NCBI GenBank assembly: GCA_022702935.2
Contig: JAKIML020000092.1
Coordinates: 1 to 64,000, forward strand
Reading direction: 5' to 3'
Length of the DNA stretch: 64,000 bases
From: Bacillota bacterium
GTDB lineage: Bacteria > Bacillota > Clostridia > DSM-8532
This document shows, in pieces, positions 1 to 64,000 of this stretch. The number at the start of each line of letters is the position of its first letter. Position 1 is the stretch's first letter. The notes beneath the pieces are model-generated. The model ran no database searches and was not told the origin of the DNA. It was given only the letters and a program-made list of their open reading frames with translations. The position numbers and the translations under genes are program-made.

Positions 1-79
1 AAAGCATAAGCTACTTCATTTTACTAGTTCCACCCCAACAATTGACGTAGAACCACTTTTCTTATGCTAACCAGTCAAA

Positions 80-730
80 TTATTCTTCAATGCGTTCAAA
101 AAAGCTCTTTGGTTTTTTACAGACAGGACAGATATAGGAATCGGGCAACTCCTCAAAGGGTGTATCACCGTCATAGACATAGCCGCAAACCTTGCACCGG
201 TATTTTCCTGCCTGGTCCGCATAGGCTGAGGGATTGTAGGAAGGCGCATTCTTGGGTGTGGTGCCCTTTTTATGATTCCTGTAGTAGTCATAGGTCAGGG
301 GCTCATCCTGCCCTATCTCCCAGCAGTCCTCCACCTCGGCCATAAACAGGGTATGGGTACCGGCGTCAACCGTCTCAAAGACCTTGCATGTCAGGCCCAC
401 CACCGTGTCCTTGGCCAGCACTGGGTTGCCGTTCTTGTCAAGGGTATGGGGAAAGCTCCTGAATTTATTGATCTTCTTTCCGGAATTAAAACCGAAGTGG
501 GCAATGGTTTCCATGGGGGCTGACTGCCCCAGGACTGAGACAGAGAAAGTCTTTGAGGCCATGATATAGTCATGGGTGAGGCTTTCCTTCGATACGACCA
601 CCACACATTTTACGGGCTCGGCAGTAATCTGCATCACGGTATTGACAATACATCCGTTAAGCTTGCCATCCTGTTGGGCACCTACCACATAAAGTCCGTA
701 GGAAATCTTAAACAGTGCTTTAAGATCCAT
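80..730 (-). CDS. Flavin reductase-rubredoxin fusion (high-molecular-weight rubredoxin type)
   Basis: This 216-residue protein has an N-terminal FMN-binding flavin reductase-like domain (about residues 1-155) and a C-terminal rubredoxin (about 175-216) with the paired CKVCGY and CPVCKKP iron ligands. The same architecture is known from anaerobes as high-molecular-weight rubredoxin, an NAD(P)H-dependent electron donor to flavodiiron proteins in oxygen and NO detoxification. The start at 730 follows an AAAGGAG site. It is cytoplasmic, with no signal or membrane segment. No flavodiiron partner is seen in the window, so its acceptor here is unknown. Confidence 0.85.
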
Positions 731-758
731 GTCTTCATCTCCTTTAGTATGTTACATT

Positions 759-1742
759 CTATTTTTCCATGGGATATTTGAGGTTCCATTGGGCCCGCAG
801 CTTATCCATGGTCTCCATAATGGCCACAGTTTCGTCCAGGGATATGATGCTGCTCTCCAAAGCACCATTTCTGAGGCAGTCCATGGCCTCCATGGCTTCA
901 TACTGATAGCCCGTGGATTCAAATTCCGGACCAAATTCTTCGATTCGGCCGTCTCGTAAGCAAAGCTTAGCTTTTTTGGCATAGAAGAAATCCGGAATAT
1001 GAATATAGCCCTGGGTGCCATAAATCCAGGCATCATTGACCAGCTCGGTCTCAATGGCCGAGCAAAGGCTCGCCATCCTGCCCTGCTCGTATCCAAAGAG
1101 AATGGTGCTTTGCTCATCCACCCCCGTAGGCCCTAAATGCACCAGACTCTTGATAGTTTCAGGCTGTTTGCCGAAGATCATGGACGCAAAGGATACAGGA
1201 TAAATTCCTACATCTAGCAGAGCACCGCCGCCCAGGGCCGGATCCACCAATCGGTTATGGGGTCCGCCGCCCTTGCTGATGCCAAAATCGGCTTTCAGAA
1301 GGTGTATATCTCCAATGAAGCCTTGTTCCAGCCATTCCCGGACCTTTTTAATGGCGGGTAGGAAGCGGGTCCACATAGCTTCCATGAGAAAAAGCTTCTT
1401 TTCACGGGCCAGGCGGATAACCTCCCGGGCTTCATCAGCATTGATGGTGAAGGACTTTTCGCAAAGCACGGCCTTTCCTGCATTAAGGCAGAGCAGCATG
1501 TTTTCCTTATGCGCGCTATGGGGCGTTGCAATGTAGATGATATCCACCTGATCGTCCCTAACCAGCTCCTCATAGCTCCCATAGGCTTTAGGAATGCCAT
1601 AGGTCTTGGCAAACTCCTGGGATCTATGAATATCCCTTGAGCCTACGGCTTTTATCTGGGCATCCTCAAGGGTTAAAAGGGCTTGTACAAATTTATGAGC
1701 AATGGCACCGGGGCCTAATATCCCCCATCTTATTTTCTCCAT
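759..1742 (-). CDS. Gfo/Idh/MocA family NAD(P)-dependent oxidoreductase
   Basis: About 327 residues with an N-terminal Rossmann fold (RWGILGPGAIAHKFV near the start), the family's ATPHSAH stretch and the downstream CEKSF motif whose lysine is the usual catalytic/cofactor residue. The C-terminal half is the substrate-binding sheet domain. Members oxidise sugars, inositols or dihydrodiols; the substrate cannot be told from sequence. I placed the start at 1742 rather than 1760 because the upstream ATG lies inside the GGAGGAGG ribosome binding site. It ends 29 bases upstream of the flavin-rubredoxin gene and may be cotranscribed with it. Confidence 0.88.
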   Translation of the reverse strand: MEKIRWGILGPGAIAHKFVQALLTLEDAQIKAVGSRDIHRSQEFAKTYGIPKAYGSYEELVRDDQVDIIYIATPHSAHKENMLLCLNAGKAVLCEKSFTINADEAREVIRLAREKKLFLMEAMWTRFLPAIKKVREWLEQGFIGDIHLLKADFGISKGGGPHNRLVDPALGGGALLDVGIYPVSFASMIFGKQPETIKSLVHLGPTGVDEQSTILFGYEQGRMASLCSAIETELVNDAWIYGTQGYIHIPDFFYAKKAKLCLRDGRIEEFGPEFESTGYQYEAMEAMDCLRNGALESSIISLDETVAIMETMDKLRAQWNLKYPMEK

Positions 1743-1870
1743 GAAAAGATCCTCCTCCATATGTGGATAGTGTAACCCAGCATATCCATTTCCTATTACA
1801 GGAAGTTTTCTTCCTGATTGTATGGTATCATATTTTATGATAGATCAAAAGATTGGAAGGTGCAGCATCC

Positions 1871-2075
1871 ATGAGTACATTTGAAAATTTCAAACAAAAA
1901 TACCCTCAGCAAAAGCTCCAGATTTACGGCCAATGGTTTCCCTATTAAACAGGCCCTTATTCATCTAATACCTGAGCCCAGGGTCATTACCGATATGCGC
2001 GGCGGCCACTTAGCCCTACTTTTGAAGATAGATCGCTATGTTCAAGAGATAAAAGGCTTTATCGATGGACTGTAA
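1871..2075 (+). pseudogene. Remnant of a small alpha/beta-hydrolase-like gene
   Basis: An ATG at 1871 after GGAAGGTGC opens 25 codons (MSTFENFKQKYPQQ...) and stops at a TAA. In another frame the DNA then encodes a stretch ending VITDMRGGHLALLLKIDRYVQEI..., which resembles the C-terminal His-containing loop and final helix of alpha/beta hydrolases (compare GGHL...). The central catalytic portion is missing. I read this as an internally deleted, frameshifted gene. The homology is judged by eye and the total length is far below a working hydrolase. Confidence 0.4.
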
Positions 2076-2163
2076 AGAAAATAGAATCCATAGGATGTAG
2101 AGCCATTCCTGAACCTGTGATAAAATTTACATAAAACCGAAAAGAAAAGGTGTTAAGGTATCC

Positions 2164-2850
2164 ATGGAGAAACCAAAGAAAAAAGCTTTAAAGATTATAA
2201 AGCGTGTATTTATCATTGCTTGTCTTTTGAAAATAACAGCATTTGCATCGCTATTTGCCATCAATTATTACGTGAAGGCCGCGGTAAAGGATCAAATCAT
2301 TACCGCTGCTGAAGCCTCAACTTTCAATGCTGATTGCATTCTTGTATTGGGCGCAGGGGTTATTAATGGCCGGCCCTCACCCATGCTCACCGACAGGCTG
2401 CTGGAGGGTATTAATCTGTATAAGGCCGGGGCATCCAAAAAGCTTTTGATGAGCGGGGATCATGGACAAAAGGATTATGATGAAGTCAATACCATGAAGC
2501 AGTTTGCCATGGATTATGACATACCCTCCCAGGATATTTTTATGGATCACGCCGGCTTCTCCACCTACGAAAGTATGTACCGGGCCAGGGACATTTTCCA
2601 GGCTAAAAAGATCATCATTGTGACCCAGGAATATCATCTCTACCGAGCCCTCTATGTGGCCAATGCTCTGGGCCTTGAGGCCTATGGTGTTCCATCCGAC
2701 CCCAGGGAGTATTATGGTCAGGAATACCGGGAGGCCCGTGAGATTCTGGCCCGTTTCAAGGATTTCTTTATGGCTATTTTTAAGCCCCTTCCTACTTATT
2801 TGGGTGAGGTCATCCCCGTCAGCGGCAACGGGGATTTGACCAATGATTGA
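2164..2850 (+). CDS. SanA/YdcF-like DUF218 membrane-anchored protein
   Basis: A 228-residue protein with a basic N-terminus and one transmembrane helix (about residues 14-37), followed by an extracytoplasmic DUF218 domain. The family pattern is visible as DCILVLGAGV, the TDRLLEGINLYKAG helix, LMSGDHG and VTQEYHLYRALYVA. SanA in E. coli affects envelope barrier function and vancomycin sensitivity at high temperature; the biochemical activity of the family is not settled. It is a single plus-strand gene followed at once by an intrinsic terminator. Confidence 0.85.
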   Translation: MEKPKKKALKIIKRVFIIACLLKITAFASLFAINYYVKAAVKDQIITAAEASTFNADCILVLGAGVINGRPSPMLTDRLLEGINLYKAGASKKLLMSGDHGQKDYDEVNTMKQFAMDYDIPSQDIFMDHAGFSTYESMYRARDIFQAKKIIIVTQEYHLYRALYVANALGLEAYGVPSDPREYYGQEYREAREILARFKDFFMAIFKPLPTYLGEVIPVSGNGDLTND

Positions 2851-2875
2851 GTGAACATAATTAAATACTATTTTA

Positions 2876-2903
2876 AAGACAGGCCAAAAAACCTGTCTTT
2901 TTT
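2876..2903 (+). terminator. Intrinsic terminator after the SanA-like gene
   Basis: AAGACAGG and CCTGTCTT form a perfect 8-bp stem around a short A-rich loop, followed directly by a T run. It lies 26 bases after the stop of the upstream gene. Confidence 0.85.
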
Positions 2904-3048
2904 ACTGTGAATGACAGGTTCATATGTTCAGCAGAGCAATATGTATATTAGCTCTACCAATCCTTACCTAAGCTAATCTTATGAATCCCTCATCCCCTAA
3001 AGAATTGGTAACGACTCTTTGATCAACTCCTACCATAAAATTCAAAAC

Positions 3049-6000
3049 GTTTACCGTCCCCTCGCGGGTACGAATTGCGACGGCTATGGACCAGGCTATC
3101 ATGGACAGCAAGGGGTTTCCGTCCCCTCGCGGGTACGAATTGCGACTCGAGAAAGCGCTTATACCCCTCTTTCCTTGTCAGTTTCCGTCCCCTCGCGGGT
3201 ACGAATTGCGACTAAGACAGAATCAGTTCCTCTCGGAGAATTAAAGTTTCCGTCCCCTCGCGGGTACGAATTGCGACGAATGCAATGATATGCTTTTCGT
3301 TTATCGTCCTCGTTTCCGTCCCCTCGCGGGTACGAATTGCGACGAATTTCTTGACCAGTCCAAGATCCTTGCCCAGAGTTTCCGTCCCCTCGCGGGTACG
3401 AATTGCGACGTATTACACTAGGCCCCCGTTTTATGTCTGTATGGTTTCCGTCCCCTCGCGGGTACGAATTGCGACGATTGCAACAGCGGTAATCGCAACA
3501 GCGGTGATTGGTTTCCGTCCCCTCGCGGGTACGAATTGCGACTCGGTACGACTGATGGGCAGATAATGAAGTTTGATGTTTCCGTCCCCTCGCGGGTACG
3601 AATTGCGACGAGGTCAAACGAGAGGACATGCGCAGGATGGTTCAGTTTCCGTCCCCTCGCGGGTACGAATTGCGACGAGGCCGAACGTGATAGTATTTCT
3701 GGCTATTTAGAGTTTCCGTCCCCTCGCGGGTACGAATTGCGACTGAGTGAGGATGGGAGCAGTAAAGACGCATAAGCGTTTCCGTCCCCTCGCGGGTACG
3801 AATTGCGACAGGATGTATGCGACATATTAGACTTAAGCAATAGCAGTTTCCGTCCCCTCGCGGGTACGAATTGCGGCGCGGAAGTGTGGCATATGGCGAT
3901 ATGGATAGCAAGTTTCCGTCCCCTCGCGGGTACGAATTGCGACACACAAACTATGGTGCTGCGAGTTTATTAAAAATGTTTCCGTCCCCTCGCGGGTACG
4001 AATTGCGACGCGATATTGGAGTTGGAGATGCCGGAGAGTTGCGGTTTCCGTCCCCTCGCGGGTACGAATTGCGACGATTACATAGAATTAGAACTTTGGT
4101 TCCCATTACGTTTCCGTCCCCTCGCGGGTACGAATTGCGACTCTTCAGTTCCATATGCTTCATTATTAGATAAGAGTTTCCGTCCCTCGCGGGTACGAAT
4201 TGCGACGAAAGTAAATTTTATTTGCCTTAAACGGCAGGAAAGTTTCCGTCCCCTCGCGGGTACGAATTGCGACTCGGTACGACTGATGGGCAGATAATGA
4301 AGTTTGATGTTTCCGTCCCCTCGCGGGTACGAATTGCGACCCGTCATACATAGGGTGGGCATCGGCACGCTTGAGTTTCCGTCCCCTCGCGGGTACGAAT
4401 TGCGACCTGTTTCATTAAGTCCTTTGTATTTTTTAACCTTGTTTCCGTCCCCTCGCGGGTACGAATTGCGACTACAACGGAGCCCTCGGTACCGAAACCG
4501 GGAGTTGTTTCCGTCCCCTCGCGGGTACGAATTGCGACTATATGGAGTGTCAAGCACACACAAGCTTAATGGTTTCCGTCCCCTCGCGGGTACGAATTGC
4601 GACTCTATCCCTAAGTCTGTAAGTAAGGTTGTGAGAGGGTTTCCGTCCCCTCGCGGGTACGAATTGCGACTTACACGACGAACCATATTATATAGCAATA
4701 GAAGTTTCCGTCCCCTCGCGGGTACGAATTGCGACGCATATATTGACAGCGCAAAAAAGACAATTGTAGTTTCCGTCCCCTCGCGGGTACGAATTGCGAC
4801 GCATCATCCGTAAGACTTGACGAGGACCTAATGGTTTCCGTCCCCTCGCGGGTACGAATTGCGACTCCCCCTTAAATTTAACAAGGGGATGTTAGATATG
4901 TTTCCGTCCCCTCGCGGGTACGAATTGCGACGCTAGAAGAGGCAGCCCAAATAATATATAGCAATAGTTTCCGTCCCCTCGCGGGTACGAATTGCGACTA
5001 AAGCCCCTGTCGGCACTATTGCGCTCTGGAATGTTTCCGTCCCCTCGCGGGTACGAATTGCGACAATACCATAGTGATTTAATCTAATATCAAGGCGGTG
5101 TTTCCGTCCCCTCGCGGGTACGAATTGCGACTAAAAAGTGGAATGACACTTAATGATGTTAATAGGTTTCCGTCCCCTCGCGGGTACGAATTGCGACGTA
5201 TTCCACAATGTATAAATCTAAGTTACCTATCGTTTCCGTCCCCTCGCGGGTACGAATTGCGACAAGTATTAATAAAAGGCATTAAAAGTAAAGCAGGGTT
5301 TCCGTCCCCTCGCGGGTACGAATTGCGACACGATAGATGGCATAGAGTTATTCTCAGCAAAAGGTTTCCGTCCCCTCGCGGGTACGAATTGCGACCAGAT
5401 TGGGTTGGTAGTGGAATAAAAAACTCTGGTTTCCGTCCCCTCGCGGGTACGAATTGCGACTACAGGGACGGGCAACTATTGTCCGCCACCTGGGAGGTTT
5501 CCGTCCCCTCGCGGGTACGAATTGCGACGAAAATGCTGGAAACCTTGATTATAATAAAAATGTTTCCGTCCCCTCGCGGGTACGAATTGCGACTTTATCA
5601 GACTATAGACGCTCTCGGAAAAGTCAGGTTTCCGTCCCCTCGCGGGTACGAATTGCGACACGGCAACAGGCGGCAGTATCACCTTTAATAGTGTTTCCGT
5701 CCCCTCGCGGGTACGAATTGCGACCCAAAAGGTCGAAGAAGGTAGCCGCCTTTACTTTGTTTCCGTCCCCTCGCGGGTACGAATTGCGACCACACGCGCG
5801 CACAGAACGCAATCGCCTGGTCATGTTTCCGTCCCCTCGCGGGTACGAATTGCGACTTAGCGGTGAAGTGGTGACAACGGGTTGGTTAAGTTTCCGTCCC
5901 CTCGCGGGTACGAATTGCGACTACAGAGGGCGGCACAGTTGCTTGATTTTCTGAAGTTTCCGTCCCCTCGCGGGTACGAATTGCGACAAAACTTTACCGA

Positions 6001-6052
6001 GTTACCCGCCCAAAAGGTCGGTTTCCGTCCCCTCGCGGGTACGAATTGCGAC
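3049..6052 (-). CRISPR. CRISPR array, 46 repeats and 45 spacers, type III-A repeat
   Basis: I counted 46 copies of a 32-base repeat. On the plus strand it begins GTTTCCGTCCCC and ends GAATTGCGAC. Spacers are 33-36 bases and the period is about 66. On the minus strand the repeat ends GGGGACGGAAAC, matching the end of known type III-A repeats and giving the 8-base crRNA tag ACGGAAAC, so I assign minus-strand transcription with the leader at the right. The outermost left repeat (3049-3081) has an extra A, as expected at the leader-distal end. The copy at 3846 has G for A near its end, and the copy at 4176 lacks one C. Spacers 3543-3577 and 4274-4308 are identical. The cas operon lies just to the right; no cas1 or cas2 is in the window. 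Confidence 0.98.
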
Positions 6053-6306
6053 TGCCTATATGTAGAACTTAGATGTATCAAGGCTTTTAAACCCCAAAAT
6101 GCGGATGACAAATTTCTATTAATTTTTCAAGGAGCAGAACTACATAAAAACTTCAGAAACCAGCTTGTAATACCAGGTGCGAATAACCCGGCAAATTTAT
6201 GTGCACTTGGGATTCGCACCTGGATGAGGATTACTTGACAGGGGCAAAAAACCATACATCTGTCAAATAGCATATCTTTTAATAAAACATCCAATCCAGC
6301 AAAGGA
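6053..6306 (-). promoter_or_regulatory. Presumed CRISPR leader with two inverted repeats
   Basis: This 254-base AT-rich stretch lies between csm6 and the leader-proximal repeat. It holds a perfect 12-bp inverted repeat (CCAGGTGCGAAT and ATTCGCACCTGG, about 6173-6224) and a 7-bp one (TTGACAG and CTGTCAA, about 6234-6266). Neither has a T run, so they are not obvious terminators. I see no convincing -35/-10 pair. Calling it the leader rests on position and on repeat orientation. Confidence 0.55.
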
Positions 6307-7668
6307 TTAATCCTGCTCTGAGAATGGCGATTTTTTTGGAATGGGAATATCGTCAATCGCCCTATTCAGTTCATCATAGGAGTTCCAATAGTCTTGCGGG
6401 AATGATATGCAACAGCTCAAAAAGTCCTGTAGCATCTTCAATATGTCTGCTGTACCCAACCCGACTTTTTCTTTTATCCATTCTTCTGTGACAGCAACAA
6501 TTTCATGGGCTGCAATATTGCGTACATCACCCTCGAAATTTCTCAGTCGGCGTGCAAGATAAATTACTTTTTTTCTTCCCCTGGCCTGAATAAACGGATA
6601 CAGTACAGCAGCACTGGGCTCCTTATCCCTATATCCTTCTTTAAAAGCTTCATCGAGAACGATCTGAAGTTCTCTTGGTAGTGCATCTCGGGCGAGAATC
6701 GGTCGCCTTTTGCCCCCTCTGCCATCAATCCTATAATAACTTTCAATGGCTAAGGCGCACTGTTTTTCCAAGTAAAGCTCAAACAAGTCGGTTAAAACGG
6801 GTGAAACAGCACGAACAAAGTCAGCAAGCTCCCCCTTGGCCAGTTTTAACTTAAGCGAGAGAATATACTCAAAGCAGATCATGGCTTTTTTTGAGTAATC
6901 CTCACTCCTGATTGGCAAAAGATCATATCCGGCAGCTTTGGCTAACCTGTCTGCCTCCTCTATCTTGAGCATATTCCTCAGTTCACCTGCCTTTACAATA
7001 TGGATCATTCTGGGATCAAGATATTCCCTGATGGTTTCGGCCACTAACGAAGCAGCCTTATAATCGTATGCAGCAGTAAGACTGGAGACAAGGTCCCGCT
7101 TCAAAAGCGCATTCAACATCTTATTGTCCGGTTTCAGGATGCGTTTTGTGCGGGTTTCCTCATAGTTGTCCCTATTCTTTATCCATTCTTCCTCAATGTT
7201 ATAGCTCTCGCTAACAGGAGAACTGGTATTTGATTTTTTCTCAGGTCCTGCTACCTGTAAGGCAATCACTGGTCTTTTGCTTAAACTACTGACTAAATTC
7301 AAAGCACTTTTCATTTGAGTCGTTCCAGATGATACATTTAGCAGAATTTTACTCTTCGGATATTTGTTATGGATCTGCTCAATAATTACTGTAAACTCAT
7401 CATAAAATATATCGAATTCATGTGCATCAGTTAAATCTGGCCTCTTAATTTTTTCCACCGAACAGGTTAAGCCAAGTGCCTGACAAAGTTTATTAATATA
7501 AACTTCGTATCTGTTATCCTTGGCATCAAAATCACACATTTCCTTCGACAAAAAAAGGTAAACTTTCTGCGGTTTATAATACCTGCAAATATGTATCATG
7601 GCACCGTCATGATAGCCACGCGTTGGATCAGAAAAACCCACAGGTGAGAATAAGACATACTCACTCAT
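6307..7668 (-). CDS. csm6: Csm6, CARF-HEPN cyclic-oligoadenylate-activated ribonuclease
   Basis: The 453-residue protein has an N-terminal CARF domain (LFSPVGFSDPTRGYHDGA near the start and the LNVSSGTTQMKS ligand-binding loop about residues 110-125) and a C-terminal helical HEPN domain with R383-NIAA-H388, the Rx4H nuclease motif. Csm6 homodimers bind cyclic oligoadenylate made by Cas10 and then cut RNA non-specifically. The start at 7668 follows AGGAGG; the longer reading from 7686 would include that ribosome binding site. It is the last gene of the csm operon and the one nearest the array. The catalytic motif looks intact. Confidence 0.93.
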   Translation of the reverse strand: MSEYVLFSPVGFSDPTRGYHDGAMIHICRYYKPQKVYLFLSKEMCDFDAKDNRYEVYINKLCQALGLTCSVEKIKRPDLTDAHEFDIFYDEFTVIIEQIHNKYPKSKILLNVSSGTTQMKSALNLVSSLSKRPVIALQVAGPEKKSNTSSPVSESYNIEEEWIKNRDNYEETRTKRILKPDNKMLNALLKRDLVSSLTAAYDYKAASLVAETIREYLDPRMIHIVKAGELRNMLKIEEADRLAKAAGYDLLPIRSEDYSKKAMICFEYILSLKLKLAKGELADFVRAVSPVLTDLFELYLEKQCALAIESYYRIDGRGGKRRPILARDALPRELQIVLDEAFKEGYRDKEPSAAVLYPFIQARGRKKVIYLARRLRNFEGDVRNIAAHEIVAVTEEWIKEKVGLGTADILKMLQDFLSCCISFPQDYWNSYDELNRAIDDIPIPKKSPFSEQD

Positions 7669-7698
7669 ATAACTCCTCCTATGCATCAGTTTATTGAT

Positions 7699-8457
7699 TC
7701 ATGCCTGCTGCTTCGTGATCTGATTTATACGGCATCCACCCATCCCCAGAGCAGTTTTGATGCCAATGCCTGCATACTCGCAGAAGGACAGAATCACTCC
7801 TGCAAGACGAGCAAGCTGAGCAGGTCCGTGAATAAATAGGGACAGATTCCCTCTATAGCCCAAAATTCTGCTGCCATCCAGAGAATACTGCGCCGAACGC
7901 AATGCATATTTTGAAATAGAAATATTGGTAGCGATTTGAGCCAGAACTTCCGGGTCATCAAGGTCATATTCACGGGAGTAAGCGCTGAAGCGCGCACTTA
8001 AGCTTTGAACGATCAATTCAGAGGTCGGAAAGAGCACATACCTGCCGTTGCTTTTATGGGTACAAGGTGTGATAAATTCAAGCAGATATCTTCTGCAAGG
8101 TTCATCTGTATTAAAGAAATGGCCTACATAATCGCGCTCAGTTAGCGCTTTCCGCTCAGTACCGATTATACTCAGACGAATGTTTTTACTCTTAATATAA
8201 ATCTCCGTCAACGGCATAACAGCCTTGATAATCTGTTCAGATACCTTATCATCCCAAAGTCCGATATGCCAATCCAGCCTGTTTTCATCAAGCGGATTGA
8301 CATACTGGGAAAAAGGTCTGAGCTTAATATCATGAAGCTCCTGAGCCATGTCCTCAGGAAGAAGCTCCACTAAAGCGCCATGCAATAAGGAGCCCCAGTG
8401 ATAGGATGGTTTTTCTTCTTTTGTGCTCACACAATGCAAAACGATCTTTTGAAGCAT
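7699..8457 (-). CDS. cas6: Cas6 CRISPR repeat endoribonuclease
   Basis: About 252 residues with the two-ferredoxin-fold RAMP organisation of Cas6 and the glycine-rich C-terminal loop YAGIGIKTALGMGG (final 20 residues), which is diagnostic. It cuts the repeat in the pre-crRNA to leave the ACGGAAAC 5' tag. I prefer the ATG at 8457 (26 bases after csm5, behind GGGGG) over one at 8526 that overlaps csm5 by 44 bases without a ribosome binding site. A His near the N-terminus of the shorter form (HCVSTKEE) could be the general acid; that is inference. Confidence 0.9.
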   Translation of the reverse strand: MLQKIVLHCVSTKEEKPSYHWGSLLHGALVELLPEDMAQELHDIKLRPFSQYVNPLDENRLDWHIGLWDDKVSEQIIKAVMPLTEIYIKSKNIRLSIIGTERKALTERDYVGHFFNTDEPCRRYLLEFITPCTHKSNGRYVLFPTSELIVQSLSARFSAYSREYDLDDPEVLAQIATNISISKYALRSAQYSLDGSRILGYRGNLSLFIHGPAQLARLAGVILSFCEYAGIGIKTALGMGGCRINQITKQQA

Positions 8458-8482
8458 ATGCGACCCCCGCAGCCAGACATCT

Positions 8483-9691
8483 TCACACAACTGATTTGAT
8501 ACTGATGGTGCATTTCCCCATTTCATAATATTGATTATTAAATTTTGTAGCTTTAAACATATGGGGTGAAACCTTAAACCTGGTTAAATCCCTTTCATGG
8601 GCATGACCCGAAAACTGTTTTGACAAGATGGTTCCAGAAAGCTTCACCGCCCTCTCCCTGTCCTTAACAAGCGGATAGATCAAGGTTTTGCTTACATAAC
8701 CTGAGCCACCGCCTAAAATGACAGGTATTTTCTCGGACCAGTCCAGGTCTTCATTTTTTATAGCGTCAGGAAGATGTGAGAAATACCTTTTGAAGCTCTC
8801 ATGCTGTTTTTTATAAAAGCTCTTAAGAGCATGCTTAATAAATTCTATATCAATACCAACTTCTTTGAGAATGGTATGATCCAGCGTAAGAGAAAAACTC
8901 ACCCTTGTATTGGGCATCAGACATTCCCTGTATGTTGAAATAACTTCTTCTGAGCCATCCGGTCTGATATCATATTTACCGCAAATCGTCAGGCGCTCGC
9001 AGCTGATGGGTTGGCTGTCGCTGATTTGAATTCCTCTCATAAAATCTTTGAGTATTTCATTATTGGACAAATTATCGTCATCATCTTGTCGGGCTTCACT
9101 TTCTTGGTTGCCCTCATGGTTATGTTCCTGAGAAAAAGGTATATCGAGTTTGTGAAAAATCTCCTCACTTAATTTATTTGATTCTGTACTCATATATCTG
9201 GTTCTATCATAAAAGTTTTGAGCCGCTTCCTCCATTCCATTAACGATACCTTCAAAGCAGCCATTTTCAATAAGCTTGGCAGCAATTGCTGTACGTAAAA
9301 CACCTTTTAAGCTGGAACCGGGTATGTAAGGGTTTCCATCAGGGCCCTTTATAAAAGTTGAAACCCCTCTGAATTTCTCATGGTACATAACCTCCCCGGC
9401 ATGGATGGAGTATGCGGTAAATTGGCAATAATCTTCCATTCTGACATGATGATTGGACAGGAAAAAGATCATATTTCTCTGAGAAGGATCGAGCATATAA
9501 TGCTCATAGGCTTCAAGGAGGGACCGCTTTTTTAAGTAATTTATAAAGCGGCTGAAGTCAACCATATGGATAATGCCGTTTTTTTTATCAAAAATATAAT
9601 CCTTCTTGGTCAACATTCGCCCAGAGCCGATAAATATCGGTGACTGCGTTTCAAGTTCTATCTGAAAGTTTTCAAGATGTCCAAGCTTCAT
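8483..9691 (-). CDS. csm5: Csm5, type III-A RAMP backbone protein
   Basis: The 402-residue RAMP protein shows the Csm5 pattern: an N-terminal IELETQSPIFIGSG strand-loop and the later YIPGSSLKGVLRTAI glycine-rich/basic loop that packs on crRNA. Csm5 caps the 3' end of the crRNA in the Csm complex and helps crRNA maturation. The start at 9691 overlaps the csm4 stop by four bases (ATGA), a standard coupling signal, so the in-frame ATG at 9724 is rejected. An acidic, low-complexity insert (ESEARQDDDDN, about residues 195-205) is probably a surface loop. Confidence 0.92.
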   Translation of the reverse strand: MKLGHLENFQIELETQSPIFIGSGRMLTKKDYIFDKKNGIIHMVDFSRFINYLKKRSLLEAYEHYMLDPSQRNMIFFLSNHHVRMEDYCQFTAYSIHAGEVMYHEKFRGVSTFIKGPDGNPYIPGSSLKGVLRTAIAAKLIENGCFEGIVNGMEEAAQNFYDRTRYMSTESNKLSEEIFHKLDIPFSQEHNHEGNQESEARQDDDDNLSNNEILKDFMRGIQISDSQPISCERLTICGKYDIRPDGSEEVISTYRECLMPNTRVSFSLTLDHTILKEVGIDIEFIKHALKSFYKKQHESFKRYFSHLPDAIKNEDLDWSEKIPVILGGGSGYVSKTLIYPLVKDRERAVKLSGTILSKQFSGHAHERDLTRFKVSPHMFKATKFNNQYYEMGKCTISIKSVV

Positions 9692-10629
9692 ACTCTTAAC
9701 CCCGCAAATAATGTTTTCCCGCAACGCCAGACAGGATGAGCTCCACCACTGGAAACATCGAAGATCTCACCACTGAATCTTCGTTTAAAGCATGATCCAG
9801 GCAACAGCATGTAAAGGGTGCGTTTCTTTCGTTGCATTTGCGAATAGGTTTCGGATCTTACAAATCCTCCGCGTCTGGCCGCCATATACCAACCGTCTGA
9901 AAGGATTTCATCAAGCTCATGATCCGAAGGCAAAGCTGTCCCCAACAACATTTGATAATTAGCGTCAGTATCAGCAAGCATCTCCTGCAGTGGGGCGGGT
10001 ACATCTTCTTTAATGACATTGAACTTTCCCAGCCCCGATGACTGCTTTCCACCCATACCGGATAGTCCAACAAAAGAGAGCAACTGCTCAAATAAAGCAA
10101 GACTGCCGCTATCTTTACATTCTGCAATAACATAAAGCCCGGCATCCTTCGCAAAATTCCAATACGCCACCTGATATGGCTGGGGCTCCTCTCTTATGGA
10201 AGCCCTTGTGCCCGATGTCAAAGCGCCAAAAAAGCATTTGAGTTCTTCCGGCACTATTTCAGCCTGGCCGGATATGTGTCCAAGGTATTCGTCAAACGCT
10301 GAAAGGGGTATGTACTCAATGGACTTGAATGCTTTTCTGTTTTCCGGATTCCCTTCCTGTTTTAAATTCTTGAAATATATCATCGGCTTTGGGAGGTAGT
10401 ATTCGTCCCTGCAGAAAGGCAACGCATCCGATATAACGATCCTTTCATCCTCAAACCACTGAAAGATCTCTTCGGGCTGGCCACCATTTTGGGCGTATTC
10501 ACAACAAAGTGAGGAAAATATGGTGTCCGAATGGATGGTCATTCTTCCATCATCCAAGGAAGGTCCGCCATGCTCGGTTCCAATATGAAGCCCCGTAGCG
10601 AAATGGAGCTTATACAGAGAATACGGCAT
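9688..10629 (-). CDS. csm4: Csm4, type III-A crRNA 5'-tag-binding RAMP protein
   Basis: A 313-residue RAMP protein beginning YKLHFATGLHIGTEHGGPSL and containing the IHSDTIFSSLCCEYA helix typical of Csm4/Cas5-like subunits, with the GMGGKQSSGLGKF glycine-rich loop near residue 205. Csm4 binds the 5' tag of crRNA and contacts Cas10. It overlaps csm3 by 20 bases and csm5 by 4, so it sits firmly in one translationally coupled operon. No unusual residues were noticed. Confidence 0.92.
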   Translation of the reverse strand: MPYSLYKLHFATGLHIGTEHGGPSLDDGRMTIHSDTIFSSLCCEYAQNGGQPEEIFQWFEDERIVISDALPFCRDEYYLPKPMIYFKNLKQEGNPENRKAFKSIEYIPLSAFDEYLGHISGQAEIVPEELKCFFGALTSGTRASIREEPQPYQVAYWNFAKDAGLYVIAECKDSGSLALFEQLLSFVGLSGMGGKQSSGLGKFNVIKEDVPAPLQEMLADTDANYQMLLGTALPSDHELDEILSDGWYMAARRGGFVRSETYSQMQRKKRTLYMLLPGSCFKRRFSGEIFDVSSGGAHPVWRCGKTLFAGLRV

Positions 10630-11299
10630 ACCCTTCTACTCCCTTCAATATGTCTAATAGCTCAACGGCATCCACAGGGCATTGACCATCCTTAACCTCC
10701 AATGCAAAATCATAAAATGCAACCTTCCCGTAGCCGCGGCTTCCATGGCCGCCAAGATAGTCCATGGATACAAGCTTTAAAGCCTCAGCAATATTTTCAA
10801 AGTCCTCTTTGATTTCATCACCCTTTTCCATGGTATAAGCCAGCGTGATTGCGAACTCGGCACCGCGTACCACACGTTCAATTTGTCGTGGGTTTGCTTT
10901 GGCGGTTAATCGATCAATAACGTTTTCAAACTTAATCTCGGTTATACCACCCTTCTTTTTTAGAAACTCTCCGTTGATTAAGAAGGCATCAGAAAACTGT
11001 AACCTAGCACTTTTTGAGTATTCTTTTTTATCCTTCTCTACAGTCGAACCAAAAAGACGTTTTATCTCCTCCGGGTCATCAGAAATTTCAGGTAATAAAT
11101 AATCATTCTCAATTTTCTTGACCAGCAGGGTTCGCATTTTTCCTTTTATGCTGGAACCAGGAAGCATTGGCTCTCCGGTTAATGCATCACGGATTACCAC
11201 ACTACCCACCGCACCTATGGCTGAAAAAACCGAGGAACCTCCAATATGCATGCCTGTGAGCACTTTCATCTTAAATCTGATAACGATTTTTCCGTACAT
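10610..11299 (-). CDS. csm3: Csm3 backbone subunit with Gly in place of catalytic Asp32
   Basis: The 229-residue Csm3 is recognisable from GMHIGGSSVFSAIGAV, the PMLPGSSIKGKMRTLL loop and the C-terminal GGHGSRGYGKV loop. Csm3 forms the repeated crRNA-binding filament and cuts target RNA at 6-base intervals through a conserved Asp in the motif GAxDSPVxRD (D32 in S. epidermidis, D33 in S. thermophilus). Here the motif is GAVGSVVIRD: residue 32 is Gly (codon GGT, 11204-11206), one A-to-G change from GAT. The rest of the protein looks normal. By analogy with D32A mutants, target cleavage should be lost while RNA binding and Cas10 activation remain. The start follows AAGGAGG. Confidence 0.95.
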   Translation of the reverse strand: MYGKIVIRFKMKVLTGMHIGGSSVFSAIGAVGSVVIRDALTGEPMLPGSSIKGKMRTLLVKKIENDYLLPEISDDPEEIKRLFGSTVEKDKKEYSKSARLQFSDAFLINGEFLKKKGGITEIKFENVIDRLTAKANPRQIERVVRGAEFAITLAYTMEKGDEIKEDFENIAEALKLVSMDYLGGHGSRGYGKVAFYDFALEVKDGQCPVDAVELLDILKGVEGYAVFSV

Positions 11300-11314
11300 A
11301 ATGAAAATACCTCC

Positions 11315-11791
11315 TTAGTCTTTTCCGCCATGATATCGGTGGTAGGCTACAAGAGCCTCCATATAGCGGGAAAAATGAATAAATCTCGCACGACTGTCAC
11401 CAATAAAGGAAATCCAATCCAACAGCCTGGCCTTTTCAACGAAGGGCCGGATAATTTTCGGTTCCCGGCCACATTCATAGACAAGCCGTATTCTTAAGCT
11501 GGTAATGCGATCCTGTATTTCATTGCTCAGCTTATCATCAGACTGTCTGATAATATCATTATAGATATCAGTAACCATGGAGAGAATGTTCCTTATTTTT
11601 GAGGTTGAAAATTTTTTACCATCCTCCTGGCTTCGCAGTTCTTGTATGACCGTATCTGCATAAGATACATAAGCATCCGGTTTCTCAAAAAGTTCCTGAC
11701 TAATATTTTCAGTGCTTTCATAGTAAGCCGGCTGATGCTTTGACCTGTATTTATCGTTTCTGTTTTCTCTGTAATTCCTATGATAGCTCAT
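11315..11791 (-). CDS. csm2: Csm2, small helical subunit of the type III-A complex
   Basis: About 158 residues, highly charged and helical, with a basic N-terminal tail (SYHRNYRENRNDKYRSKH) and the Csm2 core (STSKIRNILSMVTDIYNDI...RIRLVYECGREPKIIRPF). Csm2 lines the groove between crRNA and target RNA as the Cas11-type small subunit. I set the start at 11791, after AAGGAGG-like bases; this overlaps the csm1 stop by 14 bases. The N-terminal tail is longer than the core family and may add nucleic-acid contacts. Confidence 0.9.
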   Translation of the reverse strand: MSYHRNYRENRNDKYRSKHQPAYYESTENISQELFEKPDAYVSYADTVIQELRSQEDGKKFSTSKIRNILSMVTDIYNDIIRQSDDKLSNEIQDRITSLRIRLVYECGREPKIIRPFVEKARLLDWISFIGDSRARFIHFSRYMEALVAYHRYHGGKD

Positions 11792-14204
11792 CGGTATCTC
11801 CCTCCTTATTCTCACGCATTGCATAAATATAGAGCATGATAGCGGTTATCAGCTGTTTTCTGTCATCGGGATGCATAACCCAGCCATGTATTTTGACGGA
11901 GAAATCTTTATAAACCGATTTGAGTTTTTCACTTTTGTCGTCCGGCTGATGTCGCGCAAGCATATAAGCTAAACGTGCGATATTGATTCTTTCTTTTTCA
12001 GCCTGCTTCAATAAATACAGGATTTGATAAAGAAATGAACTACCATAGTCTCCGCCGGCGTCAAAAAGGGATTGAACCGTTTGATACTTCTCTCCCAATA
12101 CCTTATCGATAAAAGTCTTCCAGGAATAGGTATGATTATCGATGAGAAACCCCTCTTCAGGCTCCAGGCCGAACAGAGAGATAGCGTTTTTTGCACCTCC
12201 CGCATGTTTATGCTGCTTTGCTCTGTCTTCAAGATCTGCAGTTTCCTTTGCCATCAGACTGATAGGGTACTTTACCGGGAAAAGCGAAAAGCCTGCCGAA
12301 AGGGAAAGAGCGCCATCCGTGTATCTGTCAAAGGCCTGTTGAATGTCAACGGCCGCTGAAAGCACCTCGTCCCATGCACCGACAATGAATAGGTCATCCC
12401 CGCCTGAATAGACAATGACCAGATCTCTCCTACCTGACTTTTTGGTCAATGAGTAAACAGGTCGCTCCATCAAATGGTTAATATGATACTTAAAAAACAT
12501 GGAAAGGCTTCTGGATAAGGTTGAGGTTCTGGCAATCGAAACATACCTGAATTTATTTTCGGGTTCCGTTTCCCTGACAAAGCCTTTAATGAAGGAGGCG
12601 CCAAGATTATCCACATCAGCTCTTAAAACCGCTATTCTCTTAATGCCTTCCGCACATTTGGCCAGTTCTTCAAAGGTCTTCAGAGAACCATCGTCATTCT
12701 TTGAGGCATAATCCCCCATCCATAGTCTGGTTGCCTTTGGAAGACCGGATTGGAAGGTATTTTTGCTGTAGATATGGACAACTTTCTGTGGGTCTCTACA
12801 CAAAAGTTCCTTTACATCGTTCAGAGCCATAGGTTTTAGGTATAATGGAACTTCGCCAGAAGAAATAAGCGGCAGGTACTTGCCTGCAGGCTTACATGAC
12901 ATTACGGTAAGCACGAAATCATCCCGGACAAGTTCATTTGAGATATCTGCAAGAGATGAGCACATCTCACAAATATTATCCTCACCAAAATTATTCAATT
13001 GGCTTGATGAACCGCAAACAGAACACTCCCTTTCTCCAGCCTCCATCATACCGCCATTGAGCATTCTGATATCATCTGCTGAATACCTGCGAAGCTTCAT
13101 CTCTGAAATCTGAGCTGAAACGCTACGGAAGATACTAAAATAGCTTTCCGAATCGCAGGTCCTTGTCATAAATTCATTGGCCGAGCATGACTGCAATCCG
13201 TAGGCTATGAATAAGCGCGTGCCAAATCTCTTCATCAGCCGTCTATTGATGGTTTTCATGGCCTGTTCCACGTTAGAGAGTATTTTCTCTGTATTTGGCA
13301 AAAGGATATAGGCATGACCTCCCCCTGCATAGAGAAGATTTGCTCTGGACAGAGAACTGAGGTTCAGAATTTCATTGACAATATGCTCAATCATGATTTC
13401 CAGGTAGAAGGAACGGGCTCGCAGCCCTTTGAGCGCGCCTTTGGAGGATATGGTGTAGATAAACTGCTGGATGCCGGAGGTGTCAAGGGATAAAAGGCAA
13501 AAAACTTTTTCATCGAAAAAGTTTTCAATCTGATAAAATATCTCATCCCTAAAATTGGTTATACCTTTATTTTCTAGGTAAAGAGCAATACAGGCAGCCA
13601 GTGCTGCAGTTAGTTTAGAATGATCGTACAATGAGATGTCGGATACTTGCTCAGAATGCGCGTATGCAGGTATATAGGATGTACATGACTCTAATAGCTC
13701 TATTAGTGCATTAATGTACTCAGGTTTTAATAAAAAATACTGAAAATCCTTTTTAAATTTTTCTAGTAAACAAGAATAATGTTGATATAAGTTTGGATTT
13801 TCAATGATTTCAGGATAATAGATAATATTTCCAAGTGTACGAGGCCAGTATGACTTTATGCCTACTCTGTCATTAAGTAAGTTAAAAATTGACTTCAGCA
13901 GACGGCTCTCTTTAACATTATCTTGAAAGGCATCTACCAAATATGAATCTCCAACCATAGCAATTTGATCAGCTATAGACAGAATATAAGCAGGATTCCC
14001 TGGATCCAAATTAACTTTCTCCAACACCTGCCTATGGTGGTACTTGATACAATCAATAACTCGTGTGTCAGTAGTATATTGATTGATAAAGTCTGCACCT
14101 AAATTGCTATGTGTTTGTGTTTGGTCAGTACCAGTGAAACTGAAAATGTTCCCGATATCGTGTAACAAAGCCCCTAAGGTAACAATATGGACTATACTGT
14201 TCAA
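11778..14204 (-). CDS. csm1: Cas10/Csm1, HD nuclease and cyclic oligoadenylate synthase
   Basis: The 808-residue large subunit starts with an HD domain (LLHDIG, H15-D16), has a zinc-binding region (CSVCG and CEMC, about residues 394-416), and a catalytic palm with SGGDD (GGDD at 601-604). The HD site cuts ssDNA and the GGDD site makes cyclic oligoadenylate when target RNA is bound; both motifs are present. The start is a TTG at 14204 behind GAGGTG; no in-frame ATG nearby fits as well. The first 600 bases are clearly more AT-rich than flanking housekeeping genes, as is common for horizontally acquired CRISPR loci. Confidence 0.95.
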   Translation of the reverse strand: MNSIVHIVTLGALLHDIGNIFSFTGTDQTQTHSNLGADFINQYTTDTRVIDCIKYHHRQVLEKVNLDPGNPAYILSIADQIAMVGDSYLVDAFQDNVKESRLLKSIFNLLNDRVGIKSYWPRTLGNIIYYPEIIENPNLYQHYSCLLEKFKKDFQYFLLKPEYINALIELLESCTSYIPAYAHSEQVSDISLYDHSKLTAALAACIALYLENKGITNFRDEIFYQIENFFDEKVFCLLSLDTSGIQQFIYTISSKGALKGLRARSFYLEIMIEHIVNEILNLSSLSRANLLYAGGGHAYILLPNTEKILSNVEQAMKTINRRLMKRFGTRLFIAYGLQSCSANEFMTRTCDSESYFSIFRSVSAQISEMKLRRYSADDIRMLNGGMMEAGERECSVCGSSSQLNNFGEDNICEMCSSLADISNELVRDDFVLTVMSCKPAGKYLPLISSGEVPLYLKPMALNDVKELLCRDPQKVVHIYSKNTFQSGLPKATRLWMGDYASKNDDGSLKTFEELAKCAEGIKRIAVLRADVDNLGASFIKGFVRETEPENKFRYVSIARTSTLSRSLSMFFKYHINHLMERPVYSLTKKSGRRDLVIVYSGGDDLFIVGAWDEVLSAAVDIQQAFDRYTDGALSLSAGFSLFPVKYPISLMAKETADLEDRAKQHKHAGGAKNAISLFGLEPEEGFLIDNHTYSWKTFIDKVLGEKYQTVQSLFDAGGDYGSSFLYQILYLLKQAEKERINIARLAYMLARHQPDDKSEKLKSVYKDFSVKIHGWVMHPDDRKQLITAIMLYIYAMRENKEGDTDELS

Positions 14205-14245
14205 TACGACACCTCATTACAGAAAAGTTAATTATTATTTACCAC

Positions 14246-14251
14246 ATTATA
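14246..14251 (-). promoter_or_regulatory. Likely -10 element of the csm operon
   Basis: On the minus strand GTGTTATAATGTGG contains a consensus TATAAT about 42 bases before the csm1 TTG start. No good -35 is found at 16-18 bases; TTGATC lies 20 bases away. The region 14252-14438 shows no gene or clear terminator. Confidence 0.5.
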
Positions 14252-14438
14252 ACACATTTTATTTATAAAACGATCAACTACTTCAAAATGGCATGTGAAC
14301 CATATAAATAGAAGTGTGGGGACATGTTCAATAGACGTAGACTGATTCTATATTTTCGCCTCCGTAAAGGTGTTAATTGAAATAACTAATAGTCAAAACT
14401 TGTTGGTATTATTATCTACATATATAAAAAGCATGGCA

Positions 14439-14897
14439 TTACCTTTCTAAATCAATCCAGTTTGTCTCAATGCTGCCGTCCTTGATCTCAATTCTCCCAA
14501 GACAGATGGGGAGCCTAAAGCGCCTGGGCCCCGCACTTCCGGGATTGAAATACAAAACGCTCTTGCGTTCTTCCTTCCTGGGGCTATGGGAATGGCCGTA
14601 AATCACCATATCAATACCGGCTGCCTTAGGCTCCAAATCCAGCATATCAATATTATGAATTAAATAAAGGAGCTTTCCTTCAACCTCCAATGCCTCGGTA
14701 AGGGGCAGTGTCATGGCCCAGCTGTCCTTGTCCACATTGCCTCGGACAGCATGGACGGGAGCTATAGCTTGTAACGCCTCTAAGATCTGAGGACTGCCAA
14801 TATCTCCGGCATGGATAATAAGCTGACTTCCCTTAAGTGCCTTCAAGGCGTTCTCATGCATTTTCCCATGGGTATCGGAAATCACGCCAATGACCAT
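14439..14897 (-). CDS. YfcE/MJ0936-type metallophosphoesterase
   Basis: The 152-residue protein carries the calcineurin-like metal-binding motifs in order: VISDTHG near the N-terminus, HAGDIG, RGNVD and IYGHSH, with a final NPGSAG. This is the compact YfcE family of two-metal phosphodiesterases, active on model phosphodiesters with uncertain natural substrate. The length matches the family. It starts 13 bases after the end of the upstream secreted-protein gene, so the two are probably cotranscribed. Confidence 0.88.
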   Translation of the reverse strand: MVIGVISDTHGKMHENALKALKGSQLIIHAGDIGSPQILEALQAIAPVHAVRGNVDKDSWAMTLPLTEALEVEGKLLYLIHNIDMLDLEPKAAGIDMVIYGHSHSPRKEERKSVLYFNPGSAGPRRFRLPICLGRIEIKDGSIETNWIDLER

Positions 14898-14909
14898 GCT
14901 TCATTTACC

Positions 14910-15845
14910 TCACTTCTGCCAATCAATCTGCGTATGCTGCTTGATTAAAATACCATCCTCCCGACTGTAGAAGGTTTCTATGGTCTGGCTGTTTTTATCG
15001 TACAGGGTGCGTGAAACCTCTGGCTTTCCCTCTTGATTCTTCTTATGGACTTCAACAATCAGGAACTCTGTTTCCGAAAGGGGTTTAAGGGTTTCGGGCA
15101 GCATACCGGGTGTATGCTCGGTACGAGAAAGGACGGCGTTGTTTTTATCCATTTCTGCAATAGCGATGCTCTCGGGAGGAAGCATCACAGCCAGCGTCAT
15201 CTTTATTACGGTGTTAACATTCTTACTCTTCCCGTTTTCTGTGATGTTTACTTTTTTCTCAACAGTCTGGGTTACTTGTGAGCCAATCAGATCGCCCCCT
15301 AAGAATGTACCTGTGCCCGACATGGCATAAATTCGTCCATCCTCACTCTGGTAAACGGGATTGGGGAACATGGAAACATTAGAGCTGTCCGGTGAGGCAT
15401 AGATTGTGCCGTTCATGGTTATGGTTACTTCATCATCGCTGACATGAACCGATGTATCTCCCTCACTGATGGCTTCATCGGTTTGAAGGGCTGTAAAGTT
15501 GTTGACTGTCTCGGGTGTGGGAAACTGAGCACAGGCATAAAGGGTGCCTTCAATGCCAGGAAAGGTGATATTATGGTTTTGTGCATCGACTATGGCATAC
15601 AAACGCCCCTGATACGCGCTGTCGTTCATGAGGATGGTCTCTCCATCGAATAATTTCGCCATATTATCGTTGTAATATTTCTCATAATCAAACAGATCGA
15701 GATACTCATTGGTCACAAAAACACCAATCAGCCTGTCAAAATTATCGTTTTCATATTCTTCTGCTTCCATCCGGGCAAGCTTGCTGCCTGGCAGAACAAA
15801 CATTATAATGACCCCAAGCCATAGGGCAAGCATTCTTTTAATCAT
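14910..15845 (-). CDS. Secreted or membrane-anchored protein of unknown function
   Basis: About 311 residues. The N-terminus has a signal sequence or single membrane anchor (basic MIKRM followed by a hydrophobic LALWLGVIIMFVLPG run); the rest is a soluble extracytoplasmic region rich in Thr, Asn and Asp with no motif I recognise. I chose ATG 15845, six bases after AGGAGG and overlapping the XRE regulator stop by 8 bases. The tight arrangement with an XRE regulator and a polytopic membrane protein suggests a small envelope-related operon. Confidence 0.7.
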   Translation of the reverse strand: MIKRMLALWLGVIIMFVLPGSKLARMEAEEYENDNFDRLIGVFVTNEYLDLFDYEKYYNDNMAKLFDGETILMNDSAYQGRLYAIVDAQNHNITFPGIEGTLYACAQFPTPETVNNFTALQTDEAISEGDTSVHVSDDEVTITMNGTIYASPDSSNVSMFPNPVYQSEDGRIYAMSGTGTFLGGDLIGSQVTQTVEKKVNITENGKSKNVNTVIKMTLAVMLPPESIAIAEMDKNNAVLSRTEHTPGMLPETLKPLSETEFLIVEVHKKNQEGKPEVSRTLYDKNSQTIETFYSREDGILIKQHTQIDWQK

Positions 15846-16065
15846 CTTCATCCTCCTCCAGATTTCCATCGAATTTCAGGATATCTCCCACATCGCAGCC
15901 CAGATAATAGCAGATCTTATTGATGGTATTAAAACGAACACCCTTTGCTTTGCCGCTGCGGAGAATGGACAGATTTGCCTCAGTGATACCCACTAAGGCG
16001 CACAGTTCCTTGGAGGTCATACCCCGTGCCTTGAGAACATCTTCCAGATGAACCCTTATCGCCAT
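15838..16065 (-). CDS. Small XRE/Cro-type HTH regulator (YozG-like)
   Basis: A 75-residue single-domain helix-turn-helix protein: VHLEDVLKARGMTSKELCALVGITEANLSILRSGKAKGVRFNTINKICYYLGCDVGDIL covers the whole Cro/C1 fold. The acidic tail (NLEEDEDD) is usual for this YozG-like group. These regulators typically sit directly after a DUF2975-type membrane protein gene, as here, and probably regulate it. The start follows an AGGGGG site 12 bases beyond the upstream stop. Confidence 0.9.
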   Translation of the reverse strand: MAIRVHLEDVLKARGMTSKELCALVGITEANLSILRSGKAKGVRFNTINKICYYLGCDVGDILKFDGNLEEDEDD

Positions 16066-16077
16066 AGTGCAGCCCCC

Positions 16078-17046
16078 TTAAATAAACATGTCATTGTCAT
16101 CCTTAAGCTGCTTGTTCTCCTTGATATACTGTGCCAGCAGGAGTACGCCCAGGATAAAGGCGACAGAAGTAAAAGGTATCTGTATCGTGCCCTTAATCAC
16201 AAACAGCGATTTTATAAAGACAAGCTGCAGGATATTAAACAGGATAAGCGAAAGAATGGTGGTTGCCAGACTGATTCCGCAAAGGCGTGACAGCTTTTCC
16301 GCAGCGGTAACGGCCGTATCAGAATAGCGATCCGCACCCAGCTCTTCCAGCAGATTGAGCGCAGCAAATACCACTATTATGTTCAGCCCATAGGGCAGCA
16401 CATTGACAAGATACTTCAGGACAAGGAAGATATAGGTCATTCCCAGGTTTTGCTCGTTTCCGGTGTTTGAGGCCAGAAGTGATGCAAAGGATTCCTTGAG
16501 CTCGCCAATGCAGGCACCAAATACATAGTAGACAAAAAGCATATTCATCACGCAGAGCAGTACCGAGAGGTATTTCTGAAGACTGGTCATTTCAGCCTCA
16601 TAGAAGAGCCTCAAAACCCGCAAAATGATGTATCCGATGAGCACTGAATAGACCATGCCGCCAAGGATTGCTTTGCCCATGTTCACTCCCCAGAGACTAC
16701 CCATAAGCGGGCCAAGCATGCTGGGATTGATCATGAAATAAATGGTGGCAAACAATGCAAGGCTCAATAGGATAAGAAGATAGTCTTCTGGATAAGGCAG
16801 GCGCTTCTTTTTCAAAAGCATCAGCATAAAAACGGGTGAAAGACAAAGGAAAGCGTACAAGGCAATAGCGAGTAGGTTTCCAAAATTTCCTGTGAGTGAT
16901 AGTGCTCTTAATCCCATTCCGATTTGTTCATAAGGAAAGGCCAGTAATGTGGTAAAGACCTTGGGCAGAATCTCACCCACAAATTGCAGCAAAAGGCAAA
17001 GTACGGCTTCACAGCCGAGTAGAATGGCAAGTGTTCTTTTCTTCAT
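16078..17046 (-). CDS. Polytopic membrane protein, DUF2975-like C-terminal part
   Basis: The 322-residue protein has roughly eight hydrophobic segments. The C-terminal half ends in LAQYIKENKQLKDDNDMFI, resembling the DUF2975 ending, and is followed by its usual XRE partner; the N-terminal half is extra compared with the common 150-residue DUF2975 proteins. Function is unknown. It heads an apparent operon with the XRE regulator and a secreted protein. The start follows GAGGAGC. AT-rich DNA upstream (17047-17156) could hold the promoter. Confidence 0.7.
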   Translation of the reverse strand: MKKRTLAILLGCEAVLCLLLQFVGEILPKVFTTLLAFPYEQIGMGLRALSLTGNFGNLLAIALYAFLCLSPVFMLMLLKKKRLPYPEDYLLILLSLALFATIYFMINPSMLGPLMGSLWGVNMGKAILGGMVYSVLIGYIILRVLRLFYEAEMTSLQKYLSVLLCVMNMLFVYYVFGACIGELKESFASLLASNTGNEQNLGMTYIFLVLKYLVNVLPYGLNIIVVFAALNLLEELGADRYSDTAVTAAEKLSRLCGISLATTILSLILFNILQLVFIKSLFVIKGTIQIPFTSVAFILGVLLLAQYIKENKQLKDDNDMFI

Positions 17047-17156
17047 GATGGCTGCTCCTCTAATTATTGTTTTACGATAATTCTACTTCATTATAGCTTT
17101 AAAAATTATCGTTTGTCAATAATTTCCCATTGCAATGGAGCAATCCTGCCAGACAG

Positions 17157-17192
17157 CAAAAACCCCAAACCCGGAGTACCGGGCTTGGGGTG
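17157..17192 (-). terminator. Intrinsic terminator after hypB
   Basis: On the minus strand CCCCAAGCCCGG and CCGGGTTTGGGG pair around a short loop, followed by TTTTT. It lies 24 bases past the hypB stop. Confidence 0.9.
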
Positions 17193-17215
17193 TATCAGTT
17201 CTTATTCACAGTTCA

Positions 17216-17890
17216 TTATACGGTCTGATTCCATGCATTAACCTGTTCCTTGAGCCATTGGGTCCAGGCCTCCATGCCCTCCCCCGTCTTGGCTGAAACC
17301 GGGAAGATTTTAAGATTGGGATTGCGCCTATGGGCATATTCCTTGACCTTGTCCAAATCAAAGTCAAAGTATGGAAGCACATCAATCTTGTTAATAATCA
17401 GCACATCGCATACCGTAAAAATGAGCGGATACTTCAGGGGCTTGTCATGTCCCTCGGGCACCGAGAGAATCATGGCATTCTTAACCGCGCCGGTATCAAA
17501 CTCGGCAGGGCAAACAAGATTCCCTACATTCTCCAGCACCACCAAGTCCAAATCCCTGGTACCAAGCTCCTTCAAGCCCTGCTCAGTCATGGCGGCATCC
17601 AGGTGGCACATGCCCCCTGTGTGAAGCTGAATGGATTTGACACCGGTGGTGGCGATCTTCTCAGCATCCACTGCAGAATCAATATCCGCTTCCATCACAC
17701 CAATTTTAAGCTGCTCCTTAAGCGCCTCTATGGTACGCATGAGCACTGTTGTTTTGCCGCTTCCCGGGGAGGACATGAGGTTGAGTAAAAATGTTTTCTC
17801 CTCTTTCAATTCGGCACGCAAACGATCGGCTTCCTTATTGTTATCCGCAAAGATGCTTTCCTTGACTTCAATGATTCTTACTTTATCCAT
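17216..17890 (-). CDS. hypB: HypB, hydrogenase/urease nickel-incorporation GTPase
   Basis: About 224 residues with the SIMIBI-class P-loop SPGSGKTT (residues 41-48), ADIDSAVDAEKI, the metal-site loop HTGGMCHLD, ENVGNLVCPAEFDTG and the NKIDVLPYFDF guanine-binding region. HypB hydrolyses GTP while loading nickel into [NiFe] hydrogenase precursors with HypA. It lacks the N-terminal CxxCGC and His-rich nickel-storage extensions of some homologues. The start at 17890 follows GGAGG. It lies 15 bases after hypA; no hydrogenase structural gene is in the window. Confidence 0.95.
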   Translation of the reverse strand: MDKVRIIEVKESIFADNNKEADRLRAELKEEKTFLLNLMSSPGSGKTTVLMRTIEALKEQLKIGVMEADIDSAVDAEKIATTGVKSIQLHTGGMCHLDAAMTEQGLKELGTRDLDLVVLENVGNLVCPAEFDTGAVKNAMILSVPEGHDKPLKYPLIFTVCDVLIINKIDVLPYFDFDLDKVKEYAHRRNPNLKIFPVSAKTGEGMEAWTQWLKEQVNAWNQTV

Positions 17891-17904
17891 GTGTTTTCCT
17901 CCGT

Positions 17905-18249
17905 TTAGCAAACCGCAATTTCTTTCAGGTTAATCTCATTGCCCTGTACAAGATAGGTTTGTTGGCCTCCGCAGCATGGACAGACGCGTCCATACTGTAC
18001 CGTCTCATAGGTCTTTTGGCAGCTTTCACATAGGGTCCGAGCCGGTATGGTCTCGATATTAAGCACGGCGTCCTTCAAGAGCTCCGTTTTCTTCACAGCC
18101 CATTTCCAGCAATCCAGAAGCTCCTTGTGTACCACACCCGATACCTCACCCAGTTCAAGGCTCACCGCTGAAACAGACGAAAGCTTATGCTCCACCCCCA
18201 CACGCTCTACGGTTTTAATAATGTGAAAGATAATTCCCAGTTCATGCAT
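17905..18249 (-). CDS. hypA: HypA, hydrogenase nickel-incorporation zinc protein
   Basis: The 114-residue protein begins MHELGI, whose His2 is the conserved nickel ligand, and carries the zinc ribbon CESCQKTY...CPCCGG (about residues 70-95). HypA hands nickel to [NiFe] hydrogenase maturation complexes with HypB. I used ATG 18249 because the family starts exactly MHE; this overlaps the stop region of the upstream oxidoreductase, indicating one operon oxidoreductase-hypA-hypB. Confidence 0.95.
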   Translation of the reverse strand: MHELGIIFHIIKTVERVGVEHKLSSVSAVSLELGEVSGVVHKELLDCWKWAVKKTELLKDAVLNIETIPARTLCESCQKTYETVQYGRVCPCCGGQQTYLVQGNEINLKEIAVC

Positions 18250-18250
18250 G

Positions 18251-21031
18251 CTACTTGCCTTTCTTTCTGCCAAACTTAATCTTTATGGCACGCTTGAGCA
18301 TATAGGGCAGGATGGCCTTCATCTTGTCCTCGGAACGAACCATGGTACTGCATTCGGGCCGTTCACGATGGAGGTGGATGGCATCGAAGGCGCATTTTGT
18401 GGTGCATATTCCACAGCCAATGCATTTGTTGGCATCCACGACTGATGCACCACAGCCAAGGCAGCGGGCCGTTTCTTTTTTCACCTGTTCCTCAGTAAAC
18501 CCGATACGATCATCCCTGAAGGTCTTTGCCAGGGCCTCGTTATAGCCAATCTGCTGTCTGGGTGAGTTATCAAAGCTGCTTTGATCAATGACGATATTGT
18601 CCTTGTCCAATTCAATAAACTGGCGAAGGTTACGGCCAATGGTCAGGCTGGTGTTGGGCCGCACATAGCGGTGCAGGGATATGGCACCTTCCCGGCCTGC
18701 GGCTATGGCATCAATGGCAAACTTGGCACCGGTATACACATCACCGCCCACAAAGATGTCGGGCTCGGCGGTCTGATAGGTCACAGGATCAGCTTTAATG
18801 ATGCCATTGGCATTCAACTCAACCCTGGTGCCCGTCAAGAGCTGTTTGCAGTCTGCCTTCTGACCAATACAATAGAGCACCACGTCGCACTCAACGGTTT
18901 CAGTTACAGTATCATCATAGGTCGGTGCAAAACGTCCCTCATTATCTTTTACCGACAGGCATTTCTTAAACCTGATAGCGGAAGTTTTTCCATCACGGGT
19001 TAGAATCTCCATGGGCCCCCAGCCGGTATGGATGGTAATCCCCTCTTTTTCGCACTCGGTGCGCTCCTCAACGCCGCAGGGCATTTCATCATAGGCCTCA
19101 AGGCAGTACATACTGACACTCTCAGCCTCGCAGCGGAGTGCGGTACGGGCCACGTCACAGGCAACATTCCCGCCGCCAATGACGACTACCTTGCCCTTGA
19201 GCTTGGTATCACCCGAGAGGTTGGCCTGTTTGATAAAGTCTATTCCCGAGACAACACCCTCGCTGTCTCCGCCGGGAACATTGAGTTTTCCGCCGCTTTG
19301 GAGGCCAACAGCAATATAGAAGCCTTTATAGCCCTGACGGCGCAGCTCCTCGATGGTAATATCCTTGCCCACCTCAACACCGCACTTAAACTCCACGCCC
19401 ATTTGGCTTAAGACCTCAATTTCAGCGTCTACCACATTCTTCTCCAGACGGAAGGACGGAATACCCTGGGTCAGCATACCGCCGGGACGGGATTCCTTCT
19501 CAAACACCGTTGGCTTATAGCCCTTTTCAGCGAGGAAGTAGGCGCAGCTCATTCCGGCAGGACCGGCACCGATAATAGCGATTTTTTCTTCAAATCCGCC
19601 CCCAACCTTAGGAATGACAGGTTCTGGAATATAGCGTGTATTGGCGTCCAAATCCATCTGAGCAATAAATCGCTTGACTTCATCAATAGCCACGGCCTGA
19701 TCTATTGTACCGCGTGTGCAGGCATCCTCGCAACGGCGGTTGCAGATTCGTCCGCACACTGCCGGGAATGGATTGTCCCGCTTGATAAGTTGGAGAGCCT
19801 CGTGATATCTGCCCTGTGCAGCCAGTTTTAGATAGCCCTGTACGGCAATATGCGCAGGACAGGCAGTCTTACAGGGCGCGGTACCCGTATCATAACAGTT
19901 GATACGGTTCTTATCCCGGTAATCTACGCTCCACTTTTCGGGTCCCCAGGGTGTTTCATCGGGAAGCTCCACCTGTGGGTATTCAATGGGGCCGTCCTTG
20001 GTGCACAGCTTCTGACCAAGCTTTACCGCACCGGCAGGACAATGCTCCACACAACGGCCGCAGGCCACACAATTCTCAGTCTTAACCCTGGCCACATAGG
20101 CACTACGGCTAAGGTTCGGCGTATTAAAAAGCTGTGACGTACGTAAAGCATTGCATACATTGACATTACAGTTACAGATGGCAAAAATCTTGTTTTCACC
20201 GTCGATATTGGTAATCTGGTGCACAAAGCCGTTATCCTCAGCCTGCTTAAGGATGTCCAGCACTTCATCATAGGTTATGTACTGGCCGCGATCGGTCTCA
20301 ACGATATAGTCGGCCATATCCCCTATGGCAATACACCAGCTCTCTGCATCGTCACCACAGCCCTCACCCATCTTGGCACGGCTGACACGGCAGGAGCACA
20401 TGCTCTTAGCGTATTTGCCTTCATATTTCTTAAGCCAATAGGAGATATGCTCCACGCTCACCGACTGATGCTCAGTATCAATGGCCTTTTCAACCGGTAT
20501 GACATGCATACCGATGCCCGCCCCTCCGGGAGGCACCATGGGTGTGACTTTTTCCAGCGGAAGGAAGGTCATACGCTCAAAAAAGGCGGCTACCTCGGGA
20601 TGCTCGTCAATCTGTGACCTTCGCATATTAAAGAACTCCGCACTGCCGGGTACAAACCGGGGAAGTACATATTGCTTTTCGTGTCTGGGATTCTCCCAGT
20701 TATATTCAATGAGACCAATATAGGCCATGTCAAAGAGAATCTTCTCCAGATAGGCTTCATCCTTGCCGGTCAGCTTTACAAGCTCAGGAAGGGTCTTGGG
20801 TTTACGGACGCCCATTTTCAGAGCAATATCAGCCATCTCATCGGTTACTAAACCGGCCAGGCCCCAATACTCCGGATCATTACCTGTAACGCCCTTCAGC
20901 TTCGCAGGAAGACGGTCGGTGATCATTTTGCCCAGCTTGATGATCTTCTCCCGGGGCACATCGGTCCGGGGAATCTCAAAGGATAGCTTGCTCTCGTCCA
21001 GGGGCATGTTGGATTTGGTCTGCTCGCTCAT
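18251..21031 (-). CDS. Large Fe-S/FAD oxidoreductase (GltD-like) with extra N-terminal ferredoxin-type region
   Basis: About 926 residues. In order: an N-terminal region (1-200) without clear domain, a Cys-rich CSCR...CNCNVNVC section, a CVACGRCVEHCP 4Fe-4S site, a GltD-type N-terminal Fe-S domain (CKTACPAHI, CGRICNRRCEDAC), two nucleotide-binding Rossmann folds (IIGAGPAGMSCAYFLAEKG for FAD and VVIGGGNVACDVARTA for NAD(P)H), the GGDVYTGAKFAIDAIAAGREGA FAD motif, and a C-terminal CLGCGA/CIGCGICTTKCAFDAI site. This is an NAD(P)H-linked electron-transfer protein of the glutamate synthase beta/NfnB type. The start 21031 follows AAAGGA. Cotranscription with hypAB suggests a hydrogen-related redox role, which is inference. 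Confidence 0.85.
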   Translation of the reverse strand: MSEQTKSNMPLDESKLSFEIPRTDVPREKIIKLGKMITDRLPAKLKGVTGNDPEYWGLAGLVTDEMADIALKMGVRKPKTLPELVKLTGKDEAYLEKILFDMAYIGLIEYNWENPRHEKQYVLPRFVPGSAEFFNMRRSQIDEHPEVAAFFERMTFLPLEKVTPMVPPGGAGIGMHVIPVEKAIDTEHQSVSVEHISYWLKKYEGKYAKSMCSCRVSRAKMGEGCGDDAESWCIAIGDMADYIVETDRGQYITYDEVLDILKQAEDNGFVHQITNIDGENKIFAICNCNVNVCNALRTSQLFNTPNLSRSAYVARVKTENCVACGRCVEHCPAGAVKLGQKLCTKDGPIEYPQVELPDETPWGPEKWSVDYRDKNRINCYDTGTAPCKTACPAHIAVQGYLKLAAQGRYHEALQLIKRDNPFPAVCGRICNRRCEDACTRGTIDQAVAIDEVKRFIAQMDLDANTRYIPEPVIPKVGGGFEEKIAIIGAGPAGMSCAYFLAEKGYKPTVFEKESRPGGMLTQGIPSFRLEKNVVDAEIEVLSQMGVEFKCGVEVGKDITIEELRRQGYKGFYIAVGLQSGGKLNVPGGDSEGVVSGIDFIKQANLSGDTKLKGKVVVIGGGNVACDVARTALRCEAESVSMYCLEAYDEMPCGVEERTECEKEGITIHTGWGPMEILTRDGKTSAIRFKKCLSVKDNEGRFAPTYDDTVTETVECDVVLYCIGQKADCKQLLTGTRVELNANGIIKADPVTYQTAEPDIFVGGDVYTGAKFAIDAIAAGREGAISLHRYVRPNTSLTIGRNLRQFIELDKDNIVIDQSSFDNSPRQQIGYNEALAKTFRDDRIGFTEEQVKKETARCLGCGASVVDANKCIGCGICTTKCAFDAIHLHRERPECSTMVRSEDKMKAILPYMLKRAIKIKFGRKKGK

Positions 21032-21113
21032 AATCGTCAATCCTTTCACATATGATGATAGTTCATTAACGTCAGAAACTTCGTTTCCTCTGACATGGAG
21101 CCCATATGGATCA

Positions 21114-21821
21114 TTACATTTCCAGTTTGGCCAGGTATTCAGCAATACCCACAGCCAGCAACTGATAAGCCCCTTCGCCGTCACGAGCCTGGATAAGCTC
21201 GATAAACCTTTCCAGGCGCTTTATGGCAAAGGCTATGCCAAACAACCTGATATAATTCACCCAAAACGCAATGGAAACATCATGGGTGGTGTTCATAAAA
21301 AGGGTAAGAACGCTTTTTCTGCTGAGGATACAGATCTCGCGGTGCCAGAGAAAGAAGCTTTCAGCCAATTCTTCCTCCCCCATAGCCGAAGAACGTTTTT
21401 TGAGTTCCTCGGTCATAGCACACAAATGGGCGATATCCTCATCGCTTCTTCTGCTGCAAAGGGCACGTAAAGCCATGCCCTCAATGGCAAGGCGCAGATC
21501 CAGAATGGCCTCAATAACATCCCGGCCCAATTCATTTCCTCTAAGATTAATAATGGCATTAAGGGTATCAATACTGCCGGTTTTCATATAATCGGCAACG
21601 TAGATTCCGGACTTGGGTTTAATATCCACCAGACCCATGGCGGCCAATTGCTCAAAACCAGAATGGATAACGGTTTTTCCAAAGCCCGTCTCAGCCGCAT
21701 ACTCACGTTCAGAGGGCAGCTTATCACCGGTCCTCCATTTTCCTGAAAGGATTTCTTTACTGACCTTTTTGACAAAGGCTTCTTTGTTGGTTAGCACAGG
21801 CTTTCTTCTTTCAGCATTCAT
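21114..21821 (-). CDS. FadR-subfamily GntR transcriptional regulator
   Basis: The 235-residue protein has an N-terminal winged helix (SGKWRTGDKLPSEREYAAETGFGKTVIHSGFEQLAAMGLVDIKPKSGIYV) and an all-helical FCD ligand-binding domain (DLRLAIEGMALRALCSRR...). FadR-type repressors bind carboxylate metabolites and short TGGTCnGACCA-like palindromes. A perfect AACTGGTCGGACCAGTT sits 39 bases upstream, between the promoter and start, strongly suggesting autorepression and control of the downstream oxidoreductase-hypAB genes 82 bases away. Confidence 0.92.
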   Translation of the reverse strand: MNAERRKPVLTNKEAFVKKVSKEILSGKWRTGDKLPSEREYAAETGFGKTVIHSGFEQLAAMGLVDIKPKSGIYVADYMKTGSIDTLNAIINLRGNELGRDVIEAILDLRLAIEGMALRALCSRRSDEDIAHLCAMTEELKKRSSAMGEEELAESFFLWHREICILSRKSVLTLFMNTTHDVSIAFWVNYIRLFGIAFAIKRLERFIELIQARDGEGAYQLLAVGIAEYLAKLEM

Positions 21822-21859
21822 AAAACCGTTCCCCTATGCTATATATCATCAGATATGCT

Positions 21860-21876
21860 AACTGGTCGGACCAGTT
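21860..21876. promoter_or_regulatory. Perfect 17-bp FadR/GntR-type operator palindrome
   Basis: AACTGGTC-G-GACCAGTT is a perfect palindrome with the TGGT...ACCA core of FadR-family operators. It lies immediately downstream of the predicted -10 of the regulator gene, the expected position for autorepression. Confidence 0.8.
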
Positions 21877-21883
21877 CAATTCT

Positions 21884-21913
21884 ATGATATCAGTAGGCGT
21901 TGACCTATGTCAA
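21884..21913 (-). promoter_or_regulatory. Promoter of the FadR-type regulator
   Basis: On the minus strand a consensus TTGACA (21908-21913) is separated by 18 bases from TATCAT (21884-21889). The spacer starts with an imperfect continuation of TTGACATAGGTCAA, a small inverted repeat. The AT-rich DNA from 21914 to 22094 holds nothing else I can identify. Confidence 0.7.
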
Positions 21914-22094
21914 TAAAAGATTGTCAAAAAATAATCAAGTATTATTTTAATTTTTCGATATAATGCAACAACTGCGGTTTTGAACGTAATAACCGTAGAT
22001 TTTCTCAGGACTGATAACGCTTTTACCAAAGCACTTTTCATTAATCAGAGCATAATAATTTTACTGGCACTCCCATATTATGCCTGTATCAAGC

Positions 22095-22142
22095 AAAATA
22101 AAAAGCTTACCCTGCCTTGTATCACTACGATGCATGGTAAGC
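22095..22142 (-). terminator. Second terminator downstream of the tRNA pair
   Basis: On the minus strand GCTTACC and GGTAAGC (with inner TGC/GCA) form a long-loop stem followed by TTTTTATTTT. It backs up the terminator at 22159-22190. Confidence 0.55.
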
Positions 22143-22158
22143 TATGCTTATATAATAG

Positions 22159-22190
22159 TAAAAAACCTCGAAAGCGTTATGCTATCAAGG
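22159..22190 (-). terminator. Intrinsic terminator after tRNA-Thr
   Basis: On the minus strand CCTTGA...TCGAGG with an inner AGC/GCT pair forms a hairpin followed by TTTTTT, directly after the tRNA-Thr 3' end. Confidence 0.7.
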
Positions 22191-22198
22191 TCTTTGGT

Positions 22199-22274
22199 TG
22201 GAGCTGGAGGACGGATTTGAACCCCCGACCTGCTGATTACAAGTCAGCTGCTCTACCAGCTGAGCTACTCCAGC
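22199..22274 (-). tRNA. tRNA-Thr (anticodon TGT)
   Basis: The minus strand folds as a cloverleaf: acceptor GCTGGAG/CTCCAGC, D arm with AGCTCAGCTGGTAGAGC, anticodon loop CTTGTAA (TGT, complement at 22239-22241), T arm GTCGGGGGTTCAAATCC, and encoded CCA at 22199-22201. It is the second of a two-tRNA transcript with tRNA-Glu. Confidence 0.95.
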
Positions 22275-22287
22275 GTTATGAAGAAAA

Positions 22288-22362
22288 TGGTGACCCCTAG
22301 GGGACTCGAACCCCTGTTACCGCCGTGAGAGGGCGGTGTCTTAACCGCTTGACCAAGGGGCC
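22288..22362 (-). tRNA. tRNA-Glu (anticodon CTC)
   Basis: The minus strand gives acceptor GGCCCCT, D arm GGTCAAGCGGTTAAGAC, anticodon loop CTCTCAC (CTC, complement at 22327-22329), T arm AGGGGTTCGAGTCCCCT and an encoded CCA at 22288-22290. It lies 13 bases upstream of tRNA-Thr. Confidence 0.95.
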
Positions 22363-22459
22363 ACACTTCTCGGCCGAAACCGAACAAAAACTATTTTAAC
22401 GGCTTATGACCATCTTGTCAAGCTTTTTTCGGCGATAAAGTTACACCGTTTCTTCTGGT

Positions 22460-24784
22460 TCAGTCCTGTCCCTTCTTCTTTCTGCCCGAAGTGCTTTTGG
22501 CATCCTTCTTCTTACCCGAGGATTTCCTGGGCTTTGCGCCAATGTGCTTTAAAATCGATGCCTTGTCCTGCTCCTTCTGGCCTCCCTTGCCCTTCTTGGC
22601 AGTCCCGGCCTTTTTCTTGGGAAGGGGCGCGATGTCTGTCACTTCGCCCTCCTCGTCCTCCTCATCAATCAGGATAAAGTCAATCTGACGGGCCTCGGGG
22701 CTTACCTTTACCAACTGAACGTTTACCCTGTCCCCTATCCTGTAAATCTTGCGGGTACGTTCTCCAATCAAGCACAAGGAGCGCTCGTCATAGTTGTAAT
22801 AGTCATCATCCATGGTGCTTAAGCGGACCAGGCCTTCAATGGTATTGTCCAGCTCAACAAACATGCCAAAGGCTGTAATGTTTGAGATCATTCCCTCAAA
22901 GGTTTCTCCCACCTTATCCAGCATAAACTCAGCTTTCTTAAGGTCGATCACATCTCTTTCGGCATCCTGGGCTGCTCTCTCACGCTCAGAATTGCTTTTG
23001 GTAATATCGGGAAGGATGCTCTTATAATGTTCGATTCTGCGTTCATTTAACTTTCCGCTGAGATATTCCTTCATAATCCGATGGATAATGAGGTCGGGAT
23101 ATCTGCGGATGGGTGATGTGAAATGGGAATAGTACTCTGCCGCAAGACCGAAGTGCCAGTCGTGGATATCGCTGTAACGCGCCTTTTGGAGAGATCTGAG
23201 CATGATCATGTTGATGGCCTTCTCCTCAGGCTTTCCTTTAATCTGATGAATCACATCCTGGAGAGCCTTGGGATGCACATCCCGATAGCCCTTAAGCTTA
23301 TATCCAAAGGTGGACAGAATGGTATTGAGAGTCTCCATCTTCTCAGGGTCAGGATCCTCATGGATACGGTAAACGAAGGGCACGCCTATCCAGTAAAAAT
23401 GCTCGGAAACCACTTCATTGCATAGGAGCATGAACTCCTCGATAATATTGTTGGCAATGGTCAGCTTATAGCGCTTGATGTCCACGGTCTTGCCCTGCTC
23501 ATCCACAATGACCTTGGCCTCATCGAATTCGAAGTCAACGGCTCCGCGACGCTTCCGTTTTTCCTTAAGGATGCGGGCCAGCTCCTTCATATGTTTAAAA
23601 TCCTCAAGATGTTCTTTATAGCGTTCCTTAAGCTCCTTATCGTCCTCCTCAAGGATCTTGTAAACATTGGTATAGGTCATTCTTTCCCGGACCCTGATCA
23701 CACTTTCAAAAATCTCATGATTGGTTACATTTCCCCTGAAGTCCACATCCATCATGACACTGAAGGCCAGACGGTCCACGTGGGCATTGAGGCTGCAGAT
23801 ATTATTGGACAGCTCCTTAGGCAGCATGGGAATCACGCGATCAGGGAAATAAACGCTGGTACCCCTTAAGAGGGCTTCCTTGTCCAGAGCCGAGCCCTCC
23901 CTGACATAATGGGTAACATCGGCAATATGCACGCCCAACCGATACTTTCCGTCAGGAAGAAGCTCAATGGAGACGGCGTCATCCAGGTCCCTGGCATCCT
24001 CGCCGTCAATGGTGACCATTCTCAAATTCCTCAGGTCTCTACGCCCTGCCAGATCCTGCTCAGAAACCTCTTTGGGAGCCCTTTCTGCCTCACGGAGTAC
24101 CTCTTCGGGGAATTCATAGGGTATGCCGTAAGCACGTATGATCGACATGACGTCAATACCGGACTCATCCTCATGGCCCAACACTTCAATAATGCGGCCT
24201 TCAGCGTTTCTGTTCCGCTCAGGCCATTTAATGATCTCCACAACCACCTTCTGCCCTTTTTCGGCACCATTGATATGCTCTTTGGAGATAAAGATGTCCC
24301 CTGTCAACCGTGTATGATCGGGAATGACAAAACCGAAATTTTCACTTTTATCAAATTTACCGACAATGGTCTTGTTAACACGCTCAATGATTTGAAGGAT
24401 TTCTCCTTCTTTTCGCCTGTCACTGAAGGATTGCTTGTTAAGGCGTGCGATGACACGATCCCCATGCATGGCGCCATTAATGGCATTGGCGGGAATAAAA
24501 ACATCATCCTCCCCAGAATCGGGTATGACAAATCCAAAGCCCCGGGCATGACCCTGGAACCGTCCGGCCACAAGCCCCATTCTTTCAGGGACGCCGTATC
24601 TTTCCTTACGGGTTTTAATAATGAGGCCTTCCTTCTCCATATCATCCAACATCTGCTGGAATATGGGCCTGTCCTCTGCAGGCACATCCAACACCATGAC
24701 CAATTCATTGAATTGCAAGGGTTTATAGGCGCGATCACGCATAAATGAGAGTATTCGGTTTTTTCTTTCTTCCATGATTTCCAT
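22460..24784 (-). CDS. rnr: Ribonuclease R
   Basis: The 774-residue 3'-5' exoribonuclease shows an N-terminal helix-turn-helix (about 1-65), two cold-shock domains, the catalytic RNB domain (TIDGEDARDLDDAVSIE with the metal-binding aspartates, then HIADVTHYVREGSALDKEA) and a C-terminal S1 domain (GETFEGMISNITAFGMFVELDNTIEGLV). The last 60 residues are Lys-rich and low-complexity, typical of RNase R tails that bind structured RNA. It degrades structured RNAs and takes part in tmRNA-linked decay. No smpB is adjacent in the window. A weak AAAGGA lies upstream. Confidence 0.97.
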   Translation of the reverse strand: MEIMEERKNRILSFMRDRAYKPLQFNELVMVLDVPAEDRPIFQQMLDDMEKEGLIIKTRKERYGVPERMGLVAGRFQGHARGFGFVIPDSGEDDVFIPANAINGAMHGDRVIARLNKQSFSDRRKEGEILQIIERVNKTIVGKFDKSENFGFVIPDHTRLTGDIFISKEHINGAEKGQKVVVEIIKWPERNRNAEGRIIEVLGHEDESGIDVMSIIRAYGIPYEFPEEVLREAERAPKEVSEQDLAGRRDLRNLRMVTIDGEDARDLDDAVSIELLPDGKYRLGVHIADVTHYVREGSALDKEALLRGTSVYFPDRVIPMLPKELSNNICSLNAHVDRLAFSVMMDVDFRGNVTNHEIFESVIRVRERMTYTNVYKILEEDDKELKERYKEHLEDFKHMKELARILKEKRKRRGAVDFEFDEAKVIVDEQGKTVDIKRYKLTIANNIIEEFMLLCNEVVSEHFYWIGVPFVYRIHEDPDPEKMETLNTILSTFGYKLKGYRDVHPKALQDVIHQIKGKPEEKAINMIMLRSLQKARYSDIHDWHFGLAAEYYSHFTSPIRRYPDLIIHRIMKEYLSGKLNERRIEHYKSILPDITKSNSERERAAQDAERDVIDLKKAEFMLDKVGETFEGMISNITAFGMFVELDNTIEGLVRLSTMDDDYYNYDERSLCLIGERTRKIYRIGDRVNVQLVKVSPEARQIDFILIDEEDEEGEVTDIAPLPKKKAGTAKKGKGGQKEQDKASILKHIGAKPRKSSGKKKDAKSTSGRKKKGQD

Positions 24785-24849
24785 AGCTCTACCGTCCTTT
24801 TCAGGTTATTGCACAATGACTAACCCAGTTTTTTGATAAGGCTGGTATT

Positions 24850-24876
24850 AAAAATGATGACGGCCAAACGCCGTCA
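24850..24876 (-). terminator. Intrinsic terminator after the HD-domain gene
   Basis: TGACGGC and GCCGTCA form a perfect 7-bp stem with a five-base loop. On the minus strand it is followed within two bases by a short T run. Confidence 0.7.
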
Positions 24877-24939
24877 CTTCACTTAATAGTATTGTTATTT
24901 AAGTTAAAGAGTATTCCTTATCATTACCTATTGCATCTG

Positions 24940-25491
24940 CTACAGCTCCAAAACATCGCTGATTTCCTTCATGGCCTCCAGCGATAGCGCTACCATTTGC
25001 TCCAGGCTTAAGCCCAGTTCCAAGCAGGAGGCAATCTGTTCCCTGTTGACTTCTTTAGCAAAGCTCCTATTTTCAAACTTCTCCAAAACAAAAGGTACGT
25101 CCACGTTTCCAAGCTTCTTACCGGGTGCAGCCAAGGCGCAGGCTGTGATGAGCTCGGACAAGGCCTCGGCACAATACAGTGCTTTATCAATTTTTCTTCT
25201 GCGTTCATACTGATTGTTGGGGTTATGGGCTCGTACAGCGTAAACAATGGTCTTGTCAAAATCCAGCGCTTCCAGTATATCTCCGCCCATCATGCCATGA
25301 ACGCTCATATCGTAGTTCACTCTTTCAAGGTCAATATCATGAACTAATCCGGCTATACCCCAGAGGTCAGGATCATCATGAAAGTGGCTGGCGCATTTGC
25401 GCATGATAGCTTCAACTGCAAAGCTGTGTTTAAGCAGGTTCTGGTTCTCAATACGTAACATCAGTTCTTCTAGGGCCCTGTTGCGATCCAA
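24940..25491 (-). CDS. HD-domain (HDIG-type) phosphohydrolase
   Basis: The 183-residue protein has HD motifs in order: H at residue 22 (LLKHSFAVEAIMR), GLVHDID (about 49-55), and HGMMGGDIL, as in the HDIG family. These proteins hydrolyse phosphate monoesters or nucleotides; the substrate is unknown here. The start is a TTG at 25491, seven to eight bases after GGAGGA; no better ATG exists. It is a single gene, divergent from queT and ending at its own terminator. Confidence 0.82.
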   Translation of the reverse strand: MDRNRALEELMLRIENQNLLKHSFAVEAIMRKCASHFHDDPDLWGIAGLVHDIDLERVNYDMSVHGMMGGDILEALDFDKTIVYAVRAHNPNNQYERRRKIDKALYCAEALSELITACALAAPGKKLGNVDVPFVLEKFENRSFAKEVNREQIASCLELGLSLEQMVALSLEAMKEISDVLEL

Positions 25492-25662
25492 GATGATTCC
25501 TCCCTCTAATTGGTAACATTATCATTATAGCAAAAACGGTTCACAATTAACAGCATATCATCCATATTCAATGATTATTTGATAAGGGGCCAATTAAGAC
25601 GTTTTTTTTGATACCATTTATTTTTTATTGTCAACCAGTACATTATCGGATAAAATACTTCT

Positions 25663-25765
25663 CGTGGATTTTCCACGCCAGTTCGCAAAATCCTGGCAAG
25701 GCTTTAAGCCTTAACCAAAACTACGGAGCTTCCGGCAGCTCAGATTTAATGGCCGGTTTTGTTTT
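25663..25765 (+). promoter_or_regulatory. Structured leader of queT, probable preQ1-responsive riboswitch with terminator
   Basis: Four hairpins precede queT: CGTGGA/TCCACG (25663-25677), CCAG/CTGG (25678-25696), AAGGC/GCCTT (25698-25712) and GAGCT/AGCTC (25726-25741). The loop of the last (CCGGC, 25732-25736) can instead pair with GCCGG (25752-25756), followed by TTTTGTTTT, giving mutually exclusive antiterminator and terminator folds. The A-rich ACCAAAACTACGGAG lies between. queT genes are often under preQ1 riboswitches; I cannot match this to a defined preQ1 class by eye. Confidence 0.5.
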
Positions 25766-25788
25766 GCTGACAAAAGTAAAGGAGTATT

Positions 25789-26280
25789 ATGAAGCTTACA
25801 CCACGATCCATTGTTCTCTCAGGACTCATCGCCGCAATTTACACTGCCCTTACCCTGCTCCTGCAGCCCTTTGGCTATGGCCCCGTTCAGTTTCGATTGG
25901 CCGAAGCCCTCACTGTTCTTCCCGCTCTGGTTCCTGCCTCCGTTCCCGGTCTCGTCATAGGCTGTTTCCTGGCAAATTGGCTGGGCGGCTTTGGGTTGGT
26001 GGATATGGTCTTTGGTAGTTTGGCCACGTTATTGGCCGGCCTATGCACCTATTTATTAAGGGACAAGCGTTTCCTCTATCCCTTGCCGCCGGTAATATTT
26101 AATGGTGTCATTGTAGGGTCCTATGTTTATCTGCTCTACGACAAAACCTACCCCTGGTTACTGACCATGCTGTTTATTGCTATTTCCGAGGCCGTATTAA
26201 CCTATGGTGTGGGTTTGCCCCTGCTCTCCATCATGAGGAAGAATCGCGGCATCAATCAGTTTCTTGATTTGGATAAGTGA
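25789..26280 (+). CDS. queT: QueT family queuosine-precursor transporter
   Basis: The 163-residue hydrophobic protein has about five to six membrane helices and the QueT pattern (LIAAIYTALTLLLQPFGYGPVQFRLAEALTVLPAL, then GCFLANWLGG). QueT is the substrate-binding S component of an ECF-type transporter for queuosine precursors such as preQ1. It needs a shared energising module not present here. The start follows AAAGGAG. The structured leader upstream suggests ligand-controlled transcription. Confidence 0.92.
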   Translation: MKLTPRSIVLSGLIAAIYTALTLLLQPFGYGPVQFRLAEALTVLPALVPASVPGLVIGCFLANWLGGFGLVDMVFGSLATLLAGLCTYLLRDKRFLYPLPPVIFNGVIVGSYVYLLYDKTYPWLLTMLFIAISEAVLTYGVGLPLLSIMRKNRGINQFLDLDK

Positions 26281-26373
26281 GAATTCACAGTAAAATATCC
26301 TGCTTTTTGTTACTCCATGCAAATTGAGTGGTAAATTATTCTCGTTATTCCAACTGACTTGAAGGAGTTCTGC

Positions 26374-27456
26374 ATGAGACTTATCAGTATAGACGAAATC
26401 ACAGGAAACGAGGTACTGGCACAGTCACTGTACGACATGGACGGCAGAAAGCTTTTAAACACCGGCGTCTCCTTAAGGCCTGCCATTGTGCAAAAGCTTT
26501 ATGAAAAAGGCGTTACCAATGTTTACATAGAGGATGAGCTTTCCGAAGGAATAGAGGTTCATAGTCTTTTGTGCGAAGAAACGCGCAGCAGAGCCAAACA
26601 GATTATCCGTGACGAAATGAACAGAATGGCTCAAAAGAAGGAAATCAACTATAACAATCTCAGTACGACAGTGGATTCCATTCTGGATGAAATTCTTACA
26701 CGCCATATTGATATTGTGAATGTTAAGGATATCCGCATGCAGGATGAGCAGACCTTTGCCCATTCGGTCAATGTATGCGTTATGGCTGTGGCTTTAGCCA
26801 CCAAGCTGTCCCTCCCTGTATCAAAGGTCAAAAGTATTGCCATGGGTGCTTTGATGCACGATATCGGAAAAGCGCTCCTTCCTGCAGAGATGCTGAATAA
26901 AAGCGATGCGTTTACCGATGATGAGCTAAACGAGTACAGAAAGCATCCCATCCTCGGCTATAACATAATTAAGGATGACAACGACGTTTCGGCAACCACC
27001 AAGATATCCGTCCTGATGCACCATGAGCATTTCAACGGCAGCGGATACCCCATGGGACTGGCTGGGGACAAAATCCACTACTCTGCGCGTATTGTCACCA
27101 TTTGCGACGAGTTTGACGTGGCAATGAATGACAAGAACAATAAATATTATCTGAAAACCACCGATGCGGTTGAATACATGGTTGGAGCATCGGGACATAT
27201 TTTTGATAAGTCCATGGTGGATGAGTTCATTCGGATGGTCCCCATTTATAACGAAGGAAGTATTGTTTTATTAAGCAACGGTCATTTGGCCATTGTCCTT
27301 AAAAACAATTCCGTCAACCTTACACGCCCTGTTGTTCGGGCCTTTTATAATCCAAAGACCAAAACCAAGCTCAATAAGAGCAATATTATCGATCTCACCG
27401 AGGAACTTTCCATCAAGATCATTCGTGAGATTAAGTTCAATGTTAACGATATTTAA
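26374..27456 (+). CDS. HD-GYP domain protein, likely cyclic-di-GMP phosphodiesterase
   Basis: About 360 residues. An N-terminal region (1-110) without receiver features is followed by an HD-GYP domain: HSVNVCVMAVALA, MHDIGKALLP, HPILGYNII, HHEHFNGSGYPMGL and ARIVTICDEFDVA. HD-GYP proteins linearise cyclic di-GMP, which controls motility, biofilm and type IV pili. The usual GYP triplet is present as SGYP. The upstream TTG at 26359 overlaps the GAAGGAG ribosome binding site, so ATG 26374 is chosen. A shared terminator follows. Confidence 0.92.
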   Translation: MRLISIDEITGNEVLAQSLYDMDGRKLLNTGVSLRPAIVQKLYEKGVTNVYIEDELSEGIEVHSLLCEETRSRAKQIIRDEMNRMAQKKEINYNNLSTTVDSILDEILTRHIDIVNVKDIRMQDEQTFAHSVNVCVMAVALATKLSLPVSKVKSIAMGALMHDIGKALLPAEMLNKSDAFTDDELNEYRKHPILGYNIIKDDNDVSATTKISVLMHHEHFNGSGYPMGLAGDKIHYSARIVTICDEFDVAMNDKNNKYYLKTTDAVEYMVGASGHIFDKSMVDEFIRMVPIYNEGSIVLLSNGHLAIVLKNNSVNLTRPVVRAFYNPKTKTKLNKSNIIDLTEELSIKIIREIKFNVNDI

Positions 27457-27458
27457 GA

Positions 27459-27490
27459 AAAAGTCTCAGAGATTTCAAATCCCTGAGACT
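27459..27490. terminator. Bidirectional terminator between HD-GYP gene and korC
   Basis: AAAGTCTCAG and CTGAGACTTT form a near-perfect stem with T runs on both strands, between the convergent ends of the two genes. Confidence 0.85.
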
Positions 27491-27496
27491 TTTATT

Positions 27497-28030
27497 TTAA
27501 TAGTTCATTCCCGTCTTAAAGACTTCCATCTCCTCGGGTATCATATGATGCTTCCGCTTGGGAAGAATACCATAGAGCGCCTTTTCAAAGCTTTCCACAC
27601 CGAAGCATTGGGTCTCCTTAACCAGCTTGCCTAAAAGATAGATGTTGGAGTAGGTCTTATTCCCTACCTCATTGGCAAGCTGAGTTGCAGGAATTTCAAT
27701 GACCTTGATATCGGTCCTGGAAGGCTTCTTCAGTACAAGAGAGCTGTCGGTGATAAGAAGGCCGCCGGGCTTCAGCCACTTCTCAAACTTCTCCAGCGAA
27801 GGATTATTCATAACGATAAGGGCTGAGCAGGAGTTGAGCACGGGGGATGCAATGGCTTCATCGGAGATAACCACCATGCAATTCGCTGTTCCGCCCCTCA
27901 TCTCGGGACCATAGGAAGGGAGAAAGGAAACCTCCTTGTCCTCCAGCATACCCGCATAGGCTAATAACCTTCCTGCTGAAAGCACACCCTGACCACCAAA
28001 ACCTGCAATAATGATTTCATGAAGCAACAT
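27497..28030 (-). CDS. korC: 2-oxoacid:ferredoxin oxidoreductase gamma subunit
   Basis: The 177-residue subunit begins LLHEIIIAGFGGQGVLSAGRLLAYAG, the glycine-rich signature of the gamma domain, followed by SYGPEMRGGTANCMVVIS. With alpha, beta and ferredoxin-like subunits it forms a CoA-acylating enzyme that oxidises 2-oxoglutarate or branched 2-oxoacids and reduces ferredoxin. Order in the operon is ferredoxin-alpha-beta-gamma. The acid specificity cannot be assigned from sequence alone, so the symbol is provisional. Confidence 0.9.
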   Translation of the reverse strand: MLLHEIIIAGFGGQGVLSAGRLLAYAGMLEDKEVSFLPSYGPEMRGGTANCMVVISDEAIASPVLNSCSALIVMNNPSLEKFEKWLKPGGLLITDSSLVLKKPSRTDIKVIEIPATQLANEVGNKTYSNIYLLGKLVKETQCFGVESFEKALYGILPKRKHHMIPEEMEVFKTGMNY

Positions 28031-28033
28031 AGA

Positions 28034-28360
28034 CTAAACCTCCAAATCTGCACCGACAAAAACGCCGAGCGGATAATGCGGAATGAGTTCTCTTTCTACA
28101 CGCTTAAGGGCCTCAATAGGATCAAGCCCCCAGTTGGTCGGGCAGGTCGATAAAATCTCGACCATGGAAAAGCCCTTTCCGGCCAATTGGACCTTAAAGG
28201 CCTTCTTAACAGCTTCCTTGGCCTTCCTGATATGCTTAATATCGTGCAGGGAAACTCTTTCAATGTAGGCGGGCCCTTCAAGGGTTGCCAGCATTTCCGA
28301 AACTCTGATGGGATAGCCATGATCCTTGGCGTTTCTGCCAAAGGGTGATGTGGTGGTCAC
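28034..28360 (-). CDS. korB: 2-oxoacid:ferredoxin oxidoreductase beta subunit, C-terminal piece of a split gene
   Basis: This 108-codon frame begins [24 protein letters not shown] and continues the beta subunit exactly where the N-terminal piece ends. Intact homologues read ...[17 protein letters not shown]; here the bases for PGQ plus one more are absent, a 10-base deletion that shifts the frame. The C-terminal frame opens with GTG overlapping the TGA of the first piece (GTGA, 28357-28360), so translational coupling into a second polypeptide is conceivable. It could also be a pseudogene or a sequence error. Confidence 0.75.
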
Positions 28361-28770
28361 AGGGTTGTAGGTGCCATCTGGCCCGAGGTCATCCCATAAA
28401 TGGTGTTGTTGATAAAGATGACGGTGATGTTCTCTCCCCTGGCTGCAGCATGAACAATTTCTGCTGTACCAATAGCGGCAAGGTCGCCATCACCCTGATA
28501 GGTAAAGACCACATTTTCGGGTAAACTGCGTTTTACGCCGGTGGCCACAGCAGGAGCACGGCCATGGGCGGCCTGAATCATATCACAATTAAAGTACAGA
28601 TAATTATTATAAGAGCAACCAACCGGAGAAACACCAATGGTTTTACCCTCTATGCCCAGTTCATCAATGGCCTCTGCGACGAGACGATGGGAGATACCAT
28701 GGGTGCAGCCGGGACAATAATGCAAGGGCACATCGACTAATGCATGGGGGGCTTTAAATACTACTGCCAT
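28357..28770 (-). CDS. korB: 2-oxoacid:ferredoxin oxidoreductase beta subunit, N-terminal piece of a split gene
   Basis: The 137-residue piece contains the thiamine-diphosphate site: [18 protein letters not shown], then [41 protein letters not shown], that is the GDG...NN motif that binds Mg-TPP. It stops at TGA (28357-28359) just after PTTL. About 108 residues of the family's C-terminal part follow in another frame. GMTSGQ differs from the common GMTGGQ. The start follows GGAGAG. Whether an active enzyme is made depends on how the break is resolved. Confidence 0.75.
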
Positions 28771-28790
28771 TTACAACTCTCCTCTCTATC

Positions 28791-29849
28791 CTATCTTCCC
28801 AGTATTTCTTTGACCTTTGACAGGACATTGTCCACGGTGGGAATCATTCCGCCCATTCTTCCTGTGAAGTAGACGGGCTTTCTGCCGTTGGACGCAAGTT
28901 TGACGTCTTCAACCATCTGTCCTGCGCTCATTTCAACAGTGAGGAAGGCCTTAGGGATATTTACAACCTTTTCGAAGCCTTCCACCGGGAAGGGCCAAAG
29001 CGTGATAGGACGCAGAAGCCCCAGCTTAATCCCCTGGGCCTGGGCTTCCTTAATAACGCCCTTGCAGATACGCGCTACAGAGCCATAGGCCACAAGGATG
29101 ATATCCGCATCCTCACAATTATAAAGCTCATAGCGCTGCTCATTTTCAATGATGGCCTGATATTTCTTCTGATATCTTAAATTCCATTGCTCAAGAACAG
29201 CAGGGTCAATATGAATGGAGGTTATGGTATTATGCTCCCTCTTGTTCTCATGACCGCAGGCCGCCCAGCTCTTATCACTGGACTCAATCTTTTCCTCATC
29301 GCGGAAATTAACGACTTCCATCATCTGACCCAGGACGCCGTCACCAAGGATCATGGTCAGAATCCGATAGCGATCAGCAATATTAAAGGCCTCCACTGTC
29401 AGCTCATAAAGTTCCTGAACACTGGCGGGAGCAAGCACCACCATATGGTAATCGCCATGACCGCCGCCCTTTGTGGCCTGGAAATAGTCGCTCTGGGAAG
29501 GCTGAATGCCGCCCAGACCCGGACCACCGCGCATAATATTCACAATAACTGCCGGAAGCTCAGCGCCCGAAGCATAGGAAATACCTTCCTGCTTTAAGCT
29601 GATTCCTGGACTGGAAGAGGATGTCATGACACGCTTGCCGGTACTGGCAGCGCCATACACCATATTGATGGCCGAAACCTCGCTTTCAGCCTGAAGAAAT
29701 ACACCGCCCACTTCGGGCATTCTCTTGGCCATATAATGTGCTATCTCAGTCTGAGGCGTAATGGGATAGCCGAAATAATGGCGGCATCCTGCACGCACAG
29801 CGGCCTCAGCAATGACCTCATTACCTTTCATTAGAAGCTTTTGACCCAT
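28791..29849 (-). CDS. korA: 2-oxoacid:ferredoxin oxidoreductase alpha subunit (VorB/KorA type)
   Basis: The 352-residue subunit has the pyrimidine-binding domain (MKGNEVIAEAAVRAGCRHYFGYPITPQTEIAHYMA, ESEVSAINMVYGAASTGKRVMTSSSSPGISL) and the following IMRGGPGLGGIQPSQSDYFQ stretch, then the C-terminal transketolase-like domain (VAYGSVARICKGVIKEA). It pairs with the beta subunit to form the TPP-dependent core. It lies between the ferredoxin subunit gene and the split beta gene, with GGAGGA before its start. The group includes enzymes for 2-oxoglutarate and 3-methyl-2-oxobutanoate. Confidence 0.92.
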   Translation of the reverse strand: MGQKLLMKGNEVIAEAAVRAGCRHYFGYPITPQTEIAHYMAKRMPEVGGVFLQAESEVSAINMVYGAASTGKRVMTSSSSPGISLKQEGISYASGAELPAVIVNIMRGGPGLGGIQPSQSDYFQATKGGGHGDYHMVVLAPASVQELYELTVEAFNIADRYRILTMILGDGVLGQMMEVVNFRDEEKIESSDKSWAACGHENKREHNTITSIHIDPAVLEQWNLRYQKKYQAIIENEQRYELYNCEDADIILVAYGSVARICKGVIKEAQAQGIKLGLLRPITLWPFPVEGFEKVVNIPKAFLTVEMSAGQMVEDVKLASNGRKPVYFTGRMGGMIPTVDNVLSKVKEILGR

Positions 29850-29865
29850 TGAAGCTTCCTCCTTC

Positions 29866-30072
29866 TTACTTCTCTACTTCTATGACGCAATCGGGGCATA
29901 TGGTTGCACAAAAGGCACAGCCGATGCATAGGCTCATATCGGTTACCTCAGCCGGATAATACCCCTTTGCATTAAGCTTTTCCGGGTTTTCACGAATGAT
30001 TTTCTTCGGACAAACACTGATGCAAAGGCCGCATCCCTTGCATCGCTCCTCCCTGAAAGTCACTTTTGCCAT
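29866..30072 (-). CDS. korD: 4Fe-4S ferredoxin subunit of the 2-oxoacid oxidoreductase
   Basis: The 68-residue protein has two [4Fe-4S] sites, CKGCGLCISVCP and CIGCAFCATICP, separated by about 30 residues. As first gene of the operon, 16 bases before the alpha subunit, it is the electron-accepting delta subunit. The second site has Phe-Ala in place of Gly, a normal variation. Confidence 0.92.
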   Translation of the reverse strand: MAKVTFREERCKGCGLCISVCPKKIIRENPEKLNAKGYYPAEVTDMSLCIGCAFCATICPDCVIEVEK

Positions 30073-30127
30073 ACTGCTACTCCTTCAATTCAATTTGCTG
30101 GCTTTCGTTAGCACTTCTTGCAAACAC

Positions 30128-30164
30128 ATGCATAAAGCTACTGATTTTCTGTATGTTTATGCAT
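30128..30164. promoter_or_regulatory. Inverted repeat in the kor leader, possible operator
   Basis: ATGCATAAA (30128-30136) and TTTATGCAT (30156-30164) are perfect 9-bp arms with a 19-base spacer, lying between the predicted kor promoter and korD. There is no T run, so it is not a terminator. Confidence 0.4.
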
Positions 30165-30178
30165 AATCACTTTAAATA

Positions 30179-30207
30179 AGTTTAAAACTAATTTCTTCCC
30201 TTGTCAA
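30179..30207 (-). promoter_or_regulatory. Promoter of the korDABC-type operon
   Basis: On the minus strand TTGACA (30202-30207) is followed after exactly 17 bases by TAAACT (30179-30184), about 100 bases upstream of the korD start. Confidence 0.65.
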
Positions 30208-30278
30208 CAAATTCGCATGTCGGCGAACATTGTGAAATTCCTATTGTATCAAGGCTTTCAAGTCGATTATGCCCGATG

Positions 30279-30320
30279 TAAAAAAACAGAGAGCCCCTCA
30301 TGGAATGAAGGGGCTCTCCG
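30279..30320 (-). terminator. Intrinsic terminator after the SLH-domain gene
   Basis: GAGAGCCCCT and AGGGGCTCTC form a 10-bp GC-rich stem; on the minus strand it is followed by a run of seven T after a short GT step. Confidence 0.9.
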
Positions 30321-30345
30321 GTTAATCATGCAACTTACAAATCAA

Positions 30346-31809
30346 TTACTTGTAAACATTATAGGTTCTGCTCGCCATGATAATGGCCGCCTCTCTGGAT
30401 GCCATGCCATAGCCTGCCGCTTCCTGAGCAGAAGTTGTGGCCTTGGGCATAAAGTATCCCCTGGAATCTCCCTTAATGATTCCCAGCTTAAACATGAACT
30501 TAGTGGCCTCGACGGCAAAGTCAGAGATATCCTTTTGATCGGGGAAATCCTTGACGCCTGCAATGCTGAAATCGCTATCGGGGCTGATAAGTTTGATGGT
30601 TCTGAACAGCATGGTGGCCACCTGTTCGCGGTTAATCAGCGTATTGGGTTCAAAGGGGATATTGGAGGTCCCCACCTTGGTTCCCTTGGTGATACCCAGG
30701 GCATAGGCCTTTAAAATTTGAGGGTTATTGGTATCGTTTAAGGGATTGGGAGAAACAGGCTCAGCAATCTTGCCTGTGGCCTTTTCATAAAGGAGAACGG
30801 CCAGCTCTGCAAATTCCTCACGGGTGATGGGTTTGGTCAGATCCTTGCCCTTAAGGATATCGGGCACCAAACCATTGTCGAAGGCCTCCTGGAGCTCAGC
30901 CTTGGCCCATTCACTGGCTGTCATACCAATGGATACTGTATTGGAGAAGCTGGAATACACCGGAGTACCATCAGTGGGTTCATAGGCATAGAGTATTCTG
31001 AAATAGTAGGTGTTCTCTTCAATGACAATCTTGTCTACCATATCCTTTTCAATGGGATCAAAGTCGATTTTGCTGTCAAAGAGATAGCCTCCCCACCAGG
31101 CATGGCTGGTGGTTTCAGAGAACCACTTTTCATTGCCGACCTTAAAGTCAATCTTAAATACGATGGGCAGCTTTTCATTGACCTTGGATACCGAAGCGGG
31201 ATTGCTCCAGGTCAGGTGGAAATAAGGCCTTCCACTGCTGTTCTTCTTAAGCTCAACCTTAAGATTTGCTGGCGCTTCCAGGGTCTTCGGCACCTCAACG
31301 TCGGCACCCTTCCCGACTGTGGTCTCATTGGAAAAAGGCGAAACAATGAAATTCTCACTGCTGCTGTCATAGGGTGCAAAAGCAAACCTGACTCTGAAGG
31401 AATAGGAATTGTTCACAAAATCAAAATCGGTGGCCTCCCCTAAGTGCCAGTATACAAAGAAGAGCTCTGTGACATTATCAACATCAATCTTGGCATTTCC
31501 AACATAACCATAGGCATTGTTTTGCTCGGCCAAACCAAGAACGGTTTCGTTGATAGCACCATCAAAATGCCAGGGGCCATTGTTCTTTTTCCAGTCAACC
31601 ACATAAAAAATTTCGCCGTCATTATCCTCCGCAAGTGCCAATATACTCTGAGGAATCTTGAAGCGAAGCAGGATTTGATTATCATCATTGATTCGGGCAA
31701 CAGCATTCTGCGGGGCTTCTAAAGCTGTCGGGACCTGAGCAAAGCTCATGACAGTGGACGACACCAACATCAGCAGGGCCATCAGTAAAGCAATCATTCT
31801 TTTTTTCAT
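30346..31809 (-). CDS. Exported S-layer-homology (SLH) domain protein
   Basis: The 487-residue protein starts with a clear Sec signal peptide (MKKRMIALLMALLMLVSSTVMSFAQ). Residues 30-320 form two fibronectin-like or carbohydrate-binding-like halves sharing a pattern (WKKNNGPWHFDGAI and VGNEKWFSETTSHAWWGGYL, both ending FRxxYAxxP...SxFSN). Residues 320-487 hold SLH repeats (TREEFAELAVLLYEKATG, INREQVATMLFRTI, FMPKATTSAQEAAGYGM) that anchor to the cell-wall polymer. The internal repeat suggests duplication. The ligand is unknown. Confidence 0.85.
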   Translation of the reverse strand: MKKRMIALLMALLMLVSSTVMSFAQVPTALEAPQNAVARINDDNQILLRFKIPQSILALAEDNDGEIFYVVDWKKNNGPWHFDGAINETVLGLAEQNNAYGYVGNAKIDVDNVTELFFVYWHLGEATDFDFVNNSYSFRVRFAFAPYDSSSENFIVSPFSNETTVGKGADVEVPKTLEAPANLKVELKKNSSGRPYFHLTWSNPASVSKVNEKLPIVFKIDFKVGNEKWFSETTSHAWWGGYLFDSKIDFDPIEKDMVDKIVIEENTYYFRILYAYEPTDGTPVYSSFSNTVSIGMTASEWAKAELQEAFDNGLVPDILKGKDLTKPITREEFAELAVLLYEKATGKIAEPVSPNPLNDTNNPQILKAYALGITKGTKVGTSNIPFEPNTLINREQVATMLFRTIKLISPDSDFSIAGVKDFPDQKDISDFAVEATKFMFKLGIIKGDSRGYFMPKATTSAQEAAGYGMASREAAIIMASRTYNVYK

Positions 31810-31926
31810 ACATCATCCTCCATCTCGTTGTTATTTGACATGGGAGCCAAGCAATCATTACAACATATCGCGCATTTAAATATTACCAAATAATACTGGG
31901 GCAAACTCGCGAAAATGGGCATAAAT

Positions 31927-31963
31927 AAAAAGCCAGCAAGATTTCATGTCGAATTCTTGCTGG
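31927..31963 (-). terminator. Intrinsic terminator after the P-loop ATPase gene
   Basis: CCAGCAAGA and TTCTTGCTGG pair with a 13-15 base loop; on the minus strand CTTTTTATT follows. Confidence 0.75.
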
Positions 31964-31992
31964 TTTGTTAATACCATAACAGACGGATAGGG

Positions 31993-32685
31993 TCAGAAAG
32001 GCAGGAGGATGTTTTTCTTAAGGACAAAGACAGGATGATCCAGGCGGGAGGCCAATTCCCCCTCCAGTCCTTCCATCACGCAGGTGGCCGCCAAAGGGAT
32101 TCCTGTTTCACGGGATATTTCCTTTGCCAGCTCCAGCCCATAAAGTACATCATTGACGGTGGTTTCACTTAAGTAATGGGTGTTGTTTATCAGCCTGGTC
32201 ACCTTTTGACGGGAAGCCGCCTCAATCTCACGGATATAGTTCAGAGTTTCGTTAAGCTCACGGGTAAGGGGTCTTGCACGATTGAAAACAAAGAACATAT
32301 CATAGTCGTCCTGCGGAATATCCAGATGATATCGCCCCAAAACCCGAGCACCGTCCTCGTCGCCCCCCACGTCCAGAATCACGTGCCGCTCCTTGCTGCG
32401 TAAAGCAGTAGAAACTTCGGGGACCAGCGCCGGGACATCCACATTGGTATTGGCAAACAGGGGCGCAGCCACTTTTATGCCCAGGGCCTCAAGGGCATTC
32501 CTGGCGTCAATGCTCCTGAAAAAGGGATTAACAATATCCATGTCAGCCATAAGAACATCCTGATGGGTTTGCCCTATTAATACAGCAGCATTGACCGAGA
32601 TTTCGGACTTTCCGCTGCCGTAATGGCCGCAAAAGATGTTGACGCGCTTAGTAAAGGTCAGCTTGTCCTCATTCCTTGATGGCAT
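31993..32685 (-). CDS. MinD/ParA-like P-loop ATPase of unknown function
   Basis: About 230 residues with an N-terminal P-loop GHYGSGKSE (about residues 20-28), the DMDIVNPFFRSID switch region, and VILDVGGDEDGARVLG, resembling the Walker B of SIMIBI ATPases. No membrane-targeting helix or second Lys of classical deviant Walker A is evident. It overlaps the fumarase beta-subunit gene by 17 bases, implying coupled expression. ATPases of this type could act in Fe-S or corrinoid enzyme assembly; that is inference only. Confidence 0.75.
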   Translation of the reverse strand: MPSRNEDKLTFTKRVNIFCGHYGSGKSEISVNAAVLIGQTHQDVLMADMDIVNPFFRSIDARNALEALGIKVAAPLFANTNVDVPALVPEVSTALRSKERHVILDVGGDEDGARVLGRYHLDIPQDDYDMFFVFNRARPLTRELNETLNYIREIEAASRQKVTRLINNTHYLSETTVNDVLYGLELAKEISRETGIPLAATCVMEGLEGELASRLDHPVFVLKKNILLPF

Positions 32686-33223
32686 ACATTTCACGCCCTT
32701 CCTTGTATCTGTCCCTCCCTGTTGCATCAATGATCACCACACAGGGGAGATTCTCGATCTCCAGCTTTCGAATGGCTTCAGTACCAAGATCCTCGAAGGC
32801 AATAACCTCTTCCTTCTTGATACATGAGGAGATAAGAGCGCCTGCGCCGCCAGTGGCACCAAAATAGATGGCACCATGTTCTTTGATGGCCTCAATGACC
32901 CCATCGCTGCGCAGCCCCTTGCCAATCATCCCTTTAAGCCCCAGTGCTATGAGCTCGGGCGCGTAAGCATCCATTCTGCCGCTGGTGGTAGGGCCTGCTG
33001 AACCGATAACCTTACCTTCCGGGGCCGGGCAGGGCCCTACATAATAAATAACCTGTCCTCTGATATCAAATGGGAGGGGCTTTCCCTGGCGGATAAGCTC
33101 AATCATGCGCTTATGGGCCGCATCCCTCCCTGTATAGACTGTGCCCGACAGAAGCACCTCTTCCCCCGCCTTCAAATCGCGAATCACTTCGTCGGTTAAC
33201 GGTGTTTTCACATGCTTTGCCAT
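32669..33223 (-). CDS. Fe-S type fumarate hydratase/tartrate dehydratase, beta subunit
   Basis: The 184-residue protein matches the C-terminal (beta) domain of class I fumarases: LKAGEEVLLSGTVYTGRDAAHKRM, YYVGPCPAPEGKVIGSAGPTTSGRMD, LGLKGMIGKG and YFGATGGAGALIS. This subunit works only with an alpha subunit carrying the [4Fe-4S] cluster. The neighbour upstream is a methyltransferase, so the alpha partner is not where it is usually found. The length is normal for a stand-alone beta subunit. Confidence 0.88.
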   Translation of the reverse strand: MAKHVKTPLTDEVIRDLKAGEEVLLSGTVYTGRDAAHKRMIELIRQGKPLPFDIRGQVIYYVGPCPAPEGKVIGSAGPTTSGRMDAYAPELIALGLKGMIGKGLRSDGVIEAIKEHGAIYFGATGGAGALISSCIKKEEVIAFEDLGTEAIRKLEIENLPCVVIIDATGRDRYKEGREMYAIKE

Positions 33224-33237
33224 CCATCCTCATCCTT

Positions 33238-33993
33238 TCACTGCTTCTCGTTCTCGGTCTGTCCATAGATGCGCTGTGTCTCAGGGGTATATTGACCGTT
33301 CTTATTATAAATTACAAGCTGGGGCATGATGACGAGCCCCGGCTTTCCGTTTTTGATTCCTTTGATCAGAATTAGTGAGGGCGCATCCCCTTCCCGGGGG
33401 CTGACCATTCTTAGTATCTTAGGCTCTATCTTTAGCCTTCTCATCCCTTCCATAATATCGGTCAGGCGATCGGGACGATGGACCATATAGAACTCTCCCT
33501 GGGGCTTGAGCATTCTGGCCCCATTTTTAAGCACATCTTCGAGGGTGCAATAGAGCTCATGGCGGGCAATGGCCTTACTGTCATGGGGATTCTTAAGTCC
33601 GCTTCCCACTGGGGTATAGGGCGGATTGGTCACCACCACGTCATAGGTTGCAGCACCTAAAAGGGATGTGACATTTTTTATATCGCCCTCTACAATCTCA
33701 ATGCGATGGGCTAAGCCATTCCCCTCCACACTTCTTCTGGCCATGGCGGCGATGTCGGCCTGGATTTCCAGTCCCGTAATCCAGGAGGCCTCGGTTTTAG
33801 CCGCAATGAGTAAGGGAAGGATCCCTGTGCCCGTTCCCATATCCAGCACCCGCTGATTCCGTTTGACCTTGACAAAATGGGAAAGGAGAATGGCATCCAC
33901 ACCAAAACGAAAGGCTTCCTTCTTCTGAATAATGAAGAGTTCCTTAATCTGAAGATCTTCCAGGGTTTCATCGGGAAAAACCGTAAAAGCCAT
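33238..33993 (-). CDS. TrmN6/YabB-type tRNA(Val) adenine-N6 methyltransferase
   Basis: The 251-residue SAM-dependent methyltransferase has the motif VLDMGTGTGILPLLIA for SAM binding and NPPY (VVVTNPPYTPVGSG) characteristic of N6-adenine/glutamine methylation. The N-terminal IKELFIIQKKEAFRFGVDAILLSHF is the YabB/TrmN6 signature. In E. coli the enzyme modifies A37 of tRNA1Val. In Bacillus yabB lies in the tmk-holB-yaaT region, which occurs about 4 kb away here. Confidence 0.88.
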   Translation of the reverse strand: MAFTVFPDETLEDLQIKELFIIQKKEAFRFGVDAILLSHFVKVKRNQRVLDMGTGTGILPLLIAAKTEASWITGLEIQADIAAMARRSVEGNGLAHRIEIVEGDIKNVTSLLGAATYDVVVTNPPYTPVGSGLKNPHDSKAIARHELYCTLEDVLKNGARMLKPQGEFYMVHRPDRLTDIMEGMRRLKIEPKILRMVSPREGDAPSLILIKGIKNGKPGLVIMPQLVIYNKNGQYTPETQRIYGQTENEKQ

Positions 33994-34130
33994 GGTGCTG
34001 TTTTTCCCCTCCCATCATTCACACAATAAAAAATACCTAATAATGGCAGCAAAGACAAGAAAGAATTTGCGAACTACCTATTACATATATTTGGGCGTTA
34101 TTCATACTTCTAACCTGCAGCTTGTCTGCC

Positions 34131-35582
34131 TTATATATTCACTTTTTTCCAGAATGTCGGAGCAAATAATATAAGCAAAGGATATATTTCCAGTCTGCCA
34201 AACAGCATTGCAAATGACAGAACTAATTTGCTTAAGGCGGAATAATCTGCAAAGCTTCCAAATGGACCTGCCACTCCTAATCCGGGACCAACATTGCTAA
34301 TTGCAGCTGTTACAGTTGTAAAATTCGATACCATATCATAACCGTCAAGAGATATGAGCAAGAGTGCTACAGAAAAAATGACCATATAAATAAAGAAATA
34401 GGTCTTTACTCCTGAAATCCTGCTATCATCAACAGTCTTGCCGTTATATGTGATGTTATAGACCGATCTCGGATGGATTACTTTTCTGACCTCATGCTTC
34501 ACTGTTTTAAAAAGGAGCATACACCGGACACACTTGAGCCCGCCTGCAGTAGAACCTGCACTGCCGCCGATAAACATTAGCAATACCAGAATAGCTTTAC
34601 TGAATGAGGGCCACAGGTCAAAATTCGTCGAGGAAAAGCCCGTCGTTGTAATAATGGAGTTTACCTGGAAGAAGCTATGCCTTAAGCTCTCACCAATCGT
34701 GCTGAATACTGTTCCGCGCAAATTCCAGGTTATAAGGATAATGGCTGCTATTACCGTGAAGAAGTAAAACCGGAATTCCTCATCTTTTATTGCACTTTTC
34801 AGATTGCCCTTCAGGCTTTGATAGTAAAGTGTAAAATTCACCCCGAACACAAACATAAAGATACCAATGATGATCTCGAAGTAAATGTTATTGTATGCCC
34901 CAACACTCAGATTTCGGTTGGAGAAGCCCCCTGTTCCTGCTGTTGAGAAGGCATGGATCAGTGTATCGTAAAGGGGCATTCCGCCCAGCAGAAGGAGTAC
35001 AACCATGATGAGCGAAAGTCCCGCATACATAAGATAAAGAATCTTCGAGCTCTTCCCTATTCTAGGGACAAGCTTTCCGGGATCGGGACCAGGGCTTTCG
35101 GCTTTCATGATATGCGCAGTATTGGCGCCAGCCGCTGGAAGGACTGATATCATCATTACCAGAACGTCCATTCCTCCGACCCAGTTGGTAAAGCTCCTCC
35201 AAAACAGTATTCCTTTTGGAAGACCTTCTATCTCGCGAAGAATGGAAGAACCGGTAGTAGTAAAGCCCGATACCGTTTCAAAGAAGGCATCCACATAGGA
35301 AGGAATCGCTCCGCTGATAACATATGGCAGAGCACCAAAAACAGATACTAGTATCCAGCCCAAAGATACTATAGCGAAACCATCCCTAGCATAAAAAGTA
35401 TTATTTCTGCTAGGAATTTCGCTCATTATAAACCCTAAAACAGTAAGGAAAATAATAGATATGATGAAGGCCTTGGTATCATTCTGTTGGTTTATCAGAG
35501 AAACCACCAGGGAAGGTAACATACAACCTGCTTCCACCATGAGCAGATACCCAATTGTTTTTATGATCATCCTGATATTCAT
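34131..35582 (-). CDS. trkH: TrkH/KtrB family potassium-uptake channel subunit
   Basis: The 483-residue polytopic protein has the four-fold M1-P-M2 organisation of the SKT superfamily, with filter-like segments TVSGFTTTGSSIL, AFSTAGTGGFSN, ITTTGFSSTNF and AAISNVGPGLG. These glycine-containing loops form the potassium pathway. It is followed, in transcription order preceded, by trkA with a 3-base gap, so the regulatory ring and channel are made together. About ten hydrophobic segments are visible. Confidence 0.93.
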   Translation of the reverse strand: MNIRMIIKTIGYLLMVEAGCMLPSLVVSLINQQNDTKAFIISIIFLTVLGFIMSEIPSRNNTFYARDGFAIVSLGWILVSVFGALPYVISGAIPSYVDAFFETVSGFTTTGSSILREIEGLPKGILFWRSFTNWVGGMDVLVMMISVLPAAGANTAHIMKAESPGPDPGKLVPRIGKSSKILYLMYAGLSLIMVVLLLLGGMPLYDTLIHAFSTAGTGGFSNRNLSVGAYNNIYFEIIIGIFMFVFGVNFTLYYQSLKGNLKSAIKDEEFRFYFFTVIAAIILITWNLRGTVFSTIGESLRHSFFQVNSIITTTGFSSTNFDLWPSFSKAILVLLMFIGGSAGSTAGGLKCVRCMLLFKTVKHEVRKVIHPRSVYNITYNGKTVDDSRISGVKTYFFIYMVIFSVALLLISLDGYDMVSNFTTVTAAISNVGPGLGVAGPFGSFADYSALSKLVLSFAMLFGRLEIYPLLILFAPTFWKKVNI

Positions 35583-35585
35583 CGC

Positions 35586-36953
35586 TTAATCCCTCATAGA
35601 AATGACGACCTGATTGAAATCATGGATCTGCTTCTCCACGGTTACTACGATCACTTTGTCACCTTTTTTAATGACATCATCGCCATGAGGAATAATTATA
35701 TCGTTTCTCCTTGCGATGGCGCCAATGATCACTCCATCAACGAGCTTCAGCTTTTTGAGAGGAGTGTTAAGGAAGCTGGTGGAGGCATTTGCTGTAAATT
35801 CCAACACTTCAGCCTTTTCATCCACTATTTTGTATACTGTTTCTGCTGGGTTTCCCACAGCGTTACTGAGTCCGCGTACATACTTTAATATATAGTTGGT
35901 GGTTATCAGCTTCGGATTGAGGATACTGTCCACGCCCATATCGTGGAATATGGAAGGATAATCGATCCTGGTGATTTTTGCGATAACCTTCTTAACACCA
36001 CTTTTCTTTGCCAAGACAGCCGAGACCAGATTATCCTCATCTCGGCCTGTCAGAGAAATGAAGGCATCCATTTCGCTGAGATTTTCCGAATCCAGGAGGG
36101 CCTTATCCGTACCATCACCATTTATAATCAATACATCGGGCAATGACTCTGCCAGCTCTCTGCAGCGGTTACTATCTATTTCAATGATTTTGGACTTCAT
36201 ATCATACTGCTTAAGGACAGAACCCAGATAATGTGCGATCCTGCCCCCGCCAACAACCATGACGGTTCTTATTTTCTGAGTATTTTTCCCGATCCGTTTA
36301 CTGAAATCAAAGATATCGCTTGGTTTGCCTATTATGTTGAGGTGATCACCAGCTTTTATTTGATAATCACCATTGGGAATAATTATCTCATTACCTCGTT
36401 TAACCACGCCAATAAGAATGTTCTTAATGATCTTATCAGGCAGATCCCTGAGAGGTATTCCGATAAGCGGCATATCGGGAGTAGCCTTGATCTCAATAAA
36501 TTCTATCCGCCCTTTGGCAAAGTGTTCGACATCAGTTGCAGACGGGAATCTCAGCAATCGAGCGATTTCATGGGCCGCAGCCTGTTCAGGATTTATTACC
36601 AGATCAAGACCGAGATCTTCTTTCAATATAGAGAGCTCCTCGGCATATTCCGGGTCTCTGATACGAGCTATCGTATGGGCAGCTCCCAGCTTTCTGCCAG
36701 TAAGCGCGCAAACCATATTCATCTCATCACTGGAAGTGGCGGCAATCAGCAAATCTGCCTCTCTTACTCCTGCCTCAAGAAGAACCTTGGTGCTCAGACC
36801 GTTTCCCTTAATACACATTACGTCCAAAGCCTCGTCAGCTTTTCTTAATGCTTCAGGGTTCTTGTCGATAATGGTTACATCATGATCCTCCTGTGACAAA
36901 TGCTCGGCCAAAGAATATCCAACCTTGCCGTCACCGATAATAATGATCTGCAT
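35586..36953 (-). CDS. trkA: TrkA, potassium channel gating subunit
   Basis: The 455-residue protein is a duplicated RCK unit: two Rossmann NAD(H)-binding domains (IIIGDGKVGYSLAEHLSQEDHDVTIID and VMVVGGGRIAHYLGSVLKQY) each followed by a TrkA-C ligand-binding domain. It assembles as a cytoplasmic ring that gates TrkH in response to nucleotides. Length and tandem layout match E. coli-type TrkA. It is the first gene of the trkAH pair. Confidence 0.95.
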   Translation of the reverse strand: MQIIIIGDGKVGYSLAEHLSQEDHDVTIIDKNPEALRKADEALDVMCIKGNGLSTKVLLEAGVREADLLIAATSSDEMNMVCALTGRKLGAAHTIARIRDPEYAEELSILKEDLGLDLVINPEQAAAHEIARLLRFPSATDVEHFAKGRIEFIEIKATPDMPLIGIPLRDLPDKIIKNILIGVVKRGNEIIIPNGDYQIKAGDHLNIIGKPSDIFDFSKRIGKNTQKIRTVMVVGGGRIAHYLGSVLKQYDMKSKIIEIDSNRCRELAESLPDVLIINGDGTDKALLDSENLSEMDAFISLTGRDEDNLVSAVLAKKSGVKKVIAKITRIDYPSIFHDMGVDSILNPKLITTNYILKYVRGLSNAVGNPAETVYKIVDEKAEVLEFTANASTSFLNTPLKKLKLVDGVIIGAIARRNDIIIPHGDDVIKKGDKVIVVTVEKQIHDFNQVVISMRD

Positions 36954-37139
36954 TTACATCCTTCTTTTCTGTTTAAATTCAGCCTCTTTGCATTCCTTAT
37001 CATTTTATTAATCTAAATATTCGTTGTCAATAGCATAGAGTATAGGGCTAAATAATTCCATCCATTACACTTCCAGAAGCTTACCAGAACCTGTTCAGAG
37101 CTTTCACATATTATATTGCCCCATGCCGGGTGCCCTCAT

Positions 37140-37170
37140 AAAAAAAGTCAAGCCTCATGGCCTGACTCTT
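37140..37170 (-). terminator. Intrinsic terminator after the small ferredoxin gene
   Basis: On the minus strand GTCAGGCC and GGCTTGAC (one G-U pair) form a stem with an ATGA loop, followed by TTTTTTT. Confidence 0.8.
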
Positions 37171-37200
37171 TCATTGTTCATGCTATGTATAACGGTATGC

Positions 37201-37371
37201 TTAGCTGGGTTGAGCAGCAGAGACAGGACATACATTGGCGCAGGAACCGCAATCAATGCAAGCACTCTCATCAATGACATACTTGCTGTCACCAGAAGCA
37301 ATACAGCTTACAGGACATTCAGCTTCGCAAGCACCACAGCTAATGCAATCATCATTAATTAAATATGCCAC
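37201..37371 (-). CDS. Clostridial-type 2[4Fe-4S] ferredoxin
   Basis: A 56-residue ferredoxin read directly from the minus strand: start GTG at 37371 after GGAGGTG, then AYLINDDCISCGACEAECPVSC for the first cluster and ACIDCGSCANVCP for the second, ending AAQPS. Both sites have the CxxCxxCxxxCP spacing of clostridial ferredoxins, the low-potential electron carrier of such anaerobes. It would supply or accept electrons for enzymes like the 2-oxoacid oxidoreductase in this window. It is monocistronic with its own terminator. Confidence 0.93.
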   Translation of the reverse strand: MAYLINDDCISCGACEAECPVSCIASGDSKYVIDESACIDCGSCANVCPVSAAQPS

Positions 37372-37506
37372 GGCAAACACCTCCGATTTTCTAAAGGTAT
37401 AATGAATACAAAAATATGGTATACCAAATCATATTTAATGTCAATGAAATAGCCGGAAGTTACTTGCACATATTTCTGTACATTCCATGCATAATGCTTT
37501 ATATTT

Positions 37507-38379
37507 TCAGTCTTCCAGAACCTTTAATTCCTCCAGGACCTTATCGTCCTGATCATTGCGTTTTTCTACATCCTTGACCACACGGACTTCATCCACATGG
37601 TACTCTTTAATGTCGGCCCCCTGCTCGCTGTCCAGCTTTACCTTCACCTTTTCCTTAAGAAGGTTAATCTGAACCACTGTTCCCTGACCCTGTGGCGTTT
37701 GAACCACCGCTTCTACCTTGGGTGTCTTTTTCAACAGATACTCGTAGGTTTCCTGCTCATACTTAAGGCAGCACATGAGCCTGCCGCAGGTACCCGATAT
37801 TTTGGTGGGATTGAGGGACAAGGATTGCTCCTTGGCCATTTTAATGGAGACAGGATGGAACTCGGCCAAGTGGGTGCTGCAGCACAGGGTACGGCCGCAG
37901 GCGCCAATGGCACCCATCATCTTGGCTTCATCCCTGACCCCTATCTGACGAAGCTCAATACGGGTACGGAATACTGAAGCCAGATCCTTAACCAGTTCTC
38001 TGAAGTCCACACGACCGTCGGCGGTAAAGTAGAAGAGCACCTTGTTGTTGTCAAAGGTGTATTCCACATCAATAAGCTTCATTTCCAGACCATGCTTTCG
38101 TATCTTTTCCAGGCATATATTAAAGGCTTCTTTTTCTTTTTCATGGTTTTCCTGCACATGCTTCAGGTCATCCTCGTCAGCCTTGCGGATGACATTTTTC
38201 AAAGGTGCGACCACATCATCATCGGGAACCTCATGATTGGGCACCACGACTTCACCGCATTCTACACCTCTGGCGGTTTCGACAATGACCATATCGCCCT
38301 TTTTAAAGCTGATATCGCAGGGATCAAAATAATATATTTTTCCAGCGGTCCTGAAACGGACACCAACCACATTGACCAT
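37507..38379 (-). CDS. ricT: RicT/YaaT (PSP1 domain) protein
   Basis: The 290-residue PSP1 protein contains the conserved cysteines GACGRTLCCSTHL and GTCGRLMCCLKYE. In Bacillus RicT (YaaT), with RicA and RicF, carries Fe-S clusters and supports RNase Y-dependent mRNA maturation and the Spo0 phosphorelay. It follows holB by 33 bases, as in Bacillus. The acidic, charged C-terminal tail is variable in the family. Confidence 0.93.
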   Translation of the reverse strand: MVNVVGVRFRTAGKIYYFDPCDISFKKGDMVIVETARGVECGEVVVPNHEVPDDDVVAPLKNVIRKADEDDLKHVQENHEKEKEAFNICLEKIRKHGLEMKLIDVEYTFDNNKVLFYFTADGRVDFRELVKDLASVFRTRIELRQIGVRDEAKMMGAIGACGRTLCCSTHLAEFHPVSIKMAKEQSLSLNPTKISGTCGRLMCCLKYEQETYEYLLKKTPKVEAVVQTPQGQGTVVQINLLKEKVKVKLDSEQGADIKEYHVDEVRVVKDVEKRNDQDDKVLEELKVLED

Positions 38380-38412
38380 TCTGCCAATCCTCCCGGGAGC
38401 AAATCTTAAGCA

Positions 38413-39357
38413 TTATACACCCAGCGTCATCATATCTACGGCAAGCTGGTAATTCATATTGCGCTTGTGATTGCTCCTCATCTCCTGTATATAATCAATT
38501 TTTTGAGCGAGGGCCGAAAGATCGGTCCTCTGGGCATATGCTACAATATTATCCTTTTTATCAGAATTAATCAACCCGTCAACATGTTGACAGAGCACCA
38601 TAAGCGCATCCCGATAAACACTCTCCATAATGTCCAGGCAGGGCAAAAAGGCCTCCTTGTTCCTGGCCAGGTATTGATTGATCTCAAGATGAGCAAATTC
38701 GGTTTCCTGAAAAAGAAACTGAAAGACCATCTGCCTGTTTAACGCAAATTGGTCATCATCAATGAGTTTAAGGGCCCTTCCGGGGATTCCCTGGCTCCAT
38801 GCCAGCACATGCTCTTTCCCCAGAATATTATTCCCATGTTGCTCCAAAATACGCTTCATTTCATCATGAGTGTAGGGCTTCATCTTTACCTGAACCACCC
38901 GGGAGCGTATGGTTAAGAGCAGGGACTCATAAAAGGACGTGGTCAGAAGAATTACCGCATAAGGCGGCGGTTCCTCCAAAGTCTTTAACAAGCAATTCTG
39001 GGACTCGGTGGTCATTCGGTCGGCATCTTCAATGATATAGACCTTTCTTCCCGAGGCCGGACGTATACCAATATCCTCAATCAGCCCTCTGACCTGCTTA
39101 ATAAGGATTCTCTGTGTCTCGCTTCTTACAATGGTTAAGCGGGGTGTTCCCTCTTCATCATAGCTTTTGCAGGCCCTGCATTGATTGCAGGGCTTTTCTT
39201 CCCCGCCCTCGCAAAGCAGCATTTTGGCCAAATAATGGGTCAGGGTTTTCTTGCCCATCCCCACCGGACCCGTTATGGCATAGGCATGGCCTATTGTATT
39301 GTGCTTTATTTTTTCCTGAAAGTCTTCCACAATGGCTCTTTGACCAATAAAATCCAT
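38413..39357 (-). CDS. holB: DNA polymerase III delta-prime subunit
   Basis: The 314-residue AAA+ clamp-loader subunit has a modified P-loop (GPVGMGKKTLTHYLA), zinc-binding cysteines (CEGGEEKPCNQCRAC) and the arginine/sensor region EDADRMTTESQNCLLKTLEEPP with TIRSR. Delta-prime is the stator of the clamp loader. The order tmk-yaaR-holB-ricT is conserved in Firmicutes. The start follows GGAGACGCT. Confidence 0.93.
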   Translation of the reverse strand: MDFIGQRAIVEDFQEKIKHNTIGHAYAITGPVGMGKKTLTHYLAKMLLCEGGEEKPCNQCRACKSYDEEGTPRLTIVRSETQRILIKQVRGLIEDIGIRPASGRKVYIIEDADRMTTESQNCLLKTLEEPPPYAVILLTTSFYESLLLTIRSRVVQVKMKPYTHDEMKRILEQHGNNILGKEHVLAWSQGIPGRALKLIDDDQFALNRQMVFQFLFQETEFAHLEINQYLARNKEAFLPCLDIMESVYRDALMVLCQHVDGLINSDKKDNIVAYAQRTDLSALAQKIDYIQEMRSNHKRNMNYQLAVDMMTLGV

Positions 39358-39391
39358 AGCGTCTCCCTCGAGTACTTTTATAGGATTTAGC

Positions 39392-39853
39392 TTAAAGCAC
39401 CAAATCCAGAATAAGACCCCTGATATCCTCTATCTTGCCCAGAATGGCAAGATTGTCCTTCTCGGATTTGAGCACCTCCTGGGTAAGCTGCTCCAGCTTT
39501 TCATTGATGGTCTTCACTGTTGCATAAACCCGATGCCTTCCCCGGCGATCCAGGAAGCTCTCCTTGGTAAACCGCCCCGAGCTTCTCACCGCCTCATCCA
39601 GGAACTCCATGACAAGGCGCTTATACGTCTTCAATTCGGCGATATCAATATGCTCGGCCAGATGCTTGCCCTGCTTTTCAATTTCCAGGGCTTTCTTCTT
39701 AAGCTCCTCATCCTGGTTCTCCGAAAAGCGCTTGTCCAGATGGGTGCTGAATTGGGGACCACTTTTGCTCTGCACCTTCCCTGTATCCCGTTCCATCTTA
39801 AAACCGATACTCTGAGGCTTTCTTCCCGAACCTCCATCTACCTTAAGAGCCAT
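39392..39853 (-). CDS. yaaR: YaaR family (DUF327) protein
   Basis: The 153-residue soluble helical protein matches the YaaR family: LAEHIDIAELKTYKRLVMEFLDEAV and GRHRVYATVKTINEKLEQLTQEVL. Its molecular function is unknown; its conserved place between tmk and holB is the main evidence. The start follows AGGAGG. The N-terminal 45 residues are basic and probably disordered. Confidence 0.88.
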   Translation of the reverse strand: MALKVDGGSGRKPQSIGFKMERDTGKVQSKSGPQFSTHLDKRFSENQDEELKKKALEIEKQGKHLAEHIDIAELKTYKRLVMEFLDEAVRSSGRFTKESFLDRRGRHRVYATVKTINEKLEQLTQEVLKSEKDNLAILGKIEDIRGLILDLVL

Positions 39854-39866
39854 AATTCCCTCCTGA

Positions 39867-40520
39867 CTACAGGGTTTTCAAAAGCGCGTCCACATATGCC
39901 TTAATGCTTTCAAAAACCTTATCGGGGCTAACACTGACATCAATTCTCTTGATTCTGTCCGGATAAAGCTCGACAAGCTGATTATAGCCTTGATATACCC
40001 TGCGATGAAAATCCATTTTTTCGCTTTCGATGCGATCGGCCGCTTCACCCTTGGCATTTCTTCTGGCCATGGCCGTATCGGCATCAATATCCATAAAGAA
40101 GGTCAGATCGGGCATGCAATCGCCAATGGCATATTGATTGACAGTTCTGACAGTATCCAGGCCCAGTTCGCGTCCTATGCCCTGATAGGCATAAGAAGAG
40201 TCCACAAAGCGATCGCAGATCACAGCCTTTCCCGCAAGAATGCCGGGCCGAATGACAGAATGCACAAGCTGGGCTCGTGATGCCGCATAGAGCATCATTT
40301 CAGTCATCAGGCACATTCCCTGGTTTTCATTATCCAGAACCAAATGACGGATCTTTTCACCAATAGGGGTTCCTCCAGGTTCTCTGAGCAGTACAACCTC
40401 CAACCCCTTTTCCTTCAGATAGTCAGTCAGACGCAGAATCTGCGTTGTCTTTCCCGAACCGTCATTGCCTTCAAAGGTAATAAAAAAGCCTTTTTTCAAA
40501 CACTTCAACTCCATCATCAT
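39867..40520 (-). CDS. tmk: Thymidylate kinase
   Basis: The 217-residue enzyme phosphorylates dTMP to dTDP. It shows the P-loop FEGNDGSGKTTQ, the DR(Y/F)-type motif VICDRFVDSSYAYQGIGRELG and DLTFFMDIDADTAMARR, followed by the LID. The ATG at 40520 overlaps the stop of the upstream decarboxylase (ATGA), indicating coupling with the polyamine operon as well as with yaaR-holB-ricT downstream. Confidence 0.95.
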   Translation of the reverse strand: MMMELKCLKKGFFITFEGNDGSGKTTQILRLTDYLKEKGLEVVLLREPGGTPIGEKIRHLVLDNENQGMCLMTEMMLYAASRAQLVHSVIRPGILAGKAVICDRFVDSSYAYQGIGRELGLDTVRTVNQYAIGDCMPDLTFFMDIDADTAMARRNAKGEAADRIESEKMDFHRRVYQGYNQLVELYPDRIKRIDVSVSPDKVFESIKAYVDALLKTL

Positions 40521-41926
40521 TCGTTGTCAAGGACATATATCCTGCCTTCATCGATTCCGTGAACCTGACAGCCCTGGGATAAAACTTCCTCCAGATAAGC
40601 CAGGCAATCCTCAGTTATCCGTTCACCCGGATTCAAAAGGGGAATACCGGGCGGATAAGGCACGATAAGGCTTCCGCAAATCCTGTTCAATGTATTATTT
40701 ATCGGCATTTCTCGGCCTTTCAGTGAGAGGGCCCGGGCTAAGGGTATAACCCGCTCGGGCAGACTGTCAGGCCATTTGACCAGCTTTTTACTATTTCTAC
40801 CCTTATACTCCCTTGAAAGCTCTTCCAGGGCTTTAACCAGACGCTCGAAATCCTCATGGTCATGAAAGGGCGTTGCAATAAGTACCACATGTTTCAGATC
40901 GGCCATTTCGGCCACAATGCCAAAGCGGGTTCTTAAAAGCGCCTCTGCCTCAAAACCACTGAGCCGGGTTTGCTCGAAGCTGAGCACCAGGCGAGAAAAG
41001 TCCCAATCCATGTTTTTATGATGCCATGTGGCGCGATTAACCAAAGTCCTCGTTTGGAGAGCCTTTTCAAAGACTTTTATGTTTTCAGCCAGTCTTTCAT
41101 AAAGCGCCTCTCCCTCATTTTCCAACAAGTCTCTGGCCCTGTCAATGGAAGCCATCAGAATATATGATGGGCTGGTGGTCTGCAGCATGGAGGCCGCACT
41201 CACCACCTCGGGCCATTTCCCATAGCCTTCCCGGCAGTGGAGCAATGCGGTCTGAGTCAGGGCAGGCAGGGTTTTATGCAGACTCTGCACGCAGATATCG
41301 GCGCCCTGGGCCAGGGCGGTGTCGGGAAGCCTGGGATGAAATACAAAATGTGCCCCATGAGCCTCATCCACCAGCAAGGGAATTCCATGACGACGCGTTA
41401 CTTCGACAATGGGCTTAAGAGCGGGGGCAATCCCGTAATAATTCGGTCGGGTCAGCAAAACCCCCTGAACATTGTCATTGTTCAGAATGGCTCTTTCAAT
41501 GGCTTCTGCAGTTACCCCCAGGGTCAGACCGGTTTCCTCGTCCATGTCGGGCATGACGAAAACAGGCTCACCGCCAAATAAGGCCAGCGCATTGAGCACG
41601 GAGCGATGGCTGTCCCTGCCCATAATGAGCTTGCCGCCGGGCTTGACCACAGCTTTAATCATGGCATGGATGCCCGATGTGGAGCCATTGACCAAAAAAA
41701 GCGTAGAGCCTGCCCCAAAGCATTTGGCGGCGAGCTCTTGCGCTTCTTTGATTACTCCGGAAGGAGCATGCAGGCAATCCGAACCCGGTATCTCGGTGAT
41801 GTCCAGACTGCCTGCCCTATTCAATTCCTGGTTCAAGCCCCTGCCCAGAACATGACCGGGCATATGGAAGGGCAAGGGCTGCCCTTCCCCATAGGCTTTT
41901 AACATATCCAATAACGGAGTTCCCAT
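40517..41926 (-). CDS. PLP-dependent Orn/Lys/Arg decarboxylase family protein (YaaO/SpeA-like)
   Basis: The 469-residue protein has the fold-type I decarboxylase pattern: LPFHMPGHVLG, DITEIPGSDCLHAPSG, LVNGSTSGIHAMI, LLVDEAHGAHF and the PLP lysine in QSLHKTLPALTQTA. Members make agmatine, putrescine or cadaverine. It shares one base with the potD stop (TAATG) and follows a spermidine/putrescine ABC transporter, so polyamine metabolism is strongly implied. It also precedes tmk as yaaO does in Bacillus. The actual amino acid substrate is not determined. Confidence 0.88.
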   Translation of the reverse strand: MGTPLLDMLKAYGEGQPLPFHMPGHVLGRGLNQELNRAGSLDITEIPGSDCLHAPSGVIKEAQELAAKCFGAGSTLFLVNGSTSGIHAMIKAVVKPGGKLIMGRDSHRSVLNALALFGGEPVFVMPDMDEETGLTLGVTAEAIERAILNNDNVQGVLLTRPNYYGIAPALKPIVEVTRRHGIPLLVDEAHGAHFVFHPRLPDTALAQGADICVQSLHKTLPALTQTALLHCREGYGKWPEVVSAASMLQTTSPSYILMASIDRARDLLENEGEALYERLAENIKVFEKALQTRTLVNRATWHHKNMDWDFSRLVLSFEQTRLSGFEAEALLRTRFGIVAEMADLKHVVLIATPFHDHEDFERLVKALEELSREYKGRNSKKLVKWPDSLPERVIPLARALSLKGREMPINNTLNRICGSLIVPYPPGIPLLNPGERITEDCLAYLEEVLSQGCQVHGIDEGRIYVLDNE

Positions 41927-42978
41927 TACTGTGCCAATACCTCAGTCAAAATATCGTTATACTTGGCCTTGTAATCACCAAGATCCACATATACCTCGCC
42001 CTTGCTCAAGGCCTCTTCATCAGGCCAGTAAGCAGGCAGTTCAAAGACCTCGGGATATTCTTCCTGCATTCTTTTGATGACCTCGGTATTGGGTGACGTA
42101 TAGCCAACCTCCTCCGAGTTTCTGAAGCCTACATCGGGATCCAGCATAAAGTTGATGAACATTTCGGCTTCCTTCTTATGCTTGGCGCTCTTGGGAATGA
42201 CCATACAATCATACCAGATATTAGAGCCTTCCTTAGGAATGGCATAGCCTACATTGTCAATACCTTCCCAGTACAAGTCCATAAAGTCACCGGAATAGGT
42301 CACACCCAGGGCGGCATCTCCATTGGCAATAAGATCTCTGATTTCATCGCCATAGTATCCGTTCACCAGCGGACTCTGCTGGATAAGAAGCTGCTTTGCC
42401 TGTTCCAGTTCGGCATCGTTGGTGGTGTTGACCGAATAGCCCAGTCTGATGAGGGCAACGCCTATGCTGTCACGGACGTCCTTCTTCATAAGGATTTGGC
42501 CCTTATATTTATCATTCCAGAGGATATCCCAGCTTTCGACGGGGTCAGTCACTAAATCCTTGTTATAAAGAATACCTACTGTTCCCCAGAAATAAGGAAC
42601 CGAGTACTTGTTTTCAGGATCGTATTCCTGGCCGCGCAGGCGCTCGTCAATATACTTGATGTTTGGAATATTGCTGTAATCCAGGGGCAGCAGCATATCC
42701 CGCTTAATCATCTCGGAAACGGCATAGTCCGAGGGGAAAACCACGTCATAGCTGCTTCCGCCGGCTTCAAGCTTAGCCAGGAGAGTTTCATTGGTCTCAT
42801 AGGTTTTGTAATTTACACCAATTCCGGTTTGCTTCTCAAACTCATCAATCAGGGTTTCATCCATGAATTCACCCCAGTTGTACACGTTGATGACAACCTT
42901 CTGGCCACAGCCCGACAGGGATACGGCCATCCCCACAACGAGGATCAGTATCAGAATACAGCTTAAGGTCTTTCTCAT
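41926..42978 (-). CDS. potD: PotD, spermidine/putrescine-binding lipoprotein
   Basis: The 350-residue protein has a lipoprotein signal with lipobox LSGC (Cys about residue 24) followed by a type 2 periplasmic-binding fold (VYNWGEFMDETLIDEFEKQTGIGVNYKTYETNETLLAKL, SYDVVFPSDYAVSEMI, and WDILWNDKYKGQILM). It captures polyamine outside the membrane for PotABC. Its start overlaps the potC stop by 4 bases. Confidence 0.93.
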   Translation of the reverse strand: MRKTLSCILILILVVGMAVSLSGCGQKVVINVYNWGEFMDETLIDEFEKQTGIGVNYKTYETNETLLAKLEAGGSSYDVVFPSDYAVSEMIKRDMLLPLDYSNIPNIKYIDERLRGQEYDPENKYSVPYFWGTVGILYNKDLVTDPVESWDILWNDKYKGQILMKKDVRDSIGVALIRLGYSVNTTNDAELEQAKQLLIQQSPLVNGYYGDEIRDLIANGDAALGVTYSGDFMDLYWEGIDNVGYAIPKEGSNIWYDCMVIPKSAKHKKEAEMFINFMLDPDVGFRNSEEVGYTSPNTEVIKRMQEEYPEVFELPAYWPDEEALSKGEVYVDLGDYKAKYNDILTEVLAQ

Positions 42979-43754
42979 AGTAACAAGTTCTCTCCTTTAT
43001 CACTCTTTTTATTTATGATTAGCATAAGAACAACAATGGTTATAAACATCAGCGTGCTTAAGGCGTTGATGGTGGGTTTGACGCCTCTTTTAGCCATGGA
43101 GTAAATCAGGATGGACAGGTTGGTCGCCTCGGTGCCTGCTGTGAAAAAGCTGATGACAAAGTCGTCAATGGACAGGGTAAAGGCCATCAGCGCCCCGCTG
43201 ACAATCCCCGGCATGATCTCGGGGAGAATGACCTTTCTTAACGCATAGGACGGTGTTGCGCCCAAATCCAGAGCTGCCTCAGCCGTATGCTTGTTAAGCT
43301 GTCTCAGCTTAGGAAGCACCGACAGAATCACATAGGGTATACTGAAAACCACATGGGCTATCAGCATGGTGACAAGCCCCAATTCCAGACCCATGGAGAT
43401 AAACAGGGTCATAAGGGCCACACCGGTGACGATATCGGGATTCAATACCGGAAGATTATTGATATTGAGGACTACAGTTCTTCCGAGCTTGCTCATATTA
43501 TGGATGCCCAGGGCTGCAAGGGTACCCACAATGGTGGAGATAACCGTTGACAACACTGCCACTAACAGGGTGTAATAAAGGGCCTCTCGAATCTGTCTGT
43601 CTCTGAACAGCTCGGCATACCACTTAAGGGTAAAGCCTCCCCAATGCCCACGGGATTTGGATTCATTGAAGGAAAATACAATGAGGACAATGATGGGAGC
43701 ATAGAGAAACAAATAAAGCAGGCCCATATAGATTTTCTTGGCTACCTTCATCAT
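42975..43754 (-). CDS. potC: PotC, polyamine ABC transporter permease
   Basis: The 259-residue permease has about six membrane helices and the cytoplasmic EAA loop (EAALDLGATPSYALRKVILPEIMPGIVSG) that docks on PotA. The N-terminus YMGLLYLFLYAPIIVLIVFSFNES is typical of PotC. It overlaps potB and potD by four bases at each end. Confidence 0.94.
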   Translation of the reverse strand: MMKVAKKIYMGLLYLFLYAPIIVLIVFSFNESKSRGHWGGFTLKWYAELFRDRQIREALYYTLLVAVLSTVISTIVGTLAALGIHNMSKLGRTVVLNINNLPVLNPDIVTGVALMTLFISMGLELGLVTMLIAHVVFSIPYVILSVLPKLRQLNKHTAEAALDLGATPSYALRKVILPEIMPGIVSGALMAFTLSIDDFVISFFTAGTEATNLSILIYSMAKRGVKPTINALSTLMFITIVVLMLIINKKSDKGENLLL

Positions 43755-44602
43755 ACCTTCCTCCCCTCCTGAGCATTGTTTTGATCTATTCTGGACATAA
43801 TCGCCATGGATATAAGGATCATAACCATCAGAATGATGGACAGCGCTGAGCCAAAATGCCAGTTTCTCGAGGAGATGAACTGCTGCTCAATGAGATCACC
43901 GATGAGCGGCGTCTTGCTTCCGCCCAGTAGCCCCGAGATGATAAAGGTGCTCACTGCCGGCATAAAGACCATGGTGATTCCCGAAACAACACCGGGAACA
44001 CTCAAGGGCAGCACCACCCTGAAAAAGGTCACTATTTTATTCCCGCCCAGATCGCTGGCAGCTTCCAGTACGTTTTTGTCTATCTTGCTCAATACCGTAT
44101 AAATGGGAAGCACCATGAAAGGCAGGAAGTTATAAACCATACCCACAAGAACGGCGCCCTGGCCCGGCATGAGCTCGAGCTTTGGCAGGCCAAGCCACAT
44201 CAGGAAACGGTTGAGAAAACCATTGGGCGACAAAAGGGACATCCAGGCATAGGTTCTCAAAAGGAAGTTCATCCAGATGGGAACAATAAAGAACACCAGC
44301 ACCAATCCCCGGTATTTGATATTTGTATTGGAAATGATCATGGCCGCCGGATAGCCCAGAAGCAGGCAGATGAGCGTTGAAGCTGCTGCCAGCACAAAGG
44401 AATCCTTGATAATATTCAGATAAATAGGCTCCAAAACCTTCTTGTAGCTTTCCCCTGACAGCTTCAGGCTGGAAGCGTCATGGATATCCCCCGTGGTCAC
44501 GCTGTAAACCAGAATCAGAAACAGCGGGATGACAATGAATATCCCCATCCAGACCGAATACGGGTAAGCCAGCAAACGCAGCTTTTTATTCAATGGCTTC
44601 AC
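43751..44602 (-). CDS. potB: PotB, polyamine ABC transporter permease
   Basis: The 283-residue permease has six membrane helices and an EAA loop ([30 protein letters not shown]). With PotC it forms the channel for spermidine/putrescine. The start lies 17 bases inside the potA coding end, so translation is coupled. Confidence 0.94.
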
Positions 44603-45638
44603 CCCTCTTCATGACCTGAATGTCGGCAGGCTGAATATTCATACCCACAACACTGCCTACAGGGAACATCATGGTTCTGTGCACCATATACTCTCTGTAA
44701 TCCGATTGAATCAGCATCTCATAATGTACACCCTTGAACACTACAGAGGTGACGGTCCCCTTGATCATTCCCTCGTCAGGATTGGTTACGATACGGATGT
44801 CCTCGGGGCGAATGACAATGTCCACCGGCTCGTTGGGCTCAAAGCCCTTATCTACGCAATCCAGCACCACGCCGTCAAAGGCCACCTTGAAATCCTCGGG
44901 CATGGTGGCTTCAATGATGTTGCTCTCACCAATGAAGTCTGCCACAAAGCGATTAATGGGCTCATTATAGATATCCTGCGGGGTTCCTACCTGCTGGATG
45001 ACGCCTTTGTTCATGACCACCACTGTATCGGACATGGTCAGGGCTTCTTCCTGATCATGGGTGACATAGATAAAGGTGATGCCCACCCTTCTCTGCATAT
45101 CCAGAAGCTCAATCTGCATTTCCTTGCGCAGCTTCAAGTCCAGAGCGCCCAGAGGCTCATCCAATAAAAGAACCTTGGGTTCATTAACCAGGGCGCGTGC
45201 TATAGCCACACGCTGCTGCTGACCGCCGCTTAAGGAGTCCACATACCGCTTTTCAAAGCCTTCAAGATCAACCATTTTGAGCATCCTCTTGACACGCTGC
45301 TCGATCTCGTGCTTGGGCACCTTCTTGATGCGAAGGCCAAAGGCCACATTTTCAAACACATTCAGGTGGGTAAACAGTGCGTAGCGCTGAAATACTGTGT
45401 TAATGTTCCTCTTATAGGGCGGCACATTATTAAGAAGCTTGCCTTCAAAGTAAATCTCACCCTCATCGGGCTCCTCGAAGCCGCCTATCATTCTTAAGGT
45501 GGTGGTTTTGCCGCAGCCACTGGGGCCTAAAAGCGTAACAAATTCATTCTCCCTGATGGTTAAATTAATATGATCAACAGCAGTCATGTCACCATACCGC
45601 TTTGTAAGATTCTTAAGTTCAATGAGTACTTTTCCCAT
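44586..45638 (-). CDS. potA: PotA, polyamine ABC transporter ATPase
   Basis: The 350-residue ATPase has Walker [10 protein letters not shown], the Q loop, signature [15 protein letters not shown] and Walker [13 protein letters not shown], then a C-terminal TOBE regulatory domain. It powers the PotBC permease. It is the first structural gene after the XRE-cupin regulator, 73 bases downstream, in the order regulator-A-B-C-D-decarboxylase. Confidence 0.95.
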
Positions 45639-45711
45639 CTGTTTACCCCCTTAAAGGATGTTTAGGCTTATACGTAAAGCCAATGATTAAAACCGGCCAT
45701 TTCAAGCACGG

Positions 45712-46251
45712 TTAAAAGCTTGGTGGTGTGGAAATCCAGAGCACTCGGGCCACTGACTTGCCCGTGTTCTTGATAAAATGGTTTTTATTGGGTTTAAACT
45801 GGAAGCAGTCCCCTTTCTTGAGCTTAAAGCGCTCCTTGCCAAGATGGAGCGTTACGCTGCCGCTTAAGACCATCCCAAACTCTTCTCCCGGATGGGGTGT
45901 ATCCTCTTCCGATGAGCAGTTGGGCTTTATCTCAATAATAATGGGTTCCATCTGACGCTTCTTGGCATTTGGGACAATCCAGTGGATGGCATAGCTTGAA
46001 TCGGCCGATTCCTTGACAAAATAATTGGATTCATTGAAGACTACCTGCTCTGTAACCTCTTCACTGAAGAACTCCTGCAGGTTGGTGCCCAAGCAATCCA
46101 AAATATCCTGGAGCGTGGACATGGCCGGTGAGGTCAAGTCCCTTTCCAACTGGGAGATATAGCCCTTCGTCAACTCACAGCGATCGGCTATCTCTTCCTG
46201 GGTCATACCGCACTCTAATCGAAGCCGTTTTATCTTGTTACCGATTTGCAT
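45712..46251 (-). CDS. XRE-cupin regulator of the polyamine operon (PuuR-like)
   Basis: About 179 residues: an N-terminal HTH (IGNKIKRLRLECGMTQEEIADRCELTKGYISQLERDLTSPAM) and a C-terminal cupin sensor domain (HPGEEFGMVLSGSVTLHLGKERFKLKKGDCFQFKPNKNHFIKN). PuuR-type proteins repress polyamine genes and sense putrescine. I start at ATG 46251 after GGAGGG; an upstream in-frame extension contains that site. Two GTTTAAT-type palindromes lie 110-170 bases upstream and are likely its operators. Confidence 0.9.
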   Translation of the reverse strand: MQIGNKIKRLRLECGMTQEEIADRCELTKGYISQLERDLTSPAMSTLQDILDCLGTNLQEFFSEEVTEQVVFNESNYFVKESADSSYAIHWIVPNAKKRQMEPIIIEIKPNCSSEEDTPHPGEEFGMVLSGSVTLHLGKERFKLKKGDCFQFKPNKNHFIKNTGKSVARVLWISTPPSF

Positions 46252-46359
46252 CCGGTCACCCTCCAATGCATCAGGGTTTAAAAATCCCGGGAACGCCATT
46301 ATTTATAGTCATTCAGGCGACCCGGTTGTCTCTTTACCCTTTATCCCCATTCCATAAAA

Positions 46360-46378
46360 AGTTTAATATCATTAAACT
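46360..46378. promoter_or_regulatory. Operator-like palindrome upstream of the pot regulator, copy 1
   Basis: AGTTTAAT-ATC-ATTAAACT is a perfect inverted repeat with 8-bp arms. A second, nearly identical motif lies 45 bases further upstream, so a dimeric HTH protein, most simply the adjacent XRE-cupin regulator, probably binds here. Confidence 0.6.
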
Positions 46379-46403
46379 AAAAAGCCATTTTACCTTACTT
46401 TGA

Positions 46404-46420
46404 GTTTAATATTACTAAAC
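46404..46420. promoter_or_regulatory. Operator-like palindrome upstream of the pot regulator, copy 2
   Basis: GTTTAATATTACTAAAC shares 15 of 17 positions with the core of copy 1. The remaining DNA of this 328-base gap (46421-46480) is AT-rich and contains no gene. Confidence 0.5.
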
Positions 46421-46484
46421 ACGAAACAGTACATATTATTTCACCTTTTTTTTTAAAAGTCAATAAATTTTAGCGAAAAAAAAG

Positions 46485-46513
46485 CAAAAAACTTGGGATG
46501 CTTTTCCCAAGTT
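46485..46513 (-). terminator. Intrinsic terminator after lepB
   Basis: AACTTGGGA and TCCCAAGTT form a 9-bp stem; on the minus strand a T run follows. It lies 67 bases past the lepB stop. Confidence 0.85.
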
Positions 46514-46579
46514 TTCCACTCCGCCTTGTATTCGCTTTAAAGCATGTAGATATGCGCCTTTTGCAAAGCCTATCCCCGC

Positions 46580-47203
46580 CTAATGATTCCTGTAAATTCC
46601 GCCGAATTTATCCAACGGGAAGATTCTGAAGATGGCCTTGCCTTCCACCCAGGAAAGATCAATGAGACCAAAGCTTCTGCTGTCCAGGCTCTCCCCTCTG
46701 TTATCCCCCAGGACAAAGAGCTTTCCTTCGGGGACGGTGATCTTTTCCATAGAGCGATTCAAGACAATGTTCTCGATAGGATCAACGCGTGCATAGGCCT
46801 CGTTTTGCTCCTGACCGTTCACGTAGAGTACATTGTCCTTAATCTCCACCGTATCTCCGGGGATACCGATTACCCGCTTAATCAGTCTGTTCCTTCTGAA
46901 ATCCCCGCGCAGCTTCATGCTTATATCACTGATATAGATGGAAGCTCGTCCTACAATACCGCCTACCGGCTCATCCCTCAGGAAGATGATGATATCGCCC
47001 CGTTCAGGCTCTTTGCCAACATAAGCCAGCTTGTTCATGATCAGCTTGTCCCCTTCTATCAGGGTATCCCTCATGGAACTCATATTGACCTCGGTTAATG
47101 CGAAAAGCTCGCTCTGAATAACAGAAGCCAATAAAAACGCTGCAAATATCAGCAATACCCATTCCAGGACTTCCCGTCCTATGTTCTTCCTCTTATTGTT
47201 CAA
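46580..47203 (-). CDS. lepB: Type I signal peptidase
   Basis: The 207-residue protein has one N-terminal membrane helix (about 13-32), the nucleophile Ser43 in SSMRDTL and the general-base Lys109 in RLIKRVIGIPGD, then VLGDNRGESLDSRSFG. The usual SM-x-PTL box has Asp for Pro, a minor variation. The reading frame opens with TTG 12-13 bases after AAGGAG because the better-placed ATG leads to a five-codon frame; the start is therefore uncertain. It cleaves Sec and Tat signal peptides at the outer face of the membrane. Confidence 0.9.
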   Translation of the reverse strand: MNNKRKNIGREVLEWVLLIFAAFLLASVIQSELFALTEVNMSSMRDTLIEGDKLIMNKLAYVGKEPERGDIIIFLRDEPVGGIVGRASIYISDISMKLRGDFRRNRLIKRVIGIPGDTVEIKDNVLYVNGQEQNEAYARVDPIENIVLNRSMEKITVPEGKLFVLGDNRGESLDSRSFGLIDLSWVEGKAIFRIFPLDKFGGIYRNH

Positions 47204-47230
47204 AAATCATGCAACTCCTTCCAAAACTTC

Positions 47231-47938
47231 CTAGAGAGAGACCTTTATAACGCCCTGTATCTCCATGATCCTGACGGTTATTGCCGCCGAATCCCAAACT
47301 GCAGCGGGCACATCCAGCACGCAATGGATCCTCTGCTTTTGCTGAAATGGACTTGCAGAGACCTCCAGGTTCTTCAGCTTCATGCCTTTTTCCAAAAACA
47401 GCTTATTAAGTTCGGGGATGACAGGGCTTCCCGGCTGGGCTTCCACCTCTATCAGGCGAAGCTTCCCCTTGTTGTTAATCTTCTTTTCCACGGCTTTCAA
47501 ATAGATGAGAATCATCCAAACGAGCAGGGTGGCCAATGCTGCTCCGGCATAGAAGCCAATGCCGCAGGCCAGCCCCACACAGGCAACGGCCCAAATGCTT
47601 GCCGCTGTGGTGATGCCCTTAACCGATACCCCATGCCTGATAATGGTGCCGGCACCCAAAAAACCGATACCGCTGACCACCTGAGCACCGAAACGGGTGG
47701 GATCAATATCAATAGTGCCCTTATAGGCCGTAATGGCAAACTGGGATATGAGCATGACCAGACAGGAGCCCAGACTCACCAGAATATGGGTTCTAAATCC
47801 AGCGGGCTTATGCTGAGAATGCTCACGTTCAAAGCCGATGATTCCACCAAGGATACAAGCCACCAGCAGCCTGAGTGTCATGATACCCAGGTACTTGGGT
47901 TCAAATTGAAAAAGATACCATTCCACTAACCTCACCAT
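47231..47938 (-). CDS. MgtC/SapB family membrane protein
   Basis: About 235 residues: four to five N-terminal helices with the family core LRLLVACILGGIIGFEREHSQHKPAGFRTHILVSLGSCLVML and GIGFLGAGTIIRHG, then a cytoplasmic ACT-like C-terminal domain. MgtC proteins help survival at low magnesium in pathogens; the role in environmental Firmicutes is uncertain. The frame can also open at a TTG (47950) that overlaps the yqeK stop; I prefer the ATG four codons later. Confidence 0.88.
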   Translation of the reverse strand: MVRLVEWYLFQFEPKYLGIMTLRLLVACILGGIIGFEREHSQHKPAGFRTHILVSLGSCLVMLISQFAITAYKGTIDIDPTRFGAQVVSGIGFLGAGTIIRHGVSVKGITTAASIWAVACVGLACGIGFYAGAALATLLVWMILIYLKAVEKKINNKGKLRLIEVEAQPGSPVIPELNKLFLEKGMKLKNLEVSASPFQQKQRIHCVLDVPAAVWDSAAITVRIMEIQGVIKVSL

Positions 47939-47946
47939 CCCATTCG

Positions 47947-48531
47947 TCAAGCGGTATTTCTGCTCTTAAGCAGTATTAAGCTGTGATTGCGAGTTTCTAT
48001 GGTCCTTGGATGCAGAAGGACCCCCTTTTTAACAATATATTCTATGGTGCTGTCGGCACATAAAACCACACATTTATCCAAATCCTCAAAGGCCACCTTG
48101 CGCATCTCCTCGACGCCATCAAAGCTTCTTAATGGTTCGATATAGTCGGCCACGAAGACTATCTTTTCCAATAAGTTCATTCCCGCCCGGCCGGTGGTAT
48201 GCCAGCGTATGGCCCCTAAAATCTCTTCATCCAAAACACCATACTGGGTTCTGGCCAGATGCTCCCCGATAATTCCATGGAGAAGCCTGGTCTGCACCCA
48301 TTCAATCTCGTCAGCCGGGTAACCAATCTGCTTAATGTATTCCCTTGCCCTATCTCCTTTATAGTTCTTTCCGCAGTCGTGCAGAATACCGGCCAGAGCC
48401 GCCTTCTCCGAGTCGGCTTTATAATGCTCGGCCAGGGCCAGCGAGGTATGCATTACATTGACTGAATGCATATACCTTCCTTCATCCAGCTCTGACTTCA
48501 GTTTTTCCATCATCTGATCCAATGTCATCAT
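47947..48531 (-). CDS. yqeK: YqeK-type HD-domain dinucleotide tetraphosphatase
   Basis: The 194-residue protein has the HD motifs H (YMHSVNVMHTSLALAEHY), ILHDCGKNYKGD and the later HGIIGEHLARTQYG. YqeK family members hydrolyse diadenosine tetraphosphate symmetrically. The gene follows nadD by 30 bases, the standard nadD-yqeK arrangement in Firmicutes, which supports the call. Confidence 0.92.
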   Translation of the reverse strand: MMTLDQMMEKLKSELDEGRYMHSVNVMHTSLALAEHYKADSEKAALAGILHDCGKNYKGDRAREYIKQIGYPADEIEWVQTRLLHGIIGEHLARTQYGVLDEEILGAIRWHTTGRAGMNLLEKIVFVADYIEPLRSFDGVEEMRKVAFEDLDKCVVLCADSTIEYIVKKGVLLHPRTIETRNHSLILLKSRNTA

Positions 48532-48561
48532 GCCACAAAACCTGCACTCTTAAAAACTCGC

Positions 48562-49161
48562 TTACTTGTATAGACCCTTTTCATAGATATAGGCCTCAAC
48601 TGCCGGAGGGACAAAATACTTTATGGTCTGGCCCTTCTTTACCCTCTCCCGGATTTCGGTGGAGGAATAATTCATGGCCAGATGCTTAGAATGAAGAATC
48701 CGTGCACCGTACTTTTCCCTGAGCTTATCAGAGGCATCAATCACACTGCTTTCTAATGTATCAGGTCTGGAGGCTACAATCAAGGCGGCCAGCGCCAGGA
48801 TTCTTTCAGGTTCCCTCCAGCTTTCCAGCTGCACCAGCGAATCGGCGCCAATAATAAGCCCAAATTCCTGCTTTGGACCATACAGTTCCTTGAGGGTCGT
48901 CAGGGTGTCAACGGTATAGGAAGGCCCTTCACGCTGCATTTCCAAGTCGCTGACCTCAAAATGGGGGTTGTCCATGATTGCCAACCGTACCATCTCCATT
49001 CTGTCCTGCTGCCCCGCAACCTGGGCTCCAGCTTTATGAGGCGGTATCTTTGCCGGCATAAAAATGATTTTCTCCAATTGGAACTCTTCCCAGATATGCT
49101 CACACATTAACAGATGGCCATAATGTATGGGGCTGAAGGTTCCGCCCATTAATCCAATCAC
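48562..49161 (-). CDS. nadD: Nicotinate-nucleotide adenylyltransferase
   Basis: The 199-residue enzyme has the nucleotidyltransferase motif GGTFSPIHYGHLLM, the substrate region MPAKIPPHK and the C-terminal ISSTEIR-type motif seen as YSSTEIRERVKKG. It makes deamido-NAD from nicotinate mononucleotide. The start is a GTG at 49161, directly after GGAGGAGCAT. Confidence 0.95.
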   Translation of the reverse strand: MIGLMGGTFSPIHYGHLLMCEHIWEEFQLEKIIFMPAKIPPHKAGAQVAGQQDRMEMVRLAIMDNPHFEVSDLEMQREGPSYTVDTLTTLKELYGPKQEFGLIIGADSLVQLESWREPERILALAALIVASRPDTLESSVIDASDKLREKYGARILHSKHLAMNYSSTEIRERVKKGQTIKYFVPPAVEAYIYEKGLYK

Positions 49162-49170
49162 ATGCTCCTC

Positions 49171-49548
49171 CTACAACCAGCTTTTTGTATAAATGCGTGC
49201 GCCGAAAGGAATCAAAGCGAGCTTTGCCAGTTTCAAATGCTGTCTTCCAAAGGGGATGCCAATGATGGTGATACAGAAGACCAAACCAATAGCAAGATGG
49301 GTAAAGGCCAACTCCCAGCCAAAAAGAATGAGCCAGAGAATGTTGCCCAATAAACCGCCAATGCCGAAGCCGCCCACCTCCACATCCCGGCCAAAGGGCC
49401 AAAAAATGAAGGAAGCAATTTTAAAACATTGAATGCCAAAAGGAATGCCAACCAAGGAGATACAGCAGAGTACACCTGCGATAAACCACAACAGCGCGGA
49501 AACCAGTCCGCCAAACACAATCCAAATAAGATTGCCAAGCAAATGCAC
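49171..49548 (-). CDS. YccF family (DUF307) membrane protein
   Basis: About 125 residues built as two similar halves, each with two hydrophobic stretches ending in a GIPFG motif (LVGIPFGIQCFKIASFIFWPFG and IIGIPFGRQHLKLAKLALIPFG), diagnostic for YccF. Function is unknown. The GTG at 49548 is chosen because it is spaced from AAAGGGG and gives the family-like start MHLLGNLIWIVFGG. It lies 9 bases before nadD. Confidence 0.85.
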   Translation of the reverse strand: MHLLGNLIWIVFGGLVSALLWFIAGVLCCISLVGIPFGIQCFKIASFIFWPFGRDVEVGGFGIGGLLGNILWLILFGWELAFTHLAIGLVFCITIIGIPFGRQHLKLAKLALIPFGARIYTKSWL

Positions 49549-49632
49549 CGATACCAACCCCTTTCAATTCATATCAATTCACTGGCTTATATTTAAAATG
49601 CCCATCCTAAAAGGACAGGCACCCAGCATCTA

Positions 49633-49845
49633 TTATTTCACCCTAAAACCCGCATCTTCAATGGTCCCTTTAAGAGTGTCAATATCCAATCTCTCCTGGT
49701 CGTATTCAACGGCGACACGCTTTGAGTCAATATCCACCATGACTTCATACACACCGTTTAATTGGGATAATGCTGTCTTGATGGACTGTACGCAATGGTC
49801 GCAGGACATCCCCTCAACAACAAAACTGATATGCTCACTTGACAT
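49633..49845 (-). CDS. Heavy-metal-associated (CopZ-like) small protein
   Basis: The 70-residue ferredoxin-like fold protein carries the metal motif GMSCDHC (C15 and C18). Such proteins bind and pass Cu(I) to P-type ATPases. No copper ATPase or csoR gene is adjacent, so its partner lies elsewhere or it serves another metal. The start follows GAGGTG. Confidence 0.9.
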   Translation of the reverse strand: MSSEHISFVVEGMSCDHCVQSIKTALSQLNGVYEVMVDIDSKRVAVEYDQERLDIDTLKGTIEDAGFRVK

Positions 49846-49941
49846 CCAATCACCTCACAAAGTAGTCAACAAAGATTATATAATACTGCGTTACCCCGTG
49901 TCCAATAAAAAATGTGTTTAATAAAGGGATTGTCAGTCTGA

Positions 49942-50865
49942 CTATCGCTGTCTGAGCTTGTTGATAAGGGTTTGAAAATACTCGGGCAGGGGTGCTTCAA
50001 AGGTCATATGCTCAAAAGTTCTGGGATGAACCATCTCCAAAAATCGGGCATGAAGAACCTGTCCATCGGTGTTCATCAAAGGAAATGGTCGCCCATAAAC
50101 AGTGTCCCCGCAAACCGGATGCCCGATGGAAGCCATATGAACACGGATTTGATGGGTTCTGCCCGTTTCCAGCCTGAGCCTTATATGGGTATAGCCCTTG
50201 AAGCGTTCCAGGACCTGATAATGGGTTACGGCAGGCTTTCCATGAACCCAGTTAACAGCCATCTTCTTGCGCTGGGTAGGGTGTCTTCCTATGGGGGCCG
50301 AGATGGTTCCCGAATCCTCCTTGAAGCCGCCCTCTACCAGGGCCTCATAGGTACGTATAATCTTATGCTGCTTAAGTTGTTCCGACAGAAACAAATGGGC
50401 CTCGTTATTCTTGGCCACCACCAAAAGGCCCGTGGTATCCTTGTCAATGCGGTGTACAATCCCCGGCCTGATGACGCCATTAATGTCGGAGAGAGAGTCC
50501 TTGCAATGGCTCAGCAAAGCATTGACCAGAGTTCCCTGCCAATTGCCCGCCGCCGGATGAACCACCAAGTCCTTGGGCTTGTTAATGACGATAATGTCTG
50601 AATCCTCATAAACAACATCCAGGGGGATATCTTCGGGCTCCAAAGACAGGGGTACGGGCTCGGGCTTCTCCACAGAGATTTGCATACCGGGTTTCAGTTT
50701 GAGACCGCTTTTTGGGGCATACCCTTCAACCACTACCCTGCCCTCTTCAATGAGCTTTTGGATAGCGCTTCGTGTGGCGTTCTCAATTTTTGAGGCCAGA
50801 AAAGTGTCCAGACGCTGCCCCTCATCTTCTTTTTCCACCACAAATTGAAGGCATTTGTCATCCAT
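49942..50865 (-). CDS. rluD: RluD/RluA-family 23S rRNA pseudouridine synthase
   Basis: The 307-residue enzyme has an N-terminal S4 RNA-binding domain (QRLDTFLASKIENATRSAIQKLIEEGRV) and the catalytic RluA motif HRIDKDTTGLLVV, whose Asp attacks uridine. The C-terminal GRTHQIRVHMASIGHPVCGDTVYG is typical. It overlaps the lspA stop by 8 bases, the common lspA-rluD pairing of Firmicutes. Confidence 0.95.
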   Translation of the reverse strand: MDDKCLQFVVEKEDEGQRLDTFLASKIENATRSAIQKLIEEGRVVVEGYAPKSGLKLKPGMQISVEKPEPVPLSLEPEDIPLDVVYEDSDIIVINKPKDLVVHPAAGNWQGTLVNALLSHCKDSLSDINGVIRPGIVHRIDKDTTGLLVVAKNNEAHLFLSEQLKQHKIIRTYEALVEGGFKEDSGTISAPIGRHPTQRKKMAVNWVHGKPAVTHYQVLERFKGYTHIRLRLETGRTHQIRVHMASIGHPVCGDTVYGRPFPLMNTDGQVLHARFLEMVHPRTFEHMTFEAPLPEYFQTLINKLRQR

Positions 50866-51331
50866 GGGAGCTCGTAACTTCCTTTTCAGGCTCTTTATAG
50901 ATAAAGAGCAGATAGATAATCAGCACAATAACACCACAGGTGACGCAGATATCGGCCACATTGAAGATGGGAAAGTCATAGCCGAGGGGATAGAAATCAA
51001 GAAAATCCACCACAAATCCGCGCAGGACTCGATCAATAAGATTGCCTATGGCTCCGGCGATTAGCAGAGCCAGAGAGGTTCTCAGCACCCAATGCCTGTT
51101 CTTGACAAAATACCAGATCATGGCTCCCACGGCTATCAGGGTCATAATGATAAAGCCCCATCTGAAATTTTGCAGAATGCCGAAGGCAGCACCGCGGTTT
51201 TCCAAATAGGTCAGGTAGAAGAAATCCTTAATAACCTCAACTTTATGAAACTGCGCCTGGTTGGTCAAGAAGAACCACTTGGTCCATTGATCCACCCCGA
51301 TAAGGATGGCGACTAAAAGGGCCCAAAGCAT
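50858..51331 (-). CDS. lspA: Lipoprotein signal peptidase
   Basis: The 157-residue aspartic peptidase has four membrane helices and the two catalytic Asp boxes, GNLIDRVLRGFVVDFLDF and FNVADICVTCGV. It processes prolipoproteins such as the PotD protein seen in this window. AAGGAG lies 9 bases before the ATG. Confidence 0.95.
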   Translation of the reverse strand: MLWALLVAILIGVDQWTKWFFLTNQAQFHKVEVIKDFFYLTYLENRGAAFGILQNFRWGFIIMTLIAVGAMIWYFVKNRHWVLRTSLALLIAGAIGNLIDRVLRGFVVDFLDFYPLGYDFPIFNVADICVTCGVIVLIIYLLFIYKEPEKEVTSSHG

Positions 51332-51362
51332 AAAAATAAGCTCCTTATACTAAATTTATCAT

Positions 51363-53069
51363 CTACTCTACTGTAACACCTGTAAAGTAATGCTTCAAGA
51401 TTTGATCATAGGTGTATCCTATCCGCGCAAAACCCTTTGCGCCTTCCTGGCTCATTCCTACGCCATGGCCCCAGCCTTTGCCCGTCAGGACATAGACATC
51501 CCCCTGCACCACTGTAGCACCGCTGCTGATGGTTGTTGAGCTTGTGGCGCCTACTACCTTCACAGAACCATTGGCGCTTGTAATGTCCGAAATCCCGTTG
51601 GCGCTAACTGCTTTGCTGCCAAATACATTCAGGGTGGACTGGCCTTCAGCGGAGACCACTGATACCGTGGTATTTCCCGAAGAAGGAGCGCCAGTGGAGG
51701 CACCATTGGTACTGATGGTAAACATTCGGCTGGGAAGGTATCCATTGTCCCCCAATATCAGTCGGATATTCTCTCTCTGGTAGGTAATAGAACCTGTGGT
51801 TCCGGTTATTTTCAGCTTGTTCACTCTTCCTGCCGGCGTATACTCCTCAACGGTCATGGAGACCACATCGCCGATATCCACGCCGCTGTTGAGCAGCTTT
51901 TTCTTAATATCGGCCGCCGTAAAGGTTCTGGACCAGTTATAATTATAGGAATTGCCTGCTTCATAGGGATCGGGTACACTGACCAGATAGGGCAAGGGCG
52001 TTCCCCATACATACACATTGTCCTCGGTCATACCGCCGCTGGAGCTGAAATAGAACACCGAAGCCAACTGACCATTATACAGGACCTTTTTGCCCTTGGT
52101 TTCATCAACGGCCTGGTTGCTGGTGGGTTTTTCAATGTCATAGCCCGAATAGACCTGATCGTCCACCGTATTCCTAAGATCAAAATCCCACTTCTTATTC
52201 TTCCCCATATTCATATAGGTATAAGTCCTGGCCGCTACGGCTTGGGCCTTAATGGCTTCAATAGGAGAATAGGCCTCAATTTCTGACGGTACCACACCAT
52301 AGAGATATTCTTCAATGTTGAGGACATTTATGACCGTCATATCGCTGTCTGAGAAACGTCTTATTTCAATCTCACCCCGGTATTGCTTTCCGTTGACAGA
52401 AAGGACCTTAGGATTATTGGATGCACCGGGTCGTATGGCCAACTTAATGTCGGAGGTTCCCAAAATCATGCGGGGTTCAAAGTTCTGATTATAGAGAATG
52501 ATGCGGTTGCTGGCAGGCGCAACAACGGTAAAGGCCTCAATCCCCAGGCTTGCGGCAAGATTCTGAATATCAGCCGCGGCCTTATCCTGATCGGAATAAA
52601 AGCCCGTCCATACCGCCCAACCGCCATCATAGGCCGGATAGGCTATGACCCCCAGCTCCCTGATGCCATTGGCAACATTCTGTGCCGTGGTCAAATCGAC
52701 AAGCTTATCACCGATTTGAATATGGAAGGGCCCTATGGTTTCACCTTCCACGGGCTGCCCTGAGTTGGGATTGTATTCTGTTAAAACACCGCTGGAGGAT
52801 CTCACAAAATATGTATCTTTTCTGGCAATAACCTGCTTACCGCCTTCTTCGGCAAACAGAAGAAAAAACTGACCGTTCTGGTAATACCCGACCTCCAGTT
52901 CTGCTTTTGCGCTCAAGGCCACACTGGACACCGCCGAGGACCCATAGTACAGACCAATACGGACGGTTTCCGGATAGCTCTGAGCCAGGGCCGAGGTATT
53001 AGCCAACACAAGGACAACCAGACTTAATATGACAAGGACTGAGATCAGTATTCGTGATCCCTTTCGCAT
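51363..53069 (-). CDS. SpoIID/LytB-domain exported protein
   Basis: About 568 residues. A signal peptide (LISVLVILSLVVLVLANTSALAQ) leads into an N-terminal region with a SPOR-like repeat (VIAYPAYDGGWAVWTGFYSDQDKAAADI), then the SpoIID/LytB domain (VLNIEEYLYGVVPSEIEAYSPIEAIKAQAVAARTYTY ... SSGGMTEDNVYVWG) and the ending GKGWGHGVGMSQEGAKGFA. SpoIID is a lytic transglycosylase acting on peptidoglycan in engulfment; paralogues serve vegetative wall remodelling. The long linker and location away from spoIIR or spoIIID suggest a paralogue rather than SpoIID itself. Confidence 0.88.
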   Translation of the reverse strand: MRKGSRILISVLVILSLVVLVLANTSALAQSYPETVRIGLYYGSSAVSSVALSAKAELEVGYYQNGQFFLLFAEEGGKQVIARKDTYFVRSSSGVLTEYNPNSGQPVEGETIGPFHIQIGDKLVDLTTAQNVANGIRELGVIAYPAYDGGWAVWTGFYSDQDKAAADIQNLAASLGIEAFTVVAPASNRIILYNQNFEPRMILGTSDIKLAIRPGASNNPKVLSVNGKQYRGEIEIRRFSDSDMTVINVLNIEEYLYGVVPSEIEAYSPIEAIKAQAVAARTYTYMNMGKNKKWDFDLRNTVDDQVYSGYDIEKPTSNQAVDETKGKKVLYNGQLASVFYFSSSGGMTEDNVYVWGTPLPYLVSVPDPYEAGNSYNYNWSRTFTAADIKKKLLNSGVDIGDVVSMTVEEYTPAGRVNKLKITGTTGSITYQRENIRLILGDNGYLPSRMFTISTNGASTGAPSSGNTTVSVVSAEGQSTLNVFGSKAVSANGISDITSANGSVKVVGATSSTTISSGATVVQGDVYVLTGKGWGHGVGMSQEGAKGFARIGYTYDQILKHYFTGVTVE

Positions 53070-53206
53070 AGGCACACCCCATTTTATGTTTTCTCTTTGG
53101 TAATCATTGTTCCATAACTATCCCCATTATAGCGAAGAATGGCTCTCCTGCATAGGTTTTAAAACAAAACCGTTATCTTTATGAAACAGGATTGAAATAT
53201 TAAGAA

Positions 53207-55572
<2,366 letters not shown>

Positions 55573-55605
55573 GGCTGTTATCCCTTTCTCGGCTTATTAA
55601 AGATT

Positions 55606-57294
55606 TCAGACAAGCTTATTCTTAATATAGCGCAGGATGCGGTCTGCCACATCCACCCCCGTACAGTCCATAATGTTCTTGATATGGGCATTGGAATTAA
55701 TCTCACACAATATGGGTTCATCGGAGGGCCCAAAGAGCAGATCTACGCCTGCGAAGTGCGCACCCACACGCTTTGCGGCCTTCACAGCCAAATCGCTGAA
55801 GGCTTTGGACGGGATAAAGGGCACCATCTTGCCTCCGGCACTCACATTGGCCCGAAAGTCGGATTCCGAGGTTCTCATCATGGCTGCCACTACTTCATCC
55901 CCCACCACCTGAAGCCGAACATCCCTGCCATGGCTGGAGCTCACAAACTTCTGATACAGATGGGGTTTATGAATCAGCTTTTTTCTTAGAGCGAACAGCT
56001 CATCCCTGTTCTGGGCCAGGTAAACCTGGGCCCCGAAAGAGCCAAAGGCCTCCTTTACCACCACGGGATAGGAAAGCGTCTTCTCAACCTTATCAATAAA
56101 AGGCCCCTCGTCCACGGGACAAACAGGAAAGAGCAGCGGTGAGAAGATGGTCTTGGGCATGGGAATACCGTGATTGGCCAGGGCTATATGGGTCATGATT
56201 TTGTCGTCGCAAAGGGCGATGGTCTCGGCGCTGTTAAAGAGTCTCAACCCCATCAGCTCCAACTGACGGGCCAGCCGCACATCCTTGTCATAGAACAGGA
56301 CAAAATCAGGAGCCTCCAGGGATGGGATCAGGGACAGCTTCCCGTTCAAGACGGCTGCACCCAGGGCATCATTGGTATGGGGCTCCAATTGGATATCCAG
56401 CCTTTGCGCCGCCGCCATAAAAAGCTCGTTCTGCTCGGTGTACTTTGGGGTAACCAGGCTTCCGTTATAGACTATCCAGCCTCGCAAGGTTTTTGGGGGA
56501 TCCACAGGAAAAAGGCTCATTTGCTCAGGGGCATCCCATGTTCCCACAGTCCCAAGCTGTCTGGCTCCGTTTTTTGCCAGTTCGTCAGCCCTTTCGTTCA
56601 TGGGCACGCCTGTATGGCTCTCAACCTTGACCCAGGTAATAGAAATCTTGCATTGGTCTACAGCCTTTTTATAGGCCTGGGTCATGGGTGTATTGGTTCG
56701 GTACTCCCCTGTGGCCCATTTTTCAATATTCTGAAAATCATAGAAAATAGCAACTTTGTCAATGCCCTTGCGCTCACACCATTTAAGAACTTCAAGAACG
56801 GCCCGAATTTCACCGGCCACCTGGCGGGAGTTGAAGGCATCGGGCGTGTCCACAAGCCCAGAGATTTCAGCTACGATTTCGCCTTCTTCCAGGATAACGG
56901 CACCATACCCCACACGACCGTCAATAAACGAACCATCCACATAGGCATGGCAAGGGATATGGGAGACATCCTTAACAGCCGCAGCAGGCTTTTTCTCGCA
57001 GGGCTGCTTATCGGCTTTTTTAGGTTCTTTCACGGGTGCCACTGCGCCCAGAATGGATAAAAGTCGATTGAAATCATCTTCCGATAGATCCGAATCCCGT
57101 CTGAAGCTATGGGTTTCCTTCTTGGGACTATAATCCACAATAAGCTTTCCCAAAGACTTTCCATTTTCACTGACCAGGATCTTTAAAAGATAGTCCCGGA
57201 TAAGGGCAATCTCGGAAACCAGGCCATGCCCTTTTAATAAAGAATCCACATGCTGATAGATATTTAAGAGCTCCTGCTCACAGATAAAGGCCAT
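55606..57294 (-). CDS. Ribonuclease H-ATP-grasp fusion protein
   Basis: The 562-residue protein has three parts. Residues 1-105 are helical and charged without a known domain. Residues 112-245 are an RNase H type 1 domain with YVDGSF (D120), GEIRAVLEVL (E162), FYDFQNIEKW (D186), H227 and MNERADELA (D237), so the full catalytic set is present. Residues 265-562 are a RimK-like ATP-grasp domain (YPVVVKEAFGSFGAQVYLA, GRDVRLQVVGDEV, GVDLLFGPSDEPILCEINSNAH). I know no function for such a fusion. It is adjacent to a second ATP-grasp gene, suggesting that the two act together. Confidence 0.85.
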   Translation of the reverse strand: MAFICEQELLNIYQHVDSLLKGHGLVSEIALIRDYLLKILVSENGKSLGKLIVDYSPKKETHSFRRDSDLSEDDFNRLLSILGAVAPVKEPKKADKQPCEKKPAAAVKDVSHIPCHAYVDGSFIDGRVGYGAVILEEGEIVAEISGLVDTPDAFNSRQVAGEIRAVLEVLKWCERKGIDKVAIFYDFQNIEKWATGEYRTNTPMTQAYKKAVDQCKISITWVKVESHTGVPMNERADELAKNGARQLGTVGTWDAPEQMSLFPVDPPKTLRGWIVYNGSLVTPKYTEQNELFMAAAQRLDIQLEPHTNDALGAAVLNGKLSLIPSLEAPDFVLFYDKDVRLARQLELMGLRLFNSAETIALCDDKIMTHIALANHGIPMPKTIFSPLLFPVCPVDEGPFIDKVEKTLSYPVVVKEAFGSFGAQVYLAQNRDELFALRKKLIHKPHLYQKFVSSSHGRDVRLQVVGDEVVAAMMRTSESDFRANVSAGGKMVPFIPSKAFSDLAVKAAKRVGAHFAGVDLLFGPSDEPILCEINSNAHIKNIMDCTGVDVADRILRYIKNKLV

Positions 57295-57322
57295 GACTTA
57301 CTCCAACCTTAAAAAAAGATGC

Positions 57323-58396
57323 TTATGATAGGTATTTTAGCAGAACCTCAGGATTCATGCTATAGAGAAGCGCATCTTCACGGGAAATATAGTTCTTTTT
57401 ATAGAGTTCAGCAATGCTGCGGTCCATGCTTTGCATACCCGATCCTGCACCCATATGAATCACCGAGTCGATCTGATAGGTCTTATTCTCCCGAATCAGG
57501 TTTTGTATGGCATTATTGACCGTCATGACCTCAAAGGCGGCAACCCGTCCTCGTGTCGATGACGGGAGCAACTGCTGGGAAATAACCGCATGCAGTACCG
57601 TTGAAAGCTGGATGCGGATCTGTTGTTGCTGATTGGGCGGAAAAACGTCGATGATACGGTCAATGGTTTTGGCCGCCCCCATAGTATGCAGGGTAGAAAA
57701 TACCAAGTGACCGGTTTCAGCGGCGGTCATGGCAATGGAAATGGTCTCAAGATCCCGCATTTCCCCAACCAGAATAACATCGGGCGATTCCCGGAGCGCC
57801 GCTCTGAGGGCACGGGAATAGCTCTGAGTATCCTCACCGATCTCTCGCTGGTTGACCACGCTCTTTTTATGCTGATGGAGAAATTCGATGGGCTCCTCCA
57901 GGGTCAGAATATGGCACTTTCGGTTACGGTTAATTAAGTCAATGAGACAGGAAAGGGTGGTGGACTTGCCGCTGCCCGTAGGCCCGGTGACCAGGATCAG
58001 CCCTTTGCTGACCTGGTGCATATCCAGCACTGATTGGGGTATTAAAAGTTCCGAAGGACTGGGCAGCTCGGTGTGCACCAGCCGAATGGCGGCCCCCAGA
58101 GACCCTCTTTGCATAAAGGTGTTGACGCGGAAACGCCCCATTTGCGGGACCGATAGGGAGAAATCCTTGTCCCCTGCAGCCTTGAAGACCAGAAAGGATT
58201 CCTCGTCCTTAAAAAGCTCCCGTACCAAAAAGGCCGTATCCTTCGGCTTTAATATGCTTTCGCTCATGGGCTGCCATTCGCCCATAACCTTCATCATGGG
58301 CGGAACACCCACGGTAATATGTAAATCCGAGGCTTTTTGCGATAAGGCCTGTCCCAGCAATTCTCTTATGGTAAATTGACTTTCCTTTTCCATCAT
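57323..58396 (-). CDS. pilT: PilT-type type IV pilus retraction ATPase
   Basis: About 357 residues with the secretion-ATPase core: Walker A TGPTGSGKSTTL, the Asp box LEEPIEFLHQHKKSVVNQREIG, Walker B VILVGEMRDLETISIA and the His box HLVFSTLHTMGA. The pattern AELYKKNYISREDALLYS near the C-terminus is typical of PilT, which retracts pili. It lies at the end of a pilin/PilC cluster. No PilB extension ATPase is in the window. ATG 58396 follows GGAAGGA. Confidence 0.92.
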   Translation of the reverse strand: MMEKESQFTIRELLGQALSQKASDLHITVGVPPMMKVMGEWQPMSESILKPKDTAFLVRELFKDEESFLVFKAAGDKDFSLSVPQMGRFRVNTFMQRGSLGAAIRLVHTELPSPSELLIPQSVLDMHQVSKGLILVTGPTGSGKSTTLSCLIDLINRNRKCHILTLEEPIEFLHQHKKSVVNQREIGEDTQSYSRALRAALRESPDVILVGEMRDLETISIAMTAAETGHLVFSTLHTMGAAKTIDRIIDVFPPNQQQQIRIQLSTVLHAVISQQLLPSSTRGRVAAFEVMTVNNAIQNLIRENKTYQIDSVIHMGAGSGMQSMDRSIAELYKKNYISREDALLYSMNPEVLLKYLS

Positions 58397-58911
58397 GGCA
58401 ATCCTTCCCAAAGATCAATGGTATTATTGTACTCAAACGGTTCCTGCCACAGCCGCCATTCCACAATGTTCAGGGCATCATGGGCTTCTTTAAGCGACCG
58501 GGGTTCTGTAATTTCCAGTGTAATATTAAGATACTTGGTATATCTTCCGTTTTCAAGAGCAAAGGCCTTGTATATTCTTAAGCGCTGCTGTTCCTCTAAA
58601 AGAACTTCTGTGCGAAGCCCATGGAATTCCTTTTCTAAAAGCTCATTCAGAGCCAAGAAGAAATCTTCATGTGCATTCTGCTCTGTTCTTTGCCAGGCCT
58701 CATTGACTTGATAGCCGATGCGGGAAACAAATTTAACGCCCTCCGAGTCCAGAGCATAAAAATCCTTATGGCTTTGCGCATTGCGTTTGGCAAGCTTTAA
58801 TTCGGAGGCGGTGGTGGTCAGGCTCAACAGACCGAATACCACTAAAACTACCAATAGTAATGCAATGAGTATGGTTGAGCTTCCCTTTTGAGATCTGAGG
58901 AAGGCCATCAT
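58393..58911 (-). CDS. PilX-like minor pilus-assembly membrane protein
   Basis: The 172-residue protein starts with a short basic stretch and a hydrophobic helix (GSSTILIALLLVVLVVFGLLSLTTTASELKLAKRN), the layout of PilX-N proteins, followed by a soluble C-terminal part. It overlaps the preceding pseudopilin by four bases (ATGA). Likely a minor pilus component; the sequence gives no further motif. Confidence 0.7.
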   Translation of the reverse strand: MMAFLRSQKGSSTILIALLLVVLVVFGLLSLTTTASELKLAKRNAQSHKDFYALDSEGVKFVSRIGYQVNEAWQRTEQNAHEDFFLALNELLEKEFHGLRTEVLLEEQQRLRIYKAFALENGRYTKYLNITLEITEPRSLKEAHDALNIVEWRLWQEPFEYNNTIDLWEGLP

Positions 58912-59351
58912 GGGTTCTGCCCTCCCTTCGGTTCAAAGACATCGGACACAAGGTACAATTCGGGCTGGGCTTCTTTCTCCAAAGGATAGGGCACCAATCG
59001 CACTACCTTTATATGCATATCAAACAGCTTACCCGTCTTCCCTTCAGAAAGGGGGACAATATCCACATAAATGGCGTATTTCTCATTTGTCCCATGGTTA
59101 AGGACAGTATTCCAGTCCTCGTCATAATACAAGGTAAACCGCGTTCCCTCCTTGGGAATATCCTCCCGGGTACGGGTTTCCTCGATGATGGAGGTGCTTT
59201 TTATCACAGCCTGATCCAGATCCACAGCCTTTTCATGATTGGCCTGGGCCATCACAAAGAGCCTAAGGACACCAACGGCTAAAAGGGCCAGAAGGGCCAG
59301 AGCAACAATCAGTTCTATTAAGGTAAAACCGTTATGACACTGTTTTTTCAA
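58908..59351 (-). CDS. Type IV prepilin-like protein
   Basis: The 147-residue protein has a class III signal: short basic leader ending NG, then FTLIELIVALALLALLAVGVLRLF, so prepilin peptidase would cut G-F with Glu at +5. It starts with TTG overlapping the previous stop (TTGA). It is a minor pseudopilin by position and size. Confidence 0.9.
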   Translation of the reverse strand: MKKQCHNGFTLIELIVALALLALLAVGVLRLFVMAQANHEKAVDLDQAVIKSTSIIEETRTREDIPKEGTRFTLYYDEDWNTVLNHGTNEKYAIYVDIVPLSEGKTGKLFDMHIKVVRLVPYPLEKEAQPELYLVSDVFEPKGGQNP

Positions 59352-59884
59352 AGCTCTTCTCCCATTCTCGTTCGTGTTTTGATAAGCCCGCCATAGCTTT
59401 CATGCCCCTCTATGCTCACCTGAAGCCTGATACCCTGAGCCTGGGGGTCATAGGATATGGTAAAGGCATCCACTTGGGCAATGGCCTGGCTTACTTCCAG
59501 GGAAGGCGCTTCCTCTTTAAGAACAAAGGCCTCCCAGAGTGTGCCCTGATAGTGATAGATCCAGGTTGCGTAGTCCACACCATCAATGGTTTCATAGATC
59601 ACCAGAGCATTCTGGTTGGATATCGGATTGCGGACAACATGAAGACATCCTGTCACGTCATTCTGACGTATTTTCGTGGTAATGAACGAGTAGGCAATTC
59701 TCAGCTCGGTGGAGCATTCTTTGCCCCTATAAAGCCTTTGATAGGCATTGACCGAGGAGGCGGTTAACCCCATAAGCCCCATTCCAAGCAGGATGATCAA
59801 GAGCAGGGTGGCAATGGTTTCCACCGTGGTTCTGCCCTTCTTGCTCTCTATGAATAAATGACCTAAATTACTTTCCCTTTTCAT
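59348..59884 (-). CDS. Pseudopilin/ComGF-like pilus protein
   Basis: About 178 residues with an N-terminal KKGRTTVETIATLLLIILLGMGLMGLTASSVNAYQRLY hydrophobic helix containing Glu at the usual +5-type position, although the leader lacks a classic G-F cut. The start at 59884 overlaps the upstream gene by 17 bases; the longer frame to 60040 is a shadow of that gene. A minor pseudopilin role is inferred from context. Confidence 0.7.
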   Translation of the reverse strand: MKRESNLGHLFIESKKGRTTVETIATLLLIILLGMGLMGLTASSVNAYQRLYRGKECSTELRIAYSFITTKIRQNDVTGCLHVVRNPISNQNALVIYETIDGVDYATWIYHYQGTLWEAFVLKEEAPSLEVSQAIAQVDAFTISYDPQAQGIRLQVSIEGHESYGGLIKTRTRMGEEL

Positions 59885-60182
59885 AAACCTCCACATCGGG
59901 CATGATATTGGACGCGAAAACCTCGTAGAAATAGAAATAGCGCTCATGATCCAAGACCAGGCCATAATGCTGACCGAGATATTCCAAATCAGGCGGGTAG
60001 CTTCCCTCCAACGCATAGCATTGAACACAGGCCTTTTCAATGGCCTCCTTGATGCGCTGAGGCTGCTCCTGCTCTTTTACCTTCCAGAACTTATCCATTT
60101 GAACCACAGAAAAAGCAAGGACAATGAGCAGGACAATCAGAAGGATATATTGCACGCTTTTTGACGCTCTTTTATCCCTCAT
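59868..60182 (-). CDS. Small membrane-anchored protein in the pilus cluster
   Basis: The 104-residue protein has one N-terminal helix (SVQYILLIVLLIVLAFSVVQM) and a soluble region with two cysteines (ACVQCYALEGSYPPDLEYLGQHYGL). The YALEGSYPPDLEYL part recalls the pilin-type region of small pseudopilins. It lies between pilC and the pseudopilin genes. No further homology is recognised. Confidence 0.7.
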   Translation of the reverse strand: MRDKRASKSVQYILLIVLLIVLAFSVVQMDKFWKVKEQEQPQRIKEAIEKACVQCYALEGSYPPDLEYLGQHYGLVLDHERYFYFYEVFASNIMPDVEVYEKGK

Positions 60183-60189
60183 AACTCAC

Positions 60190-61253
60190 CTACCCGATAG
60201 AGGACATGATGCCAATCATGGGCAGCAATACCGACAAGAGTACTATAGCCAGAACTACTGACAATACGGTTACCATCACGGGCTCAATGGCTCCGCTGAA
60301 CCGCTTAAGGACTGCTCCGTCTCCCTGGCATAGATGTCTGAAAGCTTCTGCATCATGTGATCCAACTGTCCGGAACGTTCGCCGGTCCGAACCATGCGAA
60401 CAAACATTTCAGGGAACAGCCCCGATTCCTTGGCAGCATCGGAGAACTGCCGTCCTTGGGAGACAGCCTCATAGGCCGTGGCAAGCCTTTCATGGACATA
60501 GGTATTCCGGGTTAATCTCAGAACCGATTGAAAGCTTCTGGTTAAATCCATTCCGCTCTGCAGCGTTAAGCTCAAGCCCTGCGCGATTCTGGATGCCGTG
60601 ATTTTTTTATAGAGCAGGCCGAAAATGGGGTTATTAACCTTCAGGCCGTCAAACAGCCTTCGTACAGATTTTATCCTAATTACAATAAAGAAGAGCAGCA
60701 CACAGGCAACGAGAATACCCAAAGCCCACAGAACAGCGTTTTCCATGCTCCTGGCCAGTGTGAACAGCATCTGAGCCTCGTAAGGCAACTGGCCACCAAG
60801 GCTTTGAAGAATTTCGCCGAACATGGGAATGACTTTGAGTATTAAAAGGGCTATCACCCCTATCATCATAAGGGCCAAAACCAACGGATAGGTTACCGCA
60901 CTGCGGATATTCTTTCGGATATCGGCCTCGGTTTCATAGTAGACCGACAGTTTTTTCATGACCGAGTCCAGCATACCGGTGCTTTCGCCTATCTCCATCA
61001 TGCGCAGCATATACTCGGGAAACTTCCGGGTCTGTATGAAGGCCTGTGAAAGCGGTATTCCCTGCAGGATTTGATCAGAAACCGTGGATAAGACGGCCTT
61101 CATCTCCTTATCCTTAACGTCCTCGATAACCAGAGGAATGGCTTCCAGAGGGCTCATGCCCGATTTTAAGTAACTTGCAATCTGATGGCAGAGCAGGGAT
61201 AGCTCCCGGGCCCCATATTGGCCTGTTTTTCGTGAGCTTTGGACATTTGTCAT
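60190..61253 (-). pseudogene. pilC: PilC/GspF pilus inner-membrane protein with C-terminal frameshift
   Basis: The main frame encodes a GspF protein with two repeated domains (LLCHQIASYLKSGMSPLEAI and ASRIAQGLSLTLQSGMDLTRSF) and membrane helices, but stops in SGSAEPLSP at 60276. A second frame continues the family ending: KRFSGAIEPVMVTVLSVVLAIVLLSVLLPMIG to TAG at 60190. One missing base near 60304 (CAGTCCTTAAGCGG) accounts for the break. The final membrane helix is lost unless this is a sequence error. I use ATG 61253 after GGAG. PilC recruits PilB and PilT to the pilus base. Confidence 0.85.
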
Positions 61254-61347
61254 CGCATTCACTCCGTAAATTAAGGGTGTAATGTCATAATAATTATATC
61301 ATACCATTAATTAGTGACAAAAAGAATGTGCTCACGACAAAAAATAG

Positions 61348-61379
61348 CAAAATAAGGGGCCCATCCTTATTGATGGGCC
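61348..61379 (-). terminator. Terminator overlapping the end of udk
   Basis: GGCCCATC and GATGGGCC form an 8-bp stem spanning the last udk codons; on the minus strand CCTTATTTTG follows, a weak T tract. Confidence 0.5.
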
Positions 61380-61990
61380 TGAATAATGCTCTTGATTTTT
61401 TCAATGATCATGGAACTTGCCACCTCATTGAGACCACCATTGGGAACGATGATATCGGCATATTTCTTGCTGGGCTCAATAAAGGCCTCATGCATGGGCT
61501 TCACAGTAGAAAGATACTGTTCGACCACCGAGTCAATCCCCCTGCCCCGTTCGTGAATGTCACGGGTTAATCTTCTGGCAAAGCGAATATCGGAATCGGT
61601 GTCCACAAAGACCTTGATATCCATCAGCTCCAGGAGCTGGGGATCCTGGAAGATCAGAATGCCTTCCAGAATAATGACGGGCTTAGGCTCCTCCAATATG
61701 GTCTCCGACAATCGTTTATAGTCGATAAAGGAATAGACGGGTCTTTGAATGGGCTTTAAAGCTTTCAGGGCTTTAATCTGCTCAATCATAAGATCATTGT
61801 CGAAGCTGTCGGGATGATCAAAATTAAGCTTTTTACGCTGCTCAAAGGATAGGGTGTCAAAGGATTTATAATAATAGTCCTGACAAATAAGAACCGATTG
61901 TTCCGAAAAAATCTCCTGAATCTTTCTGGCCAGTGTTGTCTTTCCTGAGCCGGTTCCACCGGCAATGCCAATAACTACAGCCTTTTCCAT
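61367..61990 (-). CDS. udk: Uridine kinase
   Basis: The 207-residue enzyme has the P-loop GIAGGTGSGKTT, the DYYYKSF substrate loop, FDHPDSFDNDLMIEQI and YKRLSETI, all typical of uridine/cytidine kinase. It phosphorylates uridine and cytidine in pyrimidine salvage. It stands alone between the pilus cluster and the transporter fusion. Confidence 0.95.
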   Translation of the reverse strand: MEKAVVIGIAGGTGSGKTTLARKIQEIFSEQSVLICQDYYYKSFDTLSFEQRKKLNFDHPDSFDNDLMIEQIKALKALKPIQRPVYSFIDYKRLSETILEEPKPVIILEGILIFQDPQLLELMDIKVFVDTDSDIRFARRLTRDIHERGRGIDSVVEQYLSTVKPMHEAFIEPSKKYADIIVPNGGLNEVASSMIIEKIKSIIQAHQ

Positions 61991-62096
61991 GAATGCTCCC
62001 TCGCTGATTTTTTAGTTTTTATTATATCAATTCTCGAAGGGATTAGCCAGAGATTCACACAAATAGACATTGTCGTGGTTTCGGTTCAAAGGTTTC

Positions 62097-64000
62097 TCAG
62101 CCCGTCCTTTGCTTTTTCATTTGTTCAAGCTGCCTGTCATACAGCTCCTGAATCTTGTCCTTGTCCTTATCGATAATGGCCGGGGGCACGGCATCGGGCA
62201 ATATATCCTCCATATACCTGAGCGGCTTGTATTTTAAGCCTATGAAGCCCCAAATAAACTCGATAGCGCCAATGATGATAAACATCAGTCCCATACCTCT
62301 TCCGGCGCCCGTTCCCACTAATCTTCCCAGACTGTCATAAAGCAGGCCGCCCTCTTTAAGCATGGGCTCAAAGACATTATCAGCAAGGGTTCCGGCCAGC
62401 GCTGAAAAAGGAGCCAGTATGGAAGCCAGCATCTGATTGATGGAGAAAACACGGCCCTGCAACTCATAGCCCACCTTGGTTTGTATAATAATCTGCCAGT
62501 GGGTGTTGATAAAGGCCACCGCAAGCCCCACACCAAACAGAGCAAGTGTGGTGAGTATGGCTGAAGGGCGCAGGCCAAAGAGGAACAGGGAGATGCCCGA
62601 CAGCATAACAAAGCCAATCATTCCCTCCGCTCTTCTTTGGGTTCCACCCCAAAGGCTCATAATAAGGGAACCTAAAAGAAGTCCTGCACTCTGGGCCGCA
62701 ACAATTATGCCGATTTTCCCCGCATCCAGGAAGGATAGAAGCAATGGCGTTATGAGGATTGAAGCAAAGCTTGCAAGGAAGTTATCGAAGATAAAGAATA
62801 CCACCAGGGCAATCATGCTCTTTCGCTTAATAATATAATTCCAGCCTCCCAGAATTTCCTTCTTGAAGCTTTCCTCCTGCTTCCGATGCAGCGCATTGGG
62901 GAAAGCCACAAAGGACAGGGTCAGGATGGAAATGAGGAAGGTAATAAAGTCTATCATAACAATCCCTGGAAGCCCCAGCACAACAACCAGAGCGCCACCC
63001 AGGGCCGGCGCAATCAGGGAACCCGCCGACAATCCCAACTGAAGAAAGCCATTGGCATGTCCCAGGTAACGCTTGGGGACAATTTGAGGAACAGCCGCCA
63101 TAAAGGCCGGACGCTGAAAGCTCCCTGCAATGGAGCCCAGTGTTGTAGCAATATAGATATGAACAACCTTTACTTCACCCATGAAGAGCATGGCGGCAAT
63201 AAGGAGTGTTCCGGCAGCAGCAATCATATCACTGAAGATCATGACCTTCCGCCTGTCATACCGATCGGCAACAAGTCCCGCAAGTGGTGCCAGAAGGATA
63301 CCGGGTATCATGGCAAAAAGGGATATTGTCGCATAATCCGCCACATTTCCTGATTGATGATAGACCCAGATGCCCATGGCAAAACCCGATAACGTGGAAC
63401 CAAGTATTGAGACAATCTGTCCGAATGCCACAATCCACAGGAGTTTGAGACTGGGTTTAACTCTTTTGGCAGGCTGGGATATCTTATCTGCTGATTTGAT
63501 TTGAACAATCTTTGCCTCATTATGCCTTTGCTCTTTTTGTCTGGCCCATTCCCTGACCTGTCCAACCAGGATATCTTTGAGTTCCCGAGTCTGATGCTTA
63601 TGGAAGAAATGTCCTCCCCCCTCGATCACCTTGAGGTTGACCTGATCGCTGAAAAGCTCCCATTCCAGATAACGTTCCGCATAAAACTCGGTAGTTCTGT
63701 CTTTCTCTCCAATAATACAGCATATAGGCGCTTTCAGCTTTTGTGGTCCCTCTTTAGCGTTGGCGGCTTCGGTGAAGAAATCCAGAGAAGCCTTTGAATC
63801 ATGCCGCATGCCCTTAAGCATAAAGGCCTGCTCTTCCTTGTTCAGGGTTTCGTCCCCTCCGCCTATGCTTTTGAGCATTTCCTTATAGACCTTATCAGAA
63901 AGGAAGCGTTCCTCCGGAAAGAGCTTATTGATTAGCGCGAACAATTTTCCCGGTAAGCGTGAATCAGGAAAATTGGCTGCCTGGAATACGCCAATAATCT
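62097..64000 (-). CDS. Thioesterase-MFS transporter fusion (partial, continues past the right edge)
   Basis: The frame is open to the window edge, so the N-terminus is missing. The first visible 150 residues look like the C-terminal half of a type II thioesterase/alpha-beta hydrolase (LKAPICCIIGEKDRTTEFYAERYLEWELFSDQVNLKVIEGGGHFFHKHQ, with Asp and His of a catalytic triad). A linker then leads to a 12-helix MFS_3 exporter of the EntS type (GFAMGIWVYHQSGNVADYATISLFAMIPGILLAPLAGLVADRYDRRKVMI). Such fusions could serve nonribosomal peptide or siderophore pathways. The apparent start at 63944 is only a TTG inside the frame. Confidence 0.82.
   Translation of the reverse strand, partial: IIGVFQAANFPDSRLPGKLFALINKLFPEERFLSDKVYKEMLKSIGGGDETLNKEEQAFMLKGMRHDSKASLDFFTEAANAKEGPQKLKAPICCIIGEKDRTTEFYAERYLEWELFSDQVNLKVIEGGGHFFHKHQTRELKDILVGQVREWARQKEQRHNEAKIVQIKSADKISQPAKRVKPSLKLLWIVAFGQIVSILGSTLSGFAMGIWVYHQSGNVADYATISLFAMIPGILLAPLAGLVADRYDRRKVMIFSDMIAAAGTLLIAAMLFMGEVKVVHIYIATTLGSIAGSFQRPAFMAAVPQIVPKRYLGHANGFLQLGLSAGSLIAPALGGALVVVLGLPGIVMIDFITFLISILTLSFVAFPNALHRKQEESFKKEILGGWNYIIKRKSMIALVVFFIFDNFLASFASILITPLLLSFLDAGKIGIIVAAQSAGLLLGSLIMSLWGGTQRRAEGMIGFVMLSGISLFLFGLRPSAILTTLALFGVGLAVAFINTHWQIIIQTKVGYELQGRVFSINQMLASILAPFSALAGTLADNVFEPMLKEGGLLYDSLGRLVGTGAGRGMGLMFIIIGAIEFIWGFIGLKYKPLRYMEDILPDAVPPAIIDKDKDKIQELYDRQLEQMKKQRTG

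Follow-up and report, generated by a model that had tools for sequence, protein, structure and literature searches.

A type III-A CRISPR locus with glycine in place of the catalytic aspartate of Csm3 and an intact Cas10 cyclase motif

Introduction

Can a type III-A CRISPR complex go on sensing RNA and signalling once the residue with which Csm3 slices the target is gone, and what would then end the signal? It is debated by what means type III signalling is switched off and whether this requires slicing of the target. The slicer aspartate of Csm3 coordinates the catalytic metal (PMC11026444); in S. epidermidis the D32A mutant of Csm3 has its cleavage abolished, while RNA binding and synthesis of cyclic oligoadenylate (cOA) persist (PMC9704408), and in S. 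thermophilus the slicer-dead version is D33A (PMC11040160). A Csm complex of S. thermophilus that has sliced its target holds the RNA ends and is active for more than 1 hour (PMC11040160). Three bacterial systems cope with a slicer-dead Csm3, whereas slicer-dead Cmr4 causes strong autoimmunity, lethal or growth-arresting, in Saccharolobus islandicus (PMC9368842), so the loss of slicing could be costly. Here we analyze a csm locus of a Bacillota bacterium in a window of 64,000 nucleotides (the whole stretch of DNA that was analyzed), for which a preliminary description had reported glycine at the catalytic position of Csm3 and proposed a complex that recognizes RNA and signals but leaves the target uncut, either as a natural signalling-only variant or as an early step in decay.

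Results

The locus consists of seven contiguous, full-length, and mostly overlapping genes on the reverse strand: cas10/csm1 (11,778-14,204), csm2 (Cas11; 11,315-11,824; TIGR01870), csm3 (the Cas7 backbone subunit; 10,610-11,299), csm4 (Cas5; 9,688-10,629; TIGR01903, 245 bits), csm5 (8,483-9,724; TIGR01899, 116 bits), cas6 (crRNA processing; 7,699-8,526; PF10040, above the cut-off), and csm6 (6,307-7,686). With cas10/csm1, csm2, csm3, csm4, and csm5 in one operon, it has the gene set of type III-A; the presence of csm2 separates it from variant III-A2, which has no identifiable Cas11, and the intact GGDD motif of Cas10 separates it from III-G and III-H, in which the cyclase is inactivated and the Cas7 aspartate lost. 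Of two usual but non-defining features of type III-A, it lacks the catalytic aspartate of Csm3, where it has glycine; with regard to the other, an active HD nuclease domain in Cas10, it keeps the metal ligands and has lost conserved basic residues.

Csm3 (229 aa) is the only one in the genome, and is intact save for this residue (TIGR02582, 210 bits; cut-off, 90 bits). Codon 32 (11,204-11,206, reverse strand) is GGT, in the context GAVGSVVIRD, and a phmmer comparison with the Csm3 chains in the PDB places Gly32 in the column of the catalytic aspartate, which reads GAVDSPVVRD in 9ash, GAVASPVVRD in 6xn3, and GAINSPVIKD in 6ifk (the latter two presumably being engineered slicer-dead versions); codon and alignment thus both bear out the replacement first reported. 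The rest of the protein departs little from its family: 50 of the 52 strongly conserved columns are kept, the exceptions being D32G and L177V, and as aspartate occupies position 32 in 94.6% of 93 homologues, D32G goes beyond what chance would lead one to expect. On the clade tree, the Csm3 branch is in proportion to those of the other genes of the operon and 0.77 times as long as the one for the remainder of Cas10 from this locus (inside the range of the relatives); most relative-rate tests of Csm3 against clade mates are non-significant (one of five gave p = 0.014). An AlphaFold2 model (pLDDT 86, pTM 0.83), whose best PDB matches are all Csm3, predicts a normal Csm3 fold. Judged by these comparisons, Csm3 is under normal constraint apart from residue 32.

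We saw no compensating acidic residue within 15 residues of position 32, nor an acidic residue near it that is unique to this Csm3, so the alignment offers no visible nearby substitute for the lost aspartate; another aspartate in the active site was among the findings that the preliminary description had named as overturning its reading. At position 129 the protein carries an aspartate, in contrast to the asparagine or serine of most clade mates, and Asp129 is common outside the clade, alongside Asp32; both Asp38 and Asp129 are found in Csm3 proteins that retain Asp32. Val34, a proline in most Csm3 proteins, was considered as a change tied to the loss of Asp32 and rejected: it also occurs in the close relatives L104, L107, and L110, which keep the aspartate, and is therefore unrelated to Gly32.

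It had been proposed that an alignment of close relatives might show Gly32 to be fixed; instead, all 11 of the nearest Csm3 relatives (63-71% identity) have aspartate, encoded by GAT or GAC. A wider set of 93 non-redundant Csm3 proteins (pairwise no more than 95% identical, each with a profile score for this family of 150 bits or more) has at residue 32 aspartate in 88, asparagine in two, glutamate in two, and glycine in one, that of the window. Replacement of Asp32, as read from this alignment, is thus not unique to the window (5/93); parsimony on a FastTree phylogeny of the 93 proteins gives five independent changes, and at least four other CRISPR loci have altered the residue independently. 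Seventeen other positions are invariant in the set, so the slicer residue, at 94.6% conservation, is more replaceable than many Csm3 residues. Gly32 was found nowhere else in genomes totalling 1288 (some counted repeatedly), ten Csm3-bearing plasmid records, viral contigs, and phage records, and the accessible literature, mostly non-subscription, described no natural Csm3 of type III-A that lacks an acid at this position. One further candidate, L128, with glutamine at position 32, was set aside, because its 65 bits are too low for a real Csm3.

The GGDD motif is intact in all five loci with a residue other than aspartate, including that of the window. Both kinds of Asn32 system, L084 and the plasmids of two isolates of the archaeon Halocatena marina (L195 and L237, which share the same Csm3 and Cas10 protein accessions), have a Cas10 without a recognizable HD domain and with GGDD kept, so other loci probably encode signalling complexes with neither slicer nor DNase. 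The HD dyad was counted as lost in two of three loci with a non-acidic residue 32, compared with 4 of 63 (p = 0.02 in a Fisher test; counted by eye, the loci being related), and with the glutamate cases added the same test gives p = 0.06; the statistical link is suggestive only. The two Csm3 proteins with glutamate (L083, 7,686-8,579; L085, 7,989-8,798) come from loci with intact HD and GGDD, and Glu32 may still be functional in them.

Cas10 (808 aa) has the GGDD motif at residues 601-604, as the preliminary description stated, in a palm domain recognized by PF22335 (123 bits). H15-D16 and all other HD metal ligands are also present, the Pfam HD score (34 bits) is like those of HD-intact relatives, and the predicted fold of the region is Cas10-like; the earlier statement that Cas10 keeps its HD domain stands in this respect, but the domain (residues 1-110) is also the fastest-changing part of the protein. 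Of 67 conserved Cas10 columns three are changed (K19N, R23F, and R87S), all in the HD domain, which is 35-39% identical to those of clade mates, while HD-intact mates share 51-82% among themselves; the palm regions have no such drop in identity. On the clade tree, the HD branch of the window has a length of 1.13 and the remainder of Cas10 one of 0.46, a ratio of 2.5, compared with roughly 0.4-1.5 in HD-intact relatives. The fast branch and the lost basic residues, set against the kept ligands and score, indicate a relaxed or altered, though not necessarily dead, HD domain, whose DNase arm is probably weakened. In a sister locus of the same family (L110, 1,666-4,077; 98% support), Cas10 has lost HD ligands, with glutamine for the histidine of the H-S motif and AN in place of AD, and does not reach the cut-off of the Pfam HD model; its Csm3 keeps the aspartate.

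The product of csm6 is a CARF-HEPN ribonuclease (TIGR02672, 398 bits; PF22208 and PF09659), with a CARF domain and an intact HEPN R-x4-H motif; R-N-I-A-A-H occupies residues 389-394 of the 459-aa ORF, and the R383 and H388 given earlier are obtained if translation starts at Met7. An N-T pair in the CARF domain matters for cleavage of cA6 by Csm6 (PMC10702470); the residues that match this pair in the solved Csm6 6tug (GNTDP) are F-S in the window and M-T or M-S in clade mates, so it is uncertain whether this Csm6 limits itself as its own ring nuclease. We identified no ring nuclease beside the locus. Rates of Cas10, Csm5, and Csm6 are raised on the window branch, and those of Csm3 and Csm4 are not consistently accelerated. 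A gene for a YfcE-like metallophosphoesterase (14,439-14,897) directly precedes cas10 in the same orientation; no homologue of it was found in the related loci.

A CRISPR array on the reverse strand, at about 3,050-6,052, contains about 46 copies of a 32-nt repeat, of which 43 are identical and three variant. Read on the reverse strand, the repeat is GTCGCAATTCGTACCCGCGAGGGGACGGAAAC; its end, ACGGAAAC, is the predicted 8-nt crRNA tag and resembles the tags of type III crRNAs. Repeat end and protospacer sense together suggest that the array runs in the reverse direction. The spacer at 3,213-3,245 matches at 31 of 33 positions the coding strand of a gene in MT837071.1, a human-gut phage contig, both mismatches being synonymous and at third codon positions; the ORF, from a reading of its sequence, appears to be terminase-like. 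Because it is the coding strand that is matched, a crRNA from the reverse strand would be antisense to the phage mRNA, the orientation needed for RNA targeting. Neither the repeat nor any of four 24-nt spacer cores matched viral contigs, and a search for self-targeting spacers within the 64-kb window gave nothing convincing. One identical spacer occurs twice in the array (3,515-3,582 and 4,246-4,313). The csm locus has no Cas1, and the only copy in the genome is found in a locus resembling type I-C, whose repeats differ, so the memory of the array may not be growing. That separate locus (L123, on contig C106) has Cas8c-, Cas7-, and Cas4-like proteins, Cas1, Cas2, and its own arrays.

Discussion

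We consider it fairly probable that this is a complete and likely working type III-A (Csm) locus, the complex of which has lost target-RNA slicing through the change of Asp32 to glycine in Csm3. A crRNA-loaded Gly32 complex would bind phage mRNA, and without slicing the bound RNA would remain whole; the Cas10 palm domain would then synthesize cOA, and Csm6, once activated, would degrade RNA non-specifically. The response would stop once the target RNA departs or is otherwise degraded and the messenger is removed. Loss or weakening of the HD domain would lower the cost of such long activation, which is consistent with the Asn32 loci. Binding and signalling without slicing, as first proposed, remains the best reading of a locus that has lost the aspartate, shows no nearby substitute for it, and in other respects (cyclase motif, Csm6 motif, operon, and array) looks intact. 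As for the claim that it is a natural signalling-only variant, the lost slicer and the kept cyclase agree with it, but this is not proven, since the HD metal ligands remain. The preliminary description also held that target dissociation or ring nucleases would have to take over the normal shut-off; the F-S pair leaves the part of Csm6 in this uncertain, and slicing is in any case not the sole off-switch (PMC11040160, PMC9368842).

Could the glycine instead have arisen recently, perhaps without selection, as a step towards loss of a locus that no longer protects? Its presence in one genome only, the eroding HD domain, the raised rates of Cas10, Csm5, and Csm6, and the lack of adaptation genes in the locus would all fit; but every ORF is intact, almost every conserved position survives, as do the motifs of the cyclase and of HEPN, Csm3 and Csm4 are not consistently accelerated, and 43 repeats are identical. 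We regard this course as unlikely, and the idea of an early step in decay meets the same kept positions and an unraised Csm3 rate. Decay of the whole operon is unlikely too, because Csm3 is constrained, the operon and the GGDD and HEPN motifs are intact, the array is near-uniform, and a spacer is antisense to phage. More improbable again is an error of sequencing or assembly hiding a GAT codon and an ordinary slicer: GGT and GAT are one transition apart, and the sister locus L110 has GAT in a near-identical context, but a random error at precisely codon 32 is unlikely a priori, and natural Csm3 proteins without the aspartate exist, one of them common to two Halocatena isolates. That slicing proceeds through another residue, such as Asp129 or Asp38, with catalysis owed mainly to the geometry of the RNA, seems to us very improbable. 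Type III slicing does resemble ribozyme chemistry (PMC11026444), and Asp129 stands where most clade mates have asparagine or serine; against this, both residues co-occur with Asp32 in other Csm3 proteins, and removal of the aspartate alone abolishes cleavage in the published systems considered here.

Within the preferred reading of a slicer-less complex, a further question is whether one arm or two remain. The HD DNase and the cyclase might both work, and both be prolonged, as the kept metal ligands and the HD score of 34 bits would allow; we find this possible but rather doubtful, given that the HD domain is the only region of Cas10 that has lost strongly conserved residues (K19N, R23F, and R87S), that its branch exceeds the one for the remaining protein by a factor of 2.5, and that the sister L110 has lost HD ligands. 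We tentatively propose, as an idea with a reasonable though not the better chance of being right, that the repeated loss of the Csm3 slicer to non-acidic residues in type III-A (glycine, asparagine, and asparagine) accompanies erosion or loss of HD with the cyclase kept, a convergence on pure RNA-sensing alarm complexes, of which this locus would be an intermediate stage.

The locus shares its gene set, Csm3 fold, GGDD cyclase, and Csm6 effector with the canonical III-A Csm systems of S. epidermidis, S. thermophilus, L. lactis, and E. italicus, which keep the slicer aspartate, in contrast to the glycine and divergent HD domain found here. Like the engineered D32A and D33A proteins, it has a small uncharged residue at the slicer position; those are laboratory mutants that bind RNA and activate Cas10, whereas Gly32 is natural. 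Catalytic Cas7 residues are likewise lost in III-G, III-H, and type VII, but III-G and III-H, predicted DNA cutters, have also lost the cyclase, and type VII uses Cas14, while the locus described here keeps its cyclase. Natural slicer-less Csm complexes make the shut-off question testable, that is, what replaces slicing as the off-switch; they could also show whether loss of the DNase makes loss of the slicer bearable, and could serve as ready-made, long-lasting RNA sensors.

The window can also be likened to the prophage III-B system of Vibrio metoecus with NucC, which signals by cOA and slices its target very slowly (PMC8682760), but in which Cas10 has no HD domain at all, the Cmr4 aspartate (D26) is kept, and NucC takes the place of Csm6. 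A III-A parallel to that system is L084, whose csm operon (5,210-12,362) adjoins genes for a phage holin, an amidase, and a GH25 lysozyme and is therefore probably prophage-borne; a DUF6602 gene follows it. In the Halocatena plasmid locus (L195, 2,187-12,195), a TIGR02221 CARF-type protein and a TIR-SAVED protein are encoded nearby.
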